Below are positions 1 to 31,211 of a stretch of DNA of 31,211 nucleotides, one piece after another (the stretch's first letter is position 1; each line of letters begins with the position of its first letter). The notes under the pieces are model-generated. The model was not told where the DNA came from, ran no database searches, and worked only from the letters and a program-made list of their open reading frames with translations. The translations under genes and the position numbers were made by a program. This DNA comes from a virus. The stretch spans positions 1 to 31,211 of IMG/VR virus record IMGVR_UViG_3300033149_007547, one strand, 5' to 3'.

Positions 1-366
1 ATGAGTGACCTAAGCGACGATGCGTTGTGGTTGCGGAGGACCAGCGCATTACGCCGCCTGGAGGACCTGCCGGACATAACTTGCCCGCATTGCGGACGGC
101 AGATGCAGCGGGAGGGCGCCGATTACAAGTGCGCCTGCGGCTGGGGGTTCAAAGTCCTGTCCAGGGCGGATTATTCCGCAAGGGACCTTCGGGGGACACG
201 GGACCCTGACGGCCTCCTGCCCTGCTGGCGCAAGAGATTCCGGGGCCCTGTGGCAGTGCCAGGGCCGGAGGAGGTCAGGGCCCGCGCAGCGGTGCTGCGC
301 GCCTTCCGCGAGCGCGCAAGGGAACTGGCGGCGCGAGCCAGGCGAGGAAAGGAGGATGAGACATGA
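1..366 (+). CDS. Small zinc-ribbon protein, function unknown
   Basis: This 121-residue protein has a Cys cluster at residues 28-46 (CPHC, then CAC), which looks like a short zinc ribbon. The C-terminal half is Arg/Ala-rich and probably helical. The ORF begins at the first base of the window, so its ribosome-binding site cannot be seen and the true start may lie upstream. Its stop overlaps the ATG of the next gene, placing it in the early operon. Small zinc ribbons are common in phages, often as nucleic-acid or protein adaptors, but no specific role can be assigned. Confidence 0.7.
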   Translation: MSDLSDDALWLRRTSALRRLEDLPDITCPHCGRQMQREGADYKCACGWGFKVLSRADYSARDLRGTRDPDGLLPCWRKRFRGPVAVPGPEEVRARAAVLRAFRERARELAARARRGKEDET

Positions 367-1067
367 GTGCGGTGCGCGACACGTGGGGGACGGCCCTGGT
401 ACTTGCCTTGACGCTCGCGCTCCTGGGCGGCTGCTCGCTCGTGAGCTTCACGAGGCGCTCGCCGCCGCCCATGCCGCAGCCCCTGCGGCCCGGCCCCACC
501 ATCGTCGAGATGGAGGCGGCGCTGCTTCAGTGGGCCGAGGACGCGGCTGCGCTGGTCGAGAGCAAGGGCGCGGAGCCGGGCGCGCCGCTCGTGGCGCAGA
601 TGCGAGAGGCCATCCGGGCCGGGAGCCTGCGTGCGGGCAAGCCGACGGATCCGCTGCCGAAGCCTGAGACGACCGCCGAGCGGCTGCCGGCCGTGGACTC
701 GGCCATCCGTTCGCTCCAGGCCGAGAACAAAGCGCTGCGGAAGGCGGAGGCCGAGTGGTGGGCTGAATACGAGCGGCTGCGCGGGACACCGGTGAAGACG
801 GGCTGGCGGCTTGGCAGCGGGGCGCTGGGCTGGGTGTTCTGGGTGATCGTCGGCCTGGCCGCGCTCGGGGCGATAGGCGTGCCCGTGATCCCGTGGCTAT
901 CGAGCGCGCTCGCGGGCGCGAGGCGGGTCACGCGGCAGATCGTCGAGGCCATCGAGGATTTCAAAGCTGACGGCGCGCCGCAGGAGGTGACCAGGCTCAA
1001 GGCGCATCTCGCCGAAAGCATGGACCGCGATGCGAAGCTCGCCGTCGACAGGATCAGGAGGGCCTGA
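363..1067 (+). CDS. Predicted lipoprotein with a transmembrane segment and coiled coil
   Basis: The 234-residue product starts with a hydrophobic stretch (residues 10-22) ending in LLGGC, a plausible lipobox with Cys24 as the lipidated residue. A Pro-rich linker follows, then a charged, probably coiled-coil region (about 108-140), a strongly hydrophobic membrane segment (about 153-182) and an amphipathic C-terminal tail. The start overlaps the previous stop and has an AGGAGG-like site just upstream. A lipoprotein that also has an internal membrane span would suit an envelope-associated phage protein such as a spanin-like or superinfection-related factor, but that is only inference. No family was recognised. 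Confidence 0.75.
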   Translation: MSAVRDTWGTALVLALTLALLGGCSLVSFTRRSPPPMPQPLRPGPTIVEMEAALLQWAEDAAALVESKGAEPGAPLVAQMREAIRAGSLRAGKPTDPLPKPETTAERLPAVDSAIRSLQAENKALRKAEAEWWAEYERLRGTPVKTGWRLGSGALGWVFWVIVGLAALGAIGVPVIPWLSSALAGARRVTRQIVEAIEDFKADGAPQEVTRLKAHLAESMDRDAKLAVDRIRRA

Positions 1068-1354
1068 TGAAGAAGCATCTCATCGCAGAGACACAGAGAG
1101 CGCAGGGCGAGACCAGCAGGCGCTACAAGTGGTTCGAAGTGCAGGAGCTTCCGCCCTGCGGGCGACGCAAGACGCCCCTGTACGTGATAACGCGGCGGGA
1201 CAGCACGATTGCCCTCGGCCACATCGAGTGGCACGGCCCCTGGAGGCGATTCGTCCTTGTGCCCGCGGAGCTATCCGTTTGGAGCGCGGGCTGCCTGGCC
1301 GACGTCCAGGATGCGATTCGTTGGGCCGAGCAGCGGAGGAGAGACAAAGCATGA
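1067..1354 (+). CDS. Conserved-looking small phage protein, unknown function
   Basis: This 95-residue protein is rich in aromatic and basic residues and has no clear signal or membrane segment. The central part (YKWFEVQELPPCGRR, later IEWHGPWRRF) reads like a compact beta domain. The C-terminus (CLADVQDAIRWAE) looks helical. It starts in an ATGA overlap with the upstream lipoprotein gene, and AGGAGG lies at 1056-1061. The start is well supported, but nothing in the sequence points to a function. Confidence 0.7.
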   Translation: MKKHLIAETQRAQGETSRRYKWFEVQELPPCGRRKTPLYVITRRDSTIALGHIEWHGPWRRFVLVPAELSVWSAGCLADVQDAIRWAEQRRRDKA

Positions 1355-1755
1355 TGCGCTACATCGGCTGGCCCGCCCTCTGGACGCTCATGTTCACGGC
1401 GCTCGCAGGCTGGGTCTTTCCGGCGCTGGTCGGCAAGTTCAGCGAGAGCGCCGGCGACTGGCTCAGAAACAATCGCAGCAAGTGGCTGCCATTCCTTGCC
1501 CTGGTCTGGGCGGCCCGGCGGCTATTCTGGCTGTGGCGATATGCGGTTGTGGCCGCTTTCTGGGGCTACTTGGTTTCCATTACGGAGCGGCGCTATTCGA
1601 GCCGATGGGATACCTGGGCTCCTGCGATGTGCCGCGCTTGTGGATGGGCGGGTCCGGGCCGCTGGGCCACGCACGGCTACGAGGATGATGGTACTGGCGA
1701 GGACGTTGAACCGATGGATTATTGTCCCAACTGCGGAACGGAGCTCTGGGCGTGA
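1351..1755 (+). CDS. Membrane protein with C-terminal zinc ribbon
   Basis: The 134-residue protein has two or more hydrophobic segments in its first 80 residues (WPALWTLMFTALAGWVFPAL, then a WLPFLALVW region). The C-terminal part has two Cys pairs (CRACG, then YCPNCG), the pattern of a zinc ribbon. The ATG at 1351 overlaps the preceding stop and follows GGAGGAG, so it is preferred over a longer open frame beginning at 1030. The N-terminal half is clearly paralogous to the gene at 1805-2011. A holin-like or membrane-anchored adaptor role is possible but unproven. Confidence 0.7.
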   Translation: MMRYIGWPALWTLMFTALAGWVFPALVGKFSESAGDWLRNNRSKWLPFLALVWAARRLFWLWRYAVVAAFWGYLVSITERRYSSRWDTWAPAMCRACGWAGPGRWATHGYEDDGTGEDVEPMDYCPNCGTELWA

Positions 1756-1808
1756 TGGAGACAACGAAAGCGCTCTGCCAGCAGATCGGCGAGGAGCTGA
1801 GGCGATGA
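1755..1808 (+). CDS. Possible 17-residue leader-like ORF
   Basis: A tiny ORF (METTKALCQQIGEELRR) fits exactly between the two paralogous membrane-protein genes. Its ATG overlaps the upstream stop (TGATG), and its stop overlaps the downstream start. The same overlap style is used at most other junctions in this operon. It may serve only to couple translation across the gap, or may encode a microprotein. The evidence is positional only. Confidence 0.35.
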   Translation: METTKALCQQIGEELRR

Positions 1809-2011
1809 TGCGTTATGTCGGCTGGCCCGCCCTCTGGACGCTTGTCTTCACCGGCCTGGTAGGTTTCGTCTTCCCTGAGCTGGTGGGCCTGATGAGCGAC
1901 GCCGTGCGCGACTGGCTGGTCGACAATCGCCGGAGGTGGCTGCCGCCGATCACGGCGGTTGCCTTCGTGTTCTACGTGGCGCTCGCCGCCACCGGGAGGC
2001 CCTACCAATGA
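1805..2011 (+). CDS. Small membrane protein, paralogue of the 1351 gene
   Basis: The 68-residue product shares its pattern with the N-terminus of the 1351-1755 product: MMRY-GWPALWTL-FT, then VFP-LVG, DWL and WLP motifs in the same order and spacing. It has two probable membrane helices (about 7-30 and 47-63) and lacks the zinc ribbon of its neighbour. The ATG at 1805 lies behind a GAGGAG-type site, and the stop overlaps the next start. A holin-like role is conceivable from size and topology but is not shown. Confidence 0.7.
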   Translation: MMRYVGWPALWTLVFTGLVGFVFPELVGLMSDAVRDWLVDNRRRWLPPITAVAFVFYVALAATGRPYQ

Positions 2012-2187
2012 GAGCGGACCGACAAACGGAGGCGGAGCACATCAGGGTGCTGCTCGAAGAGAGCAGCCGCGAGGTGCGGGAGCTCAGGGCGCTGCTGCGG
2101 TGCGCCCGCGAGGCGCGGCGGCAGCTCAGGGCTCTACTGCTCGAGGTGCAAAGCGACGAAACGGAGGCGGCGTATGGGGCTGAGTGA
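2008..2187 (+). CDS. Small coiled-coil protein, unknown function
   Basis: A 59-residue, strongly charged protein with a heptad-like run of Leu, Glu and Arg (EESSREVRELRALLRCAREA), probably one long helix that dimerises. The ATG overlaps the stop of the membrane protein upstream, with GGGAGG ahead of it. The 3' end overlaps the start of the exonuclease gene by 14 bases, so the two are probably translationally coupled. No family was recognised. Confidence 0.6.
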   Translation: MRADRQTEAEHIRVLLEESSREVRELRALLRCAREARRQLRALLLEVQSDETEAAYGAE

Positions 2188-3187
2188 GGAGCAGAAGGAG
2201 CTGCGCCGCACGGGCGTCACGGCGACGGACGTGCCGAAGATCCTGGGCGAGAGCCCGTGGGCGGGGCCGTTCGACGTCTGGGTGGAAAAGGTGCACCCGG
2301 AGCTCGCGGGCCAGCCGGACACCGCGGCGACCAGGCGCGGGCTGCGTGCGGAGCCGTTCATTGCTGCAACCTACCAGGAGCTCACGGGCGTCGAACTCGA
2401 GGAGCCGGGCGAGACATTCCGGCATCCCCGGCACGAGCTGATCCTGGCGACGCCCGACCGCTTCGCCCTGCTGGGCGGGCGGCGTAGCTACATCGTAGAG
2501 CTCAAGAGCCAGAACTGGCGAAAGCGCGCCGAGTGGGGGGAGCCGAGCACGGCCGAGGTGCCCATGCTCTACCTGCTGCAGGTCCAGTGGCAGATGAAGG
2601 CCTGCGAAGAGCTCGTCGAGCGGCCGCACTGCGACATCGCCGTCGCCTTCGGCCTGGAGGAGAGCGACTTCGCTCGCTACGCCGTGCCGCGAGACGACGA
2701 GCTCATCGGGCTCATGATCGAAGAGGTCGAGCGCTTCTGGCGGGACCACATCGTGACGGGCAGGCCGCCGGAGGAGGTCGGCGGGAACGAGCGGACGCGC
2801 CAGGCGCTCACCCAGCTCTACCGCCAGCGCAGGAAGGGAATGCTGGAGGCCACACCCGCCCTGACGCAGGCGGCAGAGCGCTGGCGCCAGCTGGACGCCG
2901 AGATCGCCCGCCGCCAGGCAGAACTGGAGGAGATCAAGAACGCCTTCCGGCGGGTGATCGCCGAGGACTACGGGGTCGCCGGGCCCTGGGGCAAGGTGAT
3001 CTGGACGCAGGCCAAGGACAGGCGGGTTGTGGATGAGAAGGCGGTCCTGGCCGAGGTGGTCGAGCGCGCCGGCATCCCGCCCGATGAGCTCGAGCAGATC
3101 CGCGAGCGGCACAGCGCGGTGCGGCCGGGCGGCCGGTCGCTACGTAGCTACTTCGACGAGGCATATTTCGAGAAGGGGGAGGGCTGA
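2174..3187 (+). CDS. YqaJ-family phage exonuclease (lambda Exo-like)
   Basis: The 337-residue protein matches the YqaJ/lambda exonuclease fold. Visible motifs are VTATDVPKILGESPW near residues 15-29, RRGLRAEPF with Glu60, an Asp in ATPDR (Asp95), the catalytic VELK (Glu109, Lys111), and a Gln-rich helix (QVQWQ, 136-140). This is the PD-(D/E)xK nuclease pattern that resects double-stranded ends 5' to 3' for annealing. The C-terminal third contains a coiled-coil stretch. It sits two bases before the RecT-like gene, forming the standard two-component phage recombination pair. Start: ATG behind GGAGG. Confidence 0.9.
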   Translation: MGLSEEQKELRRTGVTATDVPKILGESPWAGPFDVWVEKVHPELAGQPDTAATRRGLRAEPFIAATYQELTGVELEEPGETFRHPRHELILATPDRFALLGGRRSYIVELKSQNWRKRAEWGEPSTAEVPMLYLLQVQWQMKACEELVERPHCDIAVAFGLEESDFARYAVPRDDELIGLMIEEVERFWRDHIVTGRPPEEVGGNERTRQALTQLYRQRRKGMLEATPALTQAAERWRQLDAEIARRQAELEEIKNAFRRVIAEDYGVAGPWGKVIWTQAKDRRVVDEKAVLAEVVERAGIPPDELEQIRERHSAVRPGGRSLRSYFDEAYFEKGEG

Positions 3188-3189
3188 GA

Positions 3190-4413
3190 ATGGGGAAGGC
3201 CGTCGAGAAAACAGAAGGCAAGGCGAAGACGCTGATGGAGTACCTGAAGGCCCGCACGGGGCAGATCGAGAATGCGATGGCTGCCATGGCACAGCGCCAC
3301 CTGGGCTCGGAGCAGATGCTGCGGCTGTTCCTGCTCGCGGTGAGGCGCACGCCGAGGATCCTGGAGTGCAGGCCGGATTCGGTGGTGATGGCGCTGTGCA
3401 AGGCGGCAAGCGTGCAACTCGACCCGAGCGGCGTAAACGGCGAAGGGCACCTGGTGCTGTACTGGAACGGCCGCAGGCGATGCTACGAGCTGGAGTTCAT
3501 CCCCGGCTACCGGGGTGTAGTGCTCAACCTGCGGCGGTCCGGGGCGGTAGTGGACGTGGAAGCCAGCGCCGTGCTGGACACCGACGAGTTCGAACACGAG
3601 AAGGGCCTGAGCCCCCGACTCCGGCACGTGCAGGACGAGAAGGCGTTCTACGATCCGGAGGAGGCCTGGGACCACATTCGCTGCGCTTATGCGGTGGCAA
3701 CGCTCCCTGACGGCACGAAGAAGTTTCACATCGTGCCGCGCGGCTACCTGGAGCGCATCCGCGCCCAGGCCACGCGCAACGACGAGAGCCGAAGCGGCCC
3801 ATGGTTCGCCTGGCCCGAGGCGCAGTGCGCCAAGACGGCCGTCAAGCAGCTTGCCAAGCTCCTCGTGTTCGACCGCGACAGCCTGGCGGCGCGGACCCTT
3901 GAGCTCGACAACGCTGCGGAGTCGGGCGGCGAGGCGGCCCTGGACGTGGACGTGATCAAGGTCGCGGAGGACGTCGAAGGCGGCTCGCGCACGGAGGATG
4001 TCCTCGAGGCGGCAAAGCAGCGCCTGCGTGGGCGGCGGACGAGCAAGCCCGCCGCGCAGGACAAGGATGAAAAGGCGGAGGCGGCGAAGCCGGTGTCAGG
4101 CCATCCCAGTGCCGAAGACAGAAAGGAGGGCGACAAAACAGGCACACCGTCTGAAAGTCCCCAGGCCCAAAGCAAAACGCCGCCTCCGCCTATCGAGGTG
4201 CGGCTGCTGAAAAGCTCCGAGCAGCTGGTGCGCGGCAAGTGGGTCGCGGTCGCCACCGTGGCGACGGAGGAGGGCGACTTCTACATCGAGCGCAACCAGC
4301 TCGACGAGAGCCTGCGATGCAACGCGTGCACCGGCGCGACCGACTGCCCACATTGCCGGAAAACACAGGAGCTGCTGACGGCGGACGTCCCAGAACACGA
4401 GATCCCGTTTTGA
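3190..4413 (+). CDS. recT: RecT-family single-strand annealing protein
   Basis: Residues about 10-260 carry the RecT pattern: a helical N-terminus, then CKAASVQLDPSG, the conserved GYRGVVLNLRRSG core, and a WFAWPEAQCAKTAVKQL region close to the usual RecT ending. RecT coats single strands and promotes annealing together with the partner exonuclease encoded just upstream. The protein is longer than most RecTs (407 residues). After a charged, low-complexity linker (about 280-335) comes an extra domain ending in a Cys cluster (CNACTGATDCPHC), which may bind zinc. The start is ATG after a GGGGGAGGG sequence. Confidence 0.9.
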   Translation: MGKAVEKTEGKAKTLMEYLKARTGQIENAMAAMAQRHLGSEQMLRLFLLAVRRTPRILECRPDSVVMALCKAASVQLDPSGVNGEGHLVLYWNGRRRCYELEFIPGYRGVVLNLRRSGAVVDVEASAVLDTDEFEHEKGLSPRLRHVQDEKAFYDPEEAWDHIRCAYAVATLPDGTKKFHIVPRGYLERIRAQATRNDESRSGPWFAWPEAQCAKTAVKQLAKLLVFDRDSLAARTLELDNAAESGGEAALDVDVIKVAEDVEGGSRTEDVLEAAKQRLRGRRTSKPAAQDKDEKAEAAKPVSGHPSAEDRKEGDKTGTPSESPQAQSKTPPPPIEVRLLKSSEQLVRGKWVAVATVATEEGDFYIERNQLDESLRCNACTGATDCPHCRKTQELLTADVPEHEIPF

Positions 4414-4437
4414 GGCTGCAACGCCTGGGAGGATCCC

Positions 4438-4821
4438 ATGAGCGACAAGGCGTGGAAGCAGCTCGAGCGGCGCGTCGCCGCTTACTTCGGCGGCAGGCGC
4501 AACAGCCTGTCTGGCCAGACCAGCAAGGCGGGCGCCGGCGACGTGCTCCACCCGCACCTGGTGGTGGAATGCAAGCATCGCAAGCGGCACGCCGCCGTGC
4601 GCCTCTGGGACGACTGCAACGAGCTCGCCAACAGGGAGGGCAAGCTGCCCGTGGTCGTCCTGGCCGAGCGCAGGAGGCCAGGATTCTGGATTCTGGTGCA
4701 CTCGGATGACCTCTGCGCCGTGGCGGCCTGCCATGCCCAGCGGCGTGCCATACGGGCAGGTATCTCCCGGTGTGGCGATCCGGCTGGGCGAGCGCCGCGC
4801 TGCAACTGCCGGAATCTCTGA
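4438..4821 (+). CDS. PD-(D/E)xK endonuclease, possible Holliday-junction resolvase
   Basis: The 127-residue protein has an N-terminal helix (WKQLERRVAAYF), then GAGDVLHPHLVVECKHR, in which Asp35, Glu44 and Lys46 form the catalytic core of a restriction-like fold. The small size and the spacing resemble archaeal Hjc-type and phage resolvases. Its position directly after the exonuclease and RecT genes fits a role in resolving recombination or replication intermediates. The last 30 residues are Cys/Arg-rich and look less conserved, so the C-terminus may be altered. The start is ATG behind GGGAGG. Confidence 0.75.
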   Translation: MSDKAWKQLERRVAAYFGGRRNSLSGQTSKAGAGDVLHPHLVVECKHRKRHAAVRLWDDCNELANREGKLPVVVLAERRRPGFWILVHSDDLCAVAACHAQRRAIRAGISRCGDPAGRAPRCNCRNL

Positions 4822-4905
4822 TAAACGCAGAAGGCCCTTGATTCCGGCGGCGAAAGAAGCCTCACTGGGGGCGCGTAAAGGGTCGCGTACGTGGGAGATA
4901 TGCGC

Positions 4906-6054
4906 ATGAGCGAAGACCAGAACGAAGCCTCACTAGCTAGCACATGGGCGCGCGTTCCCATCGCTGTCGCGCGCCGCATCAACCGCACTTGCGGAGGCTC
5001 CGCCTTCTATACCTACGTCGTTTTGCGCTCATTCGACAATCCGCAGCAACCCGGCGAGTGCTTCCCGTCGGTAGAGGCCATCGCCGAACGTTCTGGCCTT
5101 TCAGTGCGGTCTGTGAAGCGACATATTGCCAAGCTCAAGGCGGCCGGAGCGCTCATAGCCGAGGGTCGCGGTCGGCACACGAACCGGTACTACTTCCCGT
5201 TTGCCTGCAGGGAGAGGGGCGACTCGGGCACCGGTGTTTCGGGTGCAGGTGATGGGAGCAATGTGGGGACAACGGGTGGCCCCATAAAGGATGTTGTGGG
5301 GCCAACAGGTGGCCTCACAAACGGCGTTGTCAGGACAACGGGTGGCCCCATAAAGGATGATGTGGGGCCAACAGGTGGCCCCACAACCTCGAATGGCGAC
5401 ATTTATGGGGACAACCCTGGGCATTTTGTGGGGCCAACAGGTGGCCTCACACCCCCCCTAACAACCCCCCCTTTACAAGGTGTACCAGACCAGTACCCGA
5501 CCACCACCGCCCCTGTACGTACTGCTACTCGTCAGGATGAGCCGGCCGAGAGCGCCCAACTACCGGTGGTGGTGGTAGAGTATTTGGAAAGGCATCACGT
5601 CGGCAGGGAGACCCTGGACGTATTGCATGGTCAACTCGCGCGCGCCATTGCCCAGCATGGCGAGGAGCCCGTTAAGTGCGCCTTGGCCGAGCTCGCCCAT
5701 GCGCTGGGCAACGGCCAGCGCCCATCCTGCCCGCAAAAGCTGCCGAACTACTTCGCACCGATGCTGGCGCGCCACGTTCGCCAATGCCTGCGCGAACGCC
5801 GCGAGCGGGAGCGCGCCGAAGCCCAGGCCAGGGCCGAGAAAGAGCGCATGAGTCCTCGCGCCTCCTGCAGGCCATGCGAGGCCACGCGGCACCGCGAGCA
5901 CCATAGAAATGGGTCCTCCCTGAGGCCCCTTCGGCCTCGAGGGCGCGCAGAACAACCGCAAAGCCGAGCACACTTTCTTTCGCGTGTGGGATTGCGAGGA
6001 GACCAGAGGAACATCGATACGAGGGCAAGCGCTGCAGATGAACCAGTGGCGTAA
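4906..6054 (+). CDS. Winged-helix phage replication initiator
   Basis: The 382-residue protein begins with a winged-helix domain (about residues 10-100: FPSVEAIAERSGLSVRSVKR, then a KLKAAGALI wing), like phage O/DnaD-type initiators. Residues about 120-180 are an 11-residue repeat (VGPTGG core) encoded by the 33-bp DNA array described separately. A helical C-terminal domain follows, ending in an Arg/Glu-rich helix. The last 60 residues are low in structure and might reflect a shifted frame. ATG 4906 is chosen because GGGAG lies 8 bases upstream; a GTG at 4891 is also in frame. The role is inferred from the domain, the repeat and the neighbouring recombination genes. Confidence 0.8.
   Translation: MSEDQNEASLASTWARVPIAVARRINRTCGGSAFYTYVVLRSFDNPQQPGECFPSVEAIAERSGLSVRSVKRHIAKLKAAGALIAEGRGRHTNRYYFPFACRERGDSGTGVSGAGDGSNVGTTGGPIKDVVGPTGGLTNGVVRTTGGPIKDDVGPTGGPTTSNGDIYGDNPGHFVGPTGGLTPPLTTPPLQGVPDQYPTTTAPVRTATRQDEPAESAQLPVVVVEYLERHHVGRETLDVLHGQLARAIAQHGEEPVKCALAELAHALGNGQRPSCPQKLPNYFAPMLARHVRQCLRERRERERAEAQARAEKERMSPRASCRPCEATRHREHHRNGSSLRPLRPRGRAEQPQSRAHFLSRVGLRGDQRNIDTRASAADEPVA
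5262..5451 (+). repeat. 33-bp iteron-like array inside the initiator gene
   Basis: Copies start at 5262, 5295, 5328, 5361 and 5427, exactly 33 bases apart, with a degenerate sixth copy at 5394. Each copy holds a conserved core in which two arms face each other around ACAGG or ACGGG. The copy at 5361-5385 is a perfect inverted repeat, with arms TGTGGGGCCA and TGGCCCCACA. Others differ by one or a few bases. The period is close to three helical turns. Arrays inside initiator genes are the usual origin layout in lambdoid phages (for example the iterons in lambda O), so this is a candidate replication origin. Confidence 0.75.
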
Positions 6055-6910
6055 AGACATAGCAGCATGGCGCATGGGACAGGGCCTCTACCTGTCCGTC
6101 CCCTTCACGTGGCTGCTGCCCAAGGCGAGGAGGCTAGCGGAGGCGCACGGAGGCCCCGTCTACGCCGGTGGGCCGGCCGTGGACCTCATGCCCGACGTGC
6201 TCGCCGACGTCGCCATCCTGGATGAGCCCTGCCCGGTGCCGCCACTTGCCCTGCACAATCCCCTGGCCACATTCACGACGCGGGGATGCCCAAATCGGTG
6301 CCCGTTCTGCGCCGTGCCGAAGATTGAGGGCGACCTGGTGGAGCTCAACTACTGGCCGGTGCGGCCGGTGGTCTGTGACAACAACCTCCTCGCGGCCAGC
6401 CGCCGGCATTTCGACCGGGTGATCGACCGCCTCAAGGTCCTGCCCTACGTGGACTTCAATCAAGGCCTGGACGCCCAGCTGTTTAGGCCTCACCATGCGC
6501 GGCGAATCGCGGAACTCAAGGCCGCCAAGATGCGGTTCGCGCTTGACGGGGCCGGGGCCGAGGCAGTGGTGGCCGACGCCGTGGCCCTGGCCCGGAAGCA
6601 CGGCCTGCGCGACATCGGCGTATACGTGCTGATCGGCTATGGCGACACGCCGGATTCTGCCTATCATCGGCTCGAGACAGTGCGATCCTGGGGCATCCGG
6701 CCGAATCCCATGCGCTACCAGCCGCTGGATGCGCTGGAGAAGGATAGCTATGTGGCGCCGGGATGGACCGAGCGGGAGCTCCGCCGGATGATGCGCTACT
6801 ACAGCCGCCTGCGCTGGCTCGAGCACATTCCTTACGGGGATTACCGGCCGACAAGCGACGATGGCCAGACCATGCTGTTTGAATCCTCTCGAGTGGGAGC
6901 ATGCCCATGA
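6038..6910 (+). CDS. Radical SAM enzyme, phage-encoded
   Basis: The 290-residue protein has the radical SAM signature CPNRCPFC (Cys84, Cys88, Cys91; CxxxCxxC), which binds the 4Fe-4S cluster used to cleave S-adenosylmethionine. It is preceded by a region ending in FTTRG. Downstream are DNN, DFNQGLDAQL and a YVLIGYGDTP segment, as expected for the beta strands of a partial TIM barrel. No B12-binding or SPASM domain is evident. The start could be ATG 6038, ATG 6074 (which gives MGQGLYLSVPFTW) or GTG 5984; none has an ideal site. The stop overlaps the methyltransferase start, so the two are probably coupled. The substrate is unknown. Confidence 0.85.
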   Translation: MNQWRKDIAAWRMGQGLYLSVPFTWLLPKARRLAEAHGGPVYAGGPAVDLMPDVLADVAILDEPCPVPPLALHNPLATFTTRGCPNRCPFCAVPKIEGDLVELNYWPVRPVVCDNNLLAASRRHFDRVIDRLKVLPYVDFNQGLDAQLFRPHHARRIAELKAAKMRFALDGAGAEAVVADAVALARKHGLRDIGVYVLIGYGDTPDSAYHRLETVRSWGIRPNPMRYQPLDALEKDSYVAPGWTERELRRMMRYYSRLRWLEHIPYGDYRPTSDDGQTMLFESSRVGACP

Positions 6911-8229
6911 AAATCGAAATGCGGGACATCGAGCAAGTGAAGGAGTATGAGGGGAATCCGCGCCGGAACGAGGACGCGGTGGACGCGGTGGCCAACTCCA
7001 TCCGCGAGTTCGGATTCAGGCAGCCCATCGTAGTGGACGAGGAGGGTGTGGTCATCGTCGGGCACGCGCGTCTCAAGGCAGCCGTGAAGCTGGGGCTGAA
7101 GAAGGTCCCTGTCCACGTGGCGCGGGGTCTCAGCCCCGAGCAGATTCGGGCCTACCGCCTGGCCGACAATGCCACGCGGGACCTCTCGGAGTGGGATTAC
7201 GAGCTGCTTCCCATTGAGCTTGGCGCGCTCAAGGATGCCGGCTACGACCTGGAGCTTATCGGCTTCCCTGAGGACGAGCTGGCCGAAATCATGGATACCG
7301 GTGAGCTGAAGGAGGGCCTGACCGACCCCGACCAGGTGCCGGAGCCACCCGATGAGGCAATCACGCGGCGGGGCGACCTGTGGATTCTCGGCGGTCACCG
7401 GCTGCTCTGCGGGGACGCCGGCGAGGCAGAGGAGGTGGATCGCCTCCTCGAGGGCGGGGCCATCCAGCTGGTGAATACGGATCCGCCCTACAACGTGCGC
7501 GTCGAGCCTCGCAGCGCTACGGCCATTGCCGCAGGCCTCAGCTCGTTTGCGCCGGACCCCTACGGGCGCAAGAGGAAAGGCTTGATGCACCACCAGGCCT
7601 TCGATGTTGCCCGCGGCGTCATTGACCCGAGCAAGGCGCGGGCGAAGATGCGCGCCAAAGACCGGCCACTGGAAGGCGACTTCCTCCCGGACGAGGAGTT
7701 CGCCGCGCTGCTCCGGTTATGGTTTGGACAGGTGGCCCGAGTGCTCGAGCCAGGCCGGGCCTTTTACATTTGGGGAGGATACTCGAACGTCGGCAACATG
7801 CCGGCAGCCCTGGCGGACTGCGGGCTCTACTTCTCACAGGCCATCATCTGGGTCAAGGGCCACCCCGTGATGTGCCGCAAGGACTTCATGGGCAACCACG
7901 AGTGGTGTTTCTATGGTTGGCGCGAGGGCGCAGCGCACAAGTTCTTCGGGCCCCCGAACGTGGCCGACGTGTGGGAAGTGAAGAAGACGCCCCCGCAGAA
8001 GATGCAGCACCTGACCGAGAAGCCGGTCGAGCTGGCGGTGCGTGCGATCCAGTACTCAAGTCGCCCGGGCGAAAACGTGTTTGACCCGTTCGGCGGCTCT
8101 GGCTCGACGCTCATCGCATGTGAGCAGGCGGGCCGGCGCTGCTACATGATGGAGGTCGACGCCCTCTACTGCGACGTCATCGTCCGGCGGTGGGAACAGT
8201 TCACCGGCCAGAAAGCTCAACGGGAATAA
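6907..8229 (+). CDS. ParB-like domain fused to beta-class DNA methyltransferase
   Basis: The 440-residue protein has an N-terminal ParB/sulfiredoxin-type domain (residues 1-105: EGNPRRNEDAVDAVANSIRE, then IVVDEEGVVIVGHARLKAA). The methyltransferase domain has motif IV DPPY at 192-195 and the SAM-binding motif FDPFGGSGST at 392-401. Motif IV before motif I is the beta-class order for N6-adenine or N4-cytosine enzymes. Such fusions are common in phages, where they protect DNA or regulate genes. No restriction partner is visible. ATG 6907 is chosen over ATG 6901 because GGGAG at 6895-6899 gives correct spacing. Confidence 0.9.
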   Translation: MKIEMRDIEQVKEYEGNPRRNEDAVDAVANSIREFGFRQPIVVDEEGVVIVGHARLKAAVKLGLKKVPVHVARGLSPEQIRAYRLADNATRDLSEWDYELLPIELGALKDAGYDLELIGFPEDELAEIMDTGELKEGLTDPDQVPEPPDEAITRRGDLWILGGHRLLCGDAGEAEEVDRLLEGGAIQLVNTDPPYNVRVEPRSATAIAAGLSSFAPDPYGRKRKGLMHHQAFDVARGVIDPSKARAKMRAKDRPLEGDFLPDEEFAALLRLWFGQVARVLEPGRAFYIWGGYSNVGNMPAALADCGLYFSQAIIWVKGHPVMCRKDFMGNHEWCFYGWREGAAHKFFGPPNVADVWEVKKTPPQKMQHLTEKPVELAVRAIQYSSRPGENVFDPFGGSGSTLIACEQAGRRCYMMEVDALYCDVIVRRWEQFTGQKAQRE

Positions 8230-8291
8230 GCAGAACGATGAGCACGAAACGCCGAGGCGTCTACCCCCGGTACCCGACAGAGTTACACAAG

Positions 8292-8786
8292 TCAGGTATC
8301 AAACAGGCTTCCCTGGGAAGGCAGCGGAAGCGCGTTAACTCCAGCCGCTTTGGCAATCCGGCGCAAGTTCCTGTCGTCGGAGTAGAATTCCGCCAACTTG
8401 AAGACCTTCGCAGATGCTATGATCTTCACATCATCGTAGATATCTGTCTTACTCTTGTTCTCACTCGCTTCGAGTTCCCTTATCACCTCTTGCGTGTCTG
8501 GCAACTGGTAGATACAAGCCGCTTCCATCGCCACGCGGGCATCGTATGGGATTATGAGGGCGGCATAGAAGCGATTCATCTCGTTCGGCCTGTACCGTCG
8601 CAGGAGCTCTTCAAGCGAGATGACGGACAGTGCGAGGCGTACATTTCGTTCCTTCAGCCTGGCAATCAGCGCTTTGGCTTGTCGAACCTTGTCTGGCCTC
8701 GCCTTCGGTCTCGATTCAAATGCCCAAGCGATGATCTGAGTGTCCATGCCGATGACTGGCTTTGGGCTATGATCGCGCGGGCTCAC
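8292..8786 (-). CDS. PIN-domain nuclease, VapC-like toxin candidate
   Basis: The 164-residue protein carries the acidic residues of a PIN nuclease: Asp15 in GMDTQ, Glu59/60 in SVISLEELL, Asp118/119 in IYDDVKIIASA, and Asp137/138 in FYSDDRNL. PIN enzymes usually cut RNA, and many are toxins of toxin-antitoxin pairs. It is read 15 bases after the 245-residue gene on the same strand, so the two are co-transcribed. The start is GTG with GGAGA 7 bases upstream. It faces the methyltransferase gene tail to tail. The partner is not a recognised VapB antitoxin, so pairing is inferred from gene order. Confidence 0.8.
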   Translation of the reverse strand: MSPRDHSPKPVIGMDTQIIAWAFESRPKARPDKVRQAKALIARLKERNVRLALSVISLEELLRRYRPNEMNRFYAALIIPYDARVAMEAACIYQLPDTQEVIRELEASENKSKTDIYDDVKIIASAKVFKLAEFYSDDRNLRRIAKAAGVNALPLPSQGSLFDT

Positions 8787-8801
8787 CGGCGTTTCTCCAG
8801 G

Positions 8802-9539
8802 TCATCCGCTTTCCTCGAAGACGCGCCGCAGAGCATTGAAGGCCTCATTTGCGTGCACATCCTTATAGGTGCCGAGGCGCTGTGCCCGAAACGCGCGCAG
8901 CTCGCCCGTCGCGGCATCCCATGTGGCAGTTCCTTCGAGCACGACATGTGTGTAAAGCCTGGTCCCTACTTTCTTGCACAGGTCTTCATCGGCTGCACAT
9001 ATGATCCGTTTGTCAGGTGGGATGCGGAGAGCAATCCGTGGGGTAGCCCCTCCCACATCTTCCACGACGCCGAAGAGAGAAGTGCCACCTTCTATAGGGA
9101 CAGTCGTACCGGGAAGCTCTTCCTCAGCGAATTGGCGCACGACCGCGACCGTTTTGCCTCTGCGAATTACCTCCAGGTCAACGCCGCGCCTTGTGGCGAT
9201 TCTGCGCAAGGCTTGAATCGACTGCTGCGCCAGCTCGGGCAAGGTCTCGAGTTCGTTGGTCCGGATGGCTTGCGAATAGGTATCGATTGCAGGCTCAGCC
9301 AGATCTGGAACAGGCGAGCTGACTGCCAGCTCCGTGCTTCCTGCCTCTCTGATGCTCACGAGCGCGACAAGGAAATCGTCCGGCAGCGGCTGACCTTGTC
9401 TGCTCTGCCGGGCGAGAGCGGTAATGCCTTTCTCGATTTCGGAAAGGATTTGGACGAGCTCGCCGATCGGCAGTCGGTCAGGGGTGACATCGCCTGGCAG
9501 TCGCACCGCCATCAGCTCTTCGTATCGACTCTGGTCCAT
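8802..9539 (-). CDS. Unrecognised 245-residue partner of a PIN nuclease
   Basis: No known family was recognised. The protein starts MDQSRYEELMAVRLPGD. It then has a helical region (about 25-110) with a LVQILSEIEKGITALA stretch, and a C-terminal part rich in beta strands (about 130-225). No DNA-binding AbrB, RHH or HTH motif typical of VapB is obvious. The ATG at 9539 follows GGGGAGG and is preferred over a start 33 bases upstream. Its own promoter-like sequence lies just upstream, and the PIN gene follows closely. It could be an unusual antitoxin, a sensor or a regulatory subunit. Confidence 0.65.
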   Translation of the reverse strand: MDQSRYEELMAVRLPGDVTPDRLPIGELVQILSEIEKGITALARQSRQGQPLPDDFLVALVSIREAGSTELAVSSPVPDLAEPAIDTYSQAIRTNELETLPELAQQSIQALRRIATRRGVDLEVIRRGKTVAVVRQFAEEELPGTTVPIEGGTSLFGVVEDVGGATPRIALRIPPDKRIICAADEDLCKKVGTRLYTHVVLEGTATWDAATGELRAFRAQRLGTYKDVHANEAFNALRRVFEESG

Positions 9540-9572
9540 GCCGCCTCCCCGTCCGCAGCTGATGTCGACCAC

Positions 9573-9603
9573 ATTTTAGCGCAATGCACGGTCTGCTCGT
9601 CAA
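9573..9603 (-). promoter_or_regulatory. Candidate promoter of the PIN module
   Basis: On the minus strand, TTGACG (forward 9598-9603) is followed after 19 bases by TAAAAT (forward 9573-9578). Each box matches the sigma-70 consensus at 5 of 6 positions, although the spacer is slightly long. The start codon of the 245-residue gene is about 34 bases downstream of the -10 box. This gives the two-gene module its own transcription. Confidence 0.45.
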
Positions 9604-9627
9604 GAGAAACCCCGCCTGATAAGGCGG
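9602..9627 (-). terminator. Weak intrinsic-terminator-like hairpin after the HARE-HTH gene
   Basis: Arms CCGCCT (9612-9617) and AGGCGG (9622-9627) pair perfectly around a 4-base loop. On the minus strand the hairpin is followed by GGTTTCTCTT. It lies between the end of the HARE-HTH gene and the promoter of the PIN module, so it would separate the two transcription units. The U-tract is poor. Confidence 0.4.
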
Positions 9628-9655
9628 AGATGAGAGGGGATGGTTGATGGTGAAC

Positions 9656-10210
9656 TCAGCGTGCCAGTTCGAACTTGCCCCTGGCGATCTTGCGGAACCG
9701 GGCCTGCTCGCCCTTCCTCTGAATCTCTCGCAGGATGGCGGCATAGATGGTGGCCGCCGGTGTCTTGCCATGGGACTGCCAGTAGCCCTTCTCGAATGCG
9801 CGCTCGACGATGGCCTTGCACGAGAGCGGCTCGTTGGCCTCCTCGAGCACCTTGGCCGCGGCGTCCAGGCCGCTTGCCTTGCTCTTTCGCGCCGTGTGCG
9901 CCTCTGGCGCGTTCTTCTCGTCGTTGGTGGCCTTGGCCTTGGCCTCGGGTTTCTTTGCGCCCTGCGGCCTCCTGGTGCGCCCTGTGGCCTCATCTGGCGG
10001 CTCTCCCAGGGCCGCCTCGCCTCGGCCAAGGTAGGCATCCCAGATGCACCGGAGGCGCTGGGCGCTCTTGATGCGCACCTGCCGGTTCGTCTGCTGGTTC
10101 GTTCCGATCCAGCCGCCCCTGGGGTGTTCCTCGTCGAGGACCACCGGGACCACATTGCCCGACACCTTGACCGCATACACCTCGCCGATTTGTACTTCGG
10201 CCTTCTTCAT
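9656..10210 (-). CDS. HARE-HTH domain protein
   Basis: The 184-residue protein ends in a HARE-HTH (HB1/ASXL) domain at about 112-184: SGLDAAAKVLEEANEPLSCK, then a helix with TPAATIYAAILREI and a final FRKIARGKFEL strand. The N-terminal 55 residues form a small beta domain (KAEVQIGEVYAVKVSG), and the middle is an Ala/Lys/Glu linker. The HARE-HTH domain is known from restriction enzymes, RNA polymerase delta and chromatin proteins, and is thought to bind DNA or recognise its state. The ATG at 10210 has GGGAGG 7 bases upstream, better than the GTG at 10216. It may regulate the phage or read modified DNA. Confidence 0.8.
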   Translation of the reverse strand: MKKAEVQIGEVYAVKVSGNVVPVVLDEEHPRGGWIGTNQQTNRQVRIKSAQRLRCIWDAYLGRGEAALGEPPDEATGRTRRPQGAKKPEAKAKATNDEKNAPEAHTARKSKASGLDAAAKVLEEANEPLSCKAIVERAFEKGYWQSHGKTPAATIYAAILREIQRKGEQARFRKIARGKFELAR

Positions 10211-10267
10211 GGCCACACCTCCCGTGGTGGGAAAGAAACGATGCCCGGCGCACGGTGCGCCGGCGAT

Positions 10268-10513
10268 TCACGAGTCCTCCCGCCCCGCCGCTGCTTCAGC
10301 GAGGGCCTCCTTGATGTCCTCGTGGTCCTGCTGGGCCAGGAAGGCCAGTGCCTGGATCAGCAGGTCTCTGAGGTGGCCGAGGTCGCCAGCGTGCGCGAAC
10401 GTCAGGCCCTCCTTCTCGGCGTACGCGGCATGCTCGATGAGCTCGAGCTCCAGCCAATCCAGAAGCGCGGCGATGTCGCGTTTCCGGCTCGTGTAGAGTT
10501 CCTTCGCGTCCAC
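10268..10513 (-). CDS. Small helical protein, unknown function
   Basis: The 81-residue acidic protein appears almost entirely helical (LLDWLELELIEHAAYAEK, then a DLLIQALAFLAQQ stretch). The GTG start has AAGGAG at a good distance. It lies in the minus-strand operon between the 79-residue protein and the HARE-HTH gene. It contains no Cys or membrane segment, and no family was recognised. Confidence 0.65.
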   Translation of the reverse strand: MDAKELYTSRKRDIAALLDWLELELIEHAAYAEKEGLTFAHAGDLGHLRDLLIQALAFLAQQDHEDIKEALAEAAAGREDS

Positions 10514-10525
10514 AGGCTTCTCCTT

Positions 10526-10765
10526 TCAGTCGGCAAAGTGCTGAAGAATGAGCTCGTATGCGGCCACGTCGCCGCACGAGCCCTCGAATCCCTCGAGGCT
10601 GCGGTGCAGTCCCCGGGCGAACTCCCGAATGGCCTCCGGGTCGCCGGCGTCGCAGGTCCGGCTCGTGCCGGTGCGGCCCAGGTCGACGATGATCAGCCCG
10701 GCGGCCTTGCCGATGGCGGCCGTGTGCCCGGGCCTGCCTTCTACCTCGATGCGTTCGATCCGCAT
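10526..10765 (-). CDS. Small protein, unknown function
   Basis: The 79-residue product has an N-terminal beta-like segment (MRIERIEVEGRPGHTAAIGK, then AAGLIIVDLGRTG) and a C-terminal helix ending in YELILQHFAD. The ATG follows two purine-rich sites (GGGAGATAGGAG). It is the first gene of the minus-strand operon that runs towards the PIN module, and is divergent from the packaging genes. No family was recognised. Confidence 0.65.
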   Translation of the reverse strand: MRIERIEVEGRPGHTAAIGKAAGLIIVDLGRTGTSRTCDAGDPEAIREFARGLHRSLEGFEGSCGDVAAYELILQHFAD

Positions 10766-11154
10766 TCTCCTATCTCCCTTCTGCGTAATGGCTTACCGCC
10801 ACCTCCATCACCACACATGAGGGCATGTTTCGGCGGAAACATCAAGGCCATTCTGCGGAATTTCGCGGCTTTTTTGCGGCCGTCGCAACCCTTTACGGCA
10901 TCGAGCGATACGACGTGGCGCCGGGGTTGGACGGGCGAATCCAAGGCGAGACGGGCGAGCGGCGGGGGCCGTGAGGAACCCCGGACCGACGGAGATGGCG
11001 CCTCCGGCGGCCTTTGTTCGCCGCCCGCCCGCGTGAGGACTCTTTCAGCATAGCACACACGGTCACGGGGTAAAGCGAATGCAGGCCGACGAGGCCGCGG
11101 TCGGGCAATCGGGCCCTCGACCCTGCCGCGCTGAAGCCCGAGGAGGCGGCGCGG
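10766..11154. promoter_or_regulatory. Divergent intergenic control region
   Basis: This stretch separates the minus-strand operon (from 10765) from the plus-strand packaging genes. It contains a perfect inverted repeat, ATGTTTC at 10825-10831 and GAAACAT at 10836-10842 around GGCG, which is operator-like. On the minus strand a TTGATG box overlaps it. The T-run at 10871-10876 follows a weak 5-bp hairpin. The right-hand end from about 11079 is probably coding (see the frameshift finding). No clear plus-strand promoter was recognised. Confidence 0.4.
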
Positions 11155-11379
11155 ATGCTCGGCGTGCGCCTCGAGGTCATCGAAGCGGACCTGGAGGCCG
11201 GCGCCCCGCGCAACGCGGACGGCACTATCAACCTGGTGCACTACGCGGCCTGGCTGAACGTGGCTTGCGAGGGAAGCGAGCAAACGCGTCGCGAGCCCGA
11301 AGGGCGAGTCCCGAAGGGATGCGACGCCGAAGGCGCGCACAACCTGAAGCTTCGCGAGGCCGGCGATGGCGAAGCTTGA
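11155..11379 (+). CDS. Small HTH-like protein before the terminase, possible small subunit
   Basis: The 74-residue ORF has a pattern (LGVRLEVIEADL, then NADGTINLVHYAAWL) that also occurs in the first 58 residues of the terminase ORF that follows. The upstream bases in the same frame would add RALDPAALKPEEAAR, which matches LDPRALRPSELVR of that paralogue, so the real protein probably starts earlier, across a 1-base frame difference near 11109. ATG 11155 itself has GAGGAGG 8 bases upstream. Its position suggests a terminase small-subunit or DNA-recognition role, which is an inference. Confidence 0.55.
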   Translation: MLGVRLEVIEADLEAGAPRNADGTINLVHYAAWLNVACEGSEQTRREPEGRVPKGCDAEGAHNLKLREAGDGEA

Positions 11380-11980
11380 CCCGCGGGCCCTGCGGCCCTC
11401 CGAGCTGGTGCGGCTCCTCAACTCCACTCCGCTCGGCGTCGTCACGGCGGACCACGTCCTGTGGCGGCAGCAGAACCGCGCCGGCTATCGCATCGGCGAC
11501 GGCAGGCGGATTGACCTGGTGCGCTACGTGGCCTGGCTGCTGCGCGAGCGGGAGGCGGCACGCGCGGAGGGCGAGAAGATGAGCGGCTCGGAGGGCTACA
11601 GGGGCGTCAAGGAGCGGGCCAGGGCCAGGGCGGCGCGCCTGAGCCTGGAGGGGCGCGACATAGCCCCCCTGCCCCCGGTTGCCAACCCCGAACGCAAGGC
11701 GCGCGCCTGCGCCGAGCTGCGCCTCTTCTGCGAGACCTACTTCCCGGAGACCTTCTGCCTGCCCTGGTCGGCCGACCACCTGAAGGTCATCAGCCGCATC
11801 GAGCAGGCGGTTCGGCGAGGGGGCCTGTTTGCGCTCGCCATGCCGCGCGGAAGCGGCAAGACCAGCCTCTGCGAGACGGCCTGCCTGTGGGCGGTGCTCA
11901 CGGGCGCCAGGGGCTTCGTGGCGCTCTGGCGCTCATCGGCTCCGATGAGGGACACGCAGAGAACATGCTGGCGGCGCTGA
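11366..11980 (+). pseudogene. Terminase large subunit, N-terminal fragment (frameshifted)
   Basis: This frame encodes an N-terminal HTH-like domain (residues 1-60), a basic linker, and the start of a terminase ATPase: FCETYFPETF and WSADHLKVI, then Walker A in MPRGSGKTS (about 159-167). It reads correctly to GARGFVAL (residue 187) and then drifts into unrelated residues (WRSSAPMRD) because of an 8-bp tandem duplication at 11919-11934. Removing one copy restores a single frame of about 769 residues with the next entry. Terminase pumps DNA into the prohead through the portal; in this state the ATPase would be cut off after Walker A. Confidence 0.85.
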
Positions 11981-13683
11981 AGAGCGAGCTTGAATGCAAC
12001 GACCGGCTGCTGGAGGACTTTCCGGGCGCGCTCTACCCCATCCGGTGCCTGGAGGGCATCGCAAATCGCTGCGCCGGGCAGCTCTACGAGGGCCGCCGCA
12101 CGCACATCGAGTGGACGGCGAAGGAGATCGTCTTTGCGACCATACCGGGCGAGCCGGCGAGCGGGGCCATCATCAAGGTGGCGGGCCTGACCGGCCGCAT
12201 CCGCGGCATGAAGCACAAGAAGCCCGACGGCTCGAGCGTGCGACCGGACCTGGTGGTGCTGGACGACCCTCAGACGGACGAGTCGGCGCGGAGCCTCTCG
12301 CAGTGCCAGACGCGCGAGAGCATCCTGGCGGGAGCGGTGCTGGGTCTTGCCGGCCCGGGCAGGAAGATAGCCGGCTTCATGCCCTGCACGGTCATCCGGC
12401 CCGGCGACATGGCGGACCGCATCCTGGACCGCGGGAAACACCCGGAGTGGCAGGGGGAACGAATGAAGATGGTCTACCGCTTTCCTGATAACCAGGCGCT
12501 CTGGGAGCGCTATGCGCAGATCCGCACCGACGAGCTCCGCGCCGGCGGGGACGGAAGGAAGGCCACGGAGTTCTACCGCCTCCACCGCGCCGAGATGGAC
12601 GCCGGCGCCGAGGTGGCCTGGCCGGAGAGGCACAATCCGGATGAGCTGAGCGGCATCCAGCACGCCATGAACCTGAAGCTCAGGGACGAGGCGGCCTTCT
12701 GGTCTGAGTACCAGAACGAGCCCATGCCTGAGGAGCTCCCAGAGGAGGTCGAGGCGCTCGATGCTGACTCCATAGCCGCCAAACTCAACGGGCGCGAGCG
12801 GGGTGCGGTGCCGGAGGGATGCACCCTCCTGACCGCCTTCGTGGACCTGCACCAGAAGGTGCTGTTCTGGGCCGTCTGCGCCTGGGAGGCGGACTTCACG
12901 GGCTACGTGGTGGACTACGGGGCGCACCCCGACCAGGGGCGGCCCTACTTTACCACCCGCGACGTGCAACGCACCCTGGGGCGGGTCTACCGGGGGAGGG
13001 GCCTTGAGGGGGCTATCTACGCCGGGCTGGAGAGGCTCTGCGCGGAGCTGCTGGGGCGCCAGTTCAAGCGGGACGATGGGGCGCTGATGCGCATCGAGCT
13101 GTGCCTGATAGACCAGGGCTGGCAGCGGGACCTGGTGCATCAGTTCTGCCGCCAGTGCGCGCACGGCGCGGCGCTCATGCCAGCCCGCGGCACGGGCATC
13201 ACGGCCTCGCAGAAGCCCATCAGCGAATACGACCGCAAGAGGGGCGACCAGATAGGGCTCGCCTGGTGGATACCGGGGGTGCGCGGGCGGCGGGCCCTCA
13301 GGCACGTCGAGGTGGACACGAACTGGTGGAAGACCTTTGTGCACGAGCGCCTGGCGACGGCGATGGGGGATCGGGGCTGCCTGTCGCTGTGGGGCAGGCG
13401 CCCGGAGCGGCATCGGCTCTTCGCCGAGCACCTGACGGCGGAGTATCGGGTGCGCACGGAGGGCCGGGGGCGGACGGTTGACGAGTGGAAGCTGCCGCCC
13501 TCGAAGCCCGACAACCACTGGCTGGACTGCCTGGTGGGCTGCGCGGCGGCGGCGTCGATGCGCGGGGTCCATCCGCCGGGGATGGCGCCGCAGGCCCCGG
13601 CGGGGGGGATGCGGCGGAAGGTGAAACTCTCAGAGCTCCAGCGGAGGAAGCGGCTTGAACGGGCGCGCGCGGGCGGCAGATGA
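11887..13683 (+). CDS. Terminase large subunit, main ATPase/nuclease part (GpA-like)
   Basis: The authentic sequence starts at about 11935 (IGSDEGHAENMLAALKSE); the preceding residues of this ORF are out-of-frame. Visible motifs are Walker B in LVVLDDPQTDE, and a nuclease domain with TAFVDLHQK, LCLIDQGWQRD and the C-terminal DNHWLDCLVGCAAAAS, a layout seen in GpA-type terminases. The nuclease cuts concatemers during packaging. The piece lacks Walker A, which lies in the other frame, so alone it should not power packaging. If the duplication is an assembly error, the gene is intact. It overlaps the zinc-ribbon gene downstream. Confidence 0.85.
   Translation: MGGAHGRQGLRGALALIGSDEGHAENMLAALKSELECNDRLLEDFPGALYPIRCLEGIANRCAGQLYEGRRTHIEWTAKEIVFATIPGEPASGAIIKVAGLTGRIRGMKHKKPDGSSVRPDLVVLDDPQTDESARSLSQCQTRESILAGAVLGLAGPGRKIAGFMPCTVIRPGDMADRILDRGKHPEWQGERMKMVYRFPDNQALWERYAQIRTDELRAGGDGRKATEFYRLHRAEMDAGAEVAWPERHNPDELSGIQHAMNLKLRDEAAFWSEYQNEPMPEELPEEVEALDADSIAAKLNGRERGAVPEGCTLLTAFVDLHQKVLFWAVCAWEADFTGYVVDYGAHPDQGRPYFTTRDVQRTLGRVYRGRGLEGAIYAGLERLCAELLGRQFKRDDGALMRIELCLIDQGWQRDLVHQFCRQCAHGAALMPARGTGITASQKPISEYDRKRGDQIGLAWWIPGVRGRRALRHVEVDTNWWKTFVHERLATAMGDRGCLSLWGRRPERHRLFAEHLTAEYRVRTEGRGRTVDEWKLPPSKPDNHWLDCLVGCAAAASMRGVHPPGMAPQAPAGGMRRKVKLSELQRRKRLERARAGGR
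11919..11934 (+). repeat. Exact 8-bp tandem duplication inside the terminase gene
   Basis: TGGCGCTC occurs twice without a gap, at 11919-11926 and 11927-11934. Because 8 is not a multiple of 3, the duplication shifts the reading frame. With one copy, the sequence reads GFVALIGSDEGH in a single frame, which joins the two terminase pieces smoothly. Confidence 0.9.
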
Positions 13684-13867
13684 GCGCGGGCGACGGGAAG
13701 AGGGCGACGGCCTCATCTGTCCCCGCTGTGGATGCAGGCACCTGAGGGTCCAGGCCACTCGCCGCTGGCTCAGCGGCAAAGTGCTGCGGGTGAGGGTCTG
13801 CCGCCACTGCGGCTACAAGCTCCGCACCGTGGAGGTGCCGGCGGGTCCGCCGCGAGAGGCGCTCTAA
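13655..13867 (+). CDS. Small zinc-ribbon protein
   Basis: The 70-residue protein has a four-Cys zinc ribbon (CPRC near residues 22-25, CRHC near 49-52) with a strand-rich middle (RVQATRRW, then GKVLRVRV) and an RTVEVP tail, like the ribbons of NrdR or small phage transcription-type proteins. The start is TTG, with GGAGG at 13643-13647; no ATG or GTG lies in frame before the first Cys. It overlaps the end of the terminase gene and is the last plus-strand gene before the minus-strand XRE/PIN cassette. Confidence 0.7.
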   Translation: MNGRARAADERGRREEGDGLICPRCGCRHLRVQATRRWLSGKVLRVRVCRHCGYKLRTVEVPAGPPREAL

Positions 13868-13975
13868 GGGTCGGGGAGGGGACTTTCAGAGGGTTTCCGG
13901 GCAACACCGCGCCTCACGAGAGGGCCTCTGGATGCAGAATTTGTGCACGAAACGAGCGCCATGGTAGCTTAACGT

Positions 13976-14506
13976 TCACTTGGCCTGCTCGTGTTTCCGG
14001 CCTCGGGTGTGCTTACGCCACCGTTGTTGATACGCCGCGCAAAGATGCCTGGGGAGGCGGCTACCAGACTGAAGCATCCTGTCGATGGCATCTATCCCGT
14101 CCTGGGGGGTGACAATTCGCCCGCGTACCAATTGCTCCAGAACCCAGAGGGTTCCGTGAACTTCGATCCCCTCGGACTCTGCGGTTTTCCTCAAGTCTGC
14201 ATCCCCTGTCAGTACGACGGCATTGAGCCTTCGTGCAAGAACGAGCAATGACAGGTCGATTCGCCCAGCTCGCGGGTACCGCTCGCCCAGTTCAATCACT
14301 CTCAGGATTTCGCCTCCGGTGAGATCTTCTTCCCGGAGCCCCATTCGTTTGAGCGCCTGAGCGTCCGGCCTGCGCAGTTGCTGTACGACGAGGTCTGGCG
14401 CGACGAAATCGAAATGCATACGGAAGACCGCCTTCAGCAGCCCGGCGTGGTGAAGGTCAATCCATATGTTCGCGTCAATGACAGCTACTGGGCGTGGCTG
14501 AACCAT
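13976..14506 (-). CDS. PIN-domain nuclease, second in the window
   Basis: The 176-residue protein opens with VAVIDANIWIDL (Asp11), typical of PIN nucleases, and later has RIDLSLLVLARR (Asp84) and VLTGDADLRKTAE (Asp102, Asp104). The usual middle Glu position looks like Gln (APDLVVQQL), with Asp38 nearby, so catalytic activity should be checked. It overlaps the 3' end of the XRE/ImmA-IrrE gene by 32 bases, so the two are co-expressed. This fits known two-gene modules in which an XRE-metalloprotease protein controls a PIN toxin. It is unrelated in detail to the PIN gene at 8292. Confidence 0.8.
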   Translation of the reverse strand: MVQPRPVAVIDANIWIDLHHAGLLKAVFRMHFDFVAPDLVVQQLRRPDAQALKRMGLREEDLTGGEILRVIELGERYPRAGRIDLSLLVLARRLNAVVLTGDADLRKTAESEGIEVHGTLWVLEQLVRGRIVTPQDGIDAIDRMLQSGSRLPRHLCAAYQQRWRKHTRGRKHEQAK

Positions 14507-15545
14507 ACCGATCGAATTCCTGTCGGAGCTTTTCTAATTTCTCGCCCAGCAGCTCGGCCACACGCGAGGGCGAGGCGTAGCGTTCGGCATAGGCTATTGC
14601 CCCCAGCGCTTTCATTCGCTGAGGTTCTTCGGCAGGAACCTCAGGACCGGGCTCTTCCTTGTGCCAACCACGGCGTCTGAATTCTTTGAACAGTCTGCGG
14701 CTGTACGCCTGCTTTATGATGCCAAGGTCGCCAGCGCGGTATATCCACGCCTGCATGCTCAGGCCGTACTTGCGCTTCAGGCGCCGCAACTCCCAAAGCT
14801 CCAGGGACTGCCGGTTTGGCCCCAGTTCCTGAAGAGCGGCTGACCTGGGCACCAGGAAGGCTGCCGCAAAACGAAAAGCCACTTTCTCCGGGTCCAGCCG
14901 GGCCGCCGGCTTCAAGAGCAGGTGACCGAGCTCGTGGGCCGCGCTCAGGCGCTGGCGATCGCCCGGAACATCGCGCTTTATGACGATGACATACTGGCCG
15001 GCTTCGGTCTCGAAAGTCAGGCCGTCGAATCCTACAGATGCGTCGACGGCGCATACTCTTATCCCCATGCCTTCCAGCACCTCTACGACAGAGTTGATCG
15101 GGCCCAGACCCAGCTTCCACGCCTCTCGGAGCTCGACCGCGCGGTCCTCCGCCTCGTCCATTGAATGGACCAGACGAGGGAAAGACTTCGGCATCACGAA
15201 GCGCTGGTAATAAGACCCCGGCAGGAAGCTTTCCAGTTCGAGGTACCGCTCGAGCCACTCCCGGACTCTTTCCTCGATAGCCTGGCGGTCTTTCTGGCGT
15301 AGCCGAGAGCAATGGGCCCGGTAGGCCGGTTGTATGACCCGAGGCATGGGTGCGGGCCTGAGGAAGAAGTCCACCTGGACGTCCACGGCCCGAGCTATCC
15401 TCAGCAGGACGGCCGAACCAGGCACGGCTTTGTCGTTCTCGTACTTGGAGATGGACTGTTTGGTCACACCGACCTTCAGTCTTAGCTTTTCCTGGCTTAG
15501 GCCGGCTATTCTGCGAGCCGCTCGAATTCGCTCTCCGATACTCAT
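14475..15545 (-). CDS. XRE regulator fused to ImmA/IrrE metallopeptidase
   Basis: The 356-residue protein has an XRE-type helix-turn-helix at residues 5-58 (AGLSQEKLRLKVGVTKQSIS core). The ImmA/IrrE (COG2856) domain has a HELGH zinc site at 204-208 and a following Glu (Glu220, in EKVAFRFAAAFLVP) as the likely third ligand. Proteins of this kind bind their own promoter and can be inactivated by, or cleave, a regulator after a signal such as DNA damage. The ATG at 15545 follows AAGGAGG, so it is preferred over a start 51 bases upstream. The PIN gene follows with overlap, suggesting a regulator/antitoxin and toxin pair. Confidence 0.9.
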   Translation of the reverse strand: MSIGERIRAARRIAGLSQEKLRLKVGVTKQSISKYENDKAVPGSAVLLRIARAVDVQVDFFLRPAPMPRVIQPAYRAHCSRLRQKDRQAIEERVREWLERYLELESFLPGSYYQRFVMPKSFPRLVHSMDEAEDRAVELREAWKLGLGPINSVVEVLEGMGIRVCAVDASVGFDGLTFETEAGQYVIVIKRDVPGDRQRLSAAHELGHLLLKPAARLDPEKVAFRFAAAFLVPRSAALQELGPNRQSLELWELRRLKRKYGLSMQAWIYRAGDLGIIKQAYSRRLFKEFRRRGWHKEEPGPEVPAEEPQRMKALGAIAYAERYASPSRVAELLGEKLEKLRQEFDRYGSATPSSCH

Positions 15546-15559
15546 TGTCTCCTCCTTTC

Positions 15560-15599
15560 CGGTTGACATGGTATCTGTTTTTGCCGCGTTTGTCAACCG
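15560..15599 (-). promoter_or_regulatory. Promoter and autoregulatory operator of the XRE/PIN module
   Basis: On the minus strand, TTGACA (forward 15591-15596), a 17-base spacer and TACCAT (forward 15568-15573) form a good sigma-70 promoter. A 9-bp inverted repeat frames it: CGGTTGACA at 15560-15568 and TGTCAACCG at 15591-15599. One arm covers the -35 box, and the other lies at the start site. This is the expected arrangement for repression by the XRE protein encoded immediately downstream. Confidence 0.7.
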
Positions 15600-15770
15600 C
15601 CATTGTTATAGGCTCACCGAACCGTGGAGGAGCTGGCGGGCCCGCCCGAGGGGGCGGGGTGAGGCGGTGCCGCGCGGCCTTTACCGCGAGGCTCTCGAGC
15701 GCTGGCTCCTGGCGGGGCAGCAGTAGCAGGATCTCTCTAAGCTGCCGGCGGACCTTCCGATCCACAAGTT

Positions 15771-15788
15771 TGTGCTATATATAGCACA
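15771..15788. promoter_or_regulatory. Perfect 18-bp palindrome, operator candidate
   Basis: TGTGCTATATATAGCACA is its own reverse complement over all 18 bases, in an otherwise GC-rich region. It contains TATATA, which could serve as a -10 box. A -35 box at the right distance is weak (TTCCGA). It lies about 65 bases upstream of the terminator that precedes the structural genes, so it may control late transcription. The binding protein is unknown. Confidence 0.6.
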
Positions 15789-15853
15789 GATGGCTTGAAA
15801 AGATGGCAGATGTAGCTTAGCATACCCGAAGACTGGCGCCAGATAATGTGCGA

Positions 15854-15892
15854 GGCCGTGCGGGGCCGCACACCCGCGCGGCCTTTTTCTTT
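15854..15892 (+). terminator. Strong intrinsic terminator directly before the structural operon
   Basis: An 11-bp stem (15854-15864 with 15873-15883, one G-U pair) with an 8-base loop is followed by TTTTTCTTT. The next gene starts at 15907, only about 15 bases later, leaving no room for a separate promoter. The terminator therefore sits in the leader of the morphogenesis operon or ends transcription from the terminase side. Confidence 0.8.
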
Positions 15893-15906
15893 GCGGGAGG
15901 CGGGAC

Positions 15907-16107
15907 ATGCCGGATGAGCTGGCGGAGCAGATCGAGGAAAACGCTCAGAGCCCGCGGCGGGTCCGCGGGGACGAGGGAGAGGTCGAGCAGCAGCCCCTGA
16001 AGGACCAGATTGACGTGGACCGCTACCTGTCCTCGCGCGACGCGGTGGACGCGAGCAAGAGCCGGGGCCTCAGGTTCATGAAGATCAAGCCACCGGGAGC
16101 GGTGTGA
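15907..16107 (+). CDS. Small head-joining-type protein (gpW position)
   Basis: The 66-residue acidic protein has an N-terminal helical region and ends KIKPPGAV. It sits directly before the portal gene, where lambdoid phages carry the small head completion protein gpW. Similarity to gpW itself was not recognised, so the role is positional. The ATG follows GGGAGG, and the stop is one base before the portal start. It opens the structural operon. Confidence 0.6.
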   Translation: MPDELAEQIEENAQSPRRVRGDEGEVEQQPLKDQIDVDRYLSSRDAVDASKSRGLRFMKIKPPGAV

Positions 16108-16108
16108 G

Positions 16109-17614
16109 ATGGCACCCATCCTCGACCACCTTGGAAGGCCACTGCGGGCGAAGCGGCGGGAGCTGCTTTCCGACCGGCAGGCGCGCCCGCGGGTGGTGCG
16201 CGTCATCGGCGGCGGGGGTCTGCGGGCGAGCTACGACGCCGCCCAGACCACGGACGAGAATACCCGCCACTGGGCCGCCGCCGACGCGCTGAGCGCCGAT
16301 GCGGCGAACTCCTATAGCGTGCGCAAGCGGTTGCGCCAGCGGGCCCGCTACGAGGTGGCGAACAACTCCTATGCCCGCGGCATCGTGGACACCTACGCGA
16401 ACGATGTCGTGGGGACCGGCCCGCGCCTCCAGCTCCTGAGCGGCGACCCCCGGCTGAACTCCGAGGTCGAGCGCGAGTGGCGGCGCTGGTGCCGCAAGGT
16501 GCATCTGGCCCGCAAGCTCCGCACGCTGCACAGAGCCCGCGCCGTCGATGGGGAGGGGTTCGGCCTGCTCCAGACAAACGACTCGTTGGACTACCAGGTG
16601 AAGCTGGACCTGCGGCTGATCGAGTGCGACCGGGTCCATAGCCCGGACGTGATGCCGCAAGCGAACAACGTGGACGGCGTCGTACTGGACGCCGACGGCA
16701 ACCCGGCTAGCTACCAGGTGCTCAAGAGCCACCCAGGGGGGCTCGAGTATGGCCCCTCGCTGGAGGCAGACAGCTGGCGGGCGGAGTTCGTGCTGCACTG
16801 GTTCCGGCGGGACCGGCCGGAGCAGCACCGGGGCATCCCGGAGATAACGCCGGCGCTGCCCCTCTTCGCACAGCTTCGGCGCTACACGCTGGCGGTGCTG
16901 AGCGCCGCGGAGTTCGCGGGGAACGTGAGCGGCATCCTGACGACCGACGCCCCGCCCGACCCGAATGAGGAGGACGTGGAGACCTTCGATGCGGTCGAGG
17001 TCGAGCGCGGGATGATCATCGTGGGCCCCTATGGCTGGAAGCTGCAGCAGCTCCAGGCGCAACAGCCCACGAGCACCTACCGGGAGTTCAAGACGCAGAT
17101 CCTGAACGAGATCGGTCGCTGCATCAGCATGGCGCGCAACATCGCCACCGGCGACTCCTCCGACCACAACTACGCCTCCGGCCGCCTCGACCACCAGACC
17201 TATTTCCGGGCCGTCAGCATCGTCCAGGCGGACATGGGAGCGGAGATCGTGGACCGCATCTTCTGCGCATGGCTTGCCGAGGCGGCGCGCGTCTTCGGAT
17301 GGGACATCGATGAGGAGCCGGAGCACGAGTGGTTCTGGGACAAGCCGGAGCACGTGGACCCGGCGAAGGAGGCGCGGGCCCAGGTGGAGCGGCTCTCGGC
17401 AGGCACCACGACGCTGCCTGCGGAATACGCGCGCCAGGGAAAGGACTGGGAGACGGAGCTCCAGAAGGGCGCCGAGGCCCTGGGCATCACGCTGCCGGAG
17501 TATCAGCGACTGATCCGGCAGAAGCTCTTCGGCACGAAGGATGGCGCCGTGGCTGCGGAGGCCAGGTGGTTGGAGGACACGCTGGAAGACATGCTCGATA
17601 CCTTTCCAAGGTGA
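16109..17614 (+). CDS. Phage portal protein, lambda GpB family
   Basis: The 501-residue protein has the features of a GpB-type portal. These include an N-terminal segment with SVRKRLRQRARYEVANNSYA, a GIVDTYANDVVGTGPRL helix, and a central stem region around GPYGWKLQQLQAQQPTSTYR followed by ISMARNIATGDSSDHNYASG. The portal dodecamer sits at one head vertex and connects capsid and tail; the terminase docks on it. Its length compares with 533 residues for lambda GpB. It lies between the small joining protein and the capsid polyprotein, the standard order. Confidence 0.92.
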   Translation: MAPILDHLGRPLRAKRRELLSDRQARPRVVRVIGGGGLRASYDAAQTTDENTRHWAAADALSADAANSYSVRKRLRQRARYEVANNSYARGIVDTYANDVVGTGPRLQLLSGDPRLNSEVEREWRRWCRKVHLARKLRTLHRARAVDGEGFGLLQTNDSLDYQVKLDLRLIECDRVHSPDVMPQANNVDGVVLDADGNPASYQVLKSHPGGLEYGPSLEADSWRAEFVLHWFRRDRPEQHRGIPEITPALPLFAQLRRYTLAVLSAAEFAGNVSGILTTDAPPDPNEEDVETFDAVEVERGMIIVGPYGWKLQQLQAQQPTSTYREFKTQILNEIGRCISMARNIATGDSSDHNYASGRLDHQTYFRAVSIVQADMGAEIVDRIFCAWLAEAARVFGWDIDEEPEHEWFWDKPEHVDPAKEARAQVERLSAGTTTLPAEYARQGKDWETELQKGAEALGITLPEYQRLIRQKLFGTKDGAVAAEARWLEDTLEDMLDTFPR

Positions 17615-17629
17615 CTGGAGGACCTGAAA

Positions 17630-20020
17630 ATGCCTTATCCCCATGAACATGCGGCGCGCCTGAAGGACCCGGATCGATACGAGAGGTTCCGCCGCGAGAA
17701 CAACAAATTCGGGCCGGGCATCCACGCCATCTGGGGCATCACTGCTGACGGTAAGGTGGAGCTTCAGGCGATCCGGTTCGATGCGAGCAGGTTCACGGTC
17801 GCAGAGGCGAGGGCCTGGCTCAAGGAGCATGGTTACAAGCCTATCAGGTTCGAGCCGGCAAGCGAGGGAAAAACAGAGGCTCAGAGCGACGGGCCGTTCG
17901 ACTGCGAATGTCTCGACTGCGGCTATCAGATGAGGAGTGAGAAGCATTGCCGTGACATCCGGTGTCCCCAATGCGGCGGGGACATGCGGCGTGTGGAACG
18001 TCCGGGACCCGGCCAGCGCGGCACTGCGGCGGCCATAGAGTTGAAGCTCGTCGCTCAGGCGAACGATGAAGCGCCGGTGCGCGTGCACGGCATAGCCTAC
18101 AACGGCGGCCTGCTTGAGCTTAACGGCTGGCGGCACCCGGTCGTAATAGACCTCGAGGGGCTGTCCATACCGGACGCGGTGCCGCTGCTCGTCAACCACG
18201 AGAACCGGACCGGGAGCCGGATCGGCGTCGTCCGGGCCGAGGTGCGAGATGGGGCGCTTTACATCGAGGGCGAGGTGCTCTCCTCCAGCAGCGTGGCCAG
18301 GGGAGTCGTGGAGCAGGCCCGCGCCGGCGCGGACTGGCAGCTTTCGGTCGGCGTCGACGCGCAGGAGACCGAGGTGGTGAGCGACAGCAAAACGGTCAAC
18401 GGGAAGGCCCTCAAGGGGCCCTTCCATCACGTGAAGCGGTCGGTGTTGCGCGAGGTCTCGGTGCTGCCCATAGCGGCAGACATGCGGACCTCGCTGCGCA
18501 TCGCCGCCGGGTTCAGTGCAAGGGAGGTGGAAGCCATGAATCAGTTCGAGAAGTGGCTCGAAGAGAAAGGCTGGAAGCCGGATGAGCTCACGCAGGAGCA
18601 GGTCAGGAGCCTGCGGGCGGCCTGGGAGGCCGAGGTCAAGCCCTCGGAGGGCGAACCCAAAGCAGAAGGCCAGAATGAGTCCCAGGAGCCCGATCCGGCA
18701 GCGGAGCTCCGGGCCAAGGCGGCCGCCGAGGCGAAGCGGCAGGCCGAGGTGCTGCGGATCTGCGGCACGTTCCGCGAGCGTATGCCCGCCGAGCAGGTGG
18801 CGCAGATACAGGCGAAGTCCCTGGAGGAAGGCTGGGACGCGCTGCGAACCGAGGTGGAGCTGCTGAGGGCCGAAAGGCCGAAGGCGCCCACGGTCGTGGC
18901 GCGGACCGAAGAGCAGGGGCCGAAGGTGCTGGAGGCCGCGCTCTGCCTGGGCACCGGCCTGAGGGAGGATGCGGTCGTCAAGGCATGCGGCGAGCAGGCC
19001 GTGGAGGCCGCCCGCAGTCGCTACGGCGGGCCCATCGGGGCGCGCATGTTCATCCTGGAGGCGGCCTGGGCCAACGGCTTCACGGACCGCCATATCCACA
19101 CGGGCAACCTGCGCGCCGCGCTCCAGGCGGCGTTCTCCACACAGAGCGCCAGCGGCATCCTCTCTAACGTGGCGAACAAGGTCCTGCTGGACGCCTACAG
19201 CCACGTGGAGAGCGCGTGGCGTGAGATCGCGCGCATCCGGCCGGTGAACGACTTCAAGCAGGTCACGCACTACCGCCTGACCGGCGACATGCAGTACGAG
19301 GAGGTCGGGCCGGGCGGCGAGCTCAAGCACGCGGCGACGAACGAGGAGTCCTACACCGTCCAGGCGCGCACCTACGGGAAGATCTTTGCGATCACCCGGC
19401 AGGACATCATCAACGACGACCTGGGCGCGTTCGATGACCTGCGCACCATGCTCGGCCGGGGCGCGGCGCTGAAGATCAACAACGTGTTCTGGACGGAGTT
19501 CCTCGACAACTCCAGCTTCTTCACGGCCGCTCGCAGCAACTACGCCACCGGCGCCGCGACGGCGCTGAGCGTAACCTCGCTGAGCACGGCCGAGAAGATG
19601 TTCATGGACCAGACCGATGCCGACGGGCATCCGCTGGGCGTCTCGCCGAAGAAACTGCTGGTGCCGACGGCGCTGAAGAGCACCGGCTGGCAGATCCTCA
19701 ACAGCGTCGAGCTGGCGGAGGGCTCCAGCAGCAAGGCCCCGACGCGCAACCCGCACGCGGGGCAGTACGACCTGGTGGTGAGCGCCTACCTGGGCAACTC
19801 CAGCTATACCGGCTACAGCACCGCGGCCTGGTATCTGCTGGCCGACGCTGCGGACCTGGCGGTCATCGAGGTCGTGTTCCTGAATGGCAAGGAGACGCCC
19901 ACGGTCGAGTCGGCGGACGCCGACTTCGACACGCTCGGCGTGCTGGTGCGCGGCTATCACGACTTCGGCGTGAGCAAGGCCGAGTACCGCGCCGGCGTGA
20001 AGATGAAGGGCGAGGCGTAA
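17630..20020 (+). CDS. Prohead protease-scaffold-major capsid polyprotein
   Basis: This 796-residue protein joins several domains. Residues 1-78 form a small N-terminal domain (PHEHAARLKDP, DASRFTVAEARAWL). A zinc ribbon follows at 92-115 (CLDC, CPQC). A prohead protease domain at about 135-295 has His190 in LLVNHEN and Ser239 in WQLSVG. A Glu/Lys-rich scaffold-like region covers 303-400. The major capsid domain at about 410-796 includes ITRQDIINDDLGAFDDLR and NNVFWTEFLD, recalling Mu gpT-like capsids of the HK97 fold. An internal ATG with an excellent ribosome site lies at Met303. Cleavage by the protease would free the capsid protein. Confidence 0.88.
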   Translation: MPYPHEHAARLKDPDRYERFRRENNKFGPGIHAIWGITADGKVELQAIRFDASRFTVAEARAWLKEHGYKPIRFEPASEGKTEAQSDGPFDCECLDCGYQMRSEKHCRDIRCPQCGGDMRRVERPGPGQRGTAAAIELKLVAQANDEAPVRVHGIAYNGGLLELNGWRHPVVIDLEGLSIPDAVPLLVNHENRTGSRIGVVRAEVRDGALYIEGEVLSSSSVARGVVEQARAGADWQLSVGVDAQETEVVSDSKTVNGKALKGPFHHVKRSVLREVSVLPIAADMRTSLRIAAGFSAREVEAMNQFEKWLEEKGWKPDELTQEQVRSLRAAWEAEVKPSEGEPKAEGQNESQEPDPAAELRAKAAAEAKRQAEVLRICGTFRERMPAEQVAQIQAKSLEEGWDALRTEVELLRAERPKAPTVVARTEEQGPKVLEAALCLGTGLREDAVVKACGEQAVEAARSRYGGPIGARMFILEAAWANGFTDRHIHTGNLRAALQAAFSTQSASGILSNVANKVLLDAYSHVESAWREIARIRPVNDFKQVTHYRLTGDMQYEEVGPGGELKHAATNEESYTVQARTYGKIFAITRQDIINDDLGAFDDLRTMLGRGAALKINNVFWTEFLDNSSFFTAARSNYATGAATALSVTSLSTAEKMFMDQTDADGHPLGVSPKKLLVPTALKSTGWQILNSVELAEGSSSKAPTRNPHAGQYDLVVSAYLGNSSYTGYSTAAWYLLADAADLAVIEVVFLNGKETPTVESADADFDTLGVLVRGYHDFGVSKAEYRAGVKMKGEA
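18522..18538 (+). promoter_or_regulatory. Internal ribosome site and in-frame start within the capsid gene
   Basis: GGGAGG at 18522-18527 lies 8 bases before ATG 18536, in frame with the polyprotein (Met303). Translation from here would give a 494-residue scaffold-capsid protein beginning MNQFEKWLEEKGWK without the protease, which is needed in far smaller amounts. Lambda uses the same logic for C and Nu3. Confidence 0.65.
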
Positions 20021-20024
20021 CAGC

Positions 20025-20063
20025 AGGCCTAGAGGCCCATAGGCCTGAGGCCTGAGACCTGAG
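20025..20063 (+). repeat. Short AGGCCT-type repeats between capsid and decoration genes
   Basis: Three exact AGGCCT sites and near copies (AGGCCC, GAGACCT) are packed into about 40 bases, several followed by GAG. Each is self-complementary, so the mRNA here can form alternative small hairpins just before the ribosome site of the decoration gene. Function is unknown. Confidence 0.5.
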
Positions 20064-20080
20064 GAACGGAGGACTGAAAG

Positions 20081-20422
20081 ATGGCAACCCCGCTGGTGAA
20101 GTACGTGCAGACGGGCGCGAGCATCGACTACACGCCGGGCTCGGACGTGTCGGCGGGCGACGTGGTCGTCCAGGGCGATCTGGTCGGCGTGGCCACGCAC
20201 GACATCGACGCCAACGCCAAGGGCTCCCTCGCGGTTGAGGGGGTGTTTGACTTCCCCAAGGACACCGGCTCGGCCTCGGCCATCAGCGCCGGCACGAAGC
20301 TCTACTGGGACGCCAACAACGAGGTGGCGACCGACACGGCGGGCTCGAACAAGTACCTGGGCAAAGCCGTGGCCGATGCCGCCGCAAGCGACGAGACCGT
20401 GCGCGTGCGGCTGAGCCAGTGA
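20081..20422 (+). CDS. Capsid decoration/cement protein, DUF2190 family
   Basis: The 113-residue protein is beta-rich with the features of DUF2190: an N-terminal strand, DVSAGDVVVQGDLVGVAT, VEGVFDFPKD, and GTKLYWDANNEV near the end. Members sit next to capsid genes and are thought to bind the outside of the head and stabilise it. Its place directly after the capsid polyprotein supports this. The ATG follows a GGAGG site. Confidence 0.85.
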   Translation: MATPLVKYVQTGASIDYTPGSDVSAGDVVVQGDLVGVATHDIDANAKGSLAVEGVFDFPKDTGSASAISAGTKLYWDANNEVATDTAGSNKYLGKAVADAAASDETVRVRLSQ

Positions 20423-20448
20423 GCGCTTCGACGAGAGGCGGCGGCGGA

Positions 20449-20478
20449 GGGCGGGCCGGTCTTGGATCTCGCCCGCCC
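20449..20478 (+). other. Stable hairpin before the glycosyltransferase cassette
   Basis: Arms GGGCGGGC (20449-20456) and GCCCGCCC (20471-20478) pair perfectly around a 14-base loop. No U-tract follows, so this is not a standard terminator. It lies between the decoration gene and the first glycosyltransferase and may reduce or set read-through into the cassette. Confidence 0.45.
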
Positions 20479-20501
20479 CCCGGCCTGGGCGGAGGCGCGG
20501 C

Positions 20502-21119
20502 ATGGAGTTGAGCGTCTGCATCCCGTCGTTGAACCGCAACCGGATCCCGTGGCAGGGGCGCATGCTGGAGCTCTTGCCGCGCTGCCTGGACAGCCTGGCC
20601 CGGGCGCTGGACGCGGCCGGTGTCGAGGCCGAGGTCATCATCGCGGACGGCGGCAGCGAAGATTGGCCGCCGGCCGAGTGGGCTCCGCAGCGCATCGCAC
20701 CGATGCCCGTCAGGGTCTTGGACGCGGGACGGCCCTTTATGCGAGGTCGGGCGCGGAACGTAGCAGCAGAAGCAGCGAGAAGCGACGTGCTGTTCTTCTG
20801 CGACGCGGACATGCTCGTTCCGGCGCGCGTCATCGAGCGCGGCTTGGAAGTGGCGGCGGGGGGCCGGGGCTACTTCCCCCTCTACAAGCGCTTCAGTGGC
20901 CCCGAGCACACCTCGCAGGTGCCAGGCAGCGGGCACGGCAACTGCGTTGTGCTCGCGGCCCACTGGCGGGCGAGTCGGTGGCCGGAGCGGCTCAGGTGGG
21001 GAGGTGAAGACACCGCCTTTGCCCGCTGGTTCAGCGCGCGCGGCCTGATGGTGCGGGAGGCGGTTCCCGGTTTCGTGCATCAGTGGCACCCGAAAGGGGG
21101 AGCGGCCGATGGCCATTGA
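20502..21119 (+). CDS. Glycosyltransferase, GT-A fold (family 2-like)
   Basis: The 205-residue protein has the signature of a GT2 enzyme. It opens LSVCIPSLNRNR; the nucleotide-sugar site VIIADGGSED is near 45-54; the DxD motif is FCDADM (Asp101, Asp103); and GGEDTAFARWF lies near 168-178, with a final HQWHP. Such enzymes transfer a sugar from a nucleotide donor. It is the first of three genes placed between the head and head-tail joining genes. The acceptor could be a virion protein, phage DNA or host glycan. Confidence 0.85.
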   Translation: MELSVCIPSLNRNRIPWQGRMLELLPRCLDSLARALDAAGVEAEVIIADGGSEDWPPAEWAPQRIAPMPVRVLDAGRPFMRGRARNVAAEAARSDVLFFCDADMLVPARVIERGLEVAAGGRGYFPLYKRFSGPEHTSQVPGSGHGNCVVLAAHWRASRWPERLRWGGEDTAFARWFSARGLMVREAVPGFVHQWHPKGGAADGH

Positions 21120-21615
21120 CCCCTACGCTACACATATGGCCGTTCTGGCGGCCTGCGCCATGCGCGCGGAAGGGCCGGTCCTGGAGCTCGGGGTCGGCTT
21201 CTACTCCACGCCGCTGCTGCACGTCATCTGCGCCATGCGCGGACTGCGGCTGGTGAGCGTGGATAAGGTCCATGCCTGGCTGGAGCGTTTCGGGCGGCTC
21301 CGCGGACCCGCGCACGAGCTTCGCATCGCTTCGATGCCAGCGGACGCGCCCGACCTCGCGCAGTCGGCCTGGGGCTTGGCTTTCGTGGACAACGCCCAGA
21401 GCGAGCGCGCGCCGTGGATCGCCGCGCTTGCGGACAGGGCCGACCTCATCGTTGCACACGACACACAAGTGCCGATGTCCTACGGCTACGAGACCGCTCT
21501 GGCGGGCTTCCGCCACGGCTATACGTATAGGCCCGGCCGAGAAGCCCCCGGTCCATGGACAACCGTGGTGTCGAATCGAGTGCCGCTTAAGTGGCTGAAG
21601 GAGCTGCTGAGCTGA
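21109..21615 (+). CDS. Methyltransferase-like protein, SAM-dependent
   Basis: The 168-residue protein has the start of a Rossmann fold (VLELGVGFYSTPLLH), an acidic strand end (LRLVSVDK) and motif-like LAFVDNAQ and ADLIVAHDTQ, as in class I methyltransferases or the related cephalosporin hydroxylase group. It overlaps the end of the glycosyltransferase gene and is followed without a gap by the second glycosyltransferase. It would modify the same acceptor, perhaps by methylating a sugar. The ATG follows GGGGGAG. Confidence 0.7.
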   Translation: MAIDPYATHMAVLAACAMRAEGPVLELGVGFYSTPLLHVICAMRGLRLVSVDKVHAWLERFGRLRGPAHELRIASMPADAPDLAQSAWGLAFVDNAQSERAPWIAALADRADLIVAHDTQVPMSYGYETALAGFRHGYTYRPGREAPGPWTTVVSNRVPLKWLKELLS

Positions 21616-23279
21616 TGCTGCTCGCACGCATCCACTTCATCTGGATTGGATCAAGGCCGATGCCCGCCTGGGCCAGGCGCAACATCGAGGAGTTCCGCCG
21701 CCTGAACCCGGCGCACGAGGTCCGCGTGCACGGCGAGGAGGTGCTGTTGGACAGCCTGGCCGCCGTCTACGGCAAGGTCAGCGGCGCCTGCTCTAAGGCG
21801 GACCTGCTTCGCTACTCGGCGCTGCGGCGCTACGGCGGATGGTACTTCGACTGCGACTTCTGGCCGCTGCGCCCCGTGGCGGACATCGAGCGGGCCTATC
21901 TGCTGGACGGCTCGCGGCTGTTCGTCACTGAGCAGCATGGCAACCGCAACCCGCAGCTGACGCTGGCAAACGGCGTGCTGGCCGCCTCACCGGACTGCGA
22001 GGCGCTGCAGGTTCTGGAGCGCCTTATTCTTGAGACGCGGCCGCCCTACAACCGCTGCAGTTTCGGGCCGCTGCTGATGCTGCGGCTCCAGCGCGAGCGC
22101 CCCGACCTGCTCAGGGTCGGGGCCTGGCCCTGGTTCTACCCGGCGGAGGTGGGCCGCGCGGGAAGGCTCTATGACATCGTCCGGCAGCGCGGGCCCGAAT
22201 GCTCCAGGCATTTCGCGCCCACGGGCGGGCAGGTCCCCTTCGCGATGCACTTGTGGGCGGGCGGGCGCACCAAAATACCGAAGGCGGGAGGGCCGGTCAT
22301 TGCGCACCTGAATCCGAACGGACGAGGACCCTGGAGCGGCAGGCGGGCTACGGTCGCGGCTCTGGACGTTCAGTGGCGGGACCGCACTCAGCCCTTTCGG
22401 GCGGTGGCCGAGGGACTGGCCGGCCTGGGGTTCGACGTCTCCGTCATGAGGCTCGGCGAGCAGGGCCTGCTGGACGCGGCCGACCTGGTCGTCTTGTGGA
22501 ATGGCCGCAAGGGCAGGTGGCGCGAGCTCAAGCACCAGGCCCGGGCGCTGGGTATCCCGACCATCATCATGGAGCATGGGTTCTTCGACCGGCGCGCCTA
22601 CACCCAGATTGACCACCTGGACATCCTGCACTGGGCCTCCTGGACGGCGGAGCTGCGCAACCCGGCCCCGCCTGAGGGAGGGGCGCGGCTCGCCAGGGTG
22701 TGGCCCCACAGGCTGAGGCCATTCGGTGGCCGCGATGGCTACGTGCTGGTTCTCGGGCAGGTGCCCGGAGACTCGCAGATGCAGGAGAGCGAGGTGTCCC
22801 TGCCGACGCCCCTGAAGAAGGCCGTGGCGCGCTCGCTGCCGCGGGGCGTAGATGCCGTGTTCCGGCCCCACCCGCGGGCCGGCTCGAAGCGGGTCTCTTA
22901 CCTGCGGCGCTGCGAGGCGCGGACGATTGTGGAGGCCATCGAGGGGGCGCGTTTCGCGGTCATGATCAACTCGAACGCCGGCAACGAGTGCCTTGCGCTC
23001 GGTTGCCCGGTGCTATGCCTGGGGCCGGCGCTCTACGCGCAGGCGGGCGTGGCGAAGCAGACGCGGATGAGCAACTTCAAGCGGACGCTGCTCGAGATGC
23101 TCGCCGGATGGCGCCCGGACGGCGGGGCCGTGCGGAACTACCTGCACTGGCTCGCCTGCCGGCAGTACAACCAGCAGGAGATGCGCGAGGGCGAGGTCCT
23201 GGCGCGGCTCCTGGAAAAGGTGATGCCGCATGAGAGACATGCTCCAGAACGGGCTCGCGTGGCTGCGGGCGCAGCGTAA
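21615..23279 (+). CDS. Two-domain glycosyltransferase: GT32-like plus capsule-synthesis-like domain
   Basis: The N-terminal domain (1-250 of 554) begins RIHFIWIGSRPMPAW and has CSKADLLRYSALRRYGGWYF followed by a DxD (Asp79, Asp81), the pattern of GT32/OCH1-like transferases. The C-terminal half (about 260-545) has VLWNGRKG, IMEHGFF, FRPHPRAG and INSNAGNECLALGCPVLCLG, resembling GT-B enzymes of KpsS/KpsC-type capsule synthesis. Fusing the two suggests successive sugar additions. ATG 21615 overlaps the previous stop codon; a GTG at 21591 is also in frame. The 3' end overlaps the next gene by 50 bases. Confidence 0.8.
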   Translation: MLLARIHFIWIGSRPMPAWARRNIEEFRRLNPAHEVRVHGEEVLLDSLAAVYGKVSGACSKADLLRYSALRRYGGWYFDCDFWPLRPVADIERAYLLDGSRLFVTEQHGNRNPQLTLANGVLAASPDCEALQVLERLILETRPPYNRCSFGPLLMLRLQRERPDLLRVGAWPWFYPAEVGRAGRLYDIVRQRGPECSRHFAPTGGQVPFAMHLWAGGRTKIPKAGGPVIAHLNPNGRGPWSGRRATVAALDVQWRDRTQPFRAVAEGLAGLGFDVSVMRLGEQGLLDAADLVVLWNGRKGRWRELKHQARALGIPTIIMEHGFFDRRAYTQIDHLDILHWASWTAELRNPAPPEGGARLARVWPHRLRPFGGRDGYVLVLGQVPGDSQMQESEVSLPTPLKKAVARSLPRGVDAVFRPHPRAGSKRVSYLRRCEARTIVEAIEGARFAVMINSNAGNECLALGCPVLCLGPALYAQAGVAKQTRMSNFKRTLLEMLAGWRPDGGAVRNYLHWLACRQYNQQEMREGEVLARLLEKVMPHERHAPERARVAAGAA

Positions 23280-23616
23280 GGCGCACGCCAGCCGCACGGT
23301 GACCTACCGGCGCGGGGAGGACTCCGTGCAGCTATCCGCCACGGTCGGGATGACCGTGCTCCGGTTGGAGGATGACTACGGCATCGAGCAGCGGCTCACG
23401 AGGCGCGACTACCTGATAGAGGTGGCGGACCTGGTGCTTGCCGGGCAGCAGGTCGAGCCGCAGGCCGGAGACCGCATCGAGGAAGCGGACGGGGAGACGA
23501 CCTGGGTCTACGAGGTCATGGGACCTGGCGGCGGCGAGCCGGACTGGCGATACAGCGACCCGTATCGCAGGGTTTACCGCATCCACACGAAACACGTCGA
23601 GACTCAGGAGGCGTGA
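23230..23616 (+). CDS. Head-tail joining-type protein
   Basis: The 128-residue protein starts with a helix (MLQNGLAWLRAQRKAHAS), then a beta domain (TVTYRRGEDSVQLSATVG, YLIEVADLVL) and ends with DWRYSDPYRRVYRIHTK. Small proteins of this type commonly follow the capsid genes and form the head-tail connector. The order here (decoration, this gene, tail terminator, HK97 gp10-like) supports a joining role, although no named family is certain. Confidence 0.65.
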   Translation: MRDMLQNGLAWLRAQRKAHASRTVTYRRGEDSVQLSATVGMTVLRLEDDYGIEQRLTRRDYLIEVADLVLAGQQVEPQAGDRIEEADGETTWVYEVMGPGGGEPDWRYSDPYRRVYRIHTKHVETQEA

Positions 23617-23619
23617 GAG

Positions 23620-23862
23620 ATGGACGACGCAGTAAAGGTGCCCCTGGACAGGTTCGTCCGCGAGGTCGCGCGTGAGGCGGCCCGGACAGTGATCGAGGAG
23701 CACGTCGCAAGCTGCCCGGCGCGCTCGAAGGCGGCGGAACTGAATAGCCGCCTGCAGCGCGTGGAGGTGCGCTTTGCGGCGCTCGTCGCCTTCATGGCGG
23801 GGAGCGGAGCTCTCGGAGGCCTGGCGGGCGCGGCCCTGGCGGGCCTGCTGCGTGGAGGCTGA
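23620..23862 (+). CDS. Small membrane protein, unknown function
   Basis: The 80-residue protein has a charged helical N-terminus (residues 1-50) and a hydrophobic C-terminal stretch rich in Ala and Gly (AALVAFMAGSGALGGLAGAA). The layout is like XhlA-type or holin-associated proteins, with one membrane span at the C-terminus. It lies in the head-tail joining cluster, an unusual place for a lysis gene, so the role is open. The ATG follows GGAGG. Confidence 0.6.
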   Translation: MDDAVKVPLDRFVREVAREAARTVIEEHVASCPARSKAAELNSRLQRVEVRFAALVAFMAGSGALGGLAGAALAGLLRGG

Positions 23863-23865
23863 CCC

Positions 23866-24288
23866 GTGGCGCAGATAGTGGATGTGGCGGAGGCTGTGGT
23901 CCAGGAGCTGAACGCGCAGAGCTGGAGCGCGGAGCTGACGGCCACGCGCTCGTGGCGGCCGCAGTTCGACCTCGAGGACCTCCAGGGACTCCGTGTGACC
24001 GTGGTGCCACGCTCGGTGACGCTCACCCGAGCAAGCCGGGCCGAGCACCAGGAAGACTACATGGTGGATATCGGCATCCAGCAGAGGGTTTCGGACCTAG
24101 ACGCGGACGTGGACGCGCTCGTGGGGCTCGCGGAGGAGATTGCGGACCACTTCCGGGGCCTGCTGCTGGAGGATCCCGAGGTTGTGTGCACCTCGGTGAG
24201 TGTGGAGCCGGTCGCGGCGCCGGACCACCTGGAGGAGATGCGCACGTTCACCAGCGTCGTGCAGCTCACGCTGCGGGGATGGAGGTGA
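23866..24288 (+). CDS. Tail terminator / minor tail protein candidate
   Basis: The 140-residue protein is alpha/beta (VDVAEAVVQELNAQSW, LRVTVVPRS, DYMVDIGIQQRVSDLDADVD, then a FTSVVQLTLRGW end strand). That arrangement fits tail terminator proteins (lambda gpU position), which cap the tail tube and join it to the head. The start is GTG behind GGAGG. It overlaps an upstream in-frame reading of the next gene, which starts after a fresh GGAGG. Confidence 0.65.
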   Translation: MAQIVDVAEAVVQELNAQSWSAELTATRSWRPQFDLEDLQGLRVTVVPRSVTLTRASRAEHQEDYMVDIGIQQRVSDLDADVDALVGLAEEIADHFRGLLLEDPEVVCTSVSVEPVAAPDHLEEMRTFTSVVQLTLRGWR

Positions 24289-24293
24289 GAGAC

Positions 24294-24785
24294 ATGGCGC
24301 TGCCCATCGGCATGGGCGGGCGGAGCGGTTTCACGCTCAACATCAGGGTCAAGGAGCTGTTCTTCGACCGCGCCGCCGTCAAGAGCATGATGGACCGGCG
24401 GACGCGGGCGTTTCTCGGCGGCATAGGGGCCTGGACGCGCACGGTCGCGCAGCGGTCAATCCGCAAGCGCCGCGGCTATGCCCCGCCTGGCCAGCCTCCG
24501 CACAGTCACGCCGGTTGGCTTCGACGCGGCATCATTTTCGCGCTCGAGCCGGCGCGGCGCTCCGTCGTCATCGGCCCCATGAGGCTCAGGGGCCGGTCGC
24601 CCTACGGGGAAACCACGGTCCCTGAGGTGCTGGAATACGGAGGCACCGTGGCCCGCAGGGATAAGCGCCGCGGGCGCAAGGTCTATCGCTACGAGCCGCG
24701 GCCTTACATGAGGCCGGCGCTCGAAAAGGCCCTCGCGCGGCAGGACAGATTCTGGTCGGAGTCCATTCAAAGAGCAGGGAGGTGA
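24294..24785 (+). CDS. HK97 gp10-like head-tail or tail completion protein
   Basis: The 163-residue protein is basic, with an amphipathic N-terminus (FTLNIRVKELFFDRAAVKSM) and a C-terminal RPYMRPALEKALARQ, typical of HK97-gp10-like tail completion proteins. Residues between include a QRSIRKRRGYAPPGQPPHSH segment. Start: ATG 24294 has GGAGG at 24281-24285; an ATG at 24279 in frame lacks that spacing. Gene order (terminator-like, gp10-like, tail tube) matches siphoviruses. Confidence 0.75.
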   Translation: MALPIGMGGRSGFTLNIRVKELFFDRAAVKSMMDRRTRAFLGGIGAWTRTVAQRSIRKRRGYAPPGQPPHSHAGWLRRGIIFALEPARRSVVIGPMRLRGRSPYGETTVPEVLEYGGTVARRDKRRGRKVYRYEPRPYMRPALEKALARQDRFWSESIQRAGR

Positions 24786-24791
24786 GTCCAG

Positions 24792-25247
24792 ATGGCAAAG
24801 AAGCTCGGAAGACAGTGCAAGTTGTACTACTCGGACACGCTCCTGGACGGGAGCGTGAACACGCCCGCCTCGGTCACGTGGAACGAGATACAAAACGTGC
24901 GCGACCTCACGCTCAACCAGGAGAAGGGCGAGGCCGACGTCACCACGCGGGGTAGCGGCGGGTTCCGCCAGACGCTGGGAACCCTCATAGACGGCTCCGT
25001 AGAGTTCGAGATGCTGTGGGAGACCAGCGATACCGCCTTCAGCGCGCTCCAGGACGCCTTCTACAACGACACCGAGATCGCGCTGGCGGTCATGGACGGC
25101 GACATCGACGCCGCCGGCTCGGAGGGGCTGGTGAGCAACTTCTCAGTGACCAGTTTCACGCGGTCGGAAGCCCTCGAAGAGGGCGTCACGGTGAGCGTGA
25201 CGATCAAGCCGTCGAGCTACACCGAATGGTATGTGGTCTCGAGCTAA
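24792..25247 (+). CDS. Major tail tube protein
   Basis: The 151-residue protein is beta-rich and matches the tail tube pattern: an N-terminal arm (GRQCKLYYSD), VTWNEIQNVRDLTLNQEKGE, GTLIDGSVEFEMLWE, LAVMDGD, and a final FTRSEALEEGVTVSVTIKPS. Such proteins stack as hexameric rings to build the tube of long-tailed phages. It is followed by tail assembly chaperone genes and the tape measure, the usual order. The ATG follows GGGAGG. Confidence 0.85.
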   Translation: MAKKLGRQCKLYYSDTLLDGSVNTPASVTWNEIQNVRDLTLNQEKGEADVTTRGSGGFRQTLGTLIDGSVEFEMLWETSDTAFSALQDAFYNDTEIALAVMDGDIDAAGSEGLVSNFSVTSFTRSEALEEGVTVSVTIKPSSYTEWYVVSS

Positions 25248-25274
25248 TGAGGACCTGAGAGAGGAGGAAGGCGA

Positions 25275-25739
25275 ATGCACGCCTTTCGCGACACCGCGGG
25301 GCGGACCTGGCAACTGAGCGTCACGTTTGGCTCGGCCAAACGCGTCAAGGCCCTGCTCGGCATCAACCTGCTGGAGCTCGAGGGCGGTGATCCGCCCCTG
25401 CTCACGCGCCTGGGCACCGATGTGATGCTGCTCTGCGACGTGATCTTCGCCCTCATCAAGCCGCAGGCGGACGCCCTGGGCGTGAGCGATGAGCAGTGGG
25501 CGGAGGCTATGGGCGGGGACGCCATTCTGGCGGCTCAGACGGCGCTCTATGAGGAGCTGACGGATTTTTTCCAGAGCCGGGGCCGCAGGGATGTGGCCAC
25601 GGCGATAGAAAAGCAGCGGCGGCTGGTGGACGTGGCGGTAAGGGTCGCGGAGAGCCGGATAGAGGCGCTGGACCCCCAGCGCGAGGTCGAGTCGATCTTT
25701 GGCGACTCGGCTACGAGCTCGCCGGAATCGCCGGGGTAG
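25275..25739 (+). CDS. Tail assembly chaperone (gpG-like)
   Basis: The 154-residue protein begins with a small strand (HAFRDTAGRTWQLSVTFGSA) and continues as helices (LLTRLGTDVMLLCDVIFALI; EELTDFFQSRGRRDVATAIEK). This resembles gpG-like chaperones encoded just before the tape measure. The ORF ends in GDSATSSPESPG, while an alternative -1 frame stays open past its stop. A T TTT TTC heptamer at 25565-25571 is a typical slippery sequence. The chaperones keep the tape measure unfolded during tail assembly. The ATG follows GGAGG. Confidence 0.8.
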   Translation: MHAFRDTAGRTWQLSVTFGSAKRVKALLGINLLELEGGDPPLLTRLGTDVMLLCDVIFALIKPQADALGVSDEQWAEAMGGDAILAAQTALYEELTDFFQSRGRRDVATAIEKQRRLVDVAVRVAESRIEALDPQREVESIFGDSATSSPESPG

Positions 25740-25768
25740 CGCCCGACCCCTTCACCCTGCGGGAGCTG

Positions 25769-25987
25769 GTGTGGATGGCCGAGGCGAGGGCCCGAAGCGA
25801 GTGGGCACAGACGAGCTCAATGATGGCGCTCGTCGCAAACGTGAACCGCAACCCGCGCCGCAGGCGGCGGCCCTACCGCCCGGACGACTTCAACCCGTTT
25901 GCGCAGGGCAGCCGCGAGGGCATCGCTCTGACCCCGGAGAACATAGGGCTCTTGAAGGGCCTGGTGGCCGGCAGGCGGAGGCCATGA
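25769..25987 (+). CDS. Tail assembly chaperone extension (gpT-like), -1 frame
   Basis: In the -1 frame, the residues before this entry read ELAGIAGVAPDPFTLREL from about 25700, continuing into VWMAEARARSEWAQ, ALVANVNRN and PYRPDDFNPFA. This looks like the gpT-like extension made by -1 frameshifting in other siphoviruses. The frame is open from 25553. A GTG at 25769 or ATG at 25775, with a GGGAG upstream, might also start it independently. It overlaps the next gene start by 4 bases. Whether the fusion forms must be tested. Confidence 0.7.
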   Translation: MWMAEARARSEWAQTSSMMALVANVNRNPRRRRRPYRPDDFNPFAQGSREGIALTPENIGLLKGLVAGRRRP

Positions 25988-26208
25988 GCAGTCAGCGACA
26001 GCGAGAGCTGGAACGCCTCATTGCGGCGCTCCGCGCCGCCCGGGAATATGCCGAGCTGCACCCTGACCACGCCGCCACGAGCCATCCGGTGATGAGCCTC
26101 GTCAGCTCGCCCGCGCTCTACAGGCTCCTGGAGGATGTGGCGCGTGATCATCTGCGTCGGCTGATAGTAGAGGAGGCGCTCGCAAGATGCCGACGACGGG
26201 AGCAATAA
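25984..26208 (+). CDS. Small helical protein before the tape measure gene
   Basis: The 74-residue protein is helical and charged (RQRELERLIAALRAAREYAE; LYRLLEDVARDHLRRLIVEE). The ATG overlaps the stop of the chaperone extension, and its 3' end overlaps the tape measure start by 22 bases. It is probably a small partner in tail assembly, but no family was recognised. Confidence 0.65.
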   Translation: MSSQRQRELERLIAALRAAREYAELHPDHAATSHPVMSLVSSPALYRLLEDVARDHLRRLIVEEALARCRRREQ

Positions 26209-28151
26209 AGGCCGGGCGCGCCTGGGTGGAGATCTTCGCGGACGACTCCAAGCTGGTCCGCGGACTCAAGAGCGCGCAGTGGAAGCTGAAAAGGTTCGGG
26301 CAGGGCCTGCGCGGAATCGGCACGAGGGTGGCCGCGGCAGCAGGCGCGGCGGCCGTGCCGCTTGTCATCTCCATACGCCAGGCTGGCGACGCGATGGAGA
26401 CGCTGAACAAGTTTCGGGCGGTCTTCGGCGACCTGTCCGATGAGGCAGATGAGTTCGTGCAGTCGCTGGTGCGCTCGCTGGGGCGCTCGCGCACCGAGAT
26501 AAGGGACGCCCTGTCATCCTTCCAGGCCTTCTTCCTCGGCCTGGGATTCGGCAAGCGCGAGGCGATGCGGATGTCGATGCAGATGGAACAACTCTCCATC
26601 GACTTCGCCTCCTTCTACAACCTCCAGGATCCGGAGGCCCTCGAGAAGTTTCAGAGCGGGCTGGCCGGCATGTCCCGGCCGCTGCGCGAATACGGCATCA
26701 ACCTGCTCGACAGCGCCGTCGAACAGAAGATGCTGGCGATGGGCATGCGCAAGGTCGGAAAGGAATGGACGCAGCAGCAGAAGGTCCTCGCGCGGGCCGC
26801 CATCATCATGGAGGCGATGGGCAAGCAGGGCGCCGTCGGTGACGCCGAGCGGACAGCCGGCTCGTTCCAGAACCGCTTGAAGGCGCTCAGGGGCACGCTC
26901 AGGAACCTTTCCGAGGATGTCGGCATGGCTCTCCTCGATGTGGTGACGCCCCTGGTGGACAAGCTGGTGAAGGTCGTGCGCGCTGTGGGCGATTGGGTCC
27001 AGAAGAACAAGGATTCCATCCGCGCGCTCTTGAGGATTGTCCTGCTGGTCGGCGGATTGGGGGTCGGGCTCGTCGCCCTCGGGACCGCCATTCAGCTCGT
27101 GGCTTTCTCGCTGGGCGGGCTGGTCTCCACGCTGGGTGTCATCCATGGCTTGCTTGCAGCGGTCGCGACGGTCGTCGGCGCGCTTGCATCTCCCATTGGG
27201 GCGGTGGTGGCCGCTCTGGCTGCCTTGGGCGGATATCTGCTCAAGGTCACAGGGCTGTGGGACAGGGTCACCACCTGGCTCGGCAAGAGCTTCAGCTGGC
27301 TCAAGGATGTTGCCCTCCGGGCCTTCGGCGGCATCAAGGACGCCCTGGCCGCCGGGGATTTCGCGCTTGCGGCGCGCATCGCCTGGAATGCAGTCGAGCT
27401 GGTCTGGCTGAAGAGCACAAAGAAGCTGCGCGAGGCGTGGGAGAAGCTGGTCTTCGGGGTGCGCGCGGCGTGGGAGATAGCCGCGCATGCCCTGACCAGC
27501 ACCTGGATCAAGGCGGTCGCCGCACTCAAGAAGGCCTGGGCCGAGTTCACCGGCTGGTGGCGGAGCACGCAAGAGCGCCTTTCGGGCGGGCTGGCGAAGC
27601 TGATGCTGAGGTGGGAGGCCGCCCGCACCGGCAGGAGCGAGGAGTGGCTGCGCACCGCACTCTCCTCCGTGGACGCAGAGACCCGCGCAGCCCTCGCGCG
27701 GATCGAGAGCGAACGCCAGTCCAGGCTGAAGGCCGCAGAGGATGAAAAGAAGGCCATGCTCGCCGCGGAGCGGGAGCGGCACCGGGAAGCGCTGGCCGAC
27801 ATAAGCCGCGAGTACGATGCGCAGATAGACGCCGCGGAGAAGGCCCTTGACAAAGCTCGTCGTGAATACGATGAAGCACTCGAGGAGGCCAGGCGGAAGC
27901 GCGAGCAGGCCGAGGCGGAAGCGCCCGGTAAACTCGCCGGGCTGGAGGCAGCCGCAGCCGCAGGGGTAGCCGGTGCCGCAGCCATGGCCGCCCGTCTCGA
28001 GGCCGTGGGGACCTTCACCGCCTTCCGCCTCGGCGGGCTGGGTGCCGGAAACGCTCTCAGCCGCACCGCCGAGGCCACAGAGGAGACGGCCCGCAACACG
28101 GAGAAGCTCGTCGAGCAGGCCAATGAGTCCAGGCTGGTATTCGGGAGCTGA
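26187..28151 (+). CDS. Tape measure protein
   Basis: The 654-residue protein has the features of tail tape measures. An N-terminal region (AWVEIFADDSKLVRGLKSAQ) resembles the phage tail-length domain. Hydrophobic Ala/Gly-rich segments (about 290-355) may cross the membrane during DNA entry. A long coiled coil (about 505-590, with ESERQSRLKAAEDEKK and repeated Glu/Lys/Arg) precedes an Ala-rich C-terminus. At about 0.15 nm per residue, the tail would be near 100 nm. It follows the chaperone genes and precedes the tail-tip genes. Confidence 0.88.
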   Translation: MPTTGAIKAGRAWVEIFADDSKLVRGLKSAQWKLKRFGQGLRGIGTRVAAAAGAAAVPLVISIRQAGDAMETLNKFRAVFGDLSDEADEFVQSLVRSLGRSRTEIRDALSSFQAFFLGLGFGKREAMRMSMQMEQLSIDFASFYNLQDPEALEKFQSGLAGMSRPLREYGINLLDSAVEQKMLAMGMRKVGKEWTQQQKVLARAAIIMEAMGKQGAVGDAERTAGSFQNRLKALRGTLRNLSEDVGMALLDVVTPLVDKLVKVVRAVGDWVQKNKDSIRALLRIVLLVGGLGVGLVALGTAIQLVAFSLGGLVSTLGVIHGLLAAVATVVGALASPIGAVVAALAALGGYLLKVTGLWDRVTTWLGKSFSWLKDVALRAFGGIKDALAAGDFALAARIAWNAVELVWLKSTKKLREAWEKLVFGVRAAWEIAAHALTSTWIKAVAALKKAWAEFTGWWRSTQERLSGGLAKLMLRWEAARTGRSEEWLRTALSSVDAETRAALARIESERQSRLKAAEDEKKAMLAAERERHREALADISREYDAQIDAAEKALDKARREYDEALEEARRKREQAEAEAPGKLAGLEAAAAAGVAGAAAMAARLEAVGTFTAFRLGGLGAGNALSRTAEATEETARNTEKLVEQANESRLVFGS

Positions 28152-28153
28152 GG

Positions 28154-28990
28154 ATGACATCGCCTAGCCCTTCCCCGTCGATCACCGTCGAGGAGCTGCA
28201 GGACAGCAGGGAGATCGTAACAGGGGCCAACGCCTCTGCGACGTTCCGCTACATCGTGCGGGGCACGGCGGACGAGAGCGAGGCGCTCATCGCGCTGCGG
28301 GACGCCAGCCCTTCTTCTTGGGGCACGCTGGTCAGGGCAAGCCGCCAGGTGCGCCCCATCTTCGTGGAGGTGGAGCAGCCCGAGCGTTGCATCTGGGAGG
28401 GCACCGTCAGCTATGCGAAGTACTCCCGCTCCGAGCCGCCGGCTACGGGGGATTCGGTCTTCAGCTTCGACACCGGCGGCGGCACACAGCACATCACGCA
28501 GAGCCTGGCCACGACTGGCGTCTACCCGCCCGGAGCGGACAGGCACGGCGGCGCGATCGGCGTGACGGGGGAGGGCCGCATCGAGGGCGTGGACATCACA
28601 GTGCCCATTTACAACTTCTCCGAGACGCACTACATCGCTGCCGAGGAGGTCACCCTCGGCTACAAGCTCACGCTGGCCAGCCTGACCGGCAAGGTCAACG
28701 ACGCCCCATGGAAGGGCTTCTCGGGCGGCGAGGTCCTGTTCCTCGGCGCTTCCGGCTCCCGCCGCGGCACGGAGGACTGGGAGATAACCTTCCGTTTCGC
28801 GGCCAGCCCGAATCGGACGGGCATCACCATCGGCAGCATCACGGGTATCTCGAAAAAGGGCTGGGAATACCTGTGGGTGCTCTACGAGACGGTCGAGGGG
28901 GATGAAGGCGCGGTCAAGCGCCCGAAGGCGGTCTACGTGGAGCAGGTTTACGAGTACGCGAACTTCGCGCTCCTGGGAATTGGCGACTGA
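28154..28990 (+). CDS. Tail-tip or distal tail structural protein
   Basis: The 278-residue protein begins with a short SPSPSP segment and then appears beta-rich (FRYIVRGTADESEALIALRD; RCIWEGTVSYAKYSR; VTLGYKLTLASLTGKVNDAP; WEITFRFAASPNRTGITIGS). The late GWEYLWVLYETVEGDEGAVK segment is near the end. Its place after the tape measure fits a distal tail or baseplate-hub protein. No specific family is certain. The start has GGGAG upstream. Confidence 0.65.
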   Translation: MTSPSPSPSITVEELQDSREIVTGANASATFRYIVRGTADESEALIALRDASPSSWGTLVRASRQVRPIFVEVEQPERCIWEGTVSYAKYSRSEPPATGDSVFSFDTGGGTQHITQSLATTGVYPPGADRHGGAIGVTGEGRIEGVDITVPIYNFSETHYIAAEEVTLGYKLTLASLTGKVNDAPWKGFSGGEVLFLGASGSRRGTEDWEITFRFAASPNRTGITIGSITGISKKGWEYLWVLYETVEGDEGAVKRPKAVYVEQVYEYANFALLGIGD

Positions 28991-28993
28991 GAG

Positions 28994-30565
28994 ATGGGCG
29001 ATACGTTCCGGAAGGTCCGGGATGGCGAGGAGCTGAAGATACCGGCCGGCGCCTACAACGCCTTCATCGACGCCGCCCTTGCGCATCAGAAGTCCCAGAA
29101 CATCCTGTCCGCCTCGGAGCCGCCGGGCCGCCAGGCAACCGTCGCCCTCATCCTGAACGATACGGGCGCCGACCGCGACCGGTTCGACATCCTCGGCATC
29201 GCCGGGCCCGTGTTTGATGCGAACGCTGAGCACGTGGTGCTGCAGGGTGTCAGCCCCTCCTGCGAAGGCTACGCAGGACGGTTCGGGGTGCTGCTGCAGC
29301 CCCTGCCGGCGGGGAAGATCGGCCGCGCGGTCGTGGCCGGGGTCTGCGCCGTCCGCCTCTACGTGGAGGATGAGGCCACGGCGGACTATGCCGAGGCCAG
29401 CTCCAGCTACTCTTCGCTGCGGGCGGGCGCGAGCGGCTCGGCCTTCGTGCTCTGGCGGGACGGCGGCACCGGCACGCAGTGGGCCATCGTGCGCCTCGGC
29501 AACCTTGACCCGGACTTCATCTGCCCCTCACCATCGCCGAGCCCCTCACCTTCACCATCGCCGTCCCTGAGCCCCAGCCCGTCGCCGTCGCCAAGCGCGA
29601 GCATCTCTCCGTCGCCATCGCCAAGCGCGAGCATCTCTCCGTCGCCATCGCCAAGCGCGAGCCCCAGCCCGTCGCCGTCCCCAAGTGGGAGCATCTCACC
29701 GTCGCCGTCGCCGAGCGCTGCCCTACCGGACGAGCTGCACGTGACGCTCTGCGTGATGGGCGGAACCTTCGACGCCTTTGAGGGCGATCACACGCTGACG
29801 CGAGTCGAGCCAGGCGGCCTCGTGTGGCGTGTGCAATACACCGAGCCAATGGAGGCGGAGATCGAGCTCTGGTGGGCCGATGCTGTCGGCGGGTCATGGT
29901 ACGTGGCGCTCCGCGTGCCGGACGACGGCTGCTCGCTCATCTGGTGGAAGCGGGACCCGAGTGGCGCCGACCCGTGGGACTTCTACGACCGCGCGAGCTG
30001 TCAGGACGCGGGATGCCTGGACGAGGAGAGCTGCGAGGTTTCGGCTGACGCAACCTGCGAGGTGACGCTGGCCGGCTCGGAATGCCCGGTGGAGCCGAGC
30101 CCGTCAGCGAGCCCGTCGCCCTCGCCCAGCGCCAGCCCCAGCCCATCGCCATCTCCATCGCCGAGTCCAAGCCCGAGCCCCTCACCGTCGCCGTCTCCGA
30201 GCCCAAGCCCGCCTGGCTGCCCGACTGACTGCTCGGGCTGCGGAACCTATCAGCTCGACACCACCGGTTGCCCGGTGGGTGGGGCCACGCACGATGTTAT
30301 TTACCTCGAGGACTGCACCGTTGATTGCACCGATATCCTCGCAATGCAGCCCGATTACTTCGCCGGCTGTGATCCCGAGGACAATCGATGGAACGTGTGC
30401 ACGAGGGGAACCATAATGCCCGTCGTCTGTTGCCACTACGAGGACACGAATCACCCGTCGAACTGCCCCGATGGTTCCTACGACGTGCTCCTGGTGAGCA
30501 ACTGCGGCGGCATGGGGTGCCCTGGCGGCACCTGCGATGAGACTGTGGATGTGTACTCTGTGTGA
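28994..30565 (+). CDS. Fibre-like virion protein with Ser-Pro repeat linkers and Cys-rich end
   Basis: The 523-residue protein has an N-terminal domain (residues 1-175; FRKVRDGEELKIPAGAYNAF) probably attached to the tail. Two Ser-Pro repeat linkers (about 178-242 and 367-407) flank a beta domain with LCVMGGTFDAFEGDH. A C-terminal Cys-rich domain (CPTDCSGCG, then several Cys pairs) may form disulfide bonds in the extracellular particle. Ser-Pro repeats make extended, flexible stalks. A receptor-binding or fibre role is inferred. The DNA of the linkers is repetitive and prone to length change. Confidence 0.7.
   Translation: MGDTFRKVRDGEELKIPAGAYNAFIDAALAHQKSQNILSASEPPGRQATVALILNDTGADRDRFDILGIAGPVFDANAEHVVLQGVSPSCEGYAGRFGVLLQPLPAGKIGRAVVAGVCAVRLYVEDEATADYAEASSSYSSLRAGASGSAFVLWRDGGTGTQWAIVRLGNLDPDFICPSPSPSPSPSPSPSLSPSPSPSPSASISPSPSPSASISPSPSPSASPSPSPSPSGSISPSPSPSAALPDELHVTLCVMGGTFDAFEGDHTLTRVEPGGLVWRVQYTEPMEAEIELWWADAVGGSWYVALRVPDDGCSLIWWKRDPSGADPWDFYDRASCQDAGCLDEESCEVSADATCEVTLAGSECPVEPSPSASPSPSPSASPSPSPSPSPSPSPSPSPSPSPSPSPPGCPTDCSGCGTYQLDTTGCPVGGATHDVIYLEDCTVDCTDILAMQPDYFAGCDPEDNRWNVCTRGTIMPVVCCHYEDTNHPSNCPDGSYDVLLVSNCGGMGCPGGTCDETVDVYSV
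29581..29716 (+). repeat. 30-bp tandem repeat encoding a Ser-Pro linker
   Basis: Units of 30 bases begin at 29581, 29611, 29641, 29671 and (partial) 29701. The first two are almost identical and encode a PSPSPSASIS-type decapeptide. The wider Ser-Pro block extends from 29524, and a second, less regular block lies at 30095-30212. Exact repeats in a coding frame allow in-frame length changes by slippage. Confidence 0.75.
30095..30212 (+). repeat. Second Ser-Pro repeat block in the fibre-like gene
   Basis: A low-complexity stretch built from CCG/TCG/AGC-type codons encodes about 38 residues of alternating Ser and Pro with occasional Ala. It separates the central beta domain from the Cys-rich C-terminal domain. 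The hexanucleotide texture is less exact than in the first block. Confidence 0.65.
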
Positions 30566-30575
30566 GGTAACGGCC

Positions 30576-31211
30576 ATGGCCACGAAACAGGAGAAGGCTG
30601 CCTGGCGGCGATACTGCTTGACCGAGTGCGAGTACTTTCGCCGCCTCTGCTCGCGCCTCCAGGGGCCGTCAGGCTACACGCGGTTCTGCTGCTACTCGCC
30701 CGCGCGCGGTGGACCGGATCCCGACCCCGCAAACTGGCGCGAGCAGGACAGCGCGTTCTACAGCGACGCCGGGAACTGTCCGCTTGACCGCTGGAGGTCG
30801 CTCCCGCCGATGGACTTCGAGGCCGAGCGCGAGAGGATTCGACTCCAGAACTACGCCGGCATCCGCGCGGCGCCGATGGGCAAGCGGATTCACCAACGCC
30901 TCGTTCGCGGGCTGCTTGAAGGACTGCCTCTCCGAGCCGTGCATGACAAGATCGTGGCTGCCGTGGGGAGTCAGGAGCTCTACCTGTGGCTCATAGTCGA
31001 CATCCTGGGCGATCTGGAGCGAGCGGGTATCGCACCGCCAAACAGTCGCCTCGAGGTGCTCCGCAACGGTGCGGATGCCATCCTCAAGGCTCAGTGGGGC
31101 GGGAATGATGCTGCTTACGAGGCCCTGCGGGACTGCGTCGAATCGGGCGCCTGCACGCGCTCTGAGGCCGAGGCAATCGCCCAGGAACTTGGCGTCACGG
31201 AGCCCACATAA
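30576..31211 (+). CDS. Cys-rich protein of unknown function after the fibre gene
   Basis: The 211-residue protein has a Cys-rich N-terminal region (Cys at about 14, 18, 25, 37, 38 and 67; RRYCLTECEYFRRLC, FCCYSPARGG, GNCPLDRW) that may bind a metal. A helical C-terminal half (LRAVHDKIVAAVGSQELYLW; LGDLERAGIAPPNSRLEVLR) follows. ATG 30576 lies behind GAGG and just after the fibre-like stop. It ends at the last base of the window with a complete TAA stop. No family was recognised. Confidence 0.65.
   Translation: MATKQEKAAWRRYCLTECEYFRRLCSRLQGPSGYTRFCCYSPARGGPDPDPANWREQDSAFYSDAGNCPLDRWRSLPPMDFEAERERIRLQNYAGIRAAPMGKRIHQRLVRGLLEGLPLRAVHDKIVAAVGSQELYLWLIVDILGDLERAGIAPPNSRLEVLRNGADAILKAQWGGNDAAYEALRDCVESGACTRSEAEAIAQELGVTEPT

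Follow-up and report, generated by a model that had tools for sequence, protein, structure and literature searches.

An array of 33-bp repeats lies inside the replication initiator gene of the phage held as IMG/VR record IMGVR_UViG_3300033149_007547, and the question it raises is whether these repeats are a property of the protein, of the DNA, or of both. The complete record, 31,211 bp long, was analysed and is referred to here as the window. An earlier note on this DNA had proposed that a winged-helix initiator binds the array as an origin within its own gene, as lambda O does. This reading, in which the binding is putative, is well supported by the anatomy of the gene and by comparison with other initiators, and we put the probability that the phage uses the array as a lambda-O-type replication origin at roughly four in five.

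The initiator ORF, for which an alternative GTG start at 4891 is possible, matches Pfam HTH_36 (E 5e-11, residues 32-81), phrog_270 (E 3e-12) and phrog_391, 'replication initiation O-like' (E 2e-10). An AlphaFold model of low overall confidence (mean pLDDT 51) places a winged helix up to residue 97 (helices at 33-44, 56-63 and 67-79, strands at 84-88 and 93-96), followed by a disordered stretch (100-216) and a helical domain (221-315). The array follows directly after the winged-helix part, downstream of the putative DNA-binding domain, and in this low-confidence model the residues that it encodes fall wholly within the predicted disordered linker. The parts of the gene are as follows.

4906-6054, plus strand: O-like replication initiator gene, with a winged helix-turn-helix (wHTH) N-terminus, a disordered linker and a helical C-terminal domain
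4954-5196, plus strand: wHTH coding part, residues about 17-97, putative iteron-binding domain
5262-5451, plus strand: iteron array, a putative origin that encodes linker residues about 119-182
5566-5853, plus strand: helical C-terminal domain, residues about 221-315, common to the initiator of the relative L026 (below)

The C-terminal domain may serve in recruitment of a partner or helicase. PDB sequence and fold searches with the initiator returned only generic wHTH regulators and no significant E-value, while in a viral structure library the annotated O protein of phage Min27 ranked third (E 0.003), with an overall model too weak to rely on. The final 65 or so codons of the initiator (5850-6054) do not look like coding sequence and extend into the radical-SAM ORF; the gene may really stop earlier, or a frameshift may be present in this stretch.

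RecE-like, RecT-like and Holliday-resolvase-like genes precede the initiator. The next gene after it encodes a radical-SAM protein (6038-6910), which lies between the initiator and a ParB-domain methyltransferase (phrog_9298), and the ParB_N-methyltransferase gene itself (6901-8229) begins 0.9 kb past the initiator gene. The window ORFs that were scanned, part of the full set, include no recognisable helicase loader like lambda P. Elsewhere in the window, terminase large subunit families are matched by two ORFs, 11366-11980 and 11887-13683, that overlap in different frames, as would be expected of a gene with a frameshift or split near 11.9 kb; the minus strand carries an HTH and ImmA/IrrE-peptidase regulator at 14475-15596 and, beside it, a 176-aa ORF (13976-14506) with no PHROG match; and a tail-region protein has long Ser-Pro repeats in 30- and 36-bp units (29579-29718, 30110-30211).

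The 33-bp repeat family from 5262 onward was returned de novo by a repeat finder and by Tandem Repeats Finder. It comprises five dyads, all starting on a 33-bp grid, for which complementary pairs were counted at offsets 3-12 from each centre, together with one isolated half-site.

5262-5286, unstranded: iteron 1, dyad centre 5274, 8/10 arm pairs
5295-5319, unstranded: iteron 2, dyad centre 5307, 9/10 arm pairs
5328-5352, unstranded: iteron 3, dyad centre 5340, 6/10 arm pairs, left arm degenerate
5361-5385, unstranded: iteron 4, dyad centre 5373, 10/10 arm pairs
5406-5415, plus strand: isolated left half-site TGGGGACAAC
5427-5451, unstranded: iteron 5, dyad centre 5439, 9/10 arm pairs

Iteron 4 reads TGTGGGGCCA-ACAGG-TGGCCCCACA, with arms at 5361-5370 and 5376-5385 around a 5-base spacer, and is thus the perfect 10+5+10 inverted repeat that had been reported. 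The five copies on the 33-bp grid were also confirmed, but the degenerate sixth that had been counted with them is the half-site: no copy occurs at 5394, where the grid would place one, and TGGGGACAAC lies 10 bp off the grid, 43 bp beyond iteron 4, with iteron 5 following 23 bp later. It also differs in codon phase, being in phase 2 where the dyad copies are in phase 1. Since the same 10-mer is present in 4% of synonymous resamples of this stretch, the half-site serves as supporting evidence that is weak alone. An 18-bp consensus, TGGGGMCAACNGGTGGCC, with up to 3 mismatches, has 12 matches in the window against 0.41 expected, and 10 of the 12 fall inside the array, on both strands of each dyad.

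Over four contiguous copies, for which the reported 11-residue VGPTGG repeat is correct, the array encodes VGPTGG, VGTTGG or VRTTGG with an 11-residue period. The DNA pattern could therefore be a by-product of a repeat that matters at the protein level only, a Gly/Thr/Pro-rich linker formed by recent tandem duplication; the in-frame 33-bp units encode a peptide repeat in what is predicted to be a disordered linker, and several of the surveyed linkers described below are likewise peptide repeats. This explanation was weighed by holding the protein fixed and resampling codons from the phage's own usage. The summed dyad matches were 44, compared with 32.0 +/- 2.1 in the resamples (0/2000 reached the observed value), a free scan that picked the five best dyads gave 40 versus 33.8 +/- 1.6 (0/300 nulls), and the DNA repeat score was 40 versus 9.5 +/- 3.0 for synonymous permutations (0/100). 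Repeats and dyads in the array thus exceed every protein-preserving codon shuffle, which agrees with the proposal that the array serves both as a protein linker and as DNA. Recent tandem duplication could account for part of the repeat excess, but it does not explain the dyad of the best single copies or the half-site that keeps its DNA in another codon phase.

Whether other initiator genes are built in this way was surveyed in about 900 genomes of three phyla, to which an Actinopolyspora, an Ardenticatenia and a planctomycete genome belong, and in 17 further genomes located via pattern hits, initiators being picked by phrog_270 or phrog_391. The 96 ORFs tested, with 100 synonymous shuffles each, include lambda O, the window initiator and that of L026, and 92 ORFs from the same loci, with 60 shuffles each, served as controls. 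A repeat family beat all synonymous shuffles in 47/96 initiators versus 8/92 control ORFs, and z exceeded 4 in 42 initiators versus 4 controls; lambda O, the positive control, scored z 17, with its annotated iterons recovered. A second sample consisted of 22 viral contigs found only through the HTH, by a search from a three-row HTH alignment (a ten-row HTH-domain alignment was too divergent for a scan of the collection), and 20 of the 22, some of them near duplicates, had z>4. In-gene arrays are therefore found in about half of the 96 surveyed initiators and in nearly all of the 22 viral ones, and this design is frequent in related initiator genes from several bacterial phyla. Literature searches, which subscription papers mostly lay outside, led to lambdoid phages and SPP1 and to no description of the spread of in-gene dyad arrays, whose breadth may be known already.

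Consensus dyad symmetry was significant (at most 10/200 column shuffles) in 28 of the 42 arrays, among which the window has the highest consensus dyad score. These counts, and the fact that lambda iterons are themselves inverted repeats, overturn the suggestion that inverted-repeat iterons are unusual. Iteron sequences differ from gene to gene, most of the 42 arrays having their own, and iterons are more alike where the wHTHs are more alike (Mantel r 0.25, 0/1000 permutations), a correlation that is partly shared ancestry because both lie in one gene. The initiator ORF of one surveyed locus, L190, ends in a long G run, read as poly-glycine, at the contig end; this run is likely an assembly artefact, and the locus does not enter the pooled statistics on spacing and AT content.

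Pooled spacings (159 from 55 arrays, window and lambda excluded) are commonest at 21-24 bp and form two more groups, at 33-36 and 44-45 bp, with few at 26-31 bp. Above 27 bp they show a period near 11 bp (p=0.0002). The reading frame is broken by 66% of the spacings, and 45 of the 55 arrays have at least one that does so. Together, the period and the frame-breaking spacings indicate that the sites keep to one helix face whatever the codons, and a repeat of purely protein-level origin is accordingly judged unlikely. The window spacings of 33, 33 and 33, then 43 and 23 bp via the half-site, fit the spacing classes of the relatives and place the window's iterons on one helix face. Comparing repeats and period in related initiators, as had been proposed, gave this outcome: in-gene arrays are common, their iteron sequences differ and their spacings are about 22, 34 or 44 bp. 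The strict 33-bp period is unusual in that the commonest spacing is 21-24 bp, but it has company in a second class, given as 32-36 bp, to which the locus L223 (33, 32, 34, 32, 22) adds another three-turn case. The window's period is of this three-turn class, which is a minority but is not unique.

The 50 bp that follow an array on its 3' side are richer in AT by 12.3 +/- 1.5 points (40 arrays). The change is only 0.7 points upstream and 0.1 beyond 100 bp downstream, and initiators lacking an array show a rise of 2 points at corresponding offsets. Lambda fits this pattern, its AT-rich tract being situated on the right of its iterons (PMC6022878). The corresponding stretch of the window is

5452-5501, unstranded: expected unwinding region, 44% AT versus 37% in the gene

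The window's rise is 7 points, where relatives average 12 and lambda has 20. There is no notable local minimum of stability, and this slight AT-rich stretch is the weakest part of the window's origin case. The cumulative GC skew of the window, put forward earlier as a check for an origin, has no extremum near 5.3 kb and gave no origin signal.

Dyads are typical of operators, and wHTH folds resemble transcription regulators, so that the initiator or another repressor might bind the array to control transcription and not the start of replication. The array nevertheless lies deep inside the gene, with no further copies near the gene's 5' end, and the AT-rich stretch that follows related arrays, as in the lambda ori, argues against an operator, which we consider quite improbable. 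Slightly less credence still is given to an RNA-level element, in which hairpins in the initiator mRNA would control its own translation or termination. The array RNA does fold better than shuffles (z -4.75), and four of the imperfect arm pairs are G-U compatible, but any DNA dyad folds as RNA, the arms of many related iterons are too short for likely stable hairpins, and spacing classes set by helical turns make no sense for RNA.

By sequence, no homologue of the initiator was found in the viral contigs or annotated phages searched. Scans with the iteron gave 18 stretches in genome contigs and 1 in viral contigs, each a single match and by estimate about the number expected by chance, and no array was found by this motif. 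The nearest relative found, L026 (IMGVR_UViG_3300033153_013473), was reached via the neighbouring methyltransferase, which is 76% identical. Its initiator, syntenic and ahead of the same methyltransferase, is 28% identical to that of the window over the alignment, and shares with it a wHTH, the C-terminal domain and in-gene dyad iterons. The L026 iteron, however, is AGCCCTGTCAAATTGGGAGGGCT, of unrelated sequence, at about 5960, 6002 and 6024; the spacings of 42 and 22 bp put the third copy in another reading frame, and the VGPTGG peptide repeat is absent. Indeed, that peptide repeat is kept in no relative found, whereas L026 keeps a DNA pattern of other sequence. That the ParB-domain methyltransferase recognises the array as a partition or methylation-linked site, an idea suggested by the position of its gene so soon after the initiator, can be all but dismissed, because a methyltransferase so similar accompanies a wholly different iteron and a divergent initiator: the sites follow the initiator, not the methyltransferase.

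An origin of the lambda-O type would place the window beside well-described systems. The lambda ori lies in gene O, as in the Stx phages P27 and 933W, with iterons just after the wHTH part, as in the window. In lambda the iterons are inverted repeats of 18-19 bp, each bound by O as a dimer (PMC7466680, PMC6022878), and they code for a flexible linker that joins the DNA-binding and P-binding parts of O (PMC6022878). The window iterons are likewise linker-coding inverted repeats near helical multiples, dimer binding being known for lambda. They differ in sequence, which is unrelated, and in dimensions, with 25-bp dyads, 10-base arms and a 33-bp period compared with 18-19 bp at about 20-24 (lambda spacings are 20, 24 and 23 bp), and the window has a weak AT-rich tract and no recognised P-like gene. 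In SPP1, oriL lies in gene 38, with gp38-bound repeats inside the protein's own gene and an AT-rich unwinding element (PMC6316719). SPP1, likened here by description, is unlike the window in having a second origin, oriR, and repeats that are described as direct. The dyads and their location inside the initiator gene also set the window apart from iteron plasmid origins. Those of the RepE, RepA and RctB type have helically phased initiator-binding repeats beside an AT-rich region, but these are direct repeats outside the rep gene and are bound by monomers.

From this anatomy a mechanism can be proposed in which initiator dimers would bind each 25-bp dyad via two winged helices. With five sites phased at about 33 bp, or three turns, and the extra half-site in register, the dimers would lie on one face of the DNA, where their stacking may build an O-some-like complex that opens the DNA by straining it, probably just 3' of the array. 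The C-terminal domain of the initiator would then recruit helicase machinery. Because such an origin is within coding sequence, the array would also be translated, as a disordered linker tolerant of repeats. A wider proposal is offered tentatively, as one that we lean against: that among wHTH phage initiators across phyla, in-gene, helically phased dyad origins are general and fast-diversifying, with iterons co-evolving with the wHTH, and that the window represents a geometric subclass whose long dyads, spaced by three turns, build an O-some with a pitch of its own that opens the DNA without a marked AT-rich tract.

For uncultivated phages and prophages with wHTH initiators, these findings mean that the origin can often be read from the initiator gene, by the rule of dyad repeats after the HTH at 2-, 3- or 4-turn spacing. 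Applied to many phages, without any need for cultures, the rule yields predicted origins together with initiators matched to their sites, and such pairs offer a means of studying how a DNA-binding domain and the sites inside its own gene change together.
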